A DNA stretch of 64,000 nucleotides from Cyanobium sp. Aljojuca 7A6 (GTDB taxonomy: Bacteria > Cyanobacteriota > Cyanobacteriia > PCC-6307 > Cyanobiaceae), in NCBI RefSeq assembly GCF_024346455.1, contig NZ_JAGQCY010000001.1, positions 124,001 to 188,000 of the forward strand. The letters run 5' to 3'. Under the pieces are notes generated by a model that saw only the letters and a program-made list of their open reading frames with translations, had not been told where the DNA came from and made no database searches. This document shows, in pieces, positions 1-64,000 of this stretch (positions are counted from its first letter, which is position 1; every line of letters begins with the position of its first letter). The position numbers were made by a program, and so were the translations under genes.

Positions 1-186
1 CGCAACCTCAGCGCGGCCCTGATCTTTACCCTCCTGGCATCCACGCCTGACGCCCTGGCCTGTGGCGGCGGCGGGTCAGGCAGCTATCGCAAACCAGCCC
101 GGCCTGGCCAGCACCAGCATCAACACAGTCCGGCGGTACCATCCTCCGAGAAAGAATCCACAACTCCCCAGGTCGCTCCCCGGTAG
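1..186 (+). CDS. C-terminal part of a small exported protein, 5' end outside window
   Basis: An open frame runs from base 1 to a TAG at 184-186, with no in-frame start codon, so the gene begins before the window. The visible 61 residues start with a hydrophobic stretch ending in a signal-peptidase-like DALA, followed by CGGGGSGSY and then a low-complexity tail rich in Gln, His, Pro and Ser. This fits the end of a signal peptide and a very short mature protein. The Cys right after DALA hints at a lipoprotein, but the residues before it do not match a normal lipobox. No family is recognised. It converges on the porin, 48 bases away. Confidence 0.45.
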   Translation, partial: RNLSAALIFTLLASTPDALACGGGGSGSYRKPARPGQHQHQHSPAVPSSEKESTTPQVAPR

Positions 187-234
187 GAACGATGCGGGAG
201 CTGTGGATGTCAATCTCAACTAACGAGCCTGCGA

Positions 235-1863
235 TCAGAAGCGGAAGCTCGTCTTCACCAGTCCGCCGAACTGACTGAAGCTTTCGCCCGAAGGTGTTGC
301 CTGGCCGAGGGGGCGGCTGAGATAGATCAGAGCCGGTGTGATCGAGATGTTGTCAGTCACCTGAAACTTGTACCACCACTCCCAAACATAGTTGCCGTCG
401 TTCGGGGTTACGCCGCCGCTGAGCGCTGTAGCAAAGACGGGTTGGGCCACAGCAAAGCCGAAGTCATTGCCCTTGGCGAACACATCGGTCCACTGCAGAC
501 CCACCATCCAGGACTGGCTGGTGCTGAGGCTGCCGCGGGGTTGGGGCGTGCTGTAGGTGGTGCTGTTAATTCCCCATCCGAGGCTCAGGGAAGGCAGCCA
601 ACCGCTGCGGAGCGGTTGCCAGAAAGCGCTCAGGCCCCAGGCACTGGTTGAGGCATTGATGTTGTGATCGATCGCGCTGTGAGTAAACGGGGTGGTTCCC
701 GGAACGAACTGGGTCTCCGGTTGCACATAAGACCAGATGGCAGCCAGACCCCATTGCTCCTGCTGATAGCCCAGCTGCACGCTCGCGGTGGCGCCGGAAT
801 TCCTGTTGCCAAGACCACCGCCACCGTCCTCCACCGAAACACTGGGATTGCCGCTGTCGCCATTGGCGGCCACATAGTTGGCACTGAGGCTGAAGCCATT
901 GCTCTGCCACCACAACCCTGCACCAGCGCCGAGATTCTTGCTGTAGGCCGCCGGCGCACCATTCACCGTCATCACGTTAAGGATGGTGTCCGCCGGATAC
1001 ACGCTGGGCCACAGCGCCAGCATGTCTTCCTGCCCCACGCGGGCACCCAGGGTGGCCGTGAACCCACCACCGAGGGGCCATTGGTAGAAGAGCTTGTCAA
1101 TGGAGACGACGTCGCCGCAGTCGGTTCCGGTCCCGCAATCCTCTTCGAACGCCACTTCAAGCTCAGCCAGGCCGAGGGCATGCGGTTCACCACCAAACAC
1201 GCTTTGGCCGAAGTTGCCGGCCCGCAGATTGGTGCGCAGCAGATCCTTGCCGGTGAAGCTGGTGTCGAAGGTCAGCTGCACGTCGTAGTTGAACGTGGTG
1301 GCATTGGGCAGGGGTACGGGCGTCCGTGGACGGCCCGTGAATTCATTCGGTGCCCGATTGACCGTGTTGGCCCCTGTGTTGATCGCCGATCCTGAGAAGG
1401 TATTGGCGCCCACCACAAACGTGGCCTGGCCGCTCAGCTTGGTGGTGGTGGAGAACCGGGTGGCCTCCAGCTCACCCACCTTGGCTTCGAGGCCATCGAC
1501 GCGGCCGCGCAGCATGGCGAGTTCCTTCTCGAACTCGGCCATCAGGCGCTTCAGCTCGTCGGTCACCTCGGTGATCCGGTCGAGGCAGGCGTTGAGCAGG
1601 GCGGCGGCCTCGTAGCGGGTCATGGCCTGACCACCCTTGTAGGTGCCATTGGGGTAGCCGGCGACGCAGCCGTAGCGCTCAATCAGGTTGGTCAAAGCCT
1701 GAAAAGCCCAGTCGCTCGGCCTGACGTCGGAGAACTGGGTGATGCTGGTGACCTGCTCCTGGGTGGCGTATCGGTTCACACCCGCCATGTCGAGGTTCGC
1801 GGCGTGGGACGCCAGCGGAGCCGCCAGACCGACAGCGATGAGCGTGGAACGCAGAGGAAGCAT
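235..1863 (-). CDS. SLH-domain outer-membrane porin, cyanobacterial OprB/Som type
   Basis: This is an outer-membrane porin for passive entry of small solutes; close relatives are often named iron uptake porin. The start at 1863 was chosen because it gives a clean signal peptide (MLPLRST...ASHA, about 21 residues); the frame stays open far upstream, but that extension is Arg/Pro-rich and not protein-like. One SLH domain (about 39-97, with SDVRPSDWAFQAL and GYPNGTY) would bind peptidoglycan-linked polymer. A coiled coil (about 97-130) follows, then a long beta-barrel region ending in SFRF with the usual C-terminal Phe. At 542 residues it has normal length. It is divergent from the hupE gene, with a 284-base spacer between them. 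Confidence 0.9.
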   Translation of the reverse strand: MLPLRSTLIAVGLAAPLASHAANLDMAGVNRYATQEQVTSITQFSDVRPSDWAFQALTNLIERYGCVAGYPNGTYKGGQAMTRYEAAALLNACLDRITEVTDELKRLMAEFEKELAMLRGRVDGLEAKVGELEATRFSTTTKLSGQATFVVGANTFSGSAINTGANTVNRAPNEFTGRPRTPVPLPNATTFNYDVQLTFDTSFTGKDLLRTNLRAGNFGQSVFGGEPHALGLAELEVAFEEDCGTGTDCGDVVSIDKLFYQWPLGGGFTATLGARVGQEDMLALWPSVYPADTILNVMTVNGAPAAYSKNLGAGAGLWWQSNGFSLSANYVAANGDSGNPSVSVEDGGGGLGNRNSGATASVQLGYQQEQWGLAAIWSYVQPETQFVPGTTPFTHSAIDHNINASTSAWGLSAFWQPLRSGWLPSLSLGWGINSTTYSTPQPRGSLSTSQSWMVGLQWTDVFAKGNDFGFAVAQPVFATALSGGVTPNDGNYVWEWWYKFQVTDNISITPALIYLSRPLGQATPSGESFSQFGGLVKTSFRF

Positions 1864-1920
1864 GGAACAGAGTCTCCAGAGCACCGCCGGGCTGGCGGCT
1901 TGCTCGAAATAATCACCCAT

Positions 1921-1955
1921 GTCTCCACCAACTCGCGAGCACTGGAGACAACGGT
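1921..1955. promoter_or_regulatory. Candidate inverted-repeat operator in the porin-hupE spacer
   Basis: GTCTCC at 1921-1926 and its complement GGAGAC at 1944-1949 lie 17 bases apart and are followed by AACGGT. The same GTCTCC...GGAGACAACGGT arrangement, with a 13-base spacer, occurs at 3305-3335 just before the cobalamin riboswitch. It lies about 60-90 bases upstream of the porin start and about 190 bases upstream of hupE, in the only divergent spacer between them (1864-2147). A shared regulator site or a remnant of a duplicated leader are both possible; neither is proven. Confidence 0.3.
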
Positions 1956-2147
1956 CATGGTTTGGACACCACAGCCAGGCCGTCGCTCCCGGCCACGGTT
2001 TCGTCCCTCGCGCAGTTGCTCGCCATCGGCCTTGTTCCTGGCAGCTTCTCTGGGCGCCAGTGGATGCCCTGCTCCGAACACCCCCATTAGGGGCACGCCT
2101 GGGGCCCGGGTGATAGATCCAGGATGGAATGCAGCGGCCGAAGACTG

Positions 2148-2747
2148 ATGGCTCGAACCAACTGGCCATGGACCTTGCTGGCCGGTGTCGCCCTGGCCCT
2201 GGCGCCGATGGCTGCCTGGGCCCATGCCGATCCGCACCCCGGTGGTGGGTTCGTGGCCGGTTTTCTACATCCAATCTGCGGCCTCGATCACGTCGTGGCG
2301 ATGGTGGCCGTGGGCCTGTGGGGTGCGGTGCTCGGCCCGCCGGCCCTGTGGGTGCTGCCGGTGGCGTTCCCGATGGTGATGGCCTTCGGTGGTCTCCTCG
2401 GCCTCCTCGGCGTTCCGATTCCTGGGGTGGAGATCGGCATCGCCGTCTCAGGTCTGGTGATGGGTCTGATGGTGCTGTTCGAGCTCAGGCCACCGCTCGC
2501 TCTGGCGGCGCTGATCGTGTCCGCCTTTGCGGTGTTCCACGGCCATGCCCATGGCGCTGAACTGCCCGCCGGCAGCAATGCCCTCCTCTACAGCCTGGCT
2601 TTTGTGATCGCCACCGGCCTGCTGCACCTGGTTGGGATCCTGCTGGGCGAGACGCGCCGCTGGCACGGTGGGCGGCGTTTCGTGCAGGCGGCCGGCGGGT
2701 GCGTGGCGCTGGTGGGGCTGTGGTTTCTGGAGCAGGCCCTCACATGA
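2148..2747 (+). CDS. hupE: HupE/UreJ-family metal permease
   Basis: This is an inner-membrane permease of the HupE/UreJ family, whose members take up nickel or cobalt. The 199-residue protein has an N-terminal signal-like segment ending WAHADPHPGG, the family motif GFLHPICGLDH (about 36-46), a second His-rich motif FHGHAHGAE, and about six hydrophobic segments. ATG 2148 is preferred to the in-frame ATG 2124 because the signal segment then begins normally with MARTNW. The stop overlaps the next start (ATGA), so the two are very likely co-translated. The His motifs are those expected for Ni/Co coordination; which metal it carries cannot be read from the sequence. Confidence 0.85.
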   Translation: MARTNWPWTLLAGVALALAPMAAWAHADPHPGGGFVAGFLHPICGLDHVVAMVAVGLWGAVLGPPALWVLPVAFPMVMAFGGLLGLLGVPIPGVEIGIAVSGLVMGLMVLFELRPPLALAALIVSAFAVFHGHAHGAELPAGSNALLYSLAFVIATGLLHLVGILLGETRRWHGGRRFVQAAGGCVALVGLWFLEQALT

Positions 2748-3295
2748 CCCTGCCGCTGGCCCATCTGGTCCCCACCGGCCTGGGCCCCTGGGGAGATGGG
2801 ATGGCCCGGCTGTTCCTGGAGCCCACGGAGCTGCTGCTGGTGATCGGCCTTGTGCTGCTGGGTGTACAGGCCCGCCAGCCCTGCAGCGATCTCATGCCCG
2901 TGCTGTTGCCGCTGACCTGGTTGCTCGGGGGCCTGATTGGGATGGGTCTGCTGTCGGAACTGCTGCTAGCACTTCCCTGCACCGCCCTGGTGGCCTTGGT
3001 CGGGTTGCTCGTGGCCCTGGATGTGCGGCTGCGGCCTGTGTTGCTGTTGCCCCTGGCTGCCGCTCTTGCCTTGCTGTTCGCTCTGGTGGCGGGCTCGGCA
3101 CTGGCCGGCCATCCAGGAGCGCTGGCGGCTCTGCTGGGGGAGACCGTGGCCATGGCAGTGGTGAGCACCCTTCTGTGCCAGTCGTTGGCGCCGCCCCACC
3201 CCCGCTGGCGGGCCCTCGGCCTGCGGGTGGGCGGCAGCTGGATCACCGCCGCCGCCCTGCTGATGCTGGGCTGGCTGGTCCGCCATCCCCAGTAG
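2744..3295 (+). CDS. Polytopic membrane protein, probable partner of HupE
   Basis: A 183-residue, very Leu/Ala-rich protein with about five or six membrane segments and almost no polar domains. It begins at ATG 2744, overlapping the hupE stop by four bases, which implies translational coupling. I do not recognise a named family. The opening (HLVPTGLGPW, then FLEPTELLLVIGLVLLG) loosely resembles the second half of longer HupE-like proteins, so it may form a complex with the upstream permease. That role is inferred only from gene order and membrane character. Confidence 0.7.
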   Translation: MTLPLAHLVPTGLGPWGDGMARLFLEPTELLLVIGLVLLGVQARQPCSDLMPVLLPLTWLLGGLIGMGLLSELLLALPCTALVALVGLLVALDVRLRPVLLLPLAAALALLFALVAGSALAGHPGALAALLGETVAMAVVSTLLCQSLAPPHPRWRALGLRVGGSWITAAALLMLGWLVRHPQ

Positions 3296-3304
3296 TGCCC
3301 CAGC

Positions 3305-3335
3305 GTCTCCGCAGCCACACAATGGAGACAACGGT
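3305..3335. promoter_or_regulatory. Second copy of the GTCTCC...GGAGACAACGGT inverted repeat
   Basis: GTCTCC (3305-3310) and GGAGAC (3324-3329) are separated by 13 bases, and the right arm runs into AACGGTTCC, the start of the cobalamin riboswitch. The 13-mer TGGAGACAACGGT is identical to 1943-1955. It could be the outer P1-like stem of the riboswitch, or a protein site shared by both permease genes. Confidence 0.3.
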
Positions 3336-3468
3336 TCCAGCGGGTCACTCCCTGGAGGCAATGAGGAAAGTCCGGTGGGGAGCAGGTTCGTCCTGCGCCG
3401 AGTCCGGCGCTGTCCCGCAGCTGTGATGGGAGCTCCGGTTCCCTCAGTCAGAACGCTCGCCGTGCCCA
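3324..3468 (+). promoter_or_regulatory. Cobalamin (B12) riboswitch
   Basis: The leader of the second permease carries the conserved cobalamin aptamer blocks in order: an opening GGTTCC (about 3333), GAGGAAAGTCCGGTG (about 3363-3377), the B12 box GCTGTCCCGCAGCTGTGA (3409-3426), and a closing AGTCAGAACGCTCGCC (about 3446-3461). The start codon at 3503 lies about 40 bases after the aptamer with no U-run between, so control of translation initiation is more likely than transcription termination. Repression of a cobalt/corrinoid uptake gene by adenosylcobalamin or a related corrinoid would be the expected logic. The GAGGAAAGTCCGG block also occurs in RNase P RNA, but the rest of that RNA is absent. 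Confidence 0.85.
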
Positions 3469-3502
3469 GCCCATCCATCACCGACGCGGACCGGATCCCA
3501 CG

Positions 3503-4108
3503 ATGACCCCATCCTTTTCGGCCAGGTCCCTGGCTCTGTTCGGCGCTGCCTCGGCCCTGGCGCTGCTTCTGGATCAGCCAGCCCAGGCCCACGGCATCGC
3601 CCACGGCGGCATCGCCGCAGGCTTCCTGCATCCGATCACTGGCGCCGACCACCTGCTGCTCCTGCTCGGCGTCGGTGCCGCCGCCAGCCACATCTCCTCC
3701 CAGCTCCTCCTCTGGGCCCTAGCCGGTGCCATTGGTGGTGGCGTGTTCGGGGCGTTGGGCGGCACCTTGCCGGCCCAGGAGTTCCTCGCGGCCCTTGCGA
3801 TCACGGCGGTGGCAGTGCTGGTGCTCCGCAGCCTCCGCTCCAAGCAGAGCCCCAGGCTGGGCGCCTGCTCGGCACTGGTGGCCGCAGCCGTGGCGGTGCA
3901 CGCCATGCTCCATGGCCTGGAGGCGCCGGCCGATTCTTCCGCCGCGCTCTGGTGGCTGGGGGCTTTCAGCGGCTCGGTGCTGGTGAGCGGCGGTAGCTTC
4001 CTGCTGCTGCGGCGCCTGCCTGTGGCCTGGACCCGTGGCGTCTGCCTGCTGCTCGCCCTCTGTGGCGGCGTGGTGGCCTTGGGGCCGATCGGGTTGCTGG
4101 TGCGCTGA
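3503..4108 (+). CDS. HupE/UreJ-type permease under cobalamin riboswitch, probable cobalt transporter
   Basis: A 201-residue membrane protein with a signal-like N terminus ending QPAQAHG, the family motif GFLHPITGADHLL (about 41-53), a second His site VHAMLHGLE, and about six to seven membrane segments. The family transports nickel or cobalt. A cobalamin riboswitch directly upstream argues for cobalt, because the cell would stop import when B12 is plentiful. It differs clearly from the HupE at 2148, which has the longer FHGHAHG motif, so the two probably differ in metal or control. It is followed by an unrelated acetyltransferase. Confidence 0.85.
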   Translation: MTPSFSARSLALFGAASALALLLDQPAQAHGIAHGGIAAGFLHPITGADHLLLLLGVGAAASHISSQLLLWALAGAIGGGVFGALGGTLPAQEFLAALAITAVAVLVLRSLRSKQSPRLGACSALVAAAVAVHAMLHGLEAPADSSAALWWLGAFSGSVLVSGGSFLLLRRLPVAWTRGVCLLLALCGGVVALGPIGLLVR

Positions 4109-4172
4109 GCTGGAACCCTGGAGGATTCGTCGCCTGCGGAACAAGGATCACCACCACTTTGATCCAGCTTCC

Positions 4173-4703
4173 TTGGACACGTCCACCACGCCCCTGCTGA
4201 TCCGCTCCTACGAGGCGGCCGACTGGCCAGGGGTGTGGGCGCTTCTGGCGCCGGTCTTCCGCGCCGGTGAAACCTTCCCCCACGACCCAGCCATCAGCGA
4301 GGCCGAGGCCCAGCTGGCCTGGGTGAAGCAGAGCCAGGCGGTGATGGTGGCTTTGGATGCCACCGGTGCGCTGGTGGGCACGTATTACTTGTACTTGCGG
4401 CCCAACTCCATTGCCCTCGGCGCCCATGTGGCCAACGCGGGCTACGTGGTGGCCGAGCACAGCCGGCGCCAGGGAATCGGCAGCAGGCTCTGCCAGCACT
4501 CGCTGGCGGCGATGCGGCGGGTGGGTTTACAGGCCATGGAGTTCAACCTCGTGGTGAGCACCAACGCCGCTAGGATCCGCTGCTGGCAGCGAAATGGCTT
4601 TCAGTTGGTCGGCACGTTGCCGGGGGCGTTTCGCCACAAGCAGTTGGGCTATGTGGATGCGCTGGTGATGTTCCAGGGCCTGGTGGAGGGGCTGGCTCCA
4701 TGA
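4173..4703 (+). CDS. GNAT-family N-acetyltransferase
   Basis: The protein moves an acetyl group from acetyl-CoA to an unknown amine. The fold is recognisable from LLIRSYEAADWPGVWALL at the N terminus, a mid-domain GAHVANAGYVVAEHSRRQ strand followed by the acetyl-CoA pyrophosphate loop RRQGIGSRL (about 107-115), and the late NAARIRCWQRNGFQLVG motif. The layout resembles phosphinothricin-acetyltransferase-like proteins. No good ATG is in frame; TTG 4173 gives a normal 176 residues, while the longer frame from 4035 only reads through the previous gene. It overlaps the following gene by four bases. Confidence 0.8.
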   Translation: MDTSTTPLLIRSYEAADWPGVWALLAPVFRAGETFPHDPAISEAEAQLAWVKQSQAVMVALDATGALVGTYYLYLRPNSIALGAHVANAGYVVAEHSRRQGIGSRLCQHSLAAMRRVGLQAMEFNLVVSTNAARIRCWQRNGFQLVGTLPGAFRHKQLGYVDALVMFQGLVEGLAP

Positions 4704-5098
4704 AGGTGGTGCCGCTGCGGCTGCAGCCAGGCGCTGACCTGCGCCGGGCGCTTGAGGGCTGGATGGGCGAGCAGGAAGAGAAGGCCGGCTGTGTGATCAG
4801 CGCCGTCGGCAGCCTGTCAGTCGCCCGGGTGCGCTTCGCGGGAGCATCTGAAGCCACCGTGATCCGGGGCGATCTGGAGATCCTCAGCCTGGCCGGCACC
4901 CTCTCGCCCGATGGCGCCCACCTGCACATCGCCGTGGCCGACAGCAGCGGCGCCTTTATCGGCGGGCACCTCTGCGCCGGCTCGCTGGTGCGCACCACCG
5001 CCGAGCTGGTGGTTGGCCTGCTGCCGGAGTGGCGGTTCAGCCGGGAGTTCGATCCGTCCACCGGCTACGCCGAGCTGCAGATCAGCCATCGCACATGA
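4700..5098 (+). CDS. PPC (DUF296) domain protein
   Basis: The 132 residues match a stand-alone PPC domain (plants and prokaryotes conserved), which forms trimers and in plants is linked to AT-hook DNA-binding proteins. Visible signatures are MKVVPLRLQPGADLRRAL at the start, GCVISAVGSLSVARVRFA, the loop LSPDGAHLHIAVAD, and GGHLCAGSLVRTTAELVVG with the conserved Gly-Gly-His. There is no AT-hook here. It begins at ATG 4700 inside the acetyltransferase stop codon, so the two are probably expressed together. The bacterial function of the family is unknown. Confidence 0.8.
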   Translation: MKVVPLRLQPGADLRRALEGWMGEQEEKAGCVISAVGSLSVARVRFAGASEATVIRGDLEILSLAGTLSPDGAHLHIAVADSSGAFIGGHLCAGSLVRTTAELVVGLLPEWRFSREFDPSTGYAELQISHRT

Positions 5099-5336
5099 GC
5101 GCTACCTACAGACCTGCATCCTCCTGAGGTACCGGCTCCGGCATGGCCCTGTTCGGGTGCGGCTCAGTCAGGCGAGACGTCAGGCCCGCCCTCGGCGCTG
5201 GCGATCACCCCACTCGGCCTGCCCCACCTCGCACGCCGCGCAAGGGCTGACGCGAGTCGCTCAACTGCACTGAGCGACCATTGCGCGGCGCTGGCTTCTC
5301 CGGGGCGCAGCGGTGGGGTCGTTCGCCAGCCCAGCC

Positions 5337-5696
5337 ATGGCCGCCACTCCCCTCGACCGCGCCTGCCCGATCCGCATCGTCTCGGTGCACCTGCTCGATG
5401 CCGCCGGTTGGCTGTTGCGAGTGCTGTTCCTGGATCGCGAGGGGCACTTCACTGCCCAGCCCTACTACCTGCCTCGCGAGGAGGCACTGATCCTGGCGGC
5501 AAACCAGCAGCTGCTCATCCGTCAGGTCGGGCCCTTCAGCCCGCTGCTGCTCGATGCTTGGTGGTGGTTGCATCAGAGGAAAGTAGGTCGACGGCGGGTG
5601 GTCACGGGTTGTGCTCCAGCACCAGGCGACAGAACTCCTTCAATTCTTCACTGCTCATGTCGTGCTTGGCGTCATTTGTGCGCCAGGCGCAAATGA
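5337..5696 (+). CDS. Hypothetical protein, C-terminal part doubtful
   Basis: A 119-residue frame beginning MAATPLDRACPIRIVSVHLL. The first 80 residues, up to LLDAWWWLHQRK, look like a real folded protein; the Arg/Cys-rich remainder overlaps the 3' end of the opposite-strand HNH-like gene by 95 bases and looks like read-through. One reading is that the original 3' end was replaced when the neighbouring sequence arrived. No family is recognised. An in-frame ATG at 5313 is an alternative start. Confidence 0.4.
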   Translation: MAATPLDRACPIRIVSVHLLDAAGWLLRVLFLDREGHFTAQPYYLPREEALILAANQQLLIRQVGPFSPLLLDAWWWLHQRKVGRRRVVTGCAPAPGDRTPSILHCSCRAWRHLCARRK

Positions 5697-6078
5697 CGAA
5701 GTCGCAGATGGGCCTGCTATCGCGGTGATCGATGGTCGGTTGCAGTGCCCGCGCTCGCTTGTAGGTTGCGCCCTGCAACCCCGACTCGTCACTGTCGTAG
5801 TTGCCGAGCAGATCCCATCGCAGCTGTTCGCCCGTCCAGTAGTCGCGTCCACCGCAGTCAGCAATTGCGGCATGAACAGCTGCCTTGGCCTCACTGACCG
5901 AATAGTGGCCCCCACGTTGTTCGTCACGGCGGGCAAGTCCCTGAGCCTTTCCGCGCAGCCAGTTGTTGTAGGCAGTTGGAGTCAGGTGCTCGGCCACCCA
6001 CGGCGGTGGCTGGTACTTGTGGCGGGTAATGACGCCTGGCAAGTCTGGTGTCACTGGTCGGATAACTCGAGCGGTCAT
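5602..6078 (-). CDS. HNH-nuclease-like protein of unknown role
   Basis: A 158-residue protein starting MTARVIRPVTPDLPG; the frame is open further upstream, but the upstream part is not protein-like. The C-terminal half has the spacing of an HNH-type beta-beta-alpha-metal fold: CGGRDYWTGEQLRWDLLG (CxxxxYxTGE), then PTIDHRDS with the central Asp-His, then FVICAWRTNDAKHDMS with the Asn and Lys of the N-x-x-K helix. The expected role is DNA cutting, but no phage or restriction partner is next to it. Codon use is less GC-biased than in the neighbours, which supports recent arrival. Assignment is by motif only. Confidence 0.6.
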   Translation of the reverse strand: MTARVIRPVTPDLPGVITRHKYQPPPWVAEHLTPTAYNNWLRGKAQGLARRDEQRGGHYSVSEAKAAVHAAIADCGGRDYWTGEQLRWDLLGNYDSDESGLQGATYKRARALQPTIDHRDSRPICDFVICAWRTNDAKHDMSSEELKEFCRLVLEHNP

Positions 6079-6189
6079 GGCCAGGATGCTTTTGGACTGC
6101 TGGCCGCCTCCATGATCACCGCCAAGTGGGGGTAATGACACGGGCCTTTGCCCTACGAATGCCGCTGCTGGTATCCGGCATGGCCCTTC

Positions 6190-6243
6190 TGTCAAGCGAC
6201 ATTGAAAACCGAGCGCTGGCCTAGTTTTCGATGTCGCTTGACA
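6190..6243. repeat. 20-bp near-perfect inverted repeat with 14-base loop
   Basis: The left arm 6190-6209 (begins TGTCAAGCGACA) and right arm 6224-6243 (ends TGTCGCTTGACA) are complementary at 19 of 20 positions, around a 14-base loop. There is no T-run on either side, so it is not an ordinary intrinsic terminator. It lies in the divergent spacer between the HNH-like gene and the PepSY gene. It could be an operator, a small mobile palindrome, or a mobile-element end. Confidence 0.75.
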
Positions 6244-6318
6244 CATCCTGTGACCCATTCTCCGTCGCCACCCCTGGGATTGGAATTCCTAGGATTAATC
6301 GGACTCGATCCGTTGGCG

Positions 6319-6681
6319 ATGGGCTCCCCTTTCTCCCCTGATCCTCAGACCCAACACCCGACCAGGGCTTGGGTCAATTTTTCCTCCATGGTCGCCATCG
6401 CTCTTTCAGCGGCCCTCGGGCTACCGGCCTGGGCCCGTGCGGGCACCACCCTGGATCCGGCACGGATCGTGGCCCAGTCTCCCGCACCCGCCATCACGAT
6501 TCAGCAGGCCATCACCAAAGCCACTGCTGCCGTCCCCGGGGGAAGAGTGATCAAGATGGATCTCGACCGGGAGAAGGGCCGCGTGATCTGGGAGGCCTTG
6601 GTGGAGAGCCCAACGGGCCGATTCGAGATCTATGTGGACGCCACCACCGGACAGATTCTCAAGAAGGAACGCGACTACTGA
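6319..6681 (+). CDS. Secreted PepSY-domain protein
   Basis: A 120-residue exported protein with a single PepSY domain. The signal peptide has its basic residue in PTRAWVNFSS before the hydrophobic run MVAIALSAALGLPAWARA, which favours ATG 6319 over the inner ATG 6388. The PepSY domain fills about 58-120: ITIQQAITKATAAVPG, then RVIWEALVESPTGRFEIYVD and ATTGQILKKERDY. PepSY domains are thought to inhibit or chaperone proteases or to sense peptides at the envelope. The gene stands alone beyond the inverted repeat. Confidence 0.75.
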   Translation: MGSPFSPDPQTQHPTRAWVNFSSMVAIALSAALGLPAWARAGTTLDPARIVAQSPAPAITIQQAITKATAAVPGGRVIKMDLDREKGRVIWEALVESPTGRFEIYVDATTGQILKKERDY

Positions 6682-7080
6682 CGGTACGTCTTACCGGTGT
6701 TGCACGTCTGGCCGGTCCTTTACGCCCGTTGGGTCCGGGGCACCTGGAGCTGAACTCTTGAACGGTGCGATGGACGGCGACGGCGTGACACGCCAGGGAA
6801 GCCAGAGATCCGTCGAGAGTGTTGGAGCAGGGGCCGGATCGTCAGCGCGCTCCTGACGTCTGCCCCGGGGGAGTGTCATCCATCAAAGGGCCTCCGAATC
6901 CGATGCAGCAACGATCGGATGGCCTGCCGGCCAGGGCAATAGGGGTTTATGCCTGAGGGGTTGATGCCGTTGCTGCAGTGGTGGAGCTGGAGCACCTCGG
7001 CACTAGCAACCAAGCCCTGCAGGAGAGAGAGGCACAGGCCAACACCAACGCCGAACCCGGAAGCGATCCAGGATCTGTTG
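6682..7080. other. 399-base spacer without a supported gene
   Basis: The spacer between the PepSY and HD-domain genes has short frames on both strands, none resembling a protein family. The HD gene's frame is open back to 6949 without a domain-like sequence. I see no tRNA, terminator with a T-run, or clear promoter here. Confidence 0.5.
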
Positions 7081-7785
7081 ATGACGAACAAGCCCCCCAC
7101 CCACAGCGAGCGCTACGACGAGGCCCTGCTCTGGACCGCTCAGCTGCACCGCTGCCAGTCCCGCAACGGCAAGCCGGTGCCCTACATCTCCCACCTGATC
7201 GCCGTCAGCGGCCTGGTCTGGGAGGATGGCGGCACGGAAGATCAGGCGATCGCAGGCCTGCTGCACGACGCCATCGAGGATGCGGGCCAGAGCCACACCT
7301 CAATTGCCCAGCGCTTTGGCGAGGAGGTGGCCGCCATCGTGCTCGACTGCACGGACACCGCCGAGGGCCTGACCGGTGCCGGCAAAGAACCCTGGCTGGT
7401 GCGCAAGACCCGTTACGTGGCCGCTCTTGATCACAAGAGTGAGGGCTCGTTGCGGGTGACAGCAGCTGACAAGGCCCACAACGCCCGCGACCAAGTGCTC
7501 GATGCCCGCCGCAATCCTGCCAGCTGGGATCGCTTCAAGGCGGGGCTCGACGGCACCGCCTGGTACCTACTGCGCATCCACCAGAGCCTCAATCACCGGC
7601 TGCCCAACAGCCGCTCCAACGAACTGCTCGGTGAGGCCGTGAACGAGATCCTCGCCAGTGAGGCCTACGGGCACCTGGTGCCATCCGGGATTGCCCCGGC
7701 GGTGTGGGCGGCGGGGTACCTGGAGCGACCGGAGACGCACCGGCGCGGCTCAACGGCCGGCGGATCGAGCAGCGGCGCTGCCTGA
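7081..7785 (+). CDS. Stand-alone HD-domain hydrolase, RelA/SpoT-hydrolase-like
   Basis: The 234-residue protein resembles the metal-dependent HD domain that removes pyrophosphate from (p)ppGpp in SpoT and MESH1-like enzymes. Visible are PYISHLIAVSGLVWEDGG (first metal His), GLLHDAIEDAG (HDxxED) and ADKAHNARDQV, corresponding to the Asp-x-x-x-Asn motif of the family. No synthetase domain follows, so it would be a small alarmone hydrolase or another nucleotide hydrolase. ATG 7081 was chosen because MTNKPPTHSERYDEALLW begins directly at the domain. The last 25 residues are low-complexity Gly/Ser. Confidence 0.75.
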   Translation: MTNKPPTHSERYDEALLWTAQLHRCQSRNGKPVPYISHLIAVSGLVWEDGGTEDQAIAGLLHDAIEDAGQSHTSIAQRFGEEVAAIVLDCTDTAEGLTGAGKEPWLVRKTRYVAALDHKSEGSLRVTAADKAHNARDQVLDARRNPASWDRFKAGLDGTAWYLLRIHQSLNHRLPNSRSNELLGEAVNEILASEAYGHLVPSGIAPAVWAAGYLERPETHRRGSTAGGSSSGAA

Positions 7786-7975
7786 CAGACGCCTAAGGCC
7801 CCGATCTACGCGCCACCGTTGCTCGTTGGCCCCGGCGGCACATTGCTCCCCCATGGGCCCGCGCACCGATGGACAGTCCCGTTCATGGCGTCGAACGCCG
7901 TCAGCCTGCTTCCAACCGGGGCAGCGTGACAGCTCCTGCCCCAGCGAGGCGGCGACATTCGGCCACGGGAGTGGC

Positions 7976-8371
7976 TCAGCCCAGCACCGGCTGCAGCCCC
8001 AGATGCTCCACGTAGGGCAGGAAATCACGATCACTGAACAGCAACGGCAGGTTGGCCTCGATGCAGGCGGTGGCGATGATCCCGTCGATCGTCTTGCGCA
8101 CCGTGATCCCCTTGCTGCGCAGCTGCCGGTAGTTCTCTGCCGCCACCCAGGCGTTGCGTCCCTCCAGCATCGGCAGCAGGGTCAGCGACTGGAACAGCTG
8201 CCGGGCCTTGGCCACATCACGTCCATGGCGGAATCCCTGCAGCACCTCCACCAGGATCAGATCGCCGATCGCCAGCGGCCTCTCCCCGAGCAGCCCATCG
8301 AGGCGCTCCACCTCGGGCGTGCTGACCCCGTTGAAAAAGTCGATCCAGACCGAGGAATCAACGACGATCAC
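7976..8371 (-). CDS. vapC: VapC-type PIN-domain toxin
   Basis: PIN-domain ribonuclease toxin of a type II toxin-antitoxin pair; VapC enzymes cut tRNA or rRNA using Mg2+. The 131 residues carry the acidic set: Asp in MIVVDSSVWIDFF (about 5), Glu in ILVEVLQGF (about 42), Asp in KTIDGIIATACIE, and Asp in LLFSDRDFLPY. The length is typical. Its start lies inside the stop of the antitoxin gene (ATGA, 8368-8371), the standard coupling that keeps antitoxin in excess. Confidence 0.88.
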   Translation of the reverse strand: MIVVDSSVWIDFFNGVSTPEVERLDGLLGERPLAIGDLILVEVLQGFRHGRDVAKARQLFQSLTLLPMLEGRNAWVAAENYRQLRSKGITVRKTIDGIIATACIEANLPLLFSDRDFLPYVEHLGLQPVLG

Positions 8372-8577
8372 GCCGCTACATCGGGCCCATCAAGCCGTTG
8401 GGCCTCTAGGTCACCGTCCCAGTGGAGCTGGCCGCGGAACGCCCGCATCTCACCCTGCTGCTGCAGCCGCACCAGGGTGCGCAGGCCCAGTTCCACGGCC
8501 TCCCGCTTGCTGCGGGCCCCACTGACCTGCATGGCCTGCTGCATCAGGTCGTCGTCGATGACGATGTTGGTGCGCAT
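8368..8577 (-). CDS. vapB: VapB-type antitoxin
   Basis: A 69-residue antitoxin with an N-terminal ribbon-helix-helix-like segment, MRTNIVIDDDLMQQAMQ, and KREAVELGLRTLVRLQQQ, followed by the toxin-binding tail ending DGPDVAA. The start at 8577 is preferred to the upstream in-frame codon at 8616 because MRTNIVIDDDL is the usual beginning of this VapB type. It lies directly before vapC and probably represses the pair's promoter. It is the second gene from a decayed frame at 8588-8848. Confidence 0.85.
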   Translation of the reverse strand: MRTNIVIDDDLMQQAMQVSGARSKREAVELGLRTLVRLQQQGEMRAFRGQLHWDGDLEAQRLDGPDVAA

Positions 8578-8587
8578 GGCCCTGCCA

Positions 8588-8848
8588 TCACCGCTGATGT
8601 GTAAAGCGTAGGCCATTCGTACACATGCGGGGCCGTGGAACAGACAGGTCCGGCAAGGGTCGCCCGAGCCATCGAGCCGGCCCCTTCAGCCAAGGACCAG
8701 CTCCAGCTCGCGCCGCTGCGGCGAGCCGGGCACCTGCAGCTGGGCCCAGAGCCAGTGCCGGTAGCGGGCTGGGCCGGCCCACATAGACCTGACCGGGCAG
8801 GGGATCAGAGAGCTGGCCGCGACGGGCCTTGCCGATCGTGATCTCCAT
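8588..8848 (-). pseudogene. Decayed DUF4326-like gene, frameshifted
   Basis: Pieces of a DUF4326-like protein appear in different minus-strand frames. One frame starts MEITIGKARRGQLSD and reaches GQVYVGRPSP, the family's YIGRPS element. A second has RYRHWLWAQLQVPGS and RRELELVLG (stop at 8686). A third reads into a Cys/His-containing end near 8620. No single frame contains all three parts, so at least two frameshifts are needed. The match is by eye and the family is poorly understood. Confidence 0.35.
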
Positions 8849-9218
8849 GGCGCCTCCACCTGGCAACAACACCCAACGCCAAGGAAGCTTCGGCGGCAAT
8901 GGCAGAACTGGATGGTGGCTCCGGTGGACGCCTGGGGCAAGATCTGCAGCAGAGTCACCACAGCTCTGGAAACCATCCCTCGGCCGAGCTGTGCAGCTTC
9001 AGAATCAAGCTTCTGCCGTAAGGCTTGGCTGCTGGTTATGGCGTGGAGCAGTGCATTCCGCAACCCTGTGCGAATGGCGTAGTACGGGGAATGAGCAGCG
9101 TTCAGTATCGCTTTGCAGCATGACCACCCCACCGTCCAAAGGTCTGCCCGAATCAGGGCGCCGGACGTTTTGTGCTCATTTTGTGCTCAACCCGCTGGGC
9201 CGATGCCTGAAAAGTCAA
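8849..9218. other. Gene-poor stretch beside tRNA-Pro
   Basis: No convincing gene is seen on either strand. A plus-strand frame through here ends in a translation of the tRNA itself, a well-known source of false proteins. The stretch includes the tandem 11-mer at 9168-9189. Its composition looks less GC-rich than the flanking genes, which fits a remnant of mobile DNA. Confidence 0.45.
9168..9189. repeat. Tandem 11-bp direct repeat near tRNA-Pro
   Basis: Two exact copies of TTTTGTGCTCA stand head to tail, 29 bases from the 3' end of the tRNA gene. In this position such repeats may be integrase arm-type sites or a leftover of an integrated element. No integrase gene is visible. Confidence 0.7.
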
Positions 9219-9292
9219 TCGGGGCGACAGGATTCGAACCTGCGACCTAGTGCTCCCAAAGCACCCGCGCTACCAAGCTGCGCCACGCCCCG
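9219..9292 (-). tRNA. tRNA-Pro (anticodon TGG)
   Basis: On the minus strand the 74 bases fold as a full cloverleaf: acceptor stem CGGGGCG/CGCCCCG with discriminator A, D arm with the AGCTTGGTAG loop, anticodon stem GGTGC/GCACT around TTTGGGA (anticodon TGG), and T arm with GGTTCGAATCC. CCA is not encoded, as usual in cyanobacteria. It reads CCA and wobble proline codons. tRNA genes are common integration sites, and the accessory genes at 5.3-9.2 kb lie on its 3' side. Confidence 0.97.
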
Positions 9293-9366
9293 ATAGGGAG
9301 ACCTTAGTTCACGGGCCTTCAAGCCGTCAGGAGTTCTCGGACGGCCAAGCCCGGCATCCCCCCACC

Positions 9367-9729
9367 TCACCCCCAGCGCCGCCGCCGGCTGACGGTCACG
9401 TTGCCGTCGAAGCCGGGAACCGGCACCCGGCACTTGCAGACTTCCACCGCCAGGGGAATCGTCCCGTAGCAGGCTTCAAGGGCATCGAGGATCCGCTCGC
9501 TGTAGTGCTCCAGGGTGAGGCAGCGGATGGTGCGGGCCTGCTGCTGCAGCGCCGCAATGCCGCGGCCGTAGTCGAAGCCCTGGCTGAGGTCGTCACTGCG
9601 GGCCACGGCGCCCAGATCCACCCCCAGAGAAAAGGCCAGCTCGAACCACTGGCCGTGCAAGCGCTCGCGCTCGTACACCCCCACATGGGCCCAGAGCCGC
9701 AGACCGCGCACATGGATCGCCTCGGTCAC
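9367..9729 (-). CDS. folB: Dihydroneopterin aldolase
   Basis: FolB cleaves 7,8-dihydroneopterin to 6-hydroxymethyl-dihydropterin and glycolaldehyde in folate synthesis. At 120 residues it has the family length. Recognisable parts are [19 protein letters not shown] near the start (the conserved Gly-Val-x-x-x-Glu) and [30 protein letters not shown] carries the substrate-binding Glu, and [17 protein letters not shown] forms the C terminus. It starts inside the proA stop (four-base overlap) and is the last gene of the tamB-ROK-proA-folB run. Confidence 0.92.
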
Positions 9730-11057
9730 AGGGGCAGGGGGCGATGGCTGAACTGCCGCCGGCCTTCGGCGTAGTCGGCGGCGATGTGGCCCTCACCGCG
9801 CAGGCGGTAGCGGTAGGTGACCAGCCCCTCGAGCCCCACCGGGCCTCGAGGCGGCAGGGTCTGGGTGCTGATGCCCACCTCAGCGCCGAAGCCGTAGCGG
9901 TTGCCGTCGGCGAAGCGGGTGGAGCAGTTCAGGAACACCCCGGCGCTGTCCACGGCCCGCAGGAACCGGTCGGCGGCCGCCGGGTCGGCGGTGGCGATGG
10001 CGTCGGTGTGGCGGGAGCCGTGGCGTCTCACATGCTCCAGGGCCGCCTCGAGATCCTCCACCACCTTGACGTTGAGGATCAGATCCGAATACTCCGTGTC
10101 CCAGGCGCCGGGCCCGGCCGCCTGCTCCACCCCCAGGGCGCAGGCGGCGGCATCGCCCCGCAGCTGCACCGCCGCCGCCGCGAAGGCCGGCAGCGCCGCC
10201 GTCAGGAACGCTGGTGCGATGGCCTGGTGCAGCAGCAGGGTCTCGATGGCATTGCAGGCCGCCGGGTACTGGATCTTGCTGTCGAGGGCGATGCGCAGCG
10301 CCAGGGCCGGATCGGCGGCCCGGTCCACATACAGATGGCAGATGCCGTCGGCGTGGCCGAGCACGGGGATGCGGGTGTTGTCCTGGATGAAACGCACCAG
10401 GGCGTTGGAGCCCCGGGGAATGATCAGATCCACCAGGCCATCGAGCCGCAGCAGCCCCAGGCTCTCGGCGCGGCTGGTTAGCAGCTCCAGGCTGCCAGGG
10501 GCCACGGCGCTGGCGGCCAGGCCCCGCTGCAGGGCCGCCACGATCGCCTGGCAGCTGCGGCTGGCCTCCCGGCCCCCTTTGAGCAGGGCGCCATTGCCCG
10601 AGCGGATTGCCAGCGAGGCGATCTGCATCACCGCATCGGGCCGGGCCTCGAAGATCACCCCCAGCACCCCCAGGGGCACACTCAGCCGCTCCAGCACCAG
10701 CCCCTCATCGAGTTCGGTGTGCAGTTGGCGCCGGCCCACCGGATCCTCCAGGGCCGCCACCTGGCGTACGCCGGCGATGGCGCCCGCCAGTTTGGCGCCA
10801 TCCAACTTGAGGCGGGCCACCAGGGCTGGTGCCAGCCCCTCGGCAGCCGCGGCCGCCAGGTCGGCGCGGTTGGCCTCCAGGATCTCGACGCTGGCCGCCT
10901 CCAGGGCCTCGGCCATCGCCTCGACGGCGGCACGGCGTTCGGCATCGCCGCATTGGCCCAGGGCCATGGCGGCGCGGCGCACCGCCGCGGCCCGCTGCAG
11001 CAGCTGGGGGTCGGGCTCCGGCACGACGCTGGCGGGCGGGGTGATGGTCTGGCTCAT
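9726..11057 (-). CDS. proA: Gamma-glutamyl phosphate reductase
   Basis: ProA reduces gamma-glutamyl phosphate with NADPH to glutamate semialdehyde, the second step of proline synthesis. The 443-residue protein has the aldehyde dehydrogenase fold: [15 protein letters not shown] for cofactor binding, [24 protein letters not shown], the catalytic Cys in [13 protein letters not shown], and [22 protein letters not shown] near the end. The start [10 protein letters not shown] at 11057 overlaps the upstream kinase stop by four bases; the frame extends further upstream without family similarity, and an in-frame ATG at 11066 is possible. Confidence 0.93.
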
Positions 11058-11980
11058 GACGGCCATTCTCCCAAGCGATCCAGCGCCAGCCGCACCGCCC
11101 CCAGCCGGCCGGCGCCATTGCCCAGCGCGCAGCGGCGGATCACCAGACCCTCCCGGCTCACCGCCAGCACCCGCTGCTCCACTTCCCGCCAGACCGCCGG
11201 CAGGAAATGGTGGCTGGCGCCGCTGAGGCCGCCGCCGATCAGCACCAGCTCCGGGGTGAGCACGTAGAGCAGCGAACTCAGCCCCACCCCGAGCAGGCGT
11301 CCATAGGCCTGCCACACCGCCAGGGCCTCGGTGTCGCCGGCATCGGCACGGCGGCAGAGCTCCATTGGATCGAGCGGGCTGAGGCGGGCCAGGCCGCCGA
11401 GGCTGCAGAACTGCTCCAGGGAGCCCCGGTTGCCGCTGCGGCATTCGGGGCCATCGGGATCCACGCCGATCAGGCCCGGTTCGGCCGCCGCGCCGCCGTG
11501 GCCGGTGAACAGCTGGCCGCCGAGCAGCACCGCCCCGCCCACACCGGTGCCAAGGGTGAGCAGCAGCACGTTGTCGACACCCCGGGCCGCCCCCTGCCAG
11601 GCCTCACCGAGCAGGGCACAGTTGGCGTCGTTGCCCAGGATCACCCGCCGCCCCAGCTCGGCTTCCAGCCAGGCGGCCAGGGGTACATCCCGCCAGAGCG
11701 GCAGGTTGATCGAAATCCGCGCCACCCGGCCCGCCGCATCGCAGGGCCCCGGCAGACCGAGGCCCACCCGGCCGGCGAGGCGATCGGGGTCGATGGCCGC
11801 GACGGCCTCGGCCAGGGCCACGCACACCGCCCCCGGCATCGCCGGCTGGGGGGTGGGCACCTCGGCCTCGGCAAGCAACGCGCCCTGCTGATCACAGCGG
11901 GCCAGCTTGATGGCCGTGCCGCCCAGATCGATGCCGATCAGCTGGGCCTCACCGGGAGGTCGGGCGGGAGACGACGCCAT
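11054..11980 (-). CDS. ROK-family sugar kinase, probable glucokinase
   Basis: This kinase phosphorylates a hexose, most likely glucose, using ATP or polyphosphate. The 308 residues show the ROK pattern: phosphate loop [14 protein letters not shown] (about 14-27), sugar-binding [13 protein letters not shown] with the catalytic Asp, [14 protein letters not shown], and a C-terminal [10 protein letters not shown]. The ROK zinc site is altered: where the family usually has CxCGxxGCxE, this protein reads [11 protein letters not shown], keeping only the first Cys. It overlaps tamB by one base and proA by four. Confidence 0.85.
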
Positions 11981-14900
11981 CAGAAGCGCAGGAACACCTG
12001 CAGCAGCGACTGCCAGGCCCCTTCGGTGTCGACCGAGGTCTGCAGGTTGAAGGTGTCGGAGGCCTTGTAGGTGAGCGTCACCTGGGGGGGCACATCGGAA
12101 CGGTTCGGGGCCGCCAACACCGACATGCTGAAGCGGTTGGTGATGTCAACGCCGATCTCGGCGCCCAGCACCAGCTGGGGCGGCACCCGCCGGCTGGTGC
12201 GTTCCCGCTCGGTGTCGATCGACTGGTTCACGTAGGTGGGGTAGAGGGCCAGGCTCACCCGCTGACCGAAGGCGTCGCTGAGCGAGGCCAGCAGCGGCGA
12301 CAGCAGGGTCTGGCCCACCACCGTGGCCAGGGCCGCCCCGGCACCGCCGCCGCTCAGACCGGCCAGGGAGTTGCCACCGATCAGGGCCACGAGCCGCTCC
12401 TGCGGCAGGGGGGGGCTGCTGCGCAGCGTGAGGTTCTCGGCGATACGGTCGGCCGGACCGCTCACCGCCACGACGACCAGGATCAGGTTGAGCTGGTTGA
12501 GGGCCGAGAGGCCGGCCTGGTTGGGGGCGTTCTGCACCGAGGGTCCCACCTCCCCCACCCCGGACGGGGACAAGACGCTGAGGCTGTCGGAGATGCGGGT
12601 GCGCAGGGCGATGTCGAGGTAGGGCACCAGCCCCATGGAGGGGGTGAAGATCGCCACGTTGGGGGCATCGGGATCGAGGCTGAAGCTGGTGGTGAACAGG
12701 CTCAGCCGTCCCCCCAGCAGCCGCACCACCCCGGAGGCCCGAAGGGAGGGATCGAGGCGGCCATTGATGCGCAGCCGGCCGGCCGTGGTGAAGTTGGCGA
12801 TGTTGGGGATCACCACCCGCAGATCCGGACCCAGCCGCAGGGTCAGGTCCTCGAAGGCCAGGTAGGGAAAGCGGGGCACCGAGCCGCGCAGGGCTTCGGC
12901 GGTGGTGGACTCCACATCGGGACCGAGCAGCACCAGGGGCTGGTCGAAGGTCCACTTCGACTCCAGCAGCTCGGGCATGGTGCGCGGCTGCACCGGCTGG
13001 TCGGACACCGGCTCGCTCGCCGCCAGCTGTCCAGGCTGGACGTTGATCGTGCCGCGGCCGATCGCCACGTCGCCGCCCAGCACCGGGGCCAGCAGGCTGC
13101 CGCTCAGGTGCAGCTGCCCATCCCCCACCGCCACCACGCGCGGCACCGAGAAGGGCACCTGCTCCAGCTTCATCACCAGGGTCTTGTCTTCGGCGAGGGG
13201 ACGGAACAGCCCCAGACGACCGTCGCCGACGACCACACCCTTCGGCCCCACCCGGGCGCGGAACTCCTGCACCACCAGCTGCTCGAAGTCGAACAGGATC
13301 GTGGCTTCCACCTCGCGCACCTCCTGGCCGATGAAGCGGAAGCTGAGCTCCCGCAGGCGCAGGAAGCCGTTTGCGATCGGATCGTCGAGGCTGCCGCGCA
13401 CCAGCAGCTGCAGGTCAGCGCCACCCTCCTGCCACGTGAAGGCCTGACCCCCCAGACGGGTGAGGAAACGCAGGCCATCGCCCCGGGTGGCGAGGCGCAG
13501 TTCGAGGCCCTGCTGCGACGCCACCAGCGGGATGGTGCCCGACAGGTCGACGCTGCGGGAGGCTCCCTCGGCCCGCAGGGCTAGATCCAGCCCGATCCCT
13601 TCGGCCTTCAGCTCCACCCGCCCCCGCTCCAGCGCCAGGGCCTCCTCGCCGAGGCGGCCCTCCACCAGGGCCAGATCGAGGCTGAGCTCGGGGCGAGCGC
13701 CGCCCAGCCGGTAGCGGCCCCGGGCGGCCAGAGCGCCGCGCAGGTTCTCCGGCAGGGGGGTCAGCAGGGCCAGCAGGGAAAGGGGCAGGTCGGCGAGGCT
13801 GAAACTGCCGCTGCCCCCCGTGAGCGGACCCTCCAGCCGCACCTCGAACGGCTTGCCGGCCAGGGCCTGGGCCCGGTCGCCCTGGTTGTACCAGAGGTGG
13901 CCGGTGGCCTTGAGGTCGGCCCTGGTGCGGGCGAAATCCGGGCCGCTGAGCAGCAGATCGGCATCGATCCGGGCCTGCAGGCGCTCGAGCCGTTCGGCCC
14001 GGCTGGCCCGGCTGGCCGCCTGGACCCTGGCGGCGACCCGCTGCTCCGCCTGGGCCAGGGCCAGCAGCTGGTCGGTGACCGTGCCGGCCATGGTGTCGAT
14101 CACCAGGCTGCCCAGGTCGCTGGCCCGGCCGCGCTGCGGCGCCGGCGCCCCGCGCCAGATCGGCCAGGCGTCGTTGAGCTGGCGGAACAGCAGGGTGGAC
14201 AGCTGGCGGGCCTCGAAGCGGGCCCGGAACGGACCGTTCCAGCGCCCGGAAACCGTTGCGGCGATGCTGCCCTCACCGAGGGGCTCGATCTGGCCGTTCA
14301 CCCGGTACTGGCGGTCGTCGTAGGCCACATCGGCCTGGATGCGGCGTCCCCCCACCCCGAGGAACTGGGGCGAGAGCAGCTCCACCCGGCCGTCGAAACT
14401 GAGGGGCTGCAGCCCCAGCCGGCCGCTACCGCTGAGGTCCCCCTCCAGGGGGCGCAGGCGGCGGTTGGGTCCGGTGGCCACCGACAGGCCCCGCAAGGGG
14501 AAGGCGCGCGCCACCCAGCGGTAGCCCGCCGGCCGGCCGTCGAGGCTCAGCTGGCCGCCGTCCCGATCGATGGCGGCCCGCACCGGTTGCCAGCGACGGT
14601 CGAGCAGGGCCGTGATCCGTCCCTGCGGCGTCGGCGCCACCGCCGTCAGATCCAGGGAACGGTCCTTGAGGCTGCCGCTCCAGGTTTCCCGCAGCAGCAG
14701 GGGACCCGCCCCGGGCTGCTCCAGGCGCAGCTGCAGGTCGGGACGCAGTTCCGCCAGGGGCCCGGCGATCGTGCCCGCCCCATCCAGCTGCCCCTGCAAG
14801 GTGGTGCCGAGCAGCGGATTGAGGCGGGCCAGGGGATAGTCCTGGACATCGACGCGGGCCAGCAAAGGACCGGCCACCAACCCCTTGCCCGCCTGGAAGG

Positions 14901-16329
14901 ACAGGGGCAGCTGGGCGGTGGCCTTGAGGCGGTCGGCCTCGAAGCGCTCCAGCCGCAGCAAACGGTCGCGCCACACCAGCGCCGCCTGCCAGGGGCCCAG
15001 GAGCCGCTGGGACGCCTGGCCCGTCTCCAGCCGCAGGCGCGGCGCCGCCAGGCGGCCATCGGCCCGCAGGCGGCCGGCGAGGGGCTGCCGCAACCACTCC
15101 GGCAGCTTGGCGGCGGCGGGAAAATCATCGGGATCCAGGCGCCAGCGGGCGTCGAGGGCCAGCGAACGGCCGACACTGCCGCTGGCCCTGAGCGTGGAGC
15201 GACCCAGCCGGCCATCGAGCCGGGTGAGGCGCAGCAAGCCATCGCCCCAGCGTCCCTTGAGGTCGGCCTGCAGGGGTTGGCGCCCCAGGGGATGGCGCGG
15301 TGGCGGCTGGACGACGAGCTGGAGGTCCAGGCGGCGATCCGCTTCGGCCCTGGCGGTCAGGCGGCCGCCCCAGGTCCCGTAGCGCCAGGGGCTGGCGGGC
15401 AGGATCAGGGCCCTGTCGCGACAGCTGAGGGGCAGCCGCTCCGCCGTCAGCGGCACCGAGCCGGTCTGCAACTGCCAGCGCAGATCCCGCAGCTCCAGGC
15501 CGCCATCGCAGCGGGCCAGGCCCTTGTTGATCGTCAGCCCCAGGCGCCCGTCGGCCACACCGGCGAGGCTCCCCCCAGCCCGGTCACCGGAGGGAAACAG
15601 CGACCGCAGCGGGGCGAGGGGAAAACGGCGGGCCGTCAGCCGGCCCAGCCACTGCTGCGTCTGCCACTGCCCCCCGCCGTCCACCAGGAGCGAGCCGCCG
15701 CCGGCCGGGGGGGCCAGCCGCAGGCCCAGGTCGATCTCGCGGCGGTGCAGGCGCACGGCCACCTGGCCCGAAAGGGTCAGATCGAGGGGCCGAGCCGTGG
15801 CTCCGGCGCCCCAGACGCGCACGGCGCCGGGCTGGAGCAGACCCAGGCGCAGGTCGATCCGTGGGGGCTCGCGGCCGGGGGGCGCCGACCCCAGCACCCA
15901 GAACTGCCCCCTGGCGTTGCGGCGCAGGTCGGCGCGGGCCCCCTTGAGGCCCAGATCCAGCACGGGCCCGCGCAACAGCAGGCTGGCCATGGGGTCGAGG
16001 CGCAGCCGCACCGCCTCCACTGTCGCGGTGGAGCTGTCCTGAGGGCCGGCCAGAAAACGGCTGGGGCCGATCCAAACGCCATCGGCGTTCAGGCCCCGGT
16101 AGGGACCCAGGGCCAGCGGACGGCCCATGGCCGTGCCGATCTGGCGCTCCAGGGTCGGCCTGAAGCGCCCGTAGAGGTCACCGACAATCCGGTCGAACCA
16201 GAAGACTCCGGCACCCAGCCCCGCCCCGAGCAAACCCACCGCGAGCAGTCCCTTCCCCACGCGCCGGCGGGCGGCTAAAGACTGTCTGTCAGGCTTCCAA
16301 CGCATCCACCGGGGTCGGTTGCCGTCCAT
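11980..16329 (-). CDS. tamB: TamB/DUF490-type envelope protein
   Basis: TamB-type proteins span the periplasm as a long lipid-binding beta-groove and help move phospholipids or assemble outer-membrane proteins. The 1449-residue protein has an N-terminal membrane anchor (about 25-45, GLLAVGLLGAGLGAGVFWF), a long repetitive beta-rich middle, and a C-terminal DUF490 region with RGTINVQPGQLA, GRLRINGRLDPSL and SDSLSVLSPSGVGEVGPS, ending in an aromatic FLRF like a barrel protein. The short gap to the divergent Ycf51 gene (about 43 bases) probably holds both promoters. It leads the overlapping minus-strand operon. Confidence 0.9.
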   Translation of the reverse strand: MDGNRPRWMRWKPDRQSLAARRRVGKGLLAVGLLGAGLGAGVFWFDRIVGDLYGRFRPTLERQIGTAMGRPLALGPYRGLNADGVWIGPSRFLAGPQDSSTATVEAVRLRLDPMASLLLRGPVLDLGLKGARADLRRNARGQFWVLGSAPPGREPPRIDLRLGLLQPGAVRVWGAGATARPLDLTLSGQVAVRLHRREIDLGLRLAPPAGGGSLLVDGGGQWQTQQWLGRLTARRFPLAPLRSLFPSGDRAGGSLAGVADGRLGLTINKGLARCDGGLELRDLRWQLQTGSVPLTAERLPLSCRDRALILPASPWRYGTWGGRLTARAEADRRLDLQLVVQPPPRHPLGRQPLQADLKGRWGDGLLRLTRLDGRLGRSTLRASGSVGRSLALDARWRLDPDDFPAAAKLPEWLRQPLAGRLRADGRLAAPRLRLETGQASQRLLGPWQAALVWRDRLLRLERFEADRLKATAQLPLSFQAGKGLVAGPLLARVDVQDYPLARLNPLLGTTLQGQLDGAGTIAGPLAELRPDLQLRLEQPGAGPLLLRETWSGSLKDRSLDLTAVAPTPQGRITALLDRRWQPVRAAIDRDGGQLSLDGRPAGYRWVARAFPLRGLSVATGPNRRLRPLEGDLSGSGRLGLQPLSFDGRVELLSPQFLGVGGRRIQADVAYDDRQYRVNGQIEPLGEGSIAATVSGRWNGPFRARFEARQLSTLLFRQLNDAWPIWRGAPAPQRGRASDLGSLVIDTMAGTVTDQLLALAQAEQRVAARVQAASRASRAERLERLQARIDADLLLSGPDFARTRADLKATGHLWYNQGDRAQALAGKPFEVRLEGPLTGGSGSFSLADLPLSLLALLTPLPENLRGALAARGRYRLGGARPELSLDLALVEGRLGEEALALERGRVELKAEGIGLDLALRAEGASRSVDLSGTIPLVASQQGLELRLATRGDGLRFLTRLGGQAFTWQEGGADLQLLVRGSLDDPIANGFLRLRELSFRFIGQEVREVEATILFDFEQLVVQEFRARVGPKGVVVGDGRLGLFRPLAEDKTLVMKLEQVPFSVPRVVAVGDGQLHLSGSLLAPVLGGDVAIGRGTINVQPGQLAASEPVSDQPVQPRTMPELLESKWTFDQPLVLLGPDVESTTAEALRGSVPRFPYLAFEDLTLRLGPDLRVVIPNIANFTTAGRLRINGRLDPSLRASGVVRLLGGRLSLFTTSFSLDPDAPNVAIFTPSMGLVPYLDIALRTRISDSLSVLSPSGVGEVGPSVQNAPNQAGLSALNQLNLILVVVAVSGPADRIAENLTLRSSPPLPQERLVALIGGNSLAGLSGGGAGAALATVVGQTLLSPLLASLSDAFGQRVSLALYPTYVNQSIDTERERTSRRVPPQLVLGAEIGVDITNRFSMSVLAAPNRSDVPPQVTLTYKASDTFNLQTSVDTEGAWQSLLQVFLRF

Positions 16330-16372
16330 GGCGGCCGCAATATAGGGGGCTTGTCACGCCTTCCCCAGCCCC

Positions 16373-16840
16373 ATGGCCGCTGATCCGATCCTGCTTGTGG
16401 CCGGCACCTGGCTGGGTGCCGCCAGCGGCGTGCTGGCGGTGCTGACCATCGCCGGATTCCTGTCCCGCTGGGGGATCCGCTTCCGTCTGGTGGGAATCAC
16501 CAGTTTCACGGCCCTGCTCTCGCTCTCCTGCCTGGCCTTCTCCATCAGCTACAACCCGCGGGTGAGCGTGCCGGGAGCGATCCAGGTGCCCGTCGTGTTC
16601 GACAACGGCACCGATCTGGTCATTGCCGCCGCACCCGCTGATCTGGAGAGCGCCGCAGCGGCCCCCAGCGTGGAGCAGGTGGCGCGCAACCTGCGGGGCA
16701 GCGGCCGTGGCGGCAGTGCCGGCCAGGTCCGGGTGCGGCTGCGGCGGGTCGAAGCCGTCGAGCCAGGCCTGGCACGGCCCGTGGTGCTGGCGGAAACCAC
16801 CCGCGAGCAGGCGACCAGCAGCCTCGACGACGCGGTCTGA
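16373..16840 (+). CDS. Ycf51-like (DUF2518) membrane protein
   Basis: A 155-residue protein of the cyanobacterial/plastid Ycf51 family, function unknown. Two membrane segments lie at about 7-30 and 42-60, joined by the conserved SRWGIRFRLVGITSFTALLS. A soluble part follows with the typical SYNPRVSVPGAIQVPVVFDNG and VARNLRGSGRGG. Family length and order are normal. It is divergent from tamB and followed six bases later by the DUF4332-like gene. Confidence 0.85.
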   Translation: MAADPILLVAGTWLGAASGVLAVLTIAGFLSRWGIRFRLVGITSFTALLSLSCLAFSISYNPRVSVPGAIQVPVVFDNGTDLVIAAAPADLESAAAAPSVEQVARNLRGSGRGGSAGQVRVRLRRVEAVEPGLARPVVLAETTREQATSSLDDAV

Positions 16841-16846
16841 ACCCCA

Positions 16847-17248
16847 GTGGTGCACCCCTTCCAGCCAGCGGGCCACATGCGGCGGGAGCAGCAACGCCTG
16901 CGCCGGGCCGGCATCGAGAGCTGGGACGACCTGGCGGCCTTGGATGACGGGCAACTGCGGCAGCTGGCGGCCTCCGGCGAGGCCAGCGAAGCCAAGCTGA
17001 TCCGCCTGCGGGGTCAGGCCCGGCTGGTGAGCGCGGTGGGGCTGGCCCCGGAGGAAGCGGCTCTTTTGCTGCATGGAGGCATCGCCAACCCCGCCGGCCT
17101 GGCCGGCGCCGATCCCCAGCAGTTGCTGCTGCAGCTGGGACGGCTGCAGCGTCGTCTCACCGGGGCCGCCGTGGCTCCGGTGGACCTGCCCCTGGTGCTG
17201 GGCTGGATCCGCCGAGCCAAGCAGGCGTCCGGTCGCTCCCCGAACTGA
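16847..17248 (+). CDS. DUF4332-like helix-hairpin-helix protein
   Basis: A 133-residue, all-helical protein with two copies of a helix-hairpin-helix-like unit (GIESWDDLAALDDGQLRQLA and GIANPAGLAGADPQQLLLQL), as in DUF4332 proteins. Such folds can bind DNA, but the role is unknown. GTG 16847 sits six bases after the Ycf51 stop, suggesting co-transcription; an inner ATG at 16877 is also possible. Confidence 0.65.
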   Translation: MVHPFQPAGHMRREQQRLRRAGIESWDDLAALDDGQLRQLAASGEASEAKLIRLRGQARLVSAVGLAPEEAALLLHGGIANPAGLAGADPQQLLLQLGRLQRRLTGAAVAPVDLPLVLGWIRRAKQASGRSPN

Positions 17249-17310
17249 CCCACAGGCCCGCGCCACCCCGGCGGGGGTGACTGGAATGGAGAAAACGGAC
17301 GGAGGCAGTG

Positions 17311-17637
17311 ATGCCCCCAGCAATCCGCCTTTCTCCCCTTAAAGCCACGAACCACTCCTTTCGCAGGCGCCTCACGGCCCTGCTCTGCGCCACCTGCCTT
17401 ACGGCCGTGGCGGCGCCCATGGGGCGCGCCCAATCCGCCCTGCTGGAATCGGTGAAGCAGAACCCGGCCCTGGCCCAGAGCCTCTGCCAGCAGTTCCGCC
17501 AGCTGAACGCCCAGGGCGTCTCGGCCACCTCCAAGGCGTCGATTTCCAGCCTGGCCAGCAGCCGCAGCCTGAGCCCCATGGATGCCGAGGTGCTGGCCAC
17601 CTATGTGATCGGCCTGCACTGCTCCACCGTGTTCTGA
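17311..17637 (+). CDS. Small secreted protein, unknown
   Basis: A 108-residue protein with a Tat/Sec-like N terminus (SFRRRLTALLCATCLTAVAA, cleavage near GRAQS) and a mature domain of about 65 residues containing two Cys (SLCQQF and GLHCSTVF) that could form a disulfide. A strong GGAGG at 17301 is correctly spaced for ATG 17311. I do not recognise the family; the pattern resembles small exported proteins common in picocyanobacteria. Confidence 0.65.
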   Translation: MPPAIRLSPLKATNHSFRRRLTALLCATCLTAVAAPMGRAQSALLESVKQNPALAQSLCQQFRQLNAQGVSATSKASISSLASSRSLSPMDAEVLATYVIGLHCSTVF

Positions 17638-17642
17638 GTCCC

Positions 17643-19250
17643 GTGGTCTGGGCCCGGGACGCCACCCTGCTGCTGGCGGATGGGGCGCGGCTGGTGAGCC
17701 GTGTGTGGCACCCCGACGGGCAGGGCCCCTGGCCCGTCCTGCTGATGCGCCAGCCCTATGGCCGGGCGATCGCCTCCACGGTGACCTACGCCCATCCCAG
17801 CTGGTATGCCGGCCACGGGTTCCTGGTGGTGGTGCAGGACGTGCGCGGCCGGGGGGTGTCCGATGGCCGCTTCGATGGCTTCACCCAGGAGGCGGCCGAT
17901 GGCGCCGCCACGGTCCGCTGGGCCCGGACGCTGGAAGGCAGCAACGGCCGTGTGGGCAGCTACGGCTTCTCCTACCAGGGCCTGACCCAGCTGCTCAACA
18001 GCGGGGGCGACGACGCCGCAGCCCTGCCGGACTGTCTGGCCCCGGCGATGTGTGGCCTTGACGAGCGCCTGCACTGGGCCAGCGAGGGGGGCGCCCACTG
18101 GTGGGCCCTGGGGCTGGGCTGGGCTCTGCAACTGGCGGCGGAGGGCTGCCGTCGCCGCGGCGATGGGGCCGGCTGGCGGCAGATCCGCCGCAGCCTGCAA
18201 CTGGGCCAGTTCAGCGACGAGGGGCTGGCCCTGCTGGAGCGCCACGACCCCAGCGGCATGGGCCTGCGCTGGCTGCGGCAGGATGCCACCCGCCCGGAGG
18301 GCTGGACGGTCCACACCGTGGCGCCGGCACTGCTGCGACGCCCGATGCTGCTGATCGGCGGCTGGCATGATCCGCACCTGAATGGCGTTCTGGATCTCTG
18401 GGCCCGGGCCCGCGCCGCCGGCGGCCGCCCCGGGCTCGTGATCGGCGCCTGGAGCCACCTCGATTGGAACGGCGGCCTCGACAGCACGCTGCTGGCCTTC
18501 TTCCAACGCCATCTGCAGGAGGCAACAGTTGCGGCCCCCAGCCCGCCGGCGGCCCCCGAGACCCCCATCCACCTGCAGTGCTGCGCCAGCGGCGCCTGGC
18601 ACAAACTGGACGATCCCAGCGAGCCGCAGGGGGCGGCCCTCAGCTGGTCGCTGCATTCGATTGGTCTGGCGGCGATCCGCTGCGATGAAGGGGAACTGCG
18701 GCCGGAGCCGGCGGGGCAGGGCGTGGTGGTGCTGGTGCACGACCCCTGGCGGCCGGTGCCCGGCCGGGGCGGCCATCTCGGCCTGGTGCCCGGACCGGTG
18801 GAACGCGCTGACCTGGATCGGCGTGCCGATGTGGCCTGCTTCAGCAGCGCCCCCTTGGAGCAGGATCTCTGGCTGATCGGCACCGTCCGCCTGCAGCTGC
18901 GGGTGAGCGCCGACCAGCCCAGCTTCGATCTCTGCGGCGCCCTCTCCGAGGTGAGTCCGGACGGCCAAAGCGTGCGCCAACTGAGCACCGGCGTGGCCCG
19001 CTTCGGCCCTGAAGAAGCCGCCGCCGCAGGCCCCCGCAGCCTGGCCCTGCAGCCGCTGGCGACCCTGGTGGCCGCCGGTCAGCGGCTGCGGCTGTCCCTG
19101 GCGGCGGCGGCCTGGCCGCTGATCGCCGTCAATCCCGGCGACGGCAGCCTGCCGGCGGGTGGCAGCAGCGCTGCCCACCGGGTGATCAGCCTGACGCTGG
19201 AGCTTGACGGCAGCCGGCTGGGCCTGGAGCCCCTGATTCGGGCAAACTGA
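17643..19250 (+). CDS. CocE/NonD-type alpha/beta hydrolase
   Basis: A serine esterase/peptidase of the X-Pro dipeptidyl-peptidase superfamily. The N-terminal alpha/beta fold has the oxyanion-region sequence DVRGRGVSDGRFDGF, nucleophile Ser in VGSYGFSYQGL (about 104-106), Asp in IGGWHDPHLNG, and His in GAWSHLDWNGG. The C-terminal jelly-roll (about 330-535) includes DLWLIGTVRLQLRVSADQPS, typical of the family. At 535 residues it is normal length. GTG 17643 follows the previous stop by five bases. Substrate unknown: amide, ester or cocaine-esterase-like. Confidence 0.85.
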   Translation: MVWARDATLLLADGARLVSRVWHPDGQGPWPVLLMRQPYGRAIASTVTYAHPSWYAGHGFLVVVQDVRGRGVSDGRFDGFTQEAADGAATVRWARTLEGSNGRVGSYGFSYQGLTQLLNSGGDDAAALPDCLAPAMCGLDERLHWASEGGAHWWALGLGWALQLAAEGCRRRGDGAGWRQIRRSLQLGQFSDEGLALLERHDPSGMGLRWLRQDATRPEGWTVHTVAPALLRRPMLLIGGWHDPHLNGVLDLWARARAAGGRPGLVIGAWSHLDWNGGLDSTLLAFFQRHLQEATVAAPSPPAAPETPIHLQCCASGAWHKLDDPSEPQGAALSWSLHSIGLAAIRCDEGELRPEPAGQGVVVLVHDPWRPVPGRGGHLGLVPGPVERADLDRRADVACFSSAPLEQDLWLIGTVRLQLRVSADQPSFDLCGALSEVSPDGQSVRQLSTGVARFGPEEAAAAGPRSLALQPLATLVAAGQRLRLSLAAAAWPLIAVNPGDGSLPAGGSSAAHRVISLTLELDGSRLGLEPLIRAN

Positions 19251-19272
19251 GCCGAATCGAACCCCGTCGCCC

Positions 19273-20043
19273 ATGCCGCGCCCCCAACCGCGCCGAGCCC
19301 TGATCGGCCTGACGCTGCTCCTGAGCAGCCTGGCGGTCCTGGCGCCACGGGGGGCGTGGGCCCAGGCCGTGCCGCTTCCCACCAGCAGCGGCCAGCCGAG
19401 CGCCGCGCTGAGCGAAGCCAAGGCCCGCGCCGCCGCCGAGCGGTTCCTGGCCACGATCCGCAACGGGGACGCCCAGGCGCGCTTCAACCAGTTCTCGCCG
19501 GCCCTGCAGCGCGTCAGCAGCCCCAGCATGGTGGCGGCCACCATGAAAACCCAGCCCAAGCTGTTGCGCTGGGCGATCCGCAGCATCCAGCCCGGCTACG
19601 ACTCGAGCACGGTGGAGGCCACCCTGTTCACCAGCGCCGGCCAGCGCGATCTGCTGATGGTGATCGATGCCGAGGGCAAGATCGATGGCTATCACTTCGA
19701 CGTCACCGACCAGCCCGCCGAAAAGGTGGTGCGGGACTTCATCAGCGCCCTCTCGGCGGGTCACTTCATCTCCGCCAGCAGCTTCCTGTCCCCGGTGATG
19801 CAGGAGCAGATTTCCCAGGCCCAGCTGCAGCAGAAATGGTTCAACCTGCAGCGCATCACAGGAAATTTCGTGCGGGTGAAGCGCATCCATCGAGCCGAGA
19901 GCACCCCGGACATGCGGCTGGTGATTGTCAACACCGAGTTCAATCGCCTCACCGACAACCTGTTCGTGACCCTGGATGCCCAGAACCAGATCGTCGGCGT
20001 GGATTTCCCCACGGATCCGGCCCCTCCCTCGCCGGCGCGCTGA
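19273..20043 (+). CDS. Exported DUF3887-like protein
   Basis: A 256-residue secreted protein. The signal peptide (MPRPQPRRALIGLTLLLSSL, ending ALA...GAWAQA, about 31 residues) is followed by two similar domains: AAERFLATIRNGDAQARFNQFSP and VVRDFISALSAGHFISASSFLSP. Both resemble the SnoaL-like DUF3887 module often seen next to hydrolases. The repeat suggests internal duplication. It sits 22 bases after the CocE-type hydrolase and may be co-transcribed. Confidence 0.7.
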   Translation: MPRPQPRRALIGLTLLLSSLAVLAPRGAWAQAVPLPTSSGQPSAALSEAKARAAAERFLATIRNGDAQARFNQFSPALQRVSSPSMVAATMKTQPKLLRWAIRSIQPGYDSSTVEATLFTSAGQRDLLMVIDAEGKIDGYHFDVTDQPAEKVVRDFISALSAGHFISASSFLSPVMQEQISQAQLQQKWFNLQRITGNFVRVKRIHRAESTPDMRLVIVNTEFNRLTDNLFVTLDAQNQIVGVDFPTDPAPPSPAR

Positions 20044-20076
20044 GCAGGCGCTCCCACCGACGTAAGCTCCCGGCGC

Positions 20077-22389
20077 ATGCCCGCCCCATCTTCCATGGCC
20101 CTGTCCAGCCTCGAATGGATGGTCGATGATGCCCATCGGCTGGCGGAATGTCGCCACGACCATCCCTTCTCCGTGCTCGGACCGCAGCCCCTGGATGGCG
20201 GTGGCTGGGTGGTGCGGGCCTGGATGCCGGACGCCCATTCGGTGGAGTTGTTGCTCGGGGGCGAGCGGCTGGCCATGGCCAATCCCCACCATCCCTGGAT
20301 CTTCGAAACCCGCTTGGAGGCCGACCCCGGCTGCGGCTATCGCCTGCATGTGCAACGGGGCGGCATCGAGCACGAGCAACACGACCCCTGGGCCTTCCGC
20401 CATGAGTGGATGGGGGATCTCGACCGGCACCTGTTCGCCGAGGGCAACCACCACCACGTCTGGCGGCGCATGGGTGCCCACGTCGTCGAACGGGACGGCG
20501 TCGCCGGCGTGCAGTTCTGTCTGTGGGCGCCCAATGCCCGCAGCGTGGCCCTGCTGGGCCATTTCAACGGCTGGGACGGCCGCCATCACCCCATGCAGCA
20601 GCGGCTCGGGGGCGCCTGGGAGCTGTTCATCCCCGGGCTGGGCGTCGGCGAAACCTACAAGTACGAGGTGAGGGCCCAGAACGGTCACTGCTATCAGAAG
20701 GCCGACCCCTACGGCTTCCGCCATGAGATCCGGCCGAACACCGGCTCGATCGTGGCCCAGCTGGGCACCTATCAGTGGAACGACAGCGCCTGGATCGAGG
20801 AGCGCGATGGCCGCGATCCCCTGCCCCAGCCGATCGCGGTGTACGAGATGCACCTGGGCAGCTGGATGCATGCCGCCGCCGACCAGCCCTTCATCGAAGC
20901 CGACGGCAGCGCCCGGCCACCCGTGCCCGCCGCCGACATGAAACCGGGGGCCCGGCTGATGACCTACCCGGAACTGGCCGACAGGGTGATCCCCTATGTG
21001 AAGGAGCGGGGCTTCACCCACATCGAGCTGATGCCGATCTCGGAGCATCCCTTCGATGGCTCCTGGGGGTATCAGGTCACGGGCTGGTACGCGCCGACCA
21101 GCCGCTTCGGCAGCCCGGACGAGTTCCGCGCCTTCGTCGACCGCTGCCACGCCGAGGGCCTCGGTGTGATCCTCGACTGGGTCCCCGGCCACTTCCCCAA
21201 GGACAGCCACGGCCTGGCCTTCTTCGATGGCGCCCACCTCTACGAGCATGCCGACCCCCGCATCGGCGAGCACAAGGAGTGGGGCACGCTGATCTTCAAT
21301 TACAGCCGCAACGAGGTGCGCAACTTCCTCGTCGCCAACCTCATCTACTGGTTCGAGGAGTTCCACATCGATGGCATCCGGGTGGATGCGGTGGCCTCGA
21401 TGCTTTATCGCGACTACCTGCGCCCGGATGGGGAATGGCTGCCCAATGAACAGGGCGGGCGTGAGAATCTCGAAGCCGTGCGCTTCCTGCAGCAGGCCAA
21501 CCACGTGCTGTTCCAGCACTTCCCCGGCGCCCTTTCGATCGCCGAGGAATCCACCACCTGGCCGATGGTGACCCAGCCCACCGACATGGGCGGCCTGGGG
21601 TTCAACCTCAAGTGGAACATGGGCTGGATGCACGACATGCTCGATTACTTCGAGCTGGATCCCTGGTTCCGCCAGTTCCACCAGAACCACGTCACCTTTT
21701 CGATCTGGTATGCCTTCACCGAGAACTTCATGCTGGCCCTGAGCCACGATGAAGTGGTGCACGGCAAGAGCAACCTGCTGCACAAGATGCCGGGGGACGA
21801 CTGGCAGAAGTTCGCCAATGTGCGCGCCCTGCTCGCCTACATGTGGACCCACCCGGGCAAGAAAACGATTTTCATGGGTATGGAGTTCGGCCAGCGGGCC
21901 GAATGGAACGTCTGGGGCGATCTGCAGTGGGAACTGCTGCATTACGAGGCCCACAAGGGCCTGCTCAACCTGGTGGACGACCTCAACGTCTTCTACAAGT
22001 CGGAGGCGGCGCTGTGGGGCGATGACTTCGACCAGTACGGCTTCCAGTGGATCGACTGCAACGACAACCGCCATTCGGTGATCAGCTTCATGCGCCGCGA
22101 CAGCGGCAGCGGCCGCTGGGTGGTGGTGGTGGCCAACTTCACCCCCCAGAGCCATTCCCACTACCGGGTGGGTGTGCCCCTGGAGGGCTTCTATGCCGAG
22201 GTCTTCAACACCGACAGCAGCCGCTACGGAGGCAGCAACCTCGGCAACCTGGGCGGCCGCTTCACCGATGCCTGGGCCATCCACGACTACCAGAACTCGC
22301 TCGAGCTCTGCCTGCCCCCCCTGAGCGTGGTGGTGTTGCGTCTGGACGAGACCCGCAGCCTTGCCAGGCCCCAGCCCGGCGAGTCCTGA
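20077..22389 (+). CDS. glgB: 1,4-alpha-glucan branching enzyme
   Basis: GlgB makes alpha-1,6 branches in glycogen by cutting and moving alpha-1,4 chains. The 770-residue protein has an N-terminal CBM48-type region ([19 protein letters not shown]), a GH13 barrel with [15 protein letters not shown], the nucleophile Asp in [15 protein letters not shown], the acid/base Glu in [10 protein letters not shown], and the transition-state Asp in [12 protein letters not shown], then a C-terminal beta domain. A second ATG at 20095 is possible. It is likely co-transcribed with the channel gene, whose frame overlaps its end. Confidence 0.97.
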
Positions 22390-23120
22390 GACCCGGATCC
22401 CGCCACCGCCGAGGCTTCTACGGCCACCTGCTGATCACCACCTTGCTGGTGATCGCCGCTTTTCTGTTCACCGGCCCCGAGGCGAAGCTGCCCTGGCTGG
22501 GGTACCTGTATCTCACCGCCGTACTGACCTTCCGCCAGCCACCGATCGAGAGCCTGGGCGCTTCCCAGAGTCTTGGGCGGCTGCATCGCCCTGTGGGTCT
22601 GACCTGTATGGCGGCGGAGGCCCTCTGGCTGCTGCGTCCTGATCTGCTGCGCTTGGTCGGTCCCGCCCTGCTGGTGCTCTACACCCTGTTCCTCGGCCTC
22701 TGCCTGCGGCGGCTGATCCACTGCCTTGCCGCCGAGGAGCGGGTGGACGGCGCCGTACTGGCCGGGGCCACCGCCGGCTATCTGCTCCTGGGCCTGGGCG
22801 GGGGCCTGCTGCTGGTGCTGTTGGAGAGCCTCCAGCCCGGCAGCTTTCGCGACAACATCAACGGCTTGACGCTGGTGTTGCCACAGGACACCAAGGACAT
22901 CGGCGGGGCCGATTGGGAGCAGACCGTTCAGCGACTCCATTACTTCTCCTTCGTCAGCCTTACCACCCTCGGGTATGGCGACCTCACACCGGTGAAACCC
23001 GCTGCCCGCCTGGCCGCCGTGGCCCTGGCGGTACTGGGCCTCCTGTACACCTCCGTGGTGCTTGGGGTCCTGATCAGCCGGTTCGGGCCCATCGACCCTC
23101 CCTCGGGGCGACAGCGGTGA
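22386..23120 (+). CDS. Two-TM potassium channel (Ion_trans_2)
   Basis: A K+-selective ion channel with the selectivity filter [12 protein letters not shown] (TxGYGD) between a pore helix and the last membrane helix. Earlier hydrophobic segments ([55 protein letters not shown]) suggest more than two helices in total. No ATG exists in frame; the frame enters from within glgB. The given start (CTG 22386) is a placeholder; TTG 22443 or GTG 22449 are alternatives, but they cut into the first helix. Overlap with glgB suggests translational coupling. Confidence 0.8.
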
Positions 23121-23139
23121 CACCGTCGCGCCCAGCGTT

Positions 23140-24666
23140 TCAGCGTCCGTCAGCCATCGATGGCACGGCGGCGTCGACCACTCCGGCCGTCGGATCGACC
23201 AGCCCGGTCTCCAGCTCCAGCACGGAGCGGTCGAGGGCCTGACGGGTGAGGCTGGTGAGCAGGGAGGCGCGGCTGGCCTGGAGGTCCCGCTGCACCAGAA
23301 GCACTTCGGTGAGCGGATCCACCAGGGCGCGGTAGCGCAGCTGGGCATCGCGCAGGGCCCGTTCGCCGGCCCGCACCGCCTCCTGGGCTGCCGCGATCGC
23401 CGCCGCGGAGCTGCGCAGGTCGCTCCAGGCACGGCTCACGTCCTGGCGGATCCGCTGGCGGGCCAGGTCCGCATCGGCGGCCAGCAGGTCGGCCTGGCGC
23501 TCGGCGAGCCTTGCCGTGGACGCCGCCCTGCCGCCATCCCAGAGCGGCTGGCGCAGCAGCAGGGCCGCGCCCCAGTTGCTGAAGCTGCCGCTGGCCGAAC
23601 CGTTCTGGTTCAAGTCCGGCAGGGGCAGCTCCGCCCCCCCCCGCAGCGTTCCGCCCTGCCGCAGCACCGGTACCGCCAGGCGGTTGCCGCTGTAACCGAC
23701 CCCAGCGACCAGGGCAAGGGAGGGCATCAGGGTGGCCCGTGCTGCCCGGGCCTCCTGGGCCTGGGCCTGCTGCTGGCGGCGCAGGGCCTCCAGCAGCGGC
23801 CGTTGCCGCAGGGACGCCTCCACGGTGGCCGCCAGATCGAGGGGCCAGGGCGGTTGTTCGCGGATCGGATCGGCGGCGCGCAGGTCACTGCCGCTGGCCA
23901 GGCCCATCAGGGTGGCCAGACTCTCCCGATCCGTCAGCAGGCGAGCCTGGCTCTGCTCCAGTCCCATCTGGTCGGAGGCGCGCAGGGCCCGGGCCCGCTC
24001 GAGATCGAGCCGGGCCGCCAGCCCCTTGCTGAGAAAACTGGCCACGGTGCGCTCCAGGGCCGTAGAACCCGCCAGGGCCTGGGCCCACACCGGCACCAGG
24101 GCCTGGCTGAGCTGCAGCTGGCGGTAGCCGTTCACCAACTCGAAGCGGGCCTGCCGCTCGCTTTCCTGCAGGGTGGCTTCGCCGCTGCGTTGCTGTTCAC
24201 GGCTGGCCCGCAGCAGGGCCAGGCGGCCGAGGGGCAGCAGGTCGGCATCGACCAGCAGCCCCACGTTGGCGAAGCTGTTGCGGAGCTCGGCGTAACCGTT
24301 CGGCTGCAAGGAGAAGCTGATGTCGCCGAGGGTGGGGAGGTTGGTGAGCAGCCCCACCGAGCTGTTCACTCCGGTGTAGCTGGCGAGGCCCACCAGGCTC
24401 AGGCGCGGCAGCAGCAGGGCCTTGTTCAGCTGCACCAGTGCTCCGTCGCGCTGCAGCTGGCGGCGGGCCCGCTCCAGCCGCAGGGAACTGGGCAGCGCCT
24501 GCTGCAGCACCTGCTCCAAGCTCAGGACCTGGGCCATCGCCGGGGAACACGGCATCGCCAGGGCCACCAGCGCGGCCAGGGCAGCCAGGGGCCGGACGCT
24601 GCCGATCGCGCCTGCACATCGGGACAGGCGGAAGGCCTTCAAAACGGGGGCGCAATGTGGCGCCAA
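23140..24666 (-). CDS. TolC-family outer-membrane efflux protein
   Basis: Outer-membrane channel of a tripartite export system. After a signal peptide (about residue 46, AMPCSPAMAQ), the 508-residue protein starts the usual LSLEQVLQQALPSSLRLE and carries two long helical repeats, each with the heptad-rich pattern of TolC (AALLLRQPLWDGGR and RYRALVDPLTEVLLVQRDL are characteristic). The length is normal. It is divergent from the HlyD-type adaptor, with a 76-base spacer, so a shared control region is likely and the two probably work together. Confidence 0.88.
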   Translation of the reverse strand: MAPHCAPVLKAFRLSRCAGAIGSVRPLAALAALVALAMPCSPAMAQVLSLEQVLQQALPSSLRLERARRQLQRDGALVQLNKALLLPRLSLVGLASYTGVNSSVGLLTNLPTLGDISFSLQPNGYAELRNSFANVGLLVDADLLPLGRLALLRASREQQRSGEATLQESERQARFELVNGYRQLQLSQALVPVWAQALAGSTALERTVASFLSKGLAARLDLERARALRASDQMGLEQSQARLLTDRESLATLMGLASGSDLRAADPIREQPPWPLDLAATVEASLRQRPLLEALRRQQQAQAQEARAARATLMPSLALVAGVGYSGNRLAVPVLRQGGTLRGGAELPLPDLNQNGSASGSFSNWGAALLLRQPLWDGGRAASTARLAERQADLLAADADLARQRIRQDVSRAWSDLRSSAAAIAAAQEAVRAGERALRDAQLRYRALVDPLTEVLLVQRDLQASRASLLTSLTRQALDRSVLELETGLVDPTAGVVDAAVPSMADGR

Positions 24667-24742
24667 AAGTAGCTCAATTTCGGCGCGATCTTCCTCTACG
24701 CTCTGGGTGTTTCAGGCCCGTTGCGGCCTTCTCCGGCCCGCC

Positions 24743-25990
24743 ATGGCCCCTGCCACGCTCGGCCGGATCTACGCCATCCTGCCCACCCTGCTGGTGGCCG
24801 CCGCCACCGGCGTGTGGGCGCTAACCCCAGCCATTCCGGTGATCGTGCGCGGCATGGGGGTGATGGCACCGCCCGATGCCCGCCGCGGCTTCTATGCCCG
24901 CGGCCCCGGCGAGGTCCAGGATCTCAAGGTGGCCGTCGGCGATCGGGTGCAGGCCGGCCAGCTGCTGTTGACCCTGAGTCAGGTGGGCCAGAGCGCTCCT
25001 GGGGCGGGAGCCGGGCCGGAGGGCAGCCCCCAGGCCACCACAGCCCGGCTGGTGGCCGTGGCCCAGCGCCAGGCGGTGCTGAAGGTGCAGAGCCTCGCCC
25101 TCGACGACCACCAGCGGGCTCTGCAGACCCGGCGCGAGCAGATCGAGGCCACCAACCGTCCGGTACGAAGCCAGCTGAATGCCCTGGAGAGCCTGCGCAA
25201 GGACGATGTGATCGCCCGCTACAGCCCGCTGTGGGTGGGCGCCCAGAACCTGTGGCTGCGCAACCGGGCCGAGATCTCGTCGGTGGAGGCCCTGCAGGCC
25301 GATCTGCGCGTCCGTCGGGCCGCGCTGCAGGCCGAGGCCGCCCTGCTGGGGGCCGAGAGGGCCTCCCTGCTCAGTGCTGAGCTGGCCCAGGACGTGTTCA
25401 GCCCCGTGGCGGGCCAGGTGCTCGACCTGGCGGTGCTGACCGGCCAGCCGGTGCTGCCCGGCCAGCGGCTTGGCAGCATCGCCCTGGCCAGCCTTCGCCC
25501 GGGCCGGGAAGCGGTGGTGCTGTTCACCGCCGCCGACGCCACGCGCCTGCGGGTGGGCGAGGAGGTGCAGCTCAATCCCCAGCTGCTCAGCCGTGACAGC
25601 TTCGGCAGCGCCGAGCAGCGCTACGGTCTTGTGGCCGGCCGGCTGCTGAGTCTCTCGCGCGAAAGTGTCAGCGCCGAAGAGGTGGCGGCCCGAGTCGGCA
25701 GCCGGGAGGAGGCCCTGAACCTGATGGCCAGCGCCCGGGAGCGCTCCTATGGCGACGGCGGCGACCTCACGGCCCAGCTGCCGGGGCGCACGGGTGCTCC
25801 GCTGGTGCTGGCGGTGGTGGAACTGGAGGCGGCGGCCACCCCATCAGGACTGCGCTGGAGCCGCGGCCGCGGTCCGGCCGGCCCCCTGCCCACCCGCACC
25901 CCCGCCGAGGTGGAGGCCGAGGTTGAGCGGCGCAGCCTGGTCAGCTACGTGACGCCGTTCTGGCGCTGGCTGGCGGGGCTGCGCTCATGA
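24743..25990 (+). CDS. HlyD-type membrane fusion (adaptor) protein
   Basis: Periplasmic adaptor that bridges an inner-membrane pump and TolC. The 415 residues contain one N-terminal membrane helix (about 8-28, IYAILPTLLVAAATGVWAL), a split biotinyl-lipoyl domain with EVQDLKVAVGDRVQAGQLLL and DVFSPVAGQVLDLAVLTGQ, a coiled-coil hairpin (about 115-210), and a beta-barrel end. ATG 24743 was chosen because the long upstream frame has no homologous part. It overlaps the small membrane-protein gene by four bases. Confidence 0.85.
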   Translation: MAPATLGRIYAILPTLLVAAATGVWALTPAIPVIVRGMGVMAPPDARRGFYARGPGEVQDLKVAVGDRVQAGQLLLTLSQVGQSAPGAGAGPEGSPQATTARLVAVAQRQAVLKVQSLALDDHQRALQTRREQIEATNRPVRSQLNALESLRKDDVIARYSPLWVGAQNLWLRNRAEISSVEALQADLRVRRAALQAEAALLGAERASLLSAELAQDVFSPVAGQVLDLAVLTGQPVLPGQRLGSIALASLRPGREAVVLFTAADATRLRVGEEVQLNPQLLSRDSFGSAEQRYGLVAGRLLSLSRESVSAEEVAARVGSREEALNLMASARERSYGDGGDLTAQLPGRTGAPLVLAVVELEAAATPSGLRWSRGRGPAGPLPTRTPAEVEAEVERRSLVSYVTPFWRWLAGLRS

Positions 25991-26163
25991 TCGATCGCCG
26001 CGTCCTGCTGGCCCCCTGGCGCCGGCCCCTGCCGTGGCTCAGCCTGGCGCTGCTGCTGCTGTGCCTGCGCAGCGACCCGCCCCGTCTCTGGTTCTGGCTG
26101 GCGCTGCTGCTCATCAGCCTGGTGATGGGGTTGATCCAGGGCCTGGCCCGCCCCCGGCCATGA
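25987..26163 (+). CDS. 58-residue membrane protein, AaeX/DUF1656-like position
   Basis: A short ORF with a four-base overlap at the start (ATGA with the adaptor gene) and at the end (ATGA with the FUSC gene). It encodes 58 residues with two hydrophobic segments: PLPWLSLALLLLCL and LWFWLALLLISLVMGLI, separated by RSDPPR. In E. coli the AaeAXB exporter has a comparable small membrane protein, AaeX (DUF1656), beside the adaptor and the FUSC pump. The sandwich of overlaps is strong evidence that this frame is translated; direct similarity to AaeX is not clear. Confidence 0.65.
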   Translation: MIDRRVLLAPWRRPLPWLSLALLLLCLRSDPPRLWFWLALLLISLVMGLIQGLARPRP

Positions 26164-27344
26164 CCCCTGTCGCCAAGGAGCCGGCGGCTCCATGGCACCG
26201 GTCACTGCGGCTGGTGCTCTGCATCGCCCTGGCCTCGGGTCTCACCTGGTCGATCTGCCACAGCTTCGGCCTGGGGGGGGCGACGCCCTACGGCGTCGTG
26301 ATCGCCGCCCTGATGGTGCGTCCCCGCTTCGACCGCTGGCCGGCGCCGGTGTTCCTGCTGCTTCCCCTGGTGGTGGCCGTCGGCCTGGGGCTGGGCACCG
26401 GTCTGCGGCCGCTGCTGCAGGCCCCCCAGGTCTGGCAGTTCGCGGTGGTCACCGCCTGCGCCCAGCTCCTGGGTCAGGCCCTGCCCGACCGGCTGCTGGT
26501 GGTGCGCAACCTGCTGGCGGTACTGGCGGTGCTGCCGCTGCTGAGTGCCGACGCCACCTGGCTGGTCGCCTGGAAGCAGCTGCTGGCGGTGACCGTCGGC
26601 ATGGCGGTGGCGGCGGGGCTGCAGGAGGGACTGCGGCTACCCGGGGAGGGGGTGGGCAGCGCACCGGAGCCGGAGCTGGACCTGCCCCCACGGGGCCTCG
26701 GCCAGCGCTTCGCCGATTCCTTTTTCTGGCGCAAGGTGGTGGTGTCGATGCTGGCCCTCAGCATCGGCCTCGGCGTCGGTGCCGTGACACCCAAGTACCT
26801 GTATTTCGGGGTGGTGCTGCTGCTCAACGACAGCCTGGGCGCCACCCTGGGCCGGGTGCGCGACCGCATGGTGGGGGTGAGCCTGGGGGTGCTGATGCCC
26901 TGGCTGGTGTTCAACACCCTGGGGGTCGATCCGGTGACGGTGGCGATCGTGATGGGTGGCACCACGGCGCTGCTGCTAACGCTTGGCCTGCTGCCCCACC
27001 TGCGCACCGCCCTGATCTCCAGCGGGGTCACCTTCGTGGGCTACGGCGTCCTCACCGACTGGTACGTACCAAGCCGCTGGCTCGACTACCTGATGGGCTC
27101 CGCTCTGGCCCTGCTGGTCTGTCTGCTGGTGCGGCCCGTCTCGGCCTTGCGCCGCTTCCGGGCCCTGGCCCGCGGCCAGCAGGAGCTCCCGGGGCCGATG
27201 GGCCTCGGTCCTGACCTGGCGGCCCTGCTACCCAGCGCCCTCGAGGAAGCCCGGCTGCTGGGCCAGGAGCAGGACTTCCTCCGCCTGCTGCAGCAGCTCC
27301 AGCCGGAGGAGGCCCAGGCGGTGGCCCCATGCCACGACAGGTGA
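26160..27344 (+). CDS. FUSC-type aromatic-acid exporter permease
   Basis: Inner-membrane permease of the FUSC/ArAE type, which exports aromatic carboxylic acids in AaeB-like systems. The 394-residue protein has two blocks of membrane helices: about 20-160 (SLRLVLCIALASGLTWSIC, GGATPYGVVIAALMV) and 195-325 (KVVVSMLALSIGLGVGAVT, a conserved RVRDRMVGVSLGVLMPW). Soluble parts follow. ATG 26160, overlapping the small ORF, starts MTPVAKEP and is preferred to the upstream frame start. With the adaptor and TolC it would make a complete tripartite pump. Confidence 0.82.
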   Translation: MTPVAKEPAAPWHRSLRLVLCIALASGLTWSICHSFGLGGATPYGVVIAALMVRPRFDRWPAPVFLLLPLVVAVGLGLGTGLRPLLQAPQVWQFAVVTACAQLLGQALPDRLLVVRNLLAVLAVLPLLSADATWLVAWKQLLAVTVGMAVAAGLQEGLRLPGEGVGSAPEPELDLPPRGLGQRFADSFFWRKVVVSMLALSIGLGVGAVTPKYLYFGVVLLLNDSLGATLGRVRDRMVGVSLGVLMPWLVFNTLGVDPVTVAIVMGGTTALLLTLGLLPHLRTALISSGVTFVGYGVLTDWYVPSRWLDYLMGSALALLVCLLVRPVSALRRFRALARGQQELPGPMGLGPDLAALLPSALEEARLLGQEQDFLRLLQQLQPEEAQAVAPCHDR

Positions 27345-27407
27345 CAGGAGCGGCCGGGGGCCGGGGATGCTGGTTTAGGTTTCGCGGTTGACCTTCCGAC
27401 CGGCGCA

Positions 27408-28466
27408 ATGACTGAATCCGCCCCCCTGCTGCTGCGCGCCGCCCGAGGGGAGCAGGTGGAGCGGCCACCGGTCTGGATGATGCGCCAGGCGGGCCGCTAC
27501 ATGAAGGTCTACCGCGACCTGCGCGACCGCCACCCCGGCTTCCGTGAGCGCTCGGAGAACCCCGATCTCTCCTACGAGATCTCGATGCAGCCGTTCCACG
27601 CCTTCCGTCCCGACGGCGTGATCCTGTTCTCCGACATCCTCACGCCCCTGCCGGGCCTCGGCATCGACTTCGACATTATCGAGAGCAAGGGGCCGATCAT
27701 CGAGCCCGCCATCCGCAGCCAGGCCCAGGTGGACGCCCTGCGCCCCCTCGATCCCGCCGAAGCCCTGCCCTTCGTGGGCGAGGTGCTGAAGCGGCTGCGG
27801 GCCGACGTGGGCAACCAGGCGGCGGTGCTGGGCTTCGTGGGAGCCCCCTGGACCCTGGCCGCCTATGCGGTGGAGGGCAAGAGCTCCAAGACCTATTCGG
27901 TGATCAAGGCGATGGCCTTCCAGGAGCCCGCCCTGCTGCACCAGCTTCTGGGCCACCTGGCCGATTCGATCGCCATCTACGTGCGCTACCAGATCGACAG
28001 CGGCGCCCAGGTGGTGCAGCTGTTCGATTCCTGGGCGGGTCAGCTGAGCCCGATCGACTACGACGTGTTCGCGGCCCCCTACCAGAAGCGGGTGATCGAC
28101 CAGGTGAAGGCCACCCACCCCGACACGCCCCTGATCCTCTACATCTCCGGCAGCGCCGGCGTGCTGGAGCGCATGGCCAGCACCGGCGTGGATTTCATCT
28201 CGCTCGACTGGACCGTGGACATGGCCGATGGCTGCGCCCGCCTGCCCCAGCACCTGGGCGTGCAGGGCAATGTGGACCCCGGCCTGCTGTTCGGCACGCC
28301 TGAGGCGATCCGGGCGCGGATCCTCGACACGGTGCGCAAGGCCCGCGGCCGCCGCCACATCCTCAACCTGGGCCACGGCATCCTGCCCGGCACCCCGGAA
28401 GACAACGCCCGCGTCTTCTTCGAGACCGGCAAGGCCGTGAATGAGCTGCTGGGGGCCGCTGTTTGA
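27408..28466 (+). CDS. hemE: Uroporphyrinogen decarboxylase
   Basis: HemE removes four carboxyl groups from uroporphyrinogen III to make coproporphyrinogen III, on the path to haem and chlorophyll. The 352-residue protein has the family signature [20 protein letters not shown] (about 22-41) with the substrate-binding Arg and Asp residues, [31 protein letters not shown], and [17 protein letters not shown] near the end. Length is normal. The stop overlaps the next start (TTGA), indicating coupling with the epimerase gene. Confidence 0.97.
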
Positions 28467-29494
28467 GCGCCGCCACTTCCGGGCCGCAGCGGATCCTGAT
28501 CACCGGCGCCAGTGGCTGCGTCGGCCAGTACATCGCCGAAAACCTGCTGGCCAACAGCGACGCCCAGCTGCTGCTGCTGCTGCGGGATCCCGCCAAGCTC
28601 AGCGCCGTGCCCGCCGATCACCCGCGCATCACCCTGCTGGTGGGTGACCTGCGCGAGCTGGCCCCCCACGCCGAGGCGATCGCCAGCGCCGACCGGATCA
28701 TCCACACGGCCACCGCCTGGGGTGACCCGGAGCGGGCCCAGGCGGTGAACGTGGTGGCCGTGAAGGAACTGCTGCGGCTCACCGATCCAGAGCGGCTGCA
28801 GCAGGTGATCTACTTCTCCACCGCCTCCATCCTCGACCGGCAGCTGCAGCTGCTGCCGGAAGCGATGGCCTACGGCACCGAGTACATCCAGACCAAGGCC
28901 ACCTGCCTGCAGGACCTGGAGCGCCACCCGCTGGCTGCGCGGATCGTGGCGGTGTTCCCGACGCTGGTGTTCGGCGGCTCGGTGGGCACGGCCGATCCCC
29001 ACCCCACCAGCTACCTCACGGCAGGGCTGAAGGAGGCCTTCGGCTGGCTGTGGCTGGCCCGCTGGCTGCGCACCGATGCCAGCTTCCACTTCATCCATGC
29101 CGCCGACATCGCCACGGTTTGCGCGCACCTGGCCACCACCCCCCACGGCCCCAATCCGGAGCCGGGCCAGGGGCCGGTGCGGCGGCTGGTGCTGGGCCAG
29201 GCGCCGATCACGATCAACGGCGCCGTGGCCTCCCTGTGCCGCTGGCGGCGGGTGTGGGTGCCGCCGCTGGGCATCGATCTGCGCGGCTGGCTGATCGAGG
29301 GGCTGATCAAGCTGCTGCGCATCGAGGTGAACGCCTGGGACCGCTTCTCGATCCGTCAGCGCCACTTCGTACACCAGCCGGTGAGCCCGCCCGAGCGCTT
29401 TGGCCTGGTGAGCTTCGCCCCCACCCTCAACGCGGTGCTGGAGACGGCGGGTGTGCCGCACCGGGGCCGGCTGGGGCCGGGGCGCCAGCCCTGA
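28463..29494 (+). CDS. NAD(P)-dependent epimerase/dehydratase (SDR family)
   Basis: An extended short-chain dehydrogenase, 343 residues. The Rossmann motif [20 protein letters not shown] (about 10-29) has GxxGxx[15 protein letters not shown] is the mid-strand, YFSTASILD holds the catalytic Ser/Thr, and [10 protein letters not shown] gives YxxxK. Substrate cannot be read; sugar, flavonoid-like or terpenoid substrates are all known in the family. TTG 28463 overlaps the hemE stop, so it is translationally coupled to hemE although no direct pathway link is obvious. Confidence 0.85.
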
Positions 29495-29600
29495 AGCGCC
29501 AAATTGTTGCGAATGTGCCGGAGGCTCCCAATGGGTCTCGGCCGTTGCCTAATTTGTTCCGGTTGCACGTGCTATCCGGCACCCTCCTTCGCACCTTCCC

Positions 29601-29942
29601 ATGCGTCGTCTTCTTTCCCTGTTCGCTCTCTGCCTGGCGCTGGTGCTGGGTGCGGCCCCGAGCTTCGCCGCCGATGTGGCCCACGGCGGTCAGATCTTCT
29701 CCGCCAACTGCGCCGCCTGCCACATGGGCGGCGGCAACGTGGTGAACGCCGAGCGCACCCTCAAGGCCGATGCACTGGCCTCCTACCTGGCCAACTACGA
29801 CGCCGACCACGAGGCCGCCATCTCTTACCAGGTCACCAACGGCAAGAACGCCATGCCCGCCTTCGGTGGCAAGCTCAGCGAAGGCGACATCGCCGACGTG
29901 GCCGCCTACGTCGAGGACATGGCGTCCAAAGGCTGGGCCTGA
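29601..29942 (+). CDS. petJ: Cytochrome c6 (soluble photosynthetic electron carrier)
   Basis: Cytochrome c6 carries electrons from cytochrome b6f to photosystem I in the thylakoid lumen, in place of or beside plastocyanin. The 113-residue precursor has a 23-residue signal peptide (ending SFA), then [18 protein letters not shown] with the haem-binding CAACH (37-41). The axial Met lies in KNAMPAFGG, and [16 protein letters not shown] gives the closing helix. It is followed by a strong terminator at 29985-30012. Confidence 0.97.
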
Positions 29943-29984
29943 TCCCCGCCCAGCGGGTCAACCCGACTGGCTCCTCACACGTCC

Positions 29985-30012
29985 AAGCCCCGGCCAGCCG
30001 GGGCTTTTTTTG
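29985..30012 (+). terminator. Intrinsic terminator after petJ
   Basis: AGCCCCGGC (29986-29994) and GCCGGGGCT (29997-30005) form a 9-bp GC-rich stem around CA, directly followed by a run of seven Ts. It lies 44 bases after the petJ stop and separates it from the minus-strand small gene at 30043. Confidence 0.95.
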
Positions 30013-30042
30013 TGGCCACCGCCCAAGGCCGGCCAGCAGACC

Positions 30043-30249
30043 TCAGGACTCGGCCCGGCAGGCGGCCAGCACCGCCAGGTAGAGCTCCTCGGGAACGTCG
30101 CGGATGTCGTACTCGGAGGGCAACATGCCGTGGACGTGACGGTGAACGACCCGCCAGCAGTCGCGCTCCGGCTCAAAGACGCCACCGAGGGCCTGGGATT
30201 CGGCGGCCAGCTGGGCCACCAGGGCCTGGTCGTCGGCGGCAGAGGGCAT
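30043..30249 (-). CDS. Small conserved-type protein, unknown
   Basis: A 68-residue protein, MPSAADDQALVAQLAAES, with a helical start, an aromatic/His-rich centre (DCWRVVHRHVHGMLP) and a helical end (DVPEELYLAVLAACRAES). ATG 30249 is favoured over the upstream in-frame codon at 30288. No family is recognised. It is divergent from the exported protein at 30303, with a 53-base spacer. Its amphipathic composition and GC3 pattern match real genes around it, but evidence is modest. Confidence 0.55.
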   Translation of the reverse strand: MPSAADDQALVAQLAAESQALGGVFEPERDCWRVVHRHVHGMLPSEYDIRDVPEELYLAVLAACRAES

Positions 30250-30302
30250 CGGTGACGGGCGGGCTGGAGAGGCGAGAATGGAGCTCAAGCCGCGAGCCCA
30301 TC

Positions 30303-30653
30303 ATGGCGATCCGCCCTTCTGCCGCGCTGCTGGCGGGCCTGCTGGCCGGCGTGATGCCACTGGCCCTGCCCCTGGCGGCGCAGCCAGCCCTGGCCCAGGC
30401 AGTGTCCCCCAATCAACCGCTGGCGATTGAGGCCAGCCCGGGGCTGTCGCCGCCGGCCTGCCGGTTGTTGGTGCCCAGGAGCGAGGCGGTGCTCCAGCCC
30501 CTGCGGATCCATCCGGCCCAGGTGGCGCAGAAAAACAGCATGGGCTGCCTGTCGGCGGCCGATGCCCGCTACGGCCCCGACGGTTGCCCCAGCCAGCTCT
30601 GCGGCCAGAAGCACGGCTACCAGGTGCCCCTGCCAGCACAGATCGGGCGGTAG
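30303..30653 (+). CDS. Small exported Cys-containing protein, unknown
   Basis: A 116-residue protein with a signal peptide ([20 protein letters not shown], cleavage near ALAQA, about 32) and a mature part with four Cys: [23 protein letters not shown], which could pair as disulfides in the periplasm. The open frame begins earlier, but only ATG 30303 gives the signal peptide. No family recognised. Confidence 0.6.
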
Positions 30654-30744
30654 GCCTCCCCCCGGCGGTTCGGTCCTCCCACTCGGACAATTCCGAAGGG
30701 ATTCATACGGTTGCTGCATTGCCAGCCCCAGGGAGAGTCGAGCC

Positions 30745-33390
<2,646 letters not shown>

Positions 33391-33438
33391 CCGCGCAGCA
33401 CAGGGAAAACTGGTTGGTCGGTTGGAACGGAGGAGGCG

Positions 33439-33909
33439 ATGGGGAGATGGCTGAAACGGCTGATTGCCCGGCTGCGCCTCTACTGGCTGGCGGCGCGGCT
33501 GTACGAAACCTGGCAACTGCTGGTCCGGCCCCACAACCACGGCGCCCTGGTGGCGATCTGGCACCAAGGGCGCCTGCTGCTGGTGCAGACGAGCTACCGC
33601 CACGGCCTCGGCCTCCCTGGAGGGGGCCTGGAGCGACGGGAAACGGCGCGGCAGGCGGCGGTAAGGGAGCTGGCCGAAGAGCTGGGGCTAGGGGTGTCGG
33701 CGGAGGAGCTGCTGGATCCCTGGCAGATCACCGAAACCTCGTCACGGGGCAAGAACACGGTGACGATCTTCACGCTGCTGGCGGCGCGGGAGCCGGCGAT
33801 CCATCTCGACGGCCTTGAGCTGGTGGCGAGCCACTGGCTGACGACGCAGGAAGCCCTGGGCCGGCCCCTGGTCATCCACGTGCGGACGTATCTGATCGAG
33901 AGGGGCTGA
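33439..33909 (+). CDS. Nudix hydrolase
   Basis: A 156-residue Nudix enzyme that hydrolyses a nucleoside diphosphate linked to another group. The full Nudix box is present at about 55-77: GGGLERRETARQAAVRELAEELG, abbreviated here as Gx5Ex7REUxEExGU, with all acidic metal ligands. An N-terminal amphipathic Arg/Leu-rich helix (RWLKRLIARLRLYWLAARLY) could touch the membrane. The substrate is not clear; the length fits small NDP-sugar or oxidised-nucleotide hydrolases. It follows clpB by about 48 bases. Confidence 0.88.
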   Translation: MGRWLKRLIARLRLYWLAARLYETWQLLVRPHNHGALVAIWHQGRLLLVQTSYRHGLGLPGGGLERRETARQAAVRELAEELGLGVSAEELLDPWQITETSSRGKNTVTIFTLLAAREPAIHLDGLELVASHWLTTQEALGRPLVIHVRTYLIERG

Positions 33910-33911
33910 GA

Positions 33912-34544
33912 TCAGCCGGCCCAGACCTCGGCCAATTCGATCTGCAGGCCGGGGAACAGCGGTGCGGCATCGAGCCGCTGGGCTGGGGCGATGCGCTGCG
34001 GGGCAGCGGCTTCGGCTGACCAGATCTCCACGGCCTGCTCCTCGGGAATCAGCAGCCAGCCGAGTTGGGCGCCATTGGCGCGGTAGCGCTCCATCTTCTG
34101 GCGCAGGGCCGTCAGCCCGCGGGGGCCTTCGTCCGACGGGCTGGCGAGTTCCACCACCACATCGGGGCAGAGAGGGGCGAAACCGCGGCGCTGCTCGGCC
34201 GTGAGGGCCGTCCAGCGCTCCAAGTGCAGCAGGGAGGCGTCGGGGCTCAGCACAGAGCCATCGGGAAGGCGAAAGCCGGTAGAGCTGTCGAACAGCTTGA
34301 ACGGCAGTCCGCTGGAGCGCACCGCCAGGGCCAGAAGCCCGTTCAGGGCAGCGTTGCAGGCGCCGGTTTCGCTGCCGGTGGGCGTCATGGCGATCAACCG
34401 ACCATCAGCGGCAAGTTCGAGCACAGCCTCAGGGTTCGCCTGGCACACCTGCTCGAACTGCTCCGGGCTGAGGCGCAGATCCCAGGGCAAGGCCAACGGC
34501 TCCAGCGTCGGAGCGGATGGAGAGTGGGGAGGTGCCAGGGTCAT
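33912..34544 (-). CDS. Uma2-type (DUF820) restriction-endonuclease-like protein
   Basis: A 210-residue protein of the Uma2/DUF820 family, a PD-(D/E)XK nuclease-fold group strongly expanded in cyanobacteria. Visible are LSPEQFEQVCQANPEAVLEL at the start, the DGRLIAMTPTGSETG strand, SDGSVLSPDASLL-like LPDGSVLSPDASLL (active-site Asp) and LCPDVVVELASPSDE with the Glu, then the Lys/Arg helix KMERYRANGAQLGWLLIP. Its in vivo function is not established. It converges with the Nudix gene, two bases apart. Confidence 0.85.
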   Translation of the reverse strand: MTLAPPHSPSAPTLEPLALPWDLRLSPEQFEQVCQANPEAVLELAADGRLIAMTPTGSETGACNAALNGLLALAVRSSGLPFKLFDSSTGFRLPDGSVLSPDASLLHLERWTALTAEQRRGFAPLCPDVVVELASPSDEGPRGLTALRQKMERYRANGAQLGWLLIPEEQAVEIWSAEAAAPQRIAPAQRLDAAPLFPGLQIELAEVWAG

Positions 34545-34575
34545 GCAGCGAGCGGCGGAACTCCTTCAGCCAACA

Positions 34576-35361
34576 CTAAGAGCAATCAGAAGCCGCCAGA
34601 GCCTCGCTCAGCGCGGGATTCGCCTGCCAGCTGTAGGTCCCCTCCGTCACGGCCTCGATGCCCAGCTCGGCCCGCAACTCCTCCAGGTTCTGCTCCATCC
34701 GCTCCTCCCAGATCACCGGGAACAGCGGCCGGGCCTCGGCGCCGATGTGCAGACCCTTGCTGATCATGCCGAAGGCGTAACCGGCGGTGCGGGCCTGCTC
34801 CGCCGGGGTTTCGTGTTCATCGAGCGGCTTGTCGTTGCGAAACCAGTTGAGCAGCAGGGCCATCAGATCGGTGAAGGCCAGGCCCGGATGGGCGAACTGG
34901 GCCACGCTCATACTGATGACACCGAGTTCACCGAAATTGTCGAGGCTGAAGCCGCTGACGATGTGGTGGATGTCGTGGGTGGCATAGACGCGGTAGTTGA
35001 TGTAATCGGCGTCGGTTTCGAGGTTGGCGTAGAAGTCGGGATTGGGGAAGAAGTTGATGTCGTACCCCATCGTCTCGAGCACCGTGGCATAGGTGTGCCC
35101 CAGGCTGCCCTTCGGCAGGGCCTGGAGGGCGGCCGCGTCATAGGGGCCGCTGAGCCGCCGCTGCTCGATCAGGGCCACCGCGGCCGGGTCCCGCTGCAAC
35201 AACGCCCGGCAGACCTGCATCGGCCGGGACTGGCGCAGCCGATGGGAGAGCTGGAAGACGTTGTTGGCGGACGCACCGGCTCCGGCGGCCAGATCGGCGA
35301 GTTCCAGAAACGCGTGGATGTTCTTCTCGGTGGCGATCCGATCGAGGTAGCGAAATCCCAT
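34576..35361 (-). CDS. Coq4-family protein
   Basis: The 261-residue protein matches Coq4, which in ubiquinone-making organisms scaffolds or catalyses oxidative decarboxylation of the quinone ring. The metal motif HDxxH is present as ATHDIHHIVSGF (His129-Asp130...His133), preceded by LPKGSLGHTYA and followed by ELGVISMSVAQFAHPG. Cyanobacteria make plastoquinone rather than ubiquinone, so the substrate is open. The pterin dehydratase gene lies 10 bases upstream on the same strand and YjbQ beyond it, suggesting one transcript. Confidence 0.8.
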   Translation of the reverse strand: MGFRYLDRIATEKNIHAFLELADLAAGAGASANNVFQLSHRLRQSRPMQVCRALLQRDPAAVALIEQRRLSGPYDAAALQALPKGSLGHTYATVLETMGYDINFFPNPDFYANLETDADYINYRVYATHDIHHIVSGFSLDNFGELGVISMSVAQFAHPGLAFTDLMALLLNWFRNDKPLDEHETPAEQARTAGYAFGMISKGLHIGAEARPLFPVIWEERMEQNLEELRAELGIEAVTEGTYSWQANPALSEALAASDCS

Positions 35362-35371
35362 GGGTGCGGCC

Positions 35372-35659
35372 TCAGCTCACGAAGCCATCAATCTGCTTCG
35401 CCAGGGCCACGTCGAGGTCCGACAGCCCGCCGGTGTCATGGGTCGTGAGGTTGATCGTCACCCGACTCCAGACGTTGCACCATTCCGGGTGGTGCCCCAG
35501 GGCCTCGGCCGCGAGGGCCACCCGGGTCATGAAGCCGAAGGCGGCCGAAAAATCGGCAAAGCGCAGTTCGCGGTGCAATTTGCCCTCCCGCACGGTCCAC
35601 TGCGGCAGTTCGGTGGGCAACGCAGCGATCTGGGCCGGAGTCAGGGGCTTGGCAGCCAT
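35372..35659 (-). CDS. Pterin-4a-carbinolamine dehydratase
   Basis: PCD-type enzyme that dehydrates 4a-hydroxy-tetrahydropterin in pterin recycling. The 95 residues have the signature [23 protein letters not shown], here split as [10 protein letters not shown] and [15 protein letters not shown], containing the catalytic His-His-Pro-Glu and the late His-Asp. Start [15 protein letters not shown] (35659) was chosen; the longer frame overlaps yjbQ. It sits between yjbQ and the Coq4 gene; a functional link to either is unproven. Confidence 0.92.
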
Positions 35660-35684
35660 GGCGGTAGGGGGCAGGGGATCAGGG

Positions 35685-36137
35685 TCATTCGCCCAGCAGA
35701 TGCAGGCTGAAGCGGCGCCGGTGCGGCCGGGCCCTGTGCTCCCACACATACACCGCCTGCCACATTCCCAGCAGCAGCCGGCCCGATTGGAACGGCAGCA
35801 CCAGGCTGGTGCAGGTGAGCGCGGTGCGGATGTGGGCGGGCATGTCGTCAGGGCCTTCGTCGTCATGCACCCAGGCGCGGCGCTCGCCCTGGCCGCTGAT
35901 CGGCCGCACCCCCTCAGGAGGCACCAGGGCCCGCAGAAAGGCGGCCAGATCAAGAAGCACCCTGGGATCAGCGTTTTCGTTGATCGTCAGCGAACACGAG
36001 GTGTGCTGGCTGGCGATGGTGGCGCTGCCCAGCTGCAGCCCGCTGGCGGCGATCAGCCCGTTGATGGCGCCGGTGATGTCATCGAAGCCCTCGCCTTTGG
36101 TGCTGATCTCCAGCGAGCTCAGGGTCTGGCGCAACAT
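35685..36137 (-). CDS. yjbQ: YjbQ/UPF0047 family protein
   Basis: A 150-residue protein of the YjbQ family, with small thiamine-phosphate synthase activity reported for members. The family signature [20 protein letters not shown] (about 46-65), the [17 protein letters not shown] segment with metal-binding His/Asp, and the end [19 protein letters not shown] are all present. It is 25 bases upstream of the pterin dehydratase. Confidence 0.9.
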
Positions 36138-36156
36138 CAGGGCCTCCAGGCGATGG

Positions 36157-37305
36157 TCAGCCGGCAGCGGCCACCGGGACGGCTGATTTCTGGTCAGCGA
36201 TCGTGGTCAGACGGCAGGCCTGGGGATCCCAGAGGATGTAGCTGAAGCACCCCGGAATATCGGCCAGCGACAGCCGCCGCACCCCGGTGAGCAGGTGGGC
36301 GTTGCGCCCATGGCAGGCCCGCAGCCGGTAGTTGGGGATCTTCGAGGAGAGGTGGTGGATGGCGTGGCAGCCGATGTCGGCCGAAAACCAGTTGAACAGC
36401 GGCGGCAAGTCCAGATCACTGGTACCTTCCAGCACGCCGGTCATCTCGCTCCAGCCGGCGGTGGCATGGGCGTAGGAGCCGGGGAAGTTGTGCTGCACGA
36501 AGAAGATGCAGATGAAGATCGCCGCCGCACAGGCCATCACCGGGGTGTAGAGCGACCAGAACACACCGGCACCGAGCCAGTGGGCCATCAGCCACCAGGA
36601 GCCGATCACGGCGATGTTGTTGGCCACCAGGTGGCGGAATTCCTCATTGGTGTACCAGTGCTTGGAGCGGTAGCTGGCCAGGATCTGGCCGAGGCCCATC
36701 GGCTCCGGGCTGCGCAGGCAGGCCATCAGGTGGGGGAAGAAGCCCGCCAGCCCCAGCACCAGGGCCACGCGGGGCTTGATCACCAGATAGAAGAAGCCAC
36801 CGGGAAACAGCATCGCCGGGTGGCGCAGCACGCCGTAAAACCGCTGCTGGCCGGGGCTGAGTGCCGCAAAGGCGCTGGTGGTGACCAGGGCCGACGGTCC
36901 CTGGTACTTCTCCCAGTCGCCGTTGTGGCGGTGGTGGTAGGCGTGCCCCCGCGACCAGGGGTACTGGGGAATGGCGCTGAGTACCCCGAGCAGAAAGCCG
37001 AACACCTGGTTGGCCCGCCGGCTGCGGAACAGGGAGTCGTGGCCGCAGTCGTGCATCAGCGAGAAGATGCGCGCCAGCAGCAGCACCATCACCACCATCG
37101 TGGGGATCAGCAGCAGCGGAGCGTGCTTGAGGCTCCAGTCGGCGACCCACCAGAGGGCCGCGTAGGGGATCACGGTGTTGGCGATCTGCCAGCCGCCACG
37201 CAGATTCGAACTGTCCATGAACGGCTTCAGCTCAAAATCGCCGCGTTTCGGTTGTCGAATCACGGCGTGATCGGACAGGGTGGCTGGCGAGGATCCCTGC
37301 GGCAA
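36157..37305 (-). CDS. Membrane fatty acid desaturase
   Basis: Di-iron acyl-lipid desaturase of the DesA-like type, adding a double bond to membrane fatty acids. The 382 residues have the three His boxes: HDCGH (about 87), HAYHH (about 123), and HAIHHLSSKIPNYRL (about 317), with membrane segments between them. The regiospecificity cannot be decided from sequence alone, although the third box and surroundings resemble omega-6/delta-12 enzymes. It is divergent from the CrtISO-like gene with a 109-base spacer. Confidence 0.88.
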   Translation of the reverse strand: MPQGSSPATLSDHAVIRQPKRGDFELKPFMDSSNLRGGWQIANTVIPYAALWWVADWSLKHAPLLLIPTMVVMVLLLARIFSLMHDCGHDSLFRSRRANQVFGFLLGVLSAIPQYPWSRGHAYHHRHNGDWEKYQGPSALVTTSAFAALSPGQQRFYGVLRHPAMLFPGGFFYLVIKPRVALVLGLAGFFPHLMACLRSPEPMGLGQILASYRSKHWYTNEEFRHLVANNIAVIGSWWLMAHWLGAGVFWSLYTPVMACAAAIFICIFFVQHNFPGSYAHATAGWSEMTGVLEGTSDLDLPPLFNWFSADIGCHAIHHLSSKIPNYRLRACHGRNAHLLTGVRRLSLADIPGCFSYILWDPQACRLTTIADQKSAVPVAAAG

Positions 37306-37414
37306 TGCAAATCTTTGATAGATGGCGCGATCCTAGGCAGGGATCCAGCGCGGCGCTAGGCGTCCTGGCAAAGGGAATCTGCCTAGGATCTGCAGCGGAT
37401 CTGCTGCGCCCAAG

Positions 37415-38956
37415 GTGAGCGACCTGATCGTCGTGGGCAGTGGCCTGGGCGGCCTCTGTGCCGGCGCCATTGCCGCCCGCCATGGCCTCGATGTGGTGGT
37501 GCTCGAAGCCCACACCACCCCTGGCGGTGCCGCCCATGGCTTTTGCCGCGGCCCCTTTCAGTTCGAATCCGGCCCGTCGCTGTGGAGTGGCCTGGGCCGC
37601 TGGCCCAGCACCAATCCCCTGGCCCAGGTGCTGCGGGCGGTGGGGGAAAGCCTGCCCGTGGCCACCTACCAAGACTGGGGCCTGCTGCTGCCCGAGGGCT
37701 CGCTGCGGGTCGGGGTGGGGCAGGGGCCCTTCCTGGCCCTGCTGCGCGAGCTGCGCAGCCCGGCGGTGGCCGCCGAATGGGACCGCTTCCTGACGGCCCT
37801 CCAACCCAGCTGCGACGCGGCCCGCTCCCTGCCCCTGCTGGCCCTGCGGCCCGGGGCGGGGCTGGCCACCACCCTCGGCGGCGGCAATGCCCTGCGCCTG
37901 CTCGGCCAGGCGGGGAGGCTGGCCAGCCTCGGGGGGGCCTTCGGGCCGATCGCCCGCCGCCACCTCAGCGATCCCTTCCTGCTGCATTGGGTCGAGCTGC
38001 TCAGCTTCCTGATCTCGGGCCTGCCCATGGACCAGACCAGCGCCGCCGCCATGGCGACCCTGTTCGGCGAATGGTTCGAGCCCGAGGCCTGCCTCGACTA
38101 CCCCATCGGCGGCAGTGGGGCGGTGGCCGCCGCGCTGGTGCGCGGACTGGAGCGCCACGGCGGCCGACTGCGCACCGAAGCGCCGGTGGCCGAAATCCTC
38201 GTGGAACGGGGGCGGGCCGTCGGCGTCCGGCTCGAGAATGGCGAACGCCTCGAGGCCCAGCGCGGCGTGATCGCCAACGCCAGCCCCTGGGACCTGCTCA
38301 GCCTGCTTCCAGAAGACGCGGTGCCCTCGCGCTGGCGGCGGCGCCAGGCGGCCACCCCGGCCTGCGCCAGCTTCCTGCACTGGCACCTGGCCCTGCGCGG
38401 CGACGACCTCGATCAGCTGCCGATCCACCACGTCTGGGTGGGCGACTGGCAACGGGGCATCGGCGCCGAGCGCAACATGGTGGTGCTGTCGATGCCCTCC
38501 CGGCTCGACCCGGCCTGCGCCCCACCCGGCCACCAGGTGTTGCACGGCTACACGCCGGCCAATGAGCCCTGGGAGCTGTGGCAGGGGCTGGAGCGGGGCA
38601 GCGCCGCCTACGACGCCTTGAAAAGGAAGCGCTGCGCCATCTTCGGGCAGGTACTCTCCCAGGTGCTGCCCGACTGGCAGGAGCGGGTGGTGATCGAACT
38701 GCAGGGCACCCCCCTCACCCATCGCCGCTACCTGCGCACGCACCAGGGCAGCTACGGCCCGGCCTGGCCGGCCAGCGGCGGACCCTTCCCCGGTGGCACC
38801 ACCCCGATCGAAGGGCTGGTGCTGTGCGGTGCCGGCGTGTTCCCGGGCATCGGCGTGCCCCCGGTGGCGGTGAGTGGCGCCATGGCGGCCCACCGCTTCG
38901 TGTCGGCGCGCCAGCAGCGGCAACTGCTGGAGGAGATCGGCCTGACGAACCTTTAG
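37415..38956 (+). CDS. FAD-dependent oxidoreductase, CrtISO/phytoene-dehydrogenase-like
   Basis: A 513-residue flavoprotein of the phytoene-dehydrogenase-related family, which includes carotenoid isomerases and retinol saturases. The dinucleotide motif LIVVGSGLGGLCAGAIAARH (about 4-23), VVVLEAHTTPGGAAHGF, and the C-terminal FAD site VLCGAGVFPGIGVPPVAVSG are clear. GTG 37415 is the start. Exact reaction uncertain: cis-trans isomerisation of lycopene (CrtISO) is possible, but related paralogues exist. The neighbouring desaturase fits a lipid/carotenoid context only loosely. Confidence 0.85.
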   Translation: MSDLIVVGSGLGGLCAGAIAARHGLDVVVLEAHTTPGGAAHGFCRGPFQFESGPSLWSGLGRWPSTNPLAQVLRAVGESLPVATYQDWGLLLPEGSLRVGVGQGPFLALLRELRSPAVAAEWDRFLTALQPSCDAARSLPLLALRPGAGLATTLGGGNALRLLGQAGRLASLGGAFGPIARRHLSDPFLLHWVELLSFLISGLPMDQTSAAAMATLFGEWFEPEACLDYPIGGSGAVAAALVRGLERHGGRLRTEAPVAEILVERGRAVGVRLENGERLEAQRGVIANASPWDLLSLLPEDAVPSRWRRRQAATPACASFLHWHLALRGDDLDQLPIHHVWVGDWQRGIGAERNMVVLSMPSRLDPACAPPGHQVLHGYTPANEPWELWQGLERGSAAYDALKRKRCAIFGQVLSQVLPDWQERVVIELQGTPLTHRRYLRTHQGSYGPAWPASGGPFPGGTTPIEGLVLCGAGVFPGIGVPPVAVSGAMAAHRFVSARQQRQLLEEIGLTNL

Positions 38957-38967
38957 GGCGGCAGCGC

Positions 38968-39399
38968 TCAGAAGTGCCGCAGGGCCTTGTTGCCCAGCTG
39001 CACCTCGCGCAGCAGCAGCAGCACCGCCGTCATCAGCGAGCCCATCGCCAGTACGAACAGCAGGGCCACCAGGGGGGTCAGGTCGATCGTGGCCACGGTG
39101 CTCAGAAACAGCACCATCACCACCGTGGCCACCAACAGGAAGCTGGTGGTGGCACAGGCGAAGGCCGCCGAGGCCAGGGTCATGCGGCGGCGGTGCAGCA
39201 GCAGCTCCCACTGCAGCTCCCGCGACCGGGCCTTGCTGGCGGCCGGATCGCGAGCCTTGATCACCCGGGCCCGGTCGATGATGCGCGACAGGCGGGTGGT
39301 GATCACCCCCAGCAGGCCACTGATGCCCGCCAGCAGGAACACCGGCGTCACCGCCAGCCGAATCGTTTCGGCCAACCCCACGGAATTCGGGTTGGCCAC
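38968..39399 (-). CDS. DUF2721 membrane protein
   Basis: A 143-residue protein of the DUF2721 family, function unknown. It has an N-terminal membrane segment (IRLAVTPVFLLAGISGLLGVIT), the conserved RLSRIIDRARVIKAR, a Lys/Arg-rich loop LQWELLLHRRRM, and two further helices (about 85-135). GTG 39399 gives the family's usual beginning; a TTG at 39477 lies in an extension without similarity. It converges with the CrtISO-like gene (12 bases) and is divergent from osmC. Confidence 0.78.
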   Translation of the reverse strand: MANPNSVGLAETIRLAVTPVFLLAGISGLLGVITTRLSRIIDRARVIKARDPAASKARSRELQWELLLHRRRMTLASAAFACATTSFLLVATVVMVLFLSTVATIDLTPLVALLFVLAMGSLMTAVLLLLREVQLGNKALRHF

Positions 39400-39497
39400 C
39401 AGCAGGATCAGCGGCAAGGATCCACAGCGCGCGGCCAGCAACTTAGGGCGACAGCCCCTGCCAGCCTGCTGGAACAAACGCCAGTCCCCCGCCCGCC

Positions 39498-39914
39498 ATG
39501 ACCACGATCACCTGCCGCTACGAAGGGGCCCTGCGCTGCGCGGCGGAGCACGCCGCCTCCGGCTCACGGCTGATCACCGATGCCCCCGTCGATAACCAGG
39601 GCAAAGGAGAGGCCTTCTCCCCCACCGACCTGGTCGGCACGGCCCTGGCCACCTGCCTGCTGACGGTGATGGGGATCGTCGCCGAACGTCAGGGCCTAAC
39701 CCTGGAGGGGGCCTCGGTGCGGCTGGAGAAGGGCATGAGCAGCAGCGGCGAGCGCCGCATCGCCCTGCTGGAGGCCTGGATCGACCTGCCGGCCGGCCTC
39801 GGGGCCGAGCAGCGCGAACTGCTGATCCGCGCCGGTGAGAGCTGCCCGGTGAAGGTCAGCCTGGAAGGCTGCGTGCCGATGCGGCTGCACTGGACTCCGG
39901 CGGCGGCGGACTGA
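39498..39914 (+). CDS. OsmC-family protein
   Basis: OsmC/Ohr-type proteins reduce organic hydroperoxides or are otherwise redox-active through two Cys. The 138-residue protein has the typical GKGEAFSPTDLVGTALATCLL with the first Cys, and GESCPVKVSLEG with the second. The family usually shows CPVxxSL, seen here. The start MTTITCRYEGALRC is strong. The stop end overlaps the opposite-strand gene 39856-40554 by about 59 bases. Confidence 0.92.
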   Translation: MTTITCRYEGALRCAAEHAASGSRLITDAPVDNQGKGEAFSPTDLVGTALATCLLTVMGIVAERQGLTLEGASVRLEKGMSSSGERRIALLEAWIDLPAGLGAEQRELLIRAGESCPVKVSLEGCVPMRLHWTPAAAD

Positions 39915-40554
39915 GGGTGACCCCCACCTCCAGCTGCTCGAGTGGGGAAATCGGGTCCACCGGCACCAGCAGCACCATGGTGCTGGCGGCGGGCCGGGTG
40001 CCGGGCTGCTCCTGGAGGATCTCCAGCGCCACCATCGTCTTGCGCCACTGCAGGATCTTGCCCTCCAGCAAGGCCACGAAGTCGTCGCAGGTCCAGCGGG
40101 CCCCCTCGCCGCGGCAGGGGTAGCGCTCCAGCACATCAAGAATCTCCATTTCCCGCAGCGGAGCTGCGTCGGCCGGATCCCACACCAGTAAGTAGTTGCC
40201 ATCGAGGGCGTTGGCCTCCAGCAGGCTCGCCTCACTGGCCAGCAGGGTGTCGAGGGCCATCTCGTCATCGTCCCGCTCGATGGCAGTGAGCAGGGCCTCC
40301 AGCACCAGCTGGGTGTCGTCGTCGAGCTGGTCGCAATGGACGGTGAGCAGGCCCGTCACCGCCAGTTCGATCTCCCCGAGCGGCAGCACCATCGTCAGGG
40401 CCCGCAGGATGGCGCTGAGCACATCACCGGCTTCCCCGCTGACGGACTCATCGTCCAGCACCAGATCGGGGTCGGCCATGAACCGTTCGATGGCCGCGAG
40501 CACCAGGTCCTGCTCCGGAGAAGGGGGATGCATCGATCCGGCTGCAGACGTCAT
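39856..40554 (-). CDS. Hypothetical acidic protein
   Basis: A 232-residue acidic protein, unfamiliar to me. It is mostly helical with Asp/Glu patches (LDDESVSGEAGDVLSAIL, DQLDDDTQLVLEALL, ERDDDEMALDTLLA) and a C-terminal domain with AEGARWTCDDF-like RWTCDDFVALLEGKILQW and VDPISPLEQLEVGVTLS. No catalytic motif is evident. The 3' end overlaps osmC, so the last 20 residues (Ser/Ala-rich) may not be part of the folded protein. GC3 bias and length support a real gene. Confidence 0.65.
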   Translation of the reverse strand: MTSAAGSMHPPSPEQDLVLAAIERFMADPDLVLDDESVSGEAGDVLSAILRALTMVLPLGEIELAVTGLLTVHCDQLDDDTQLVLEALLTAIERDDDEMALDTLLASEASLLEANALDGNYLLVWDPADAAPLREMEILDVLERYPCRGEGARWTCDDFVALLEGKILQWRKTMVALEILQEQPGTRPAASTMVLLVPVDPISPLEQLEVGVTLSPPPPESSAAASARSLPG

Positions 40555-40609
40555 GTAGCACCACCATGGCGCCGCCAGCGGCAGGCCGCAGCGCCCGTGG
40601 GGTCCCCCA

Positions 40610-41002
40610 TCACCAGAGCAGGCGGCAGGGGAAGGTGGCCAAGGCAGGGTCGATGCTCACCAATTGCAAACCCTCCAGTTCCGCCTGGGCCGCCAGCAGC
40701 CGATCGAACGGATCGCGATGGGCCTGGGGGTAAGCGCCAGCGCGAACGCCGTGATGCAACTGCACGGCAAGGGGCTGGAAGCCCTGCTGCTGCAGAAGGG
40801 AAGGCAGATCCAGCAGCAGTCCTTCAGCGCCAGGAAGTTTGCCCAGCCTGGCCTTGGTGGCGATCTCCCAGCCCGATGCGGCGCTCACGAAGATGGCCGC
40901 CGCCGGATCGCCAATGGCCTTCTGGGCGATCCCGGAGAGCTTCTCCGGTTCCACCAACCACCAGAGCAGGGCATGGGTATCCAGCAGGAGGGACGTAGCC
41001 AT
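40610..41002 (-). CDS. PIN-domain toxin of a Phd/PIN pair
   Basis: A 130-residue PIN-domain RNase toxin. The acidic residues lie in MATSLLLDTHALLWWL (Asp8), SAASGWEIATKARLG (Glu), HRDPFDRLLAAQAELE (Asp) and LQLVSIDPAL (Asp). The AALLWWLxxPEKLS and SGWEIATKARLGKL patterns mark the branch often paired with Phd-type antitoxins. It overlaps the antitoxin stop by three bases. An upstream TTG (41005) is possible but less likely. Confidence 0.87.
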   Translation of the reverse strand: MATSLLLDTHALLWWLVEPEKLSGIAQKAIGDPAAAIFVSAASGWEIATKARLGKLPGAEGLLLDLPSLLQQQGFQPLAVQLHHGVRAGAYPQAHRDPFDRLLAAQAELEGLQLVSIDPALATFPCRLLW

Positions 41003-41253
41003 CAACGGGGCAGCGCCACCTCAAGGGCATCGAGCTCCTCGGGGGGCAGGGGGGCCAGGAGCACGTCCGTGGCAGGAAGCTGCAGTCGCCCACGCAGCAC
41101 CCCGGGCTGGCGGCGAGGCTGATCGAGGTCCAGCGGCACCAGCCGCGCCCAGGGCTTGCCGTCCTTCGCCACCAGGATGGTTTCGCCGGCATGGGCGGCG
41201 TCGATCAGCCGCGAGAAGTGGGTCTTGGCCTCATGAACGTTGACGGTGCGCAT
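41002..41253 (-). CDS. Phd/YefM-type antitoxin
   Basis: An 83-residue antitoxin with the family's N-terminal MRTVNVHEAKTHFSRLIDAA, then AGETILVAKDGKPWARLVPL, and a toxin-binding tail LPPEELDALEVALPR. ATG 41253 is the natural start; the open frame reaches 41328 without similarity. The pair is expected to be autoregulated by the Phd DNA-binding fold. Confidence 0.87.
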   Translation of the reverse strand: MRTVNVHEAKTHFSRLIDAAHAGETILVAKDGKPWARLVPLDLDQPRRQPGVLRGRLQLPATDVLLAPLPPEELDALEVALPR

Positions 41254-41363
41254 GGCGGACGCTGCCCATCGAGGGCTCAGGCACGAATTGAGATTAGTCC
41301 GGATGTGGACCCAGGACAGCGTCCCCATGGCGCCATGCTGGCCCCACCGGCTCGTCCGATCCC

Positions 41364-42890
41364 ATGCCCGCAGCGGCTCCAGCCCTCGACCAGCTCCAGC
41401 AGCACCTGCAAACCACCCGCCTGCTGGGCTCGATCAGCAGCACCCTCTATTACGACCAGAACACGGTGATGCCCGCCGCCGGTGCCGCCTGGCGCGGTGA
41501 GCAGCTCGCCCTGCTGGCCGCCCAGCTCCATGAGCGCCAGAGCAGTGCGGCCTACGCCGACCTGGTGGCCGCCGCCGAAGCCGAACTCGGCCCTGACGCG
41601 CCCCCGCAACGGCGCCGCAACCTGCAGCTGCTGCGCCTGGAGCTGGATCGGCAGTGCTGCCTTGATCCGGCGCTGGTCACCGCCCTAGCCCGGGCCCAGT
41701 CGCGGGGCAATGCGGTCTGGCAGCAGGCCAGGGCCGCCAACGACTTCTCCGCCTTCGCGCCGGCCCTGCGGGAGCTGATCGCGCTGCGCCGCGAACAGGC
41801 CGGCCAGCTGGCGGCGGCTGAGCCCGTGGCCCGCAGCCCCTGGGAAATTCTGGCCCAGCCGTTCGAGCCCGACATCAGCAAGGCGCGGATCCAGGAGCTG
41901 TTCGCGCCGCTGGCGGCCCAGCTGCCGGGCCTGCTGGAGCAGGTGGCGGCCGCCCCTGCGCCCAGCCCGCCGCAGGCCTTTGATCTGCCGGAAGGCCTGC
42001 AGGAGAGCCTCTGCAGCGAGCTGCTCGACGGCTGGGGCTACGACGGCCGCCGCTGCCAGCGCTCCCGCTCCGCCCACCCCTTCTCCTGCACCGTGGGCCC
42101 CGAGGACTTCCGCATCACCACCCGCGTTGTGCGCGGCCAGCCGCTGTCGGCCTTCCTGGCCACCGCCCACGAATGGGGCCACTCCCTGTATGAGCAAGGC
42201 CTGCCCCGCACGGACGACCATTTCTTCCCCTGGCCCCTGGGGGAAGCCACCTCGATGGGGGTGCACGAGTCCCAGTCGCTGTTCTGGGAGTGCCGGGTGG
42301 CCCGCAGCCGTGCCTTCGCCGAGCGCTGGCATCCGCGCTTCTGCCAGGGCCTGGGTTCCGATCCCTGGGGCGGCGCCCGCGGGTTCTGGCGGTCCTTCAA
42401 CCCGCTGCGGCCGGGCCTGATCCGAGTGGAAGCCGACGAACTCAGCTACAGCCTGCACATCGTGCTGCGCTTTGAGCTGGAGCTGGCGCTGCTGGAGCAG
42501 GACCTGCCGGTGGAGGAACTCCCCGAGCAGTGGAACCGGCGCTTCAAGGACCTGCTGGGCCTGGTGCCGCCCAGCGATGCCGAAGGCTGCCTGCAGGACA
42601 TCCATTGGGCCGAGGGCCTGTTCGGCTATTTCCCCTCCTACGCCCTGGGCCATCTGATCAGCGCCCAGATCTCTGAAAGCTTGGAGCAGCAGATCGGCCC
42701 GATCGAAACTCTGGTCGCGGCAGGCCAGGAGTCCGCACTGCAGGACTGGCTCGCCCGGAGCCTCTGGCCCCTGGGCCGCTCGGTCAACGCCGAGCAGCTG
42801 GTCGAGCAGGTCACGGGCCGGCCGCTGAGCTCGGACGCTTTTCTGACCTACCTGCGCACCAAGGTGGACCAGCTGGGCAGGGAAACCTGA
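41364..42890 (+). CDS. M32-family metallocarboxypeptidase
   Basis: A zinc carboxypeptidase of family M32, removing C-terminal amino acids with broad specificity. The 508-residue protein has the HExxH zinc motif in TAHEWGHSLYEQGLP (about 265-275) and the downstream Glu in MGVHESQSLFWE. FGYFPSYALGHLISAQ and the M32 helix EADELSYSLHIVLRFELE are also present. Length and motif order are normal, and helical content is high as expected. Confidence 0.95.
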   Translation: MPAAAPALDQLQQHLQTTRLLGSISSTLYYDQNTVMPAAGAAWRGEQLALLAAQLHERQSSAAYADLVAAAEAELGPDAPPQRRRNLQLLRLELDRQCCLDPALVTALARAQSRGNAVWQQARAANDFSAFAPALRELIALRREQAGQLAAAEPVARSPWEILAQPFEPDISKARIQELFAPLAAQLPGLLEQVAAAPAPSPPQAFDLPEGLQESLCSELLDGWGYDGRRCQRSRSAHPFSCTVGPEDFRITTRVVRGQPLSAFLATAHEWGHSLYEQGLPRTDDHFFPWPLGEATSMGVHESQSLFWECRVARSRAFAERWHPRFCQGLGSDPWGGARGFWRSFNPLRPGLIRVEADELSYSLHIVLRFELELALLEQDLPVEELPEQWNRRFKDLLGLVPPSDAEGCLQDIHWAEGLFGYFPSYALGHLISAQISESLEQQIGPIETLVAAGQESALQDWLARSLWPLGRSVNAEQLVEQVTGRPLSSDAFLTYLRTKVDQLGRET

Positions 42891-42944
42891 AGCGGCTCTG
42901 CCGGGGCCTGCTGCCTAAGATGCCGCCGCAGAAAAGACCCCACC

Positions 42945-43532
42945 ATGGCGAACATCGACCACGCCCCCAGCCGCACCATGCTGAACCTGCTGCATGTGCT
43001 GCCGGCCTTCGCCGATGAGTCCGAGCTGCGGCTCAACGCCATCGTGGAGCTCAACTCCAACACAATCAACAAATACGAGCTGATCAACGAAACCGGCCAC
43101 CTGAAGCTGGATCGGGTCGGCTACTCCTCCCTGGCCTACCCCTTCGCCTACGGCTGCATTCCCCGTACCTGGGACGAGGACGGTGATCCCCTCGACATCG
43201 AGATCGTCGGCGTCACCGAACCCCTGGTGCCCGGCAGCCTGGTGGAGGCCCGCATCATCGGCATCATGTGCTTTGACGATGGCGGCGAAGTCGACGACAA
43301 GGTGATTGCCGTGCTGGCCGACGACAAGCGCATGGATCACATCACCAGCTACACCCAGCTCGGTGACCACTGGCTGAAGGAGACCCAGTACTACTGGGAG
43401 CACTACAAGGACCTCAAAAAGCCCGGCACCTGCAAGGTCAACGGCTTCCACGACAACGGCGAAGCGGTGCGGATCATCAAGGAATGCGAAGATCGTTACA
43501 TGACGGTCATCGACCCCTCTCTGGTCGGCTGA
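42945..43532 (+). CDS. ppa: Soluble inorganic pyrophosphatase, family I
   Basis: Ppa hydrolyses pyrophosphate to drive biosynthesis. The 195 residues carry the family signature WDEDGDPLDIEIVG (about 78-91) with catalytic Asp residues, INKYELINETGHLKLDR, a Lys-Tyr-Glu substrate motif, and the C-terminal DHWLKETQYYWEHYKDLKKPG. It starts MANIDHAPSRTM at 42945. It stands alone between the carboxypeptidase and the L,D-transpeptidase. Confidence 0.97.
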   Translation: MANIDHAPSRTMLNLLHVLPAFADESELRLNAIVELNSNTINKYELINETGHLKLDRVGYSSLAYPFAYGCIPRTWDEDGDPLDIEIVGVTEPLVPGSLVEARIIGIMCFDDGGEVDDKVIAVLADDKRMDHITSYTQLGDHWLKETQYYWEHYKDLKKPGTCKVNGFHDNGEAVRIIKECEDRYMTVIDPSLVG

Positions 43533-43580
43533 CGACCCCCGCCTCCGCCACCCGGCGTCTTCCCTGATCCCGCTACATCC

Positions 43581-44141
43581 ATGTCGCGTTCCCTCGTCCT
43601 TGCCCTGCTTTTGACAACCGGCGGGAGCGCCGCGATGGCCTCAGGGGCACCGGCCACAGCCCCGGTCATCGCGCCGGCTGTACAGGTGCCGGCCACGACA
43701 CCGGCAACCCCAGCTCCGGCCCAGGCCGCTGTCACCAGCACCAAGGAAATCGTGCTGGAGCTGGGCAAGCGCACGATCAGCCTGCGCGACAACGGCAAGG
43801 TGATCGGCAGCTGGCCCGTGGCCATCGGTGATGCCGCCAACCCCACCCCCAAGGGGCGTTTCCTGGTGGAGACCAAGGTGGTCAACCCCCAGTACCAGAG
43901 CACCGCCAGCGGCAAGATCAACCCCACCAAGGGGCCCAATGGCCCCCTGGGTGATCGCTGGATCGGCTTCAAGCGCAGCGGCCTCAACCAATACGGCATC
44001 CATGGCACCCCGAGTGCCTGGGCCTGGACCGTCACTTCCCGCTCCGCCGTCACCAACGGCTGTGTCCGGATGCTCACCCCCCATGTGCGCGCGCTGTTCG
44101 ACCAGGTGCAGGTCGGAACGCCGGTGGTTGTCAAACCCTGA
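43581..44141 (+). CDS. Secreted L,D-transpeptidase (YkuD)
   Basis: A periplasmic YkuD enzyme that makes 3-3 cross-links or attaches proteins to peptidoglycan. The 186-residue precursor has a signal peptide (about 20), a Pro/Ala/Thr linker (about 22-50), and the catalytic domain with GVIGSWPVAIG-like VIGSWPVAIGD, PTPKGRFLV, IHGTPSAW, and the nucleophile Cys in AVTNGCVRM. The linker would let the domain reach the wall. Confidence 0.92.
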   Translation: MSRSLVLALLLTTGGSAAMASGAPATAPVIAPAVQVPATTPATPAPAQAAVTSTKEIVLELGKRTISLRDNGKVIGSWPVAIGDAANPTPKGRFLVETKVVNPQYQSTASGKINPTKGPNGPLGDRWIGFKRSGLNQYGIHGTPSAWAWTVTSRSAVTNGCVRMLTPHVRALFDQVQVGTPVVVKP

Positions 44142-44284
44142 ACGCCGAAGGGCGATCCCGGGGAAACGAACGGCCGACCGAAGAGATTCTGGAGATTGGC
44201 CTGGAAGGGTTTGATGTCTGGGTGCAAACACCTAATCTCAAAAGACCGATCCCGAACGGCATCCTTCCAGGCCGTCCCCTTTCC

Positions 44285-44455
44285 ATGTTCGACTCCGGCA
44301 ATCCCCTCACCACCGACCAGCTGAACAGCACGTCGCTGAAATGGGGCAACGATGGCGAGCTCTCCGAACTGGATCTGCAGCGCATTCTCGGGCTGCTTTC
44401 TCAGGTTGATCCCGTCGCCGAGGCCCTGATGGAGGGCCGCTCGGAAGCCGCCTGA
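44285..44455 (+). CDS. Small protein, unknown
   Basis: A 56-residue protein, MFDSGNPLTTDQLNSTSLK, followed by a helical end ([24 protein letters not shown]). It has no membrane segment. The frame continues upstream to 44222 with a poorer beginning. Its end overlaps the clcA 3' end by 55 bases on the opposite strand. The family is unknown; similar small proteins are common in picocyanobacteria. Confidence 0.5.
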   Translation: MFDSGNPLTTDQLNSTSLKWGNDGELSELDLQRILGLLSQVDPVAEALMEGRSEAA

Positions 44456-46437
44456 AAACGGCGCGCCTGGGCCCTGGCCATGCCGTCACGGCTGGCCATG
44501 CCCCGCAACCGCTCCACGGCAAGCCCACCGGCAGGCAAGCCGTGGGGCAGGTGATCCCCAGATCCTCCCTCCAGCTCGAAGACCGGCAGCTGCCGCAGAC
44601 CATTGGGTCCCAGCTGATCTTCGAGTCGATCGAGGTTCACCCCCATCGGCAGCCACACCAGGTCCGTGCGCACGCAGTCGGCCAGGCACAGCGGCCCCTG
44701 ACGTCGCACGTCGGAGGAGAGCCCTCTCTGCAGGTCGCCGATCGTCACCAGCCCCAGGACCAGTCCGTCCTGCTCCACCAGCAGTCCATGGCCATGGCTG
44801 TCGATCAGCCTGGCCAGGGCGGCGGAGGCCATCGTCGCCGCCGGCAGCACCAGGGGCGCCTCCGGATCGAAAGCCTCCTCCACGCCGATCCCAGCCAGCT
44901 GGCCGCGGCGCCGCTCCTCGAGCGGATCGGGGCCCATCAGACCGGGATCGTGGATGCCCTGCCAGCGTTCCACAAGGGCGGCGCTGAGGCCGGCCGCCGC
45001 CATCAGCGGCAGCACGATGCGGATGTCGCGGGTGAGCTCGAACAACAGCAGCAACGCCGTGAGCGGCGCCCTGGCGCTGCCCGCCAACACCGCCGCCATG
45101 CCGACCATGGCGTAGGCCGGAGGTTCGGCCACCGGCAGATTGAGGCCGCCGCTGCCCAGGACCTGGCCATAGCAGCTGCCCAGCACCGCGCCCAGGAAGA
45201 GGGAGGGCGCGAAGCCTCCGCCCACAAAACCGGTGGCGTTGCTCACGGTGGTGGCCACCAGCTTGACGCCGATCAGGGCCACCAGGGTGAGCAGGGGGAT
45301 GCCGCCGTCCCGGCCAAGCAGCGCTTCGATCGTGTCGTAGCCGACGCCCAGCACCTGGGGAAACACCAGGGCCATGGCCCCAAGCGCCGCTCCCCCCAGA
45401 GCTGTGGGCATGCCCGGCGGCAGCCGCCGCACCACGGCCTGGACCCGCTCGCCCCGGCCCGCCGCCAGCAGCCGGATGAGCAGCCACGACATCAGGCTGG
45501 CCAGGAGGCCAAGCCCCAGATACAGGGGCAGCTCCAGGGGCGAACGCACCTCGTAGGCGGGCAGGCGCAGGATCGGCGTGTCACCAAGGCACAGCTGGGT
45601 GACCAGGGCTGAGGCCACCGCCGCCACCAGCACCGCCCTCAGGCTGGGCCGACCTGGGATGGCGCTGTAACTGCCTTCGAAGGCGAAGAACACGCCGGCG
45701 ATCGGCGCCTTGAAACCGGCCGCCAGGCCCGCTGCCACGCCGGCCCCCACCAATGCTTTCTGGGCCTGGGGGGAAAGACGGGCCTTGAGGGCCACCCACA
45801 GGCCGATGTTGCCGCCGCCCTCCACACTCGGACCCTCCGGCCCGAGGGAGGCTCCGCTGCCGAGGCTCAGGGAGGCCGCCACCAGCCGCAGCCAGGGCAG
45901 GCGCGGCTCGCCCCCCTGGCGACCATCGGCGATCGCCATCAAGCTCGACAACCCCGGACCGATGCTGCCGGCCACATGGCGCAGCAGGCCCACCGCCAGC
46001 CCGCCCAGGGTCGGCACCACCACCACCGGCCAGAGAGCCAGCCAGTCGGGCGCGGTGGGCAGGCTGATGGGCGCGGGTTCGGGCGGTGGCAGCGGTGCCG
46101 TCGCCAGCAGGCCGATGCCATCGAGGCCGAGCTGAAGCAGGGCCCGCAGGGGGGTACCACTGTCGGGCGCCAACGGTGGCAGGTCGATCGGCGGCAGGTC
46201 AGCGGGGGAAGCAGGCGAGGAACGCCCGATCACCAGCAGGCCCTCCACGAACGGGCCGAACAGAAAATTGTTGATGAAGCCCAGCAGTTCGTGGAACGCC
46301 ACCACCGCCAGGCCGGTCAGGGTGCCGATCAGGGCTGCCCAGGCCAGCAGGTTCCATTGGAAAGGGAGGCCGCGATCGGCCTCCGGCCCTGGGGCCCGGT
46401 GACCGTTGGCCTCAGCTTCCGGGGCGGACGGTGGCAA
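44401..46437 (-). CDS. ClC-family chloride channel/antiporter with CBS-like region
   Basis: A 678-residue membrane protein of the ClC family. The first anion-binding loop is [14 protein letters not shown] with the GxEGP gating Glu (about 212), [17 protein letters not shown] gives the GGxFxP-like site, and [15 protein letters not shown] is the third loop. About 11-12 membrane helices lie between 30 and 480. The C-terminal part (about 530-640) resembles a CBS pair ([19 protein letters not shown]). It starts 26 bases inside the hemC stop region; a role in ion or acid balance is likely. Confidence 0.9.
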
Positions 46438-47365
46438 AGATTTCCTCCAGGATCTCTCCGGCCCCCTGGGCTCTCAGGGTTCCCGCCAGCGCCAGGCCGA
46501 TCGCCTCGGGGTCGCTGGCCGGACCACGACAGCTGTCGCGCAGCAGCCGCTGACCGTCGATGCTGGCCACCATGCCGGTCAGCACCAGCTGGTCGTTCTC
46601 GAAGTGGGTGTTGACGCCGATGGGCACCTGACAACCCCCTTCCAGGCTGCGCAGGAACGAGCGCTCGGCCAGGCAGCGACGGGCCGTCGGCAGGTGCTCC
46701 AGCACGCCGATGGTGTCGAGCACGGCCTGGTCACCGGCGCGGCACTCGATGCCCAGGGCCCCCTGGCCCACGGCATGCAGCGAAATCGACGGATCGATCA
46801 GCTCGTGGATGCGCTCACCCAGGCCCAGCCGGCTGAGACCGGCGGCCGCCAGGATCAGGCAGTCGTAGACGCCGGCGTCGAGCTTCTCCAGGCGGGTGAT
46901 CACGTTGCCCCGCACGTCCTTGAACACCAGGTGGGGGTAGTGGTGACGCAGCTGGGCCAGGCGCCGCAGGGAGCTGGTTCCCACCACGCTGCCCTCGGGC
47001 AGGGTGGCGAGGCTGAGCTCTTTGTGCCGTTCATGCACCACCAGGGCATCGGCGGGATCCTCCCGCTCGGTGATGCAGCCCAGGATCAGTCCCTCCGGCA
47101 GGTTGGTGGGCAGGTCCTTGAGGCTGTGCACGGCGATGTCGGCCCGGTCGACCAGCATCTGGGCCTCCAGTTCCTTGGTGAACAGGCCCTTGTCGCCGAT
47201 CTTGGCCAGGGCCACATCGAGAATCTTGTCCCCCTGGGTGGCCATCGCCTCGATCGCAATCGTCAGCTCGGGGTGGGCCAGGGTGAGTTCGTCCCGCACC
47301 CAGTGGGTCTGGACCATGGCCAGCTGGCTGCGGCGGGAGGCGATGCGCAGGGTGGAGCTGGCCAT
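46412..47365 (-). CDS. hemC: Hydroxymethylbilane synthase
   Basis: HemC joins four porphobilinogens into hydroxymethylbilane for all tetrapyrroles. The 317 residues contain [19 protein letters not shown] at the start, [19 protein letters not shown] with active-site Asp, [17 protein letters not shown], and the Cys that holds the dipyrromethane cofactor in EGGCQVPIG. Start at 47365 was preferred to the upstream frame because [11 protein letters not shown] is the family's usual beginning. Confidence 0.97.
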
Positions 47366-47472
47366 TGGACGCTTCGGGCGGCAGCGACGGCTGCCAGGCA
47401 ACAGCCGATCAGCCTAGGGACCGGCCTGACCCTGCTTACGGCCTGCGGGCGGAACGTGATCAGCTGATGGGA

Positions 47473-47913
47473 TCAGGCGAACAGATCCAGCGGCAGGGGA
47501 CCCCAGGTGTCCTCGGCGGCGGGATCGGTGGCTTCATGGCCGGTGATCAGGATCCCCGCGCCGAGGCCCTCCTCCCGGCGTACGTGGAACAGTCCCGTGC
47601 GCTGGTTACCCTTCAGGAACACACCACCGGGTTCGCCACTGGGCTCCCCCTCACCGGTCTCGCCAGGCTGCAGGGTCGGCCAGGCGAGGGCCGCCTCAAG
47701 CTGTCGCAGGGCCGCCATGGCCACCGTCGCCGACGGCGCCATGATGCCGACCGTGAACCAGCCACAGGCCCCCAGCATGGGAATCAGCTCCTCACGCAGC
47801 AGGCGGGCCTGATCCCCGTCGAGATGAGGGGCGGATCGGAGTCCCCTCAGAGCGGCCAGGCCGGAGGTGGGCAGGTCGGTCGTCAACGGATCGCAGCGAT
47901 AAAACTCTGCCAC
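47473..47913 (-). CDS. DUF1824 cyanobacterial protein
   Basis: A 146-residue protein matching the DUF1824 family, which is restricted to cyanobacteria and plastid-bearing relatives and has no known function. The family pattern is visible in GGVFLKGNQRTGLFHVRR and, at the end, TWGPLPLDLFA. Acidic and helical parts lie in the first half. Its 5' end overlaps the 3' end of the PAP2 gene by 122 bases on the same strand in another frame, which is unusual and may mean that the PAP2 C terminus is artificially long. Confidence 0.82.
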   Translation of the reverse strand: MAEFYRCDPLTTDLPTSGLAALRGLRSAPHLDGDQARLLREELIPMLGACGWFTVGIMAPSATVAMAALRQLEAALAWPTLQPGETGEGEPSGEPGGVFLKGNQRTGLFHVRREEGLGAGILITGHEATDPAAEDTWGPLPLDLFA

Positions 47914-48547
47914 TCTGAAGGTCCGCGGCGACGGGCTGCCGCCAGAAGCCCAGACACACCGTCAGCCAGGCCAGTCCGAGGGAAGCCCCCGCCAGCAGAT
48001 CCGTGGGCCAGTGGGCGCGCACGTAAAGGGTGCTGAGCCAGACCAGGCCCACCAGCAGACAGGCCCCGACCATGAGCAGACGCCGCGCACGGGGATGGTG
48101 GGACCCCAGGATCACCACCATGGCGAAGTAGAAGGCCAAGGCCCCGGCGGCATGGCCGCTGGGGAAGCTGTGGCCATCGAGCGGCAGCAGGCTGCCGGGG
48201 GGCCGCGGTCGGCTGAACAGGGGCTTGAACACCAGATCCACCAGGGCCAGGATGCCGCCGGTGGCCATCACCAGCAGGCGCAGATCCCTCCACCAGTGCC
48301 GCAGCAGCAGATGGAACAGCGCCATCGCCACCAGAACGGCGGTGAAGCCGACACCGGTGGCCCTGTACACCTGGGTCAGACCATCCCCCAACCAGACGGG
48401 CAGGTGATTGCCGAGCCAGACCAGGACGGCGTCATCCAGCAACGCCAGGGGCCGGCCCGGGGCCACGGCCTCAAACAGCCCCACCAACAGGGCGAGGCAG
48501 GCCGGTACAAGAACCTTGTCGCGCGGCAGCAGACGGAAATGGATCAC
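47792..48547 (-). CDS. PAP2-family phosphatase
   Basis: Membrane phosphatase acting on lipid phosphates, often undecaprenyl-pyrophosphate or phosphatidate. The 251-residue protein has the three PAP2 motifs: KPLFSRPRP (K-x6-RP), PSGHAAGA (PSGH), and VRAHWPTDLLAG (R-x5-H-x3-D), with about six membrane segments. The last 45 residues are Arg/Ser-rich and overlap the DUF1824 gene. It shares a four-base overlap with the GT39 gene, so the two are likely coupled and may both act on polyprenyl-phosphate carriers. Confidence 0.9.
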   Translation of the reverse strand: MIHFRLLPRDKVLVPACLALLVGLFEAVAPGRPLALLDDAVLVWLGNHLPVWLGDGLTQVYRATGVGFTAVLVAMALFHLLLRHWWRDLRLLVMATGGILALVDLVFKPLFSRPRPPGSLLPLDGHSFPSGHAAGALAFYFAMVVILGSHHPRARRLLMVGACLLVGLVWLSTLYVRAHWPTDLLAGASLGLAWLTVCLGFWRQPVAADLQSGRVLSLRSVDDRPAHLRPGRSEGTPIRPSSRRGSGPPAA

Positions 48548-50343
48548 GGCACCAGGTAGCGACGGGGCACACGCCAGAGGGCCAGCTCGCCAGAGCGGGA
48601 CAGGCGCTCGATCGCCTCCGCGGGTAGGCCCAGCCCTTCGAGATCCCGGCGATCACCCAGCAGCCGCAGCGACCGACTGGCCGGGGTGAGCCTGAGGGAG
48701 GCGGGGCCCTGCAGCGCCAGCTGGGCGATCTGGACGCGATCGGAGACGAAGACGGCCTCGGGCTCGCCGTAGAACAGCAAGCTGTAGCGCAAGGTGCCGA
48801 CGATCAGCAGCGGCTCGTCAGGCTGGGCGGCGGCCTTGGCCCCACGGGCCATCTGGCGCAGGGGCAGCTGGCGCTCACGGTCGAGCAGGGGGCCGAGGGG
48901 CGCGATCACCAGGCCCAGCACCGCCAGGAAGCCGGCCAGGCTGGGCAGCCACAGCCAGCCGGTCGCCGCCGGGCGCAGCAGCAGCACCAGCAGGGCCAGG
49001 GCCGTGAGCCACAGACACAGGGACAGCAGCAACGGCAGGCCCGACCGTGACAGGGCCGCAGCGAACTCCGGATAGGCGGGATCGGTGGCCACCCACCCAG
49101 GGGCCAGGGCCGCCGCCACCGCCATGGCCGCCAGCAGCAGCACCTCGAGGCCAGCGGCGATCCGCACCCCTGCCCCTGGCCTGCCGGCGTCCAACTCCGG
49201 CAGGGGGCGCCACAGCAGCGCCACCAGCAGGCCTGCCGCCGGCAGGGCCGGCAGGATGTAGCCGGGCAACTTGGTGGCGGCGGCGGAGAAGAAGGCCAGC
49301 ACCAGCACCAGCCACAGCAGCAGGAACAGGCCCAGTTCCGCCGGGGCGGCCGCTTCAGCAGGGTCGCGCTTCGCCAGCCGCCAGCGGCCCGGCTGCCAGA
49401 AACCCTGGGCCGCGATCGCCAGGGGCAGGAACAGCGACCAGGGCAGCACCAGCAGCACCAGCCAGGGCAGGTAGAACCAGGGCGGACCGGGGTGGTTGTA
49501 CAGCACCGTGGTGAAGCGCTGCAGGTTGCTGAACCCCAGGAACCCACCCAGGAAATCAGCGCCGTTGACGACGGCCGCGGCCGTGTACCAGGGGGCGCTC
49601 ACCCCCAGGAAGAGGGCCACCATGGCCAGCAACGGACGCCAGCGCAGCCAGGGCCGCCAATGGCCCGTGAGCAGCAGAAAGACCACCACCACCAGGCCGG
49701 GCAACAACAGACCGACCGGCCCCTTGGCCAGCACGGCGATGGCTGCGAACAGCGCCATGGCCACCCGGCCGAGGTCAGCCCGCCAGGGATCGCTGCGGTG
49801 GCGATGGGCCAGCAGGAAGCCGAACAACGCCAGGCTGATGGCGCTGGACAGGAACATGTCCGTGGTGGAGGTGCGTCCCCAGCCGATCCAACCCGGAGTC
49901 GTGGCGATCACCCCGGCCGCCAGCGCCGCCCGCAGCACCCTGGGCCGACCGGCTTCCCCCGCCGGGGACCAGGCCAGCATCAGTCCGAAGCCCGCCACCA
50001 CCACGGCACTGGCGGCGAGGGCCACCGGCAACCGAGCGGCCCATTCGCTGACCCCGAACAACTGGAAGCTGAGGCCCACCATCCAGTACCCCCAGACGGG
50101 GTAATCGAAGAAGCGCTCGCCGTTCCACCAGGGGGTGATCCAGTCGCCCCGCTCCAGCATCTGGTGGCCCACCTCCACGAACAGGGCCTCGGTCTTGTCC
50201 ATCAGACCGAGGCTGCCCAGGCCCTGGAAGAAGGCCAGCCAGCAGAGCAGCAGCAGCCAGAAGCCGCTCAGCACCCAGATCATCCGCCGGTGCATCCGAG
50301 CGCTGGCACGCTCCGGCAGGGCCCCATGGGCAGCAGACACCAT
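48544..50343 (-). CDS. GT39-type membrane glycosyltransferase (ArnT-like)
   Basis: A 599-residue membrane glycosyltransferase of the GT39/ArnT type, using a polyprenyl-phosphate sugar. The N-terminal motif has the family's acidic pair in DKTEALFVEVGHQMLERGDW, with WITPWWNGERFFDYPVWGYW typical of the first periplasmic loop. About 12 membrane segments follow to 480, then a small soluble C-terminal domain with DRVQIAQLALQGPAS. Downstream PAP2 overlaps the stop. The acceptor is unknown; lipid A or an exported protein are both plausible. Confidence 0.85.
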   Translation of the reverse strand: MVSAAHGALPERASARMHRRMIWVLSGFWLLLLCWLAFFQGLGSLGLMDKTEALFVEVGHQMLERGDWITPWWNGERFFDYPVWGYWMVGLSFQLFGVSEWAARLPVALAASAVVVAGFGLMLAWSPAGEAGRPRVLRAALAAGVIATTPGWIGWGRTSTTDMFLSSAISLALFGFLLAHRHRSDPWRADLGRVAMALFAAIAVLAKGPVGLLLPGLVVVVFLLLTGHWRPWLRWRPLLAMVALFLGVSAPWYTAAAVVNGADFLGGFLGFSNLQRFTTVLYNHPGPPWFYLPWLVLLVLPWSLFLPLAIAAQGFWQPGRWRLAKRDPAEAAAPAELGLFLLLWLVLVLAFFSAAATKLPGYILPALPAAGLLVALLWRPLPELDAGRPGAGVRIAAGLEVLLLAAMAVAAALAPGWVATDPAYPEFAAALSRSGLPLLLSLCLWLTALALLVLLLRPAATGWLWLPSLAGFLAVLGLVIAPLGPLLDRERQLPLRQMARGAKAAAQPDEPLLIVGTLRYSLLFYGEPEAVFVSDRVQIAQLALQGPASLRLTPASRSLRLLGDRRDLEGLGLPAEAIERLSRSGELALWRVPRRYLVP

Positions 50344-50540
50344 CCTTGGAGAACGGCAAGGTAAGAGAAAGTTAAGGCCAGGGGGCGCCTGCCCGCCTGG
50401 TCACCTCCGAGGGCCTCTGGATCGGGAGACGCGAGCGCTCTGACGCACCACCGACGCCCTTCGAAAAAGGGGTAGGGGGCGACACCACATGGGATGACTG
50501 CTACCGTCCAGCACAATGTAAAGAACGAACCCGAGATTCT

Positions 50541-51782
50541 ATGGCTGCTGAACTGATCAAGCACCCACAGAAACGTTGGCATGCTGTTTATCTGTCTGTG
50601 CTGATGATCTCAATCACAGCAACCTTGTTCTTCATCCTGAAGGACAATGGATCTGCCCCACCATGGCCGATGGACCAATCTTTCATTGGCACTGTAGATC
50701 TTCGGATTTACAGGCTAGATGGCCATTGGAACTTTCACTATCCTCAGCTACAGAATTCAGGTGGGATCAGCTCCAGCCTGCTTGTGGGTCTATACAAGCT
50801 CATCGTCCCTCTCAGCCCTGAAACACTCAATTGGCAAGTTCGCTCCATGGCGATGCTGGGCTATCTAGTCTCCAGTGACGTTCTGATCAGAACCTTTATT
50901 CAGCAACCCCTTGCAAGAATCTCGGCCCTCCTTCTGGTCGCAACGTCTGGATTTGCCTTGATTCAACCATCCAGTGAGATCCTGGCGGGGAGCCTGTTCA
51001 CACTCTTCGTTGTGGCAGCCACCAGGCGCTGGCCCGTCATCCTGGCGTCGCTCCTGCTGGCTGGCTTTGCACTCTGCAAAGTTGAATTCCTGCTCGCAGC
51101 ACCCTTTCTGGCGCTTCTGTGGTGGTGGCGTGAGCGAAGAACATTGAAGAACAGCTGGAGAATTCCCTGCTTGGTTGGACTTTGGGTCGGCCTGCTACTA
51201 GCTCCAGGATTTGCCGTCCACGGCAGCAGAGTGATCGCCGGCAACCGCAGCTTCGCCGCTTTCTCCGTGCACTATGCATCGCTTTTCTTACCCCACCAGT
51301 ACCAACCCTATTCTCTCGATCCCTGGAAGTCAGCCATAGCAATTATGAACCAAGTCTTCCCCGAAGCCAAGAGCATAGTCGACGTTATCTATCGTTATCC
51401 CAAGCCCTACCTTGACTTTCTTGCGCTCTCGGCCATTCAGAGCATCAGCAATATAGCAGCCTCACTCAAGCTCATGCTAGTGCCTATGCTCACCACAATG
51501 GTGAACTTCAAGACACTTGGTGGCCTTCGATTTCCAATTTTGCTGATTACCGTCGCGATGGTCTGCACTCTCATTCCAGGATGGATGTTCGCCTTCGTCC
51601 ACATTCGTTACATGGCGAAGTTCTATCCAGCCATCATCGGCCTATCCCTGGCAGGGCTGCAAGCTCTCCAGTCGAGACTCCAGCCTGCAACACTCCTGGC
51701 CAACCTGTCAGCCATCCTCATTACCATTATTTGGCAAACCTTCAATTTTCCCATGATAGCGAGCCATTCTCACTTCCTTTAG
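50541..51782 (+). CDS. Low-GC polytopic membrane protein, possible glycosyltransferase of the GT-C fold
   Basis: A 413-residue protein with about nine to ten membrane segments, not a family I can name. The early LRIYRLDGHWNFHYPQLQNSGG and SPETLNWQVRSMAM and the Arg/Lys loops between helices resemble GT-C membrane enzymes such as the neighbouring GT39. The base composition is clearly lower in GC than every neighbour, with many A/T third positions, so the gene was probably acquired recently. It lies between GT39 and GT2-GtrA, facing the latter. Confidence 0.6.
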   Translation: MAAELIKHPQKRWHAVYLSVLMISITATLFFILKDNGSAPPWPMDQSFIGTVDLRIYRLDGHWNFHYPQLQNSGGISSSLLVGLYKLIVPLSPETLNWQVRSMAMLGYLVSSDVLIRTFIQQPLARISALLLVATSGFALIQPSSEILAGSLFTLFVVAATRRWPVILASLLLAGFALCKVEFLLAAPFLALLWWWRERRTLKNSWRIPCLVGLWVGLLLAPGFAVHGSRVIAGNRSFAAFSVHYASLFLPHQYQPYSLDPWKSAIAIMNQVFPEAKSIVDVIYRYPKPYLDFLALSAIQSISNIAASLKLMLVPMLTTMVNFKTLGGLRFPILLITVAMVCTLIPGWMFAFVHIRYMAKFYPAIIGLSLAGLQALQSRLQPATLLANLSAILITIIWQTFNFPMIASHSHFL

Positions 51783-51821
51783 CCCCATTGGCCGCCGAAA
51801 CATCCTGTCGGACTCACCAAC

Positions 51822-52931
51822 CTAGGGGGTGTTCCAGACGAAGCGCGAGGACGCTGCGTACTTCCAGACGAAGTCGACGGCGATCCCCGCCAGCAGTGCC
51901 AAGAGCGGCTGCGGGGTGACCTGGCGGAAGAAGGCCGAGGACACTCCGACGTTGGCCGCCATCCCCAGGGATGTGACGAGCAGAAAGCGGATCAGACCGA
52001 ACACCAGCGCCATGCCGCTGAGCTGCTGGGAGCGGAAGGTCAGCACGTTGTTGATCAGATAGTTGGAGCAGCCGGCACAGACCACAGCCACCACCTGCGC
52101 CTGCTCGAAGCCCAGTCCGGCCACCTGCTGCATCAGGGCGAACACCAGCAGGTGAATGCCGATGCCGGTGGCGCCCACCAGGGCAAAGCTGACGGCCCGC
52201 CGCGGCACCATCCGCAACAGCAGGGTGTGCAGGATCGAGACGCCAAGATCCCAGATCACCGCCAGATTCAGCTTCGACTCTCCAGCACTGCGGGGCTGGA
52301 AGCGCAGCGGCACCTCCGCCACCACCAGGTGACCGTGGCTGAGCGCCAGCAATTCGTAAAGAAATTTGAACCCATTGACATCCACCTGCCGGACAAAAGG
52401 CAGGCATCGCTCCGGACGCAGCGCGAAGAAGCCGCTCATGTAGTCGGTGAGATGGCGGTAACGGGGCAAGCTGAAACGGGCCACCGCATTGGCCCAGGTG
52501 GAGTTCCGCTCGCGCTGCTCACTCAGGCCCCTGATGCTGGCCTGATGGTGGAACCGGCTGCCGATCAACAGATCGCCGCCACCCTCCAGCAGGGCTGAGA
52601 CGGCGTGGGCCACGGAGGCGGGTTCGTGCTGGCCATCGCTGTCCATGACCACCACGACATCGCCGGTGGCATCAAGAATGCCTTCCTTGATGGCACTGGA
52701 GAGACCAAAACGCCCCACCCTGCGGATCAGCCTGACACTGTCGTGGCGATGGGCCAGCTGACGGACTTTTTCGGATGTTCCGTCGTTGGAGTCGTCATCG
52801 ACGAAGAGCAATTCAAGGTCGTATTGATCTCCCAACGACAGCAATGCGCTGACGATGGGCTCAACGTTGTCGCATTCGTTGAACGTGGGCAGGACCACCG
52901 ACAACCGCAACACATCACCAGCTTCAGTCAT
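51822..52931 (-). CDS. GT2 glycosyltransferase fused to GtrA domain
   Basis: A 369-residue fusion. The N-terminal GT2 (DPM1-like) domain has LSVVLPTFNECDNVEPIVSA (about 9-28), LLFVDDDSNDGTSEKVRQL with the Asp pair, VVVMDSDGQHEPASV (DxD-like), and RDYMSGFFALRPE-like TDYMSGFFALRPE. The C-terminal GtrA-like membrane part (about 243-360, SFALVGATGIGIHLLVFALM) has four helices. Such proteins load a sugar onto polyprenyl phosphate and flip it. It is 40 bases after rpoD on the same strand and converges with the low-GC gene. Confidence 0.92.
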   Translation of the reverse strand: MTEAGDVLRLSVVLPTFNECDNVEPIVSALLSLGDQYDLELLFVDDDSNDGTSEKVRQLAHRHDSVRLIRRVGRFGLSSAIKEGILDATGDVVVVMDSDGQHEPASVAHAVSALLEGGGDLLIGSRFHHQASIRGLSEQRERNSTWANAVARFSLPRYRHLTDYMSGFFALRPERCLPFVRQVDVNGFKFLYELLALSHGHLVVAEVPLRFQPRSAGESKLNLAVIWDLGVSILHTLLLRMVPRRAVSFALVGATGIGIHLLVFALMQQVAGLGFEQAQVVAVVCAGCSNYLINNVLTFRSQQLSGMALVFGLIRFLLVTSLGMAANVGVSSAFFRQVTPQPLLALLAGIAVDFVWKYAASSRFVWNTP

Positions 52932-52971
52932 CAGGAGGGTTGCCCGTGGGTTGGAAGCCGTCAGTGGGCAG

Positions 52972-54285
52972 CTACTTGATGTACTCCTTCAGAACGCCAT
53001 TGCGGTTGGGATGGCGAAGCTTGCGCAGTGCTTTGGCTTCAATCTGACGGATGCGCTCGCGCGTCACGTCGAAGATCTGACCGATTTCTTCCAGCGTCTT
53101 CATCCGGCCATCATCCAGGCCGTAGCGCAGGCGCAGCACGTCGCGCTCGCGGGGGCTGAGGGTGGCCAGGACACCTTCAAGATCCTCCCGAAGCAGATTT
53201 TTGGCCACATCCTGCTCAGGATTCTCGATATCGGCCTCAATGAAGTCGCCCAGCCTGGAGTCTTCCTCCTTACCAATGGGCGTTTCCAGGGAGATCGGCA
53301 GCTGGGCCGATTTGGCGATGAAGCGCAGCTTCTCGATCGTCATCTCCATGCTCTCGGCGATCTCTTCTTCCGTGGGCTTACGGCCAAATTCCTGGGAGAG
53401 GGTCTTGGTGGTCTTCTTGATCCTGGAGATCGTTTCGTAGAGGTGAACGGGCAGCCGGATGGTGCGGCTCTGGTCGGCAATCGCGCGGGTGATCGCCTGG
53501 CGGATCCACCAGGTGGCATAGGTGGAGAACTTGTAGCCCTTCTCGTGGTCGAACTTCTCAGCGGCACGAATCAGTCCGAGGCTGCCCTCCTGGATCAGGT
53601 CCTGGAAGGAAAGACCCCGGTTCATGTATTTCTTGGCGATCGACACGACCAGCCGCAGGTTCGACTGGACCATCTTTTCCTTGGCCCGCCGGCCCAGCAT
53701 CAGGCGGCGCCGGAACTTGATCAGCGGCATGTCGAAGATGCCCGCCCATTCCTTGCTGTCAGGGAAATGGCCCTTGTCGGCCTCAAACTCGGCCGCCTTC
53801 TCCTCCAGCTCGAGCAGGTCGGCGATCTTGCGGGCCAGCTCAATCTCCTCATCGGGCCGGAGCAGCCGGATTCGGCCAATCTCCTGGAGATACACGCGAA
53901 TCGAATCCTCGGTGTAGACCCCCTTGGGCCCCACCTTGATGCCGGCCAGGGCCTTGGCGCTCTTGGCCTCCTTGGGAGCGTCGGCGCCGGCCTCCGGCTG
54001 GTCATCAACACCGTCGAGGCCCTCCTCGAGGACCATCACCACGGGCTTGGCCACAGCGGTCTTGGCGGTGGCTTTCGCGGCCGTCTTGGGGGCAGCTTTC
54101 GGGGGGGCTTTCGCGGTGGTCTTGGCCGCAGGCTTTGCAGCCGCCTTGGCACGGGGGGGCGTCTTTCTGGCCGTCACAGAGGCTGCCGCGGCCGCCGGCT
54201 CGATCGGCATCACGTCCCCGTTGGCCGTGACGGTGGCAAGGATTTCAGGAACGGCGACTTTGGCCTTGGCGGCGACTGGGCTCAT
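52972..54285 (-). CDS. rpoD: Principal sigma-70 factor with Ala/Lys-rich N-terminal extension
   Basis: A 437-residue RpoD/SigA-type factor that directs RNA polymerase to housekeeping promoters. Region 1.2 (about 123, [19 protein letters not shown]), region 2 (about 205-270, [38 protein letters not shown]), region 3, and region 4.2 ([20 protein letters not shown]) are complete. About 40-80 is an Ala/Lys/Pro-rich low-complexity stretch resembling histone H1 tails. Start MSPVAAKAK (54285) is likely; the frame is open to 54555 without similarity. Divergent from priA. Confidence 0.95.
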
Positions 54286-54706
54286 GGAAACGACGCGAAA
54301 AGGGAGAGGAGGCTGGGCAGGACTGGCGGGGAAAACCCGATCGATCCGTCGGGGCTCAGGGGGCGATGTCTCGACCTGGAGCTCCCATCCTCCAAGGACC
54401 CGGCACGAAGCAGGTCGGGAGGGCGAGGAGAGCAACAGGACGTCGCGGGATGGATGACCCCCGTTACGGAGCCCCTGAGTCTGGATCGTGGATGGATCGC
54501 TCCAGGAGCGCGAATGGGATGGGAAGAACGGCCAGAGCCGGTGCAGGGCTGTCACGGGTGGTCTCAGACCGGAGAAATGGCAAGGGAGTAATTCCCTGCA
54601 TCCTCAGCGGGTCTTCCCTGTGGACGGAACTCTGCGCGGTTCCGACGGCAGCCTTGCGAGCCGCCCAGTTCCGTCATCCTAGGAATGGCGTGAGATCTTT
54701 GCAAGA
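54286..54706. other. 421-base spacer between rpoD and priA
   Basis: The divergent spacer should contain promoters for both genes. The rpoD frame remains open for another 90 codons, with no protein-like composition. Small dyads occur, for example GGAAC and GTTCC flanking TCTGCGCG near 54626-54643. No RNA gene or terminator is clear. Confidence 0.5.
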
Positions 54707-57004
54707 TTGCCAGCCAGCTCCACACCCCCTCTGCTCGGGACAGCCGCTCCAGGCTGGCTGGAGGTCTGGCTGGAAGCCGGCAGGGAAGGGCGGATCTTCA
54801 CCTACGCCAACCCCGAAGCCCGCGCCATCGGCGTGGGGGATCTGGTGCGGGTCCGTCTCCAGGGGCGGCCCCACACCGGCCTGGTGGTGGCCACGGCGGC
54901 GGTCTGCCCGGCGGCCATGGAAGGACGGACGATCCTGCCGCTGGAAGCGGTGCTGCAGAGCGCCGCGATCGATCCCCACTGGCAAGAACTGCTTGAGGCG
55001 GTGGCCCGGCAATGCCACACCGGCCTGTTCCGCACCCTGAAGAGCGCCCTACCGCCCGGCTGGCTGGGGCAGGCCCGCCGCGCGCCCGCCGGCCAGGGGC
55101 GGATCCTCTGGACGGTGCGGCTCAACCCCGACTCCATCGCGGTGATCAGCCACCCCCGCCAGCAGGAACTGGTGGACCATCTGGCCAGCCACGGGGGAGC
55201 GCGGCTGTTGCGTGATCTGGTCCATGAGGCCGGCTTCGGACGCAGCCTGATCGGCACGATGGAGCGCCGCGGGCTGCTGCTGAAGGAGTCCGGCCGCGGC
55301 CCGGCGCGGGCCAGCGGCGCTGGGGCCACCCCCCTGGAGCTCCCCCAGCGGGCCAGCCCGGCCCAGGCCGAGGCGATGGCGGCGATCGCCGACGCCCCAC
55401 CCGGCCAGGCCCTGCTGCTGTGGGGGGTGACCGGATCCGGCAAGACCGAGGTCTACCTCCAGGCCGCTGCCCGGGAGCTAGCGGCGGGGCGCAGCGTGCT
55501 GATCCTGGCCCCGGAGATCGGCCTCATCCCCCAGTTGCTGGATCGTTGCCGGCGACGCTTCGGCGTGGCGGTGATCGAATATCACAGCGGCATGGGCGAT
55601 GGCGAGCGGGTCGTGGCCTGGCGCCGCTGCCTCGAAGCCACCCTGCACCAGGAGGCCTGCCTGGCCGTCGGCACCCGCTCCGCCGTCTTCCTGCCGCTGG
55701 GCCACCTGGGCCTGATCGTGCTTGATGAGGAACACGACGCCTCCTACAAGCAGGAGAGCCCCATGCCCTGCTACCACGCCCGGGAGGTGGCCCGGCTGCG
55801 GGCCCACCAGACCGGTGCCAGGCTGGTGCTCGGCAGTGCCACGCCCTCGCTGGAAACCTGGTGGCGCTGCCAGCCGGGGCCACAGGGCTGGCCCGGCGAC
55901 ACCCGTCTGTTGCCGCTGCCGGAGCGCATCGGCCAGCGGCCCCTGCCGCCGGTGCGGCTGGTGGACATGCGCCAGGAGCTGGTCGACGGCCATCGCCGCC
56001 TGATCAGCCGCCCCCTGATGGCCCGGTTGGAAAAGCTGCCGGAGAGGGGCGAGCAGGCCGTCGTGCTGGTGCCGCGGCGCGGCTATCGCTCCTTCCTGAG
56101 CTGCCGCAGCTGCGGCGAGGTGGTGCTCTGCCCCCACTGTGACGTGGCCCTGACCGTGCATCGCGGCCCCCGGGCCGGCGGCCAGGAGGGCCGGGAGTGG
56201 CTGCGCTGTCACTGGTGCGACCATCGCCAGGAGATGGGCGACCGCTGCGGCCACTGCGGCTCCACCGCCTTCAAACCCTTCGGTGCCGGCACCCAGCGGG
56301 TGATGGAGCAGCTCGCCACGGAGCTGGAGGGCCTGCGGCTGATCCGCTTCGACCGTGACACCACCCGGGGCCGGGATGGCCATCGCCGCCTGCTGGAGCG
56401 CTTCGCGGCCGGCGAGGCGGATGTGCTGGTGGGGACCCAGATGCTGGCCAAGGGCATGGACCTGCCGGCGGTGACCCTGGCGGCGGTGCTGGCGGCCGAC
56501 GGCCTGCTGCACCGGCCGGACCTGCGCGCCTCGGAGCAGTGCCTGCAGCTGCTGCTGCAGCTCGCCGGCCGGGCCGGCCGGGGCGAACGGCCCGGCGAGG
56601 TGCTGGTGCAGACCTACAGCCCCGACCATCCCGTGATCCGGCATTTGGTGGACGGCCGCTACGGGGCCTTCCTGGCCGAGGAGCTGGAGCTGCGGCGCCA
56701 GGGCGGCATGGTGCCCTTCGGGCGGGCCTGCCTGCTGCGACTGGCCGGTCCCACCGCCAGCGGCACCGCCACGGCCGCCGCCGCCCTGGCCGAAAGGATC
56801 CGCCCCGCCCTGGAGGAGGCCGGCTGGGTGCTGATCGGGCCTGCACCCGCCCCGGTGGCCAGGGTCGCGGGCCGCAGCCGCTGGCAACTGCTGCTGCACG
56901 GCCCTGGCACGGCGGTCCTGCCCCTGCCCCACGACAGCGACCTGCGGCGGGCCCTGCCCCCGGGGGTCAGCCTGACGATCGATCCCGACCCGCTGGAGCT
57001 GTGA
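54707..57004 (+). CDS. priA: Primosomal helicase PriA
   Basis: PriA is a 3'-5' helicase that restarts replication at stalled forks. The 765-residue protein has an N-terminal DNA-binding part, Walker A GVTGSGKTEVYLQAA (about 243), DEEH box LDEEHDASYKQ, then the Cys-rich zinc part with CRSCGEVVLCPHCD and CHWCDHRQEMGDRCGHCG, and motif V/VI QLAGRAGRGERPGEV. TTG 54707 is the start; no in-frame ATG gives a better one. It is divergent from rpoD. Confidence 0.95.
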   Translation: MPASSTPPLLGTAAPGWLEVWLEAGREGRIFTYANPEARAIGVGDLVRVRLQGRPHTGLVVATAAVCPAAMEGRTILPLEAVLQSAAIDPHWQELLEAVARQCHTGLFRTLKSALPPGWLGQARRAPAGQGRILWTVRLNPDSIAVISHPRQQELVDHLASHGGARLLRDLVHEAGFGRSLIGTMERRGLLLKESGRGPARASGAGATPLELPQRASPAQAEAMAAIADAPPGQALLLWGVTGSGKTEVYLQAAARELAAGRSVLILAPEIGLIPQLLDRCRRRFGVAVIEYHSGMGDGERVVAWRRCLEATLHQEACLAVGTRSAVFLPLGHLGLIVLDEEHDASYKQESPMPCYHAREVARLRAHQTGARLVLGSATPSLETWWRCQPGPQGWPGDTRLLPLPERIGQRPLPPVRLVDMRQELVDGHRRLISRPLMARLEKLPERGEQAVVLVPRRGYRSFLSCRSCGEVVLCPHCDVALTVHRGPRAGGQEGREWLRCHWCDHRQEMGDRCGHCGSTAFKPFGAGTQRVMEQLATELEGLRLIRFDRDTTRGRDGHRRLLERFAAGEADVLVGTQMLAKGMDLPAVTLAAVLAADGLLHRPDLRASEQCLQLLLQLAGRAGRGERPGEVLVQTYSPDHPVIRHLVDGRYGAFLAEELELRRQGGMVPFGRACLLRLAGPTASGTATAAAALAERIRPALEEAGWVLIGPAPAPVARVAGRSRWQLLLHGPGTAVLPLPHDSDLRRALPPGVSLTIDPDPLEL

Positions 57005-57028
57005 AGATTCGTGCCCGCGCGGAGGGCC

Positions 57029-58162
57029 TCAGGCCGGCAATTCCGGCAACCCGAAGCCCAAGCGGCGGCGGGTCGCCTGCAGGGCGAGCACCAGCGGCAG
57101 GAGCAGGCCCACCGCCGCCGCCCCCACCCCCAGGCCACTCCAACGCCAGCAGCGCAGCTCAAGCACGTTGATCTCACCGGGCTGCAGGGGCCAGACCAGC
57201 TGACGCCGACCGCCCCGCTCGCCGGGAGGGGCAGGCATGAGACCGGAGGGGGCCGCCTGCAGGACGGCCGCCGGCCGCACCGGGGCCAGGACGACCGCCA
57301 GATCCAACCCTGGGATCACCTCCAGCGACTGCAGATCAAGCTCCAGCAGCAGGTGCTGCCGCACCCCCACCAGCCAGTTGCGCTCCTCCCAGACCACCGC
57401 CGGAGCGGCCAGGGCGACACCGCTGAGCTGGCCCGCCAGCTCAAGGCTGCCGGCCAGGGCCCCAAGGGCCTGGCCAGCCGGCAACACCGGGGTGGCGAGA
57501 ATCTGCTCACCACTCCCCTCCGACAACCGAAACGGACCGGGGGAGGGGATCTGGGGCTCGTGCCCCTCCAGCGCCGCGACGAACCGCTTCTGCCAGGGGC
57601 TCGGCGGGCCGCCGGAGCTACGCAGCTGGTGGCTCACCTGCAGCCGCCCGGGCCCCTCGAAGCGCAGCTCGGTGCGCACCTCCATGCAGCCCCCCAGCAG
57701 GGAAGCCAGCAACAGCAACACCACCGCCACCACCAGCGCGAAGCCAACCGGGGCCCGGGTGGGGCCCACCGGCGGTGGCGGCGGTGGCTCGGGGCGCCGG
57801 CGCGAGCGACGCGACACACCGCCGCCAACGCCTTCAAGGGGGGTGGTGCCGGCAAGATCCGGCAGAGTGAGCGACCAGTTGCTGGGACGGCGCAGCTCCG
57901 GGGCCTCCAGCACCATCAGCAGCGCCTTGGCCTGGGCGCGCAGCGTCGGGTCCTGGCAGCGCACCAGGCCCCGGCAGCAGGCGGCGGCCTGGTCGGTGCG
58001 GCCCTGGCCCATCAGGGCGGTGGCCATCAGCAGCCTCAGCTCGGCGCCGGCGGCGGTGAGCGGCGAACGCTCCTCCTGGAGGGGCTCCAACAGCCGCAGC
58101 ACCTGACCGTATTCGCCGCGATCCAGGGCCCGCCGGGCCTCGGCCAGCGGATCCTCAGGCAT
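57029..58162 (-). CDS. DUF3153-like lipoprotein fused to an N-terminal helical repeat
   Basis: A 377-residue protein. The N-terminal part (about 1-100) is a TPR-like helical hairpin set: [19 protein letters not shown] and [20 protein letters not shown] basic/Pro-rich linker leads to a membrane-like segment ending in [16 protein letters not shown], and the remainder resembles DUF3153, normally a short cyanobacterial lipoprotein, followed by one C-terminal helix. The fusion with a helical domain is the unusual point. The start overlaps argB by eight bases. Confidence 0.7.
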
Positions 58163-59051
58163 GCAGCAAGCCGGGGCTACCCACCACCATGGTGCCGATG
58201 CCGGCGTTGGTGAACACCTCCAGCAGCAGGGAATGGGCCACCCGGCCATCGATGATGTGGGCCGCCTTCACCCCCTGGGCCAGGGCCCGGATGCAGCATT
58301 CGGTCTTGGGGGTCATCCCGCCTTCCACCACGCCGTCCGAGATCAGCTGTCGGGCCTCGGAAAGGCTGAGCTGGCGGATCAGGCTGGTGGGGGCGGTGCG
58401 ATCGCGCAGGATGCCCGGGGTGTCGGTGAGCAGGATCAGCTTCTCCGCCTGCAGGGCGGCCGCCAGCTCCCCGGCCACGGTGTCGGCATTGATGTTGTGG
58501 GCCAGGCCATCGGCATTGGGGGCCACGCTGGAGATCACCGGGATGTAGCCGGCCGCCAGCAGGGGGGCCAGCACCGAGGGGTCCACCCGCGCCACGTCGC
58601 CCACGACGCCGAGGGTGCCATCGCCCATGGTGCGGGCCTGCACCAGACCGCCATCGCTGCCGGAAAGGCCCACGGCCCGGCCCCCCACCTGGTTGAGGCC
58701 GTTGACGATCTGCTTGTTGACCCGGCCCACCAGCACCATTTCCACCACGTCCATGGTGTCGGGGCAGGTGACCCGCAGGCCGTCCTGGAAGCGGGGCTCG
58801 ATCGCCAGTCTCTCCAGCCACTGGTTGATCTCCGGCCCACCCCCATGCACCACCACCGGCTGGACGCCAACGCAGGCCAGCAGGGCGAGGTCGCGGAACA
58901 CCGCCTCGCGCAGGTCTTCGTGCACCATGGCGGCCCCGCCGTACTTGATGACGATGCGGCGGCCCGCGAAACGCTGGATGTAGGGCAGGGCCTCACTGAG
59001 CACGGACACCCGCAGGGTGTCTTCCGAGCTGATGTGCCGATCGGGACTCAA
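58155..59051 (-). CDS. argB: Acetylglutamate kinase
   Basis: ArgB phosphorylates N-acetylglutamate, the controlling step of arginine synthesis. The 298 residues show the amino-acid-kinase fold: [19 protein letters not shown] (about 32-50), [44 protein letters not shown], and [13 protein letters not shown]-terminal residues [18 protein letters not shown] form the arginine-sensitive helix in cyanobacterial and plant types, which bind PII. The start overlaps the next gene stop. Confidence 0.97.
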
Positions 59052-59623
59052 GGGACGGGGGCGGCGAGGGGCGGGTCGAAGGGAGCGGGTGCCGGCAGCA
59101 GGCTCAGCGTCAGGCGACCCGGGCCAGCCTGTTGCAGATCAGCGGTGAGCCCGGGACCGAAGAAGCGGCCCAGCCGCTCCTGGCGATCCTGCCAGCGCTC
59201 GAACGGCACCCCCTCGCAGTCGATCGTGAAGCGCAGCCCGTAGCCGCCGTCGTGGTTGAGCTCCTCAACGGCCAGCAGCTGGGGAGGGGCCTCCTCATCC
59301 CAGAGCTTGAGGGCTTCGAGGGAACTTTCCAGGTGGGCCTTCTGGCCGTAGCGCCAGCGGGTGACGTCGGCCAGGAGTTTGCGCAGTGGTTCGTTCTCAG
59401 GCAACTGACGCACATCACGCAGCTGGGCCGCGGGGGTGAGGCGCTCGGCGGGAGGCAACTCGGAGGACTTCAGGGCCAGCCCCCCCAGCAGGATCGGCAC
59501 GCCATAAAACACACCGGCCAGGCTGATGTTGGGGCTGTCGGTCGCGTAGGCGATCGAACCGATCACGGTGAGGACGGCACCAGCCACGGTCACCAGACTG
59601 CCAGGGGAGAGAAACGCTTGCAT
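59048..59623 (-). CDS. DUF2854 membrane protein
   Basis: A 191-residue protein of the DUF2854 family found in cyanobacteria and plants, function unknown. It has two hydrophobic segments at the N terminus ([36 protein letters not shown]) and a soluble domain with [18 protein letters not shown] and [18 protein letters not shown]. Start [10 protein letters not shown] (59623). It overlaps the argB start by four bases (ATGA). Confidence 0.85.
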
Positions 59624-59676
59624 CTCCCCATTGTCCAGCAGCGGGGGCCAGGATGGGGCGCCGCCCCGCCAGCCCC

Positions 59677-59934
59677 ATGGCCAGCCAGCCCGACAGCCAG
59701 CCCGATCTCTCCACCGCCAGTCCGGAGGATCCCGGCACAGCCGCAGACACTCCCTGGAGCGGGGTGGAGGTGGAGGCCCTTTCAACGGCCGAACTCCTCG
59801 CCCAACTGGGCGAAGACCGGCTCTGGCTGCTGCGCCAGCTCGACAGCGGCCGCTGGGGCCAGTGGCGGCTTGATCTGGCGGCCCTGGAGCGGGAACTGGG
59901 TCAGCTGATCGACCAGGCCGGGGAACGGCTCTGA
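59677..59934 (+). CDS. Small protein, unknown, picocyanobacterial type
   Basis: An 85-residue protein with an N-terminal disordered part (Pro/Ser/Asp/Thr-rich) and a C-terminal helical domain (LSTAELLAQLGEDRLWLLRQL, WRLDLAALERELGQLIDQ). No family is recognised. ATG 59677 begins MASQPDSQPDLS; an upstream in-frame ATG (59653) is also possible. It lies between DUF2854 (divergent) and ssb (convergent, 13 bases). Confidence 0.6.
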   Translation: MASQPDSQPDLSTASPEDPGTAADTPWSGVEVEALSTAELLAQLGEDRLWLLRQLDSGRWGQWRLDLAALERELGQLIDQAGERL

Positions 59935-59947
59935 ACCAGGACCCGAC

Positions 59948-60484
59948 TCAGAAGGGAATGTCGTCGTCGTCGCCCAGGGGCACCAGTGGGGAGGTGTCCC
60001 ACACGGGCGCCGCCGCCTCGACGGGCGCGGCGCTGGCGGGGCGCGTGGGGGCCGGCGCCGGGGCCCTGCCAGCGGCAGCGGGACGGGGCGCCGCAGCCGG
60101 GCCAGCAGCAGCGGGACGGGGCACCGGCTGGGGGGCAGGGGCTGCTGGAGCCTGGCTCTGGGCCTGGGGGACGGCCGCGCCGGGGCTGAGAGGATGGAGC
60201 CGCGCCAGGGTGAACTCGGCCCGCTTCTCCTTGGTCCCGTCCTGCCGGGTAACGGTGTTCATACGCAGCCGCCCCTCGAGGACAAGCCGCTGACCCACCT
60301 GAACCCTGTTCTGCAGATCCTGGGCGAGATTGCCCCAGCCCACCACCTTCAGCTGACCCGGCGGATCATCGGGCCGCAGGCCCTCGATCTGCACGGCCAT
60401 TTCGGCCACCGGCGTCTGGTTGTCCTGGGTGTAACGCACCTGGGGCGCTTCCAGGACCTCCACCTCGAGCAAGCAGTGATTCAC
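59948..60484 (-). CDS. ssb: Single-stranded DNA-binding protein
   Basis: SSB coats single-stranded DNA and recruits repair and replication proteins. The 178 residues show the OB-fold (about 1-105) with MNHCLLEVEVLEAPQVRYTQ and QLKVVGWGNLAQDLQNRVQ, then a long Pro/Ala linker (about 110-160), and the acidic partner-binding tip DDDDIPF at the C terminus. The OB-fold is somewhat divergent, resembling the cyanobacterial ssb subgroup. Confidence 0.9.
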   Translation of the reverse strand: MNHCLLEVEVLEAPQVRYTQDNQTPVAEMAVQIEGLRPDDPPGQLKVVGWGNLAQDLQNRVQVGQRLVLEGRLRMNTVTRQDGTKEKRAEFTLARLHPLSPGAAVPQAQSQAPAAPAPQPVPRPAAAGPAAAPRPAAAGRAPAPAPTRPASAAPVEAAAPVWDTSPLVPLGDDDDIPF

Positions 60485-60516
60485 GCCAGGACCAACGGAT
60501 GGAAGGATCCATCCTG

Positions 60517-61320
60517 ATGCATCCTCCGCGCGGCGGCAGGGTCTGGCTGATCGCCGGTACGGGGGAAGGGCCGCCGCTGGCCCAGCGGCTCCTGGCCAGC
60601 GGCTGGCGCCTGAAGGTGTCGGTGGTGAGCCGGGCCGCCGCCCTGGCCTACGGCGCCCACCCCAACCAGGAGCTGGCCGTGGGGGCCATCGGCGGCCCGC
60701 AGGGGCCGGAGGCAGGGATCGCCACCGCCTTGGGTGAGGCCCGACGCCGGGGGGAGCCCTACACCTGGGTGATCGACGCCACCCACCCCTTTGCCATCCG
60801 CATCAGCGCCGCCCTGGCCCACACCTGCGCCGCCCTGGGGCAGCCCCTGCTGCGATTGCTGCGACCCGATCTCAACGCCGCGGGCGCGCTGGTGCTGGGC
60901 GATCTGGCCAGCCTCGGCGCCCACTGCCGGCCGGGCGAGCGGTTGCTGCTGGCGATCGGCGCCCGCCGCCTCGGCGACGCCGTGGTGGCGGCGCCGGCGG
61001 CCTTCCATCACGCCCGCCTGCTGCCCCATGGCGAGGCCCTGGCGCTGGCCCTGGCCGCCGGACTGGCGCCGGAGCGGCTGGCCCCGCTGCGGCCCAGCAG
61101 CGATGGCCGCGTCGAGCGGGCCCTCTGCCGCCACTGGGGCATCGAAACGGTGCTCTGCCGCCGCTCCGGCGGCGCCAACGAAGCCCAGTGGCACCGGATC
61201 TGCGCCGATCTGGGGCTGCGCCTGCTGCTGCTGGAGCGCCCCCCTGAGCCCGGCCAGGCCCAAGCCCTGCCACTGCAGGAGTTGCTGCAACGGCTGGGCC
61301 AGAGTGGTCCCCATGCCTGA
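60517..61320 (+). CDS. cobK: Precorrin-6A reductase
   Basis: CobK/CbiJ reduces precorrin-6A (or cobalt-precorrin-6A) with NADPH in the B12 corrin ring pathway. Visible are RVWLIAGTGEGPPLAQRL at the N terminus, VIDATHPFAIRISAALA with the conserved Asp-Ala-Thr-His-Pro, and IETVLCRRSGGANE. The 267-residue length is right. ATG 60517 is the natural start; an ATG at 60499 lies just upstream. It is divergent from ssb and followed closely (eight-base overlap) by cutA. Confidence 0.9.
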   Translation: MHPPRGGRVWLIAGTGEGPPLAQRLLASGWRLKVSVVSRAAALAYGAHPNQELAVGAIGGPQGPEAGIATALGEARRRGEPYTWVIDATHPFAIRISAALAHTCAALGQPLLRLLRPDLNAAGALVLGDLASLGAHCRPGERLLLAIGARRLGDAVVAAPAAFHHARLLPHGEALALALAAGLAPERLAPLRPSSDGRVERALCRHWGIETVLCRRSGGANEAQWHRICADLGLRLLLLERPPEPGQAQALPLQELLQRLGQSGPHA

Positions 61321-61702
61321 TCCCGACCCCATCCCCCTGGCCTTGGTGCTGACCACCGAAGCCGACAGGGAGCGGGCCGAGGCCCTGGCCCTGGCCCTTC
61401 TGGAACGGGGTCTGGTGGCCTGCGCCAGCCTGCATCCGGTGCTGTCGCTCTACCGCTGGCAGGGGCAACTGGAGCGCAGCGAGGAGGTGCAGCTGCTGCT
61501 CAAGACGAGCCCCGAGCGGCTGGAGGCCCTGCGCCGCACCCTGGGGCAGCTGCACAGCTACGACACACCCGAATGGATCGACTGGCGGGCCAGCAGCGAG
61601 GGCCCCTATGGCCACTGGTTGCTGGAGCAGCTGCCGCTCAGCCCAGGTGGCAGGCCACCAGCTCCGGCAGGGACGCCTGGGGGCGCGGACCCAGCTGGGT
61701 GA
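61313..61702 (+). CDS. cutA: CutA divalent-cation tolerance protein
   Basis: CutA is a small trimer linked to copper and other divalent metal tolerance. The 129 residues show LALVLTTEADRERAEALALA (about 7-26), RGLVACASLHPVLSLYRWQG with the CAS motif, LLLKTSPERLEALRRTL, and HSYDTPEWIDWRASS. The last 25 residues (Pro/Gly-rich) are beyond the normal end, probably a spurious tail reading into the opposite gene (65-base overlap with pfkB). It may be co-transcribed with cobK. Confidence 0.92.
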   Translation: MPDPDPIPLALVLTTEADRERAEALALALLERGLVACASLHPVLSLYRWQGQLERSEEVQLLLKTSPERLEALRRTLGQLHSYDTPEWIDWRASSEGPYGHWLLEQLPLSPGGRPPAPAGTPGGADPAG

Positions 61703-62636
61703 CCACCTGGCCGGCGCAGAGCGAACCGAGCTGGCCGCAGCGCTCCAGGCTCTCGCCCCTGGTGTGGCCGTAGAGGAAGCCGGCGGCATAGAGGTCGCCG
61801 GCGCCGGTGGTATCCACCAGGGGGCCGAGCTGGAACGGCTCGATCGCCAGGGTGGTGTCACCGCTCAGCAGCAGGGAACCCCGCTCGCTGCGGGTGAGGG
61901 CCGCCAGTTTGCAGCGGCCCCGCACCTGATCGGCGGCCGCTTCGAAGCTGTCGGTCTCGTAGAGGGAGGTGATCTCGGTCTCGTTGGCGAACAGCACATC
62001 GACGTGGCCGTCGACCAGCTCCTGGAAGCTCTGACGATGACGCTCCACACAGAAGGCGTCGGAGAGGGAGAGGGCCACCTCGCCGCCACTGGCTCGCATC
62101 ACCTCGGCGGCGGCGATGAAGGCGCGCTTGGCCTCCTCGCTGTCCCAGAGGTAGCCCTCCAGATACAGCACCTTGGCCTGGCGCACCATGTCCAGATCGA
62201 GGTCGGCGGGATCCAGGCCCACCGACGCCCCCAGGTAGGTGCACATGGTGCGCTGGGCATCAGGGGTGACCAGGATCAGGCAGCGGGCGGTGGAGGGTCC
62301 ACTGCTGGCCGGTGGCGTTTCGAAACGAGCCCCGACGGCCCGGATGTCGTGGGCGAAGATCGCCCCGAGCTGGTCGTCCCTGACCCGGCCGATGAACCCG
62401 GCCTGGCCGCCCAGCTGGGCGATGCCGGCCAGGGTGTTGGCCGCCGAACCGCCGGAGGTCTCGAGCCCGGCACCGACGCTGGCGTAGAGCTTCTCGGCCT
62501 GGGATTCATCCACCAGGGCCATGGTGCCCTTGGTGAGGCCGTGGGCCTCGAGGAAGGCGTCATCGGCCTGGACGAGGACATCGACGATGGCATTGCCGAT
62601 GCCGACGACATCAAAGCGCTTGGCGGGGCTGGTCAA
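61638..62636 (-). CDS. PfkB-family carbohydrate or nucleoside kinase
   Basis: A 332-residue kinase of the ribokinase/PfkB type; the order fits adenosine-kinase-like proteins. Visible are FDVVGIGNAIVDVLVQADDAF near the start, GGSAANTLAGIAQLGG for substrate binding, CTYLGASVGL, and the anion-hole/catalytic DTTGAGDLYAAGFLYG near residue 285. TTG at 62636 is the start. Substrate (adenosine, fructose or other) cannot be read from sequence. Its start is 32 bases after purA's stop, on the same strand. Confidence 0.9.
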   Translation of the reverse strand: MTSPAKRFDVVGIGNAIVDVLVQADDAFLEAHGLTKGTMALVDESQAEKLYASVGAGLETSGGSAANTLAGIAQLGGQAGFIGRVRDDQLGAIFAHDIRAVGARFETPPASSGPSTARCLILVTPDAQRTMCTYLGASVGLDPADLDLDMVRQAKVLYLEGYLWDSEEAKRAFIAAAEVMRASGGEVALSLSDAFCVERHRQSFQELVDGHVDVLFANETEITSLYETDSFEAAADQVRGRCKLAALTRSERGSLLLSGDTTLAIEPFQLGPLVDTTGAGDLYAAGFLYGHTRGESLERCGQLGSLCAGQVVTQLGPRPQASLPELVACHLG

Positions 62637-62668
62637 GGGGAGGGGGAGGGGGAAGAGGTGGCTGGGGC

Positions 62669-63988
62669 TCAGACGCTGAGCAGGGCCCGCTTGGGGCCAT
62701 GGATCGGATCCTCGACCACGATCGTCTGATCCCGCTTGGCACCGAGGGAGACGATGGCGATCGGGACTTCCATCAACTCGGCCAGGAAGCGCAGGTAGGC
62801 CATGGCCGTGGGGGGCAGATCCTCCAGGGCACGGCACTCGGCCGTGGAGCACTGCCAGCCCGGCAGGCTCTTGAACACGGGACGGCAGCGGGCGAATTCG
62901 TCCGAGCTGCTGGGGAAGTAATCGATACGCCGGCCGTCGAGTTCGTAGGCCACACACACCTGGATTTCGTCCAGCTCATCGAGCACGTCGAGTTTGGTGA
63001 TCGCCAGGCAGTCGAGGCCGTTGACCTGAACCGCATAACGTCCGATGACCCCGTCGAACCAACCACAACGGCGACGGCGGCCGGTGGTGGTGCCGAATTC
63101 ACCGCCGCGGTCGCAGAGGTGGTCGTTGAGGCTGCCCTCCAGTTCGGTGGGGAAGGGGCCTTCGCCGACCCGGGTGGTGTAGGCCTTGGCGACGCCGATC
63201 ACCCTGTCGATCAGGGTGGGGCCCACGCCGGCGCCGATGCAGGCTCCGCCCGACACGGGATTGGAGGAGGTGACGTAGGGATAGGTGCCGTGGTCGAGAT
63301 CCAGCAGGGTGCCCTGGGCGCCCTCGAACAGGATGTTCTTGCGGGCCCGGGCCGCCTCGTGGATGGTGCGGGTGCAATCCACCACGTGGGGGGCCAGCCG
63401 GCGGCCGTAGGCGGCGTACTCCTCGATCACCGCGTCCGCATCCAGGGCAGGGAGGCCATAGACCTTTTCGAGCAGGTCGTTCTTCTCGGCCAGGGGGCCG
63501 AGCAGCCGATCGCGCAGACAGTCCGGATCGAGCAGGTCGATCACCCGGATGCCGTTGCGCTGGGATTTATCGGCATAGGTGGGACCGATGCCCCGGCCCG
63601 TCGTGCCGATGCGGCGATCACCGCGGCGCTGCTCCATCGCCAGATCGAGCAGCCGGTGGTACGGCATCGTGACGTGGGCCGTGGAGGCCAGCTTCAGCCC
63701 GGAGACGTCGATCTCCAGTTCCAGCAGGGTGTCGATCTCGCCCAGCATCACCTTGGGATCGACCACCGTCCCGGAACCGATCAGGCAGATGGTGTCCGGG
63801 TAGAGGATCCCGGAAGGGATCAGGTGCAGCTTGAGGATTCGATCCTCGACGACGATGGTGTGCCCGGCGTTGACACCGCCCTGATAGCGGACCACGACAT
63901 CGGCGGAACGACTCAGCAGATCGGTGATCTTGCCTTTCCCTTCGTCACCCCATTGCGCACCGATGACGACAACATTGGCCAAGGACAC
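62669..63988 (-). CDS. purA: Adenylosuccinate synthetase
   Basis: PurA joins IMP and aspartate with GTP to make adenylosuccinate in AMP synthesis. The 439-residue protein is complete: [20 protein letters not shown] with the P-loop-like GDEGKGK (about 14-20), [32 protein letters not shown], and [21 protein letters not shown] at 63988 is the start. The AMP link to the following PfkB kinase suggests purine salvage, but co-function is only inferred. Confidence 0.97.
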
Positions 63989-64000
63989 AGCGGCCCGTAG

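Follow-up and report, generated by a model that had tools for sequence, protein, structure and literature searches.

The proteins of the HupE/UreJ family were introduced as nickel permeases (PMC4284471, PMC2667541, PMC7689651), and HPxxGxDH is given as their signature (PMC7689651). In marine cyanobacteria, HupE proteins under B12 switches are described as probable cobalt transporters, and hupE mutants of Synechocystis are reported to be rescued by cobalt or methionine (PMC4284471, PMC7689651). It is also reported that the Synechocystis HupE cannot compensate for the loss of the nickel importer NikKLMQO (PMC5904137). Predicted nickel and cobalt branches of HupE have been separated (PMC2667541), hupE has been noted downstream of B12 elements in metagenomes (PMC2211319), and in S. 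elongatus a cobalamin switch is placed ahead of a putative cobalt transporter (PMC3219970). As for the switch itself, the kissing pair between the loops L5 and L13 is described as central to ligand sensing, and in E. coli btuB and in env8HyCbl it is described as governing the hairpin at the ribosome-binding site (PMC9600662, PMC10653944). The consensus printed for L5 is UCCCG (PMC10653944). It has been postulated that one cobalamin switch in Synechococcus sp. PCC 7002 works as a terminator, and most cyanobacteria are reported to be without genes for the lower ligand of cobalamin and are discussed as mainly pseudocobalamin makers (PMC10878165). B12-switched HupE cobalt importers of cyanobacteria are therefore already published and are not new here; what is added here is the counts over a genus, an operon variant, and a link to DUF3721 genes. 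The literature search returned no paper joining hupE, B12 and Cyanobium.

How does the present locus compare with these systems? We analysed a stretch of 64 kb, called the window, which contains a HupE gene with a cobalamin riboswitch in its leader. Judging by the named relatives of the protein behind this switch, the source is probably a cyanobacterium of the Cyanobium/Synechococcus type. The combination of a HupE/UreJ permease and a leader switch is shared with the B12-switched hupE genes described in marine cyanobacteria and in Synechocystis, while the genome studied here has two switched paralogues (named Co1 and Co2 below) plus one more copy in the window; this likeness is drawn from the published descriptions. 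Synpcc7942_1373, a putative cobalt transporter of Synechococcus elongatus, resembles the locus by description in that a cobalamin switch is part of its long 5' leader. The HupE/UreJ nickel permeases that proteobacteria encode in their hydrogenase and urease clusters belong to the same Pfam family, but the switched protein is a much lower-scoring member (54 bits, versus 183 for its neighbour of the H type) and is without the HGHAHG motif. Our main reading is that a cobalamin riboswitch represses a HupE-type cobalt permease in this locus, and we put its probability at roughly 0.85.

The riboswitch and its downstream hairpin

A cmscan search of the entire 64-kb window against Rfam, at the Rfam cut-offs, gave one cobalamin match. 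It is located on the plus strand at 3315-3478, covers the full RF00174 model (1-189), and scores 40.5 bits (E 8.8e-7) against a gathering score of 31.5; a whole-genome search found it again at the same site. The preliminary description, made from the letters alone, had put a cobalamin riboswitch at 3324-3468 with all conserved B12 aptamer blocks present. The covariance match encloses that interval, and the core that marks RF00174, i.e., GGGAA-type and CCCGCAACUGU-type segments and an AGYCAG-type B12 box, is complete in the alignments, where the segments of the window copy are GAGGAAAG, CCCGCAGCUGUGA and CAGUCAGAAC. The spacing of 40 bases to the start codon has to be corrected, as 34 nt separate 3468 from the ATG at 3503; the same ATG is 24 nt 3' of the end of the RF00174 model. 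At the 5' end of the aptamer the hexamer CACAAT (3318-3323, plus strand) is weakly suggested as a possible -10 element. A/T-rich hexamers resembling it can be seen by eye at a roughly equal position in relatives, and a strict sigma-70 scan found no promoter at the window leader. No strong Shine-Dalgarno sequence was seen by eye before ATG 3503, and the GCGGA of L13 sits 12 nt from this ATG.

What would the aptamer act on? The loop L5, with the letters UCCCG, lies at 3413-3417 on the plus strand as the proposed partner of L13, and TGTCCCGC is identical in 34 of 34 aligned switches. Further downstream, the expression-platform hairpin P13/L13, CCGACGCGGACCGG, is found at 3481-3494 on the same strand and ends 8 nt 5' of the ATG. 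In the window copy its loop CGCGGA complements L5 with one base bulged. The alignment consists of 34 switches selected at less than 87% alike, namely 32 from HupE leaders, one from a CbiM leader and one from another leader. Across it the L5 segment UGUCCCGC is invariant (34/34), and UCCCG in L5 and CGnGG in L13 are constant in all 34; in 32 of the 34 the two loops match by five complementary pairs and a single bulge. The hairpin before the start codon reads CCGGCG(A/C)GGACCGG in the majority of the aligned HupE leaders and UCUGCGAGG(U/C)ACAGA in the CbiM leader and in the one other non-HupE leader. RNAalifold pairs the L5 segment with the segment of the pre-start hairpin, and we take this helix to be the program's rendering of the known L5-L13 kissing pair. 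Beyond the alignment, a sequence equivalent to P13/L13 is present in 74 of 74 extracted switches; these are 74 of the 75 listed in the genus survey described below, the omitted one (G019:C146) being at a contig end.

Does covariation speak for these pairs? In the 34-switch alignment, 95.8% of the P13 and kissing-pair cells are paired, and their letters are almost invariant. One pair is altered on both sides, a count that 63 of 500 shuffles also reach, and when the pairing is shifted by one column there are two double-changed pairs, above the one of the proposed pairing. The 500 shuffles give no covariation support to P13 and the kissing pair.

The window leader has no terminator-like site and does have an L5-complementary downstream hairpin near the start codon, which is the combination of the translational type. 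From the L5 and L13 features, the lack of a terminator-like site and the published kissing-pair mechanism, we infer translational repression by a corrinoid. Published work does not assign this mode to all such switches, given the terminator postulated for PCC 7002. Compared with E. coli btuB and env8HyCbl, the window copy has in common the aptamer core, the L5 letters UCCCG, the L5-complementary hairpin and the lack of a terminator-like site. Its kissing pair has a one-base bulge, as has been reported for env8HyCbl too (PMC10653944), and it differs by a mismatch in P13; its corrinoid ligand and its response are predicted. The predicted scheme would work as follows. Ample corrinoid cofactor would be bound by the aptamer, and in the bound aptamer L5 (UCCCG) would pair with L13 (CGCGGA) of the short hairpin 8 nt before the ATG. 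This pairing would keep the hairpin closed and so block the start of the ribosome. When corrinoid is scarce, the hairpin would open, the permease would be synthesised and cobalt, its putative cargo, would enter the cell, where it would supply corrin synthesis (CobN) and methionine synthase (MetH).

Switched HupE genes across the genus

The gene behind the switch, at 3503-4108 on the plus strand, had been assigned to the HupE family, and the assignment holds: the protein of 201 residues (3503-4105) matches PF04955 with 54.1 bits against a cut-off of 23, and carries the HPxxGxDH signature as HPITGADH. By PF04955, this motif and the tree described below, it is a HupE/UreJ permease of the Co2 type and a predicted cobalt importer. 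What is the evidence for cobalt? The genome encodes the B12-dependent methionine synthase MetH (1418 bits) and the cobaltochelatase CobN (1618 bits), and should therefore need cobalt. Profile searches for CbiM and NicO gave no match in this genome, which leaves the HupE proteins as the sole candidates for cobalt import among the families searched. The earlier argument that a B12 switch points to cobalt remains the best reading; it draws on the regulation, on MetH and CobN, on the absence of CbiM and NicO, and on the literature. Taking these together, the HupE at 3503 is most likely a cobalt importer.

The switch in the window is not the only one in its genome. Three cobalamin switches are listed there, all three of which precede HupE-type genes, and PF04955 has four matches. 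On contig C31 a divergent pair of HupE genes was found, each with its own switch; the two switches stand back to back with 49 bases between them. One of the two HupE proteins shares 61% identity with the window protein. The pair occupies G000:C31:174968-176569 (L008), and its two switches had been overlooked in the preliminary description. The genus set comprises 42 genomes, the present one included, and a divergent Co1/Co2 pair with back-to-back switches occurs in 16 of them (the present genome and 15 others).

Over the genus set, 75 cobalamin matches are listed in 41 of the 42 genomes, 73 of them above the cut-off, and PF04955 has 97 matches, also in 41 of 42. The RF00174 search of 40 genomes used stricter filters, so that weak switches can be missed, as in the example of G034_C98. 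A PF04955 match on the same strand follows 69 of the 75 listed switches at a distance of 75-153 nt, and two more (in G002 and G012) precede the cobalt-importer gene CbiM. One switch, which at 27.9 bits stays below the cut-off, is followed in G014 by a window-type HupE with an internal deletion, and two are near contig ends (G019:C146 runs into the end, and G039:C214 is 230 bases from it). The last one, at G024:C89:10954-11099 (L167), is the top-scoring switch of the genus set (64.3 bits), and neither HupE nor CbiM is assigned downstream of it; its leader carries the L13 type of the CbiM leaders. With 71 of 75 switches ahead of HupE or CbiM, the use of the switch in this genus is almost confined to genes of the cobalt-permease type. 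This makes the switch a practical mark for separating the probable cobalt types of HupE from the unswitched type.

A tree of the PF04955 proteins leads to the same types. It was built from 91 rows of at least 140 residues, the shorter fragments being excluded from the tree and from the list of H genes; one excluded fragment, G035:C24, is a broken H-type gene. The tree splits into four groups, named H, Co1, Co2 and MID. The Co1 clade, which is the type of the minus-strand gene on C31, has 40 rows, 39 of them with a listed switch; in the fortieth an aptamer core is visible upstream though unlisted. The Co2 clade, which is the type of the gene at 3503, has 36 rows, 29 with a switch; in the other seven the core CCCGCARCUGU is absent from the 420 upstream bases, and one of these retains the P13 string. 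By comparison, the H clade, i.e., the type of the neighbouring gene at 2148, has 12 rows from 11 genomes with a switch of their own in 0 of 12, and the MID clade has three rows with 0 of 3. Support is 99/99 for H, 99/99 for Co1 and 80/91 for Co2, where the bootstrap is unsettled and long branches meet. Among 33 named cyanobacterial loci (L068-L100), 17 of which also belong to the genus set, an aptamer core lies upstream of the Co2-type gene in 33 of 33.

The unswitched neighbour and MID

The neighbouring HupE/UreJ permease of the H type is encoded at 2148-2747 on the plus strand (with a start at 2124 or 2148) and matches PF04955 with 182.6 bits. It had been noted as having no clear aptamer, and a permissive cmscan of 1850-2200 agrees, giving no cobalamin match up to E 10. 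It had also been credited with a different His motif. This is half right: HPxxGxDH is kept in both proteins (HPICGLDH at 2148, HPITGADH at 3503), and the difference is in a second motif, FHGHAHG versus VHAMLHG. The H protein has no sequence relative among solved structures up to E 0.1. An exact 13-base repeat, TGGAGACAACGGT, occurs before the H gene at 1943-1955 and again at the start of the riboswitch at 3323-3335; among 3000 single-base shuffles, 8 gave an equally long match. The copy at 1943 also occurs in G025 and G040, two near-identical relatives. A degenerate aptamer before 2148 is rejected by the same permissive search and by the sequence after the repeat, which by eye is unlike an aptamer.

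Between the two HupE genes there is a further gene, missed in the preliminary description. It encodes a degenerate HupE-like membrane protein, MID, at 2744-3295 on the plus strand, and its start overlaps the stop of the H gene. Open reading frames were chosen here by a codon-position filter; picking by length is mostly spurious in GC-rich DNA. MID scores 16.3 bits with PF04955, under the cut-off of 23, and is without the HPxxGxDH motif, and a profile comparison with the H family gives a probability of 92 (E 5.9e-7). In the cyanobacterial H loci MID follows H except in L183, a fragment at a contig end. Among the H-like matches outside the cyanobacteria (L101-L120), MID was found only at L104 (Rhizobium), at E 1e-6.

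What is the arrangement in other genomes? In the 33 named loci, H and MID stand before the switch and Co2 in 8 (in one of which, L073, H is split in two pieces) and behind Co2 in 2. A divergent Co1 is found in 13, and the remaining 10, among them some short loci, show neither. The two loci with H and MID behind Co2 are L078 (Synechococcus sp. J7-Johnson) and L088 (CS-1325). Their order is switch, Co2, H, MID (5819-7831), with the H start codon 5 nt past the Co2 stop and a cobalamin match ahead of 55.9 and 55.7 bits, respectively. Given this spacing and the switch ahead, H and MID are probably in a switch-led operon there. The two loci are closely alike and are therefore counted as about one event.

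Which metal, then, is carried by H and MID? One answer is that H, MID and Co2 all serve cobalt, H and MID being extra parts of a cobalt cluster whose clustering with the switch is functional. We hold this at slightly under even odds. In the window, as in the 8 loci just counted, H and MID immediately precede the switch and Co2, and in the two others they follow Co2 directly. Three further switches, those of G024:C105, G026:C53 and G021:C93, are directly preceded by a legible 3' end of MID where no full MID is present; the remnant in G021:C93 is near a contig end. But elsewhere H and MID are apart from any HupE switch (e.g., G025, G040 and G024:C20), and the relatives of the H type are best known as nickel permeases.

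The other answer is a division of labour, in which H with MID would import nickel for urease and hydrogenase, and the Co2 protein at 3503 would import cobalt. That the locus might separate nickel from cobalt uptake was already suggested in the preliminary description. One part of the suggestion stands, as the H type is unswitched throughout the H clade; the other part meets the switch-led order in L078 and L088, where H and MID follow a switched gene. We regard the division as tentative and lean against it. In its favour, the H type is 42-63% identical to the proteobacterial proteins found, and a relative from Hydrogenophaga (L103, 44% identical) adjoins an ORF that reads by eye as urease alpha. 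The present genome has a urease and a [NiFe] hydrogenase (motifs RICGIC and DPCLSC) and should therefore need nickel, and no match to CbiM/NikM or NicO was found in it. The genus as a whole points the other way. No nickel enzyme was seen by eye beside H in four genus stretches (L151, L155, L157 and L188). A full-length H type, CbiM/NikM and NicO are all missing from 26 of 35 urease-bearing genomes, in which nickel must therefore take another route, and likewise from 26 of 35 hydrogenase-bearing ones. G003 has both urease and hydrogenase, yet no PF04955, CbiM or NicO match and no listed cobalamin switch. These urease genomes and G003 exclude the H type as a nickel route for the genus in general, and its co-occurrence with urease, hydrogenase, CbiM and NicO does not support such a general role. 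Ni-SOD had no match in the 42 genomes of the set, but the controls of this search were equally silent, so that the zero carries no information.

State of the window copy and the DUF3721 genes

There is a further question, whether the switch in the window still works as its relatives do. The window copy has an A at position 3484, in P13, in place of the G of the other HupE leaders. This change is unique among the 74 extracted switches and turns the innermost P13 pair into a mismatch. When the 44-nt segment of the window is folded alone, P13 does not form, while it does form in the short segments of the C31 paralogue and of G038; none of the three segments folds better than its own shuffles. With the mismatch and the failure of P13 to fold alone, the window copy may be leaky. 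A rival reading makes it a redundant third B12-switched HupE in decay, with reduced control. This is unlikely in our judgement, but there are signs of it, the P13 mismatch among them. The genome also bears the divergent switched pair on C31, and three genomes of the genus set have both loci, in two of which (G014 and G038) the window-type gene is damaged. In G014 the gene is internally deleted with only its ends left (L154, around 6222), and in G038 AAG replaces the start codon (L150, around 3066). Against decay, the window gene is full length, its identity to the C31 paralogue is the 61% given above, and its aptamer core is intact; moreover G014 and G038 are draft assemblies. Judged from these three draft genomes, the locus may hold a third and redundant copy under looser control. 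Repression of a cobalt permease by the cobalamin riboswitch remains the preferred reading for the locus.

Another family accompanies the H genes. Pairs of genes with DUF3721 (PF12518) often stand with the H/MID cluster, one gene being short and the other having GLTT repeats and a His-rich stretch; the motif in the pair is CxGAHxMGxxWMPCxxH. DUF3721 was found in 14 of 18 H loci. Among 40 cyanobacterial loci that lack a full-length H and are 6 kb or longer it was found in 5, and Fisher's test gives p 3e-6 (for 5/39), which is a guide only, the loci being related. The loci counted were also picked by their HupE genes, and some overlap in pairs (L169/L091, L097/L099 and L157/L158); the 40 include L100 and omit L076 and L093 as repeats of L150 and L149. 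DUF3721 adjoins H and MID in nine H loci (L068, L069, L071, L077, L078, L088, L150, L151 and L152), lies some 2-4 kb off in four (L073, L149, L157 and L158), and is left as a remnant in L154; the four H loci without a DUF3721 match are L072, L155, L187 and L188. As for the five loci outside the H group, a Co2 gene of the window type is present in L074, L164 and L166 (here with a DUF3721 remnant), and a broken HupE in L184 and L185. No mention of DUF3721 was found in the literature searched.

These associations raise the speculative picture, which we consider improbable as a whole, of a cluster for acquiring cobalt (or nickel and cobalt) that would be new to description in cyanobacteria of the Cyanobium/Synechococcus type. 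It would be made of the DUF3721 pair, the H and MID permease and the switched Co2, with the switch marking one of its ends. In such a cluster the two Cys/His proteins with DUF3721 would bind metal outside the cell membrane and pass it to the H and MID permease, alongside the B12-switched Co2. If so, the unswitched HupE would be a cobalt component and not a separate nickel importer. The clustered DUF3721 genes offer a testable context for a family of unknown function.

In the present genome the DUF3721 pair is at C1:123261-123985, directly left of the window (L199). It is separated from the HupE genes by the gene of an SLH/OprB porin at 235-1863 on the minus strand (NCBIfam iron uptake porin, 275 bits). 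In the window itself, before the H gene, what may be a remnant of a DUF3721 gene end is seen by its motif at 2061-2090 on the plus strand (WMPCSEHPH followed by a stop); relatives have DUF3721 genes at this place. The broken HupE genes in loci with DUF3721 pairs are an H fragment in L184, from G035, and Co2 fragments in L185, from G029.
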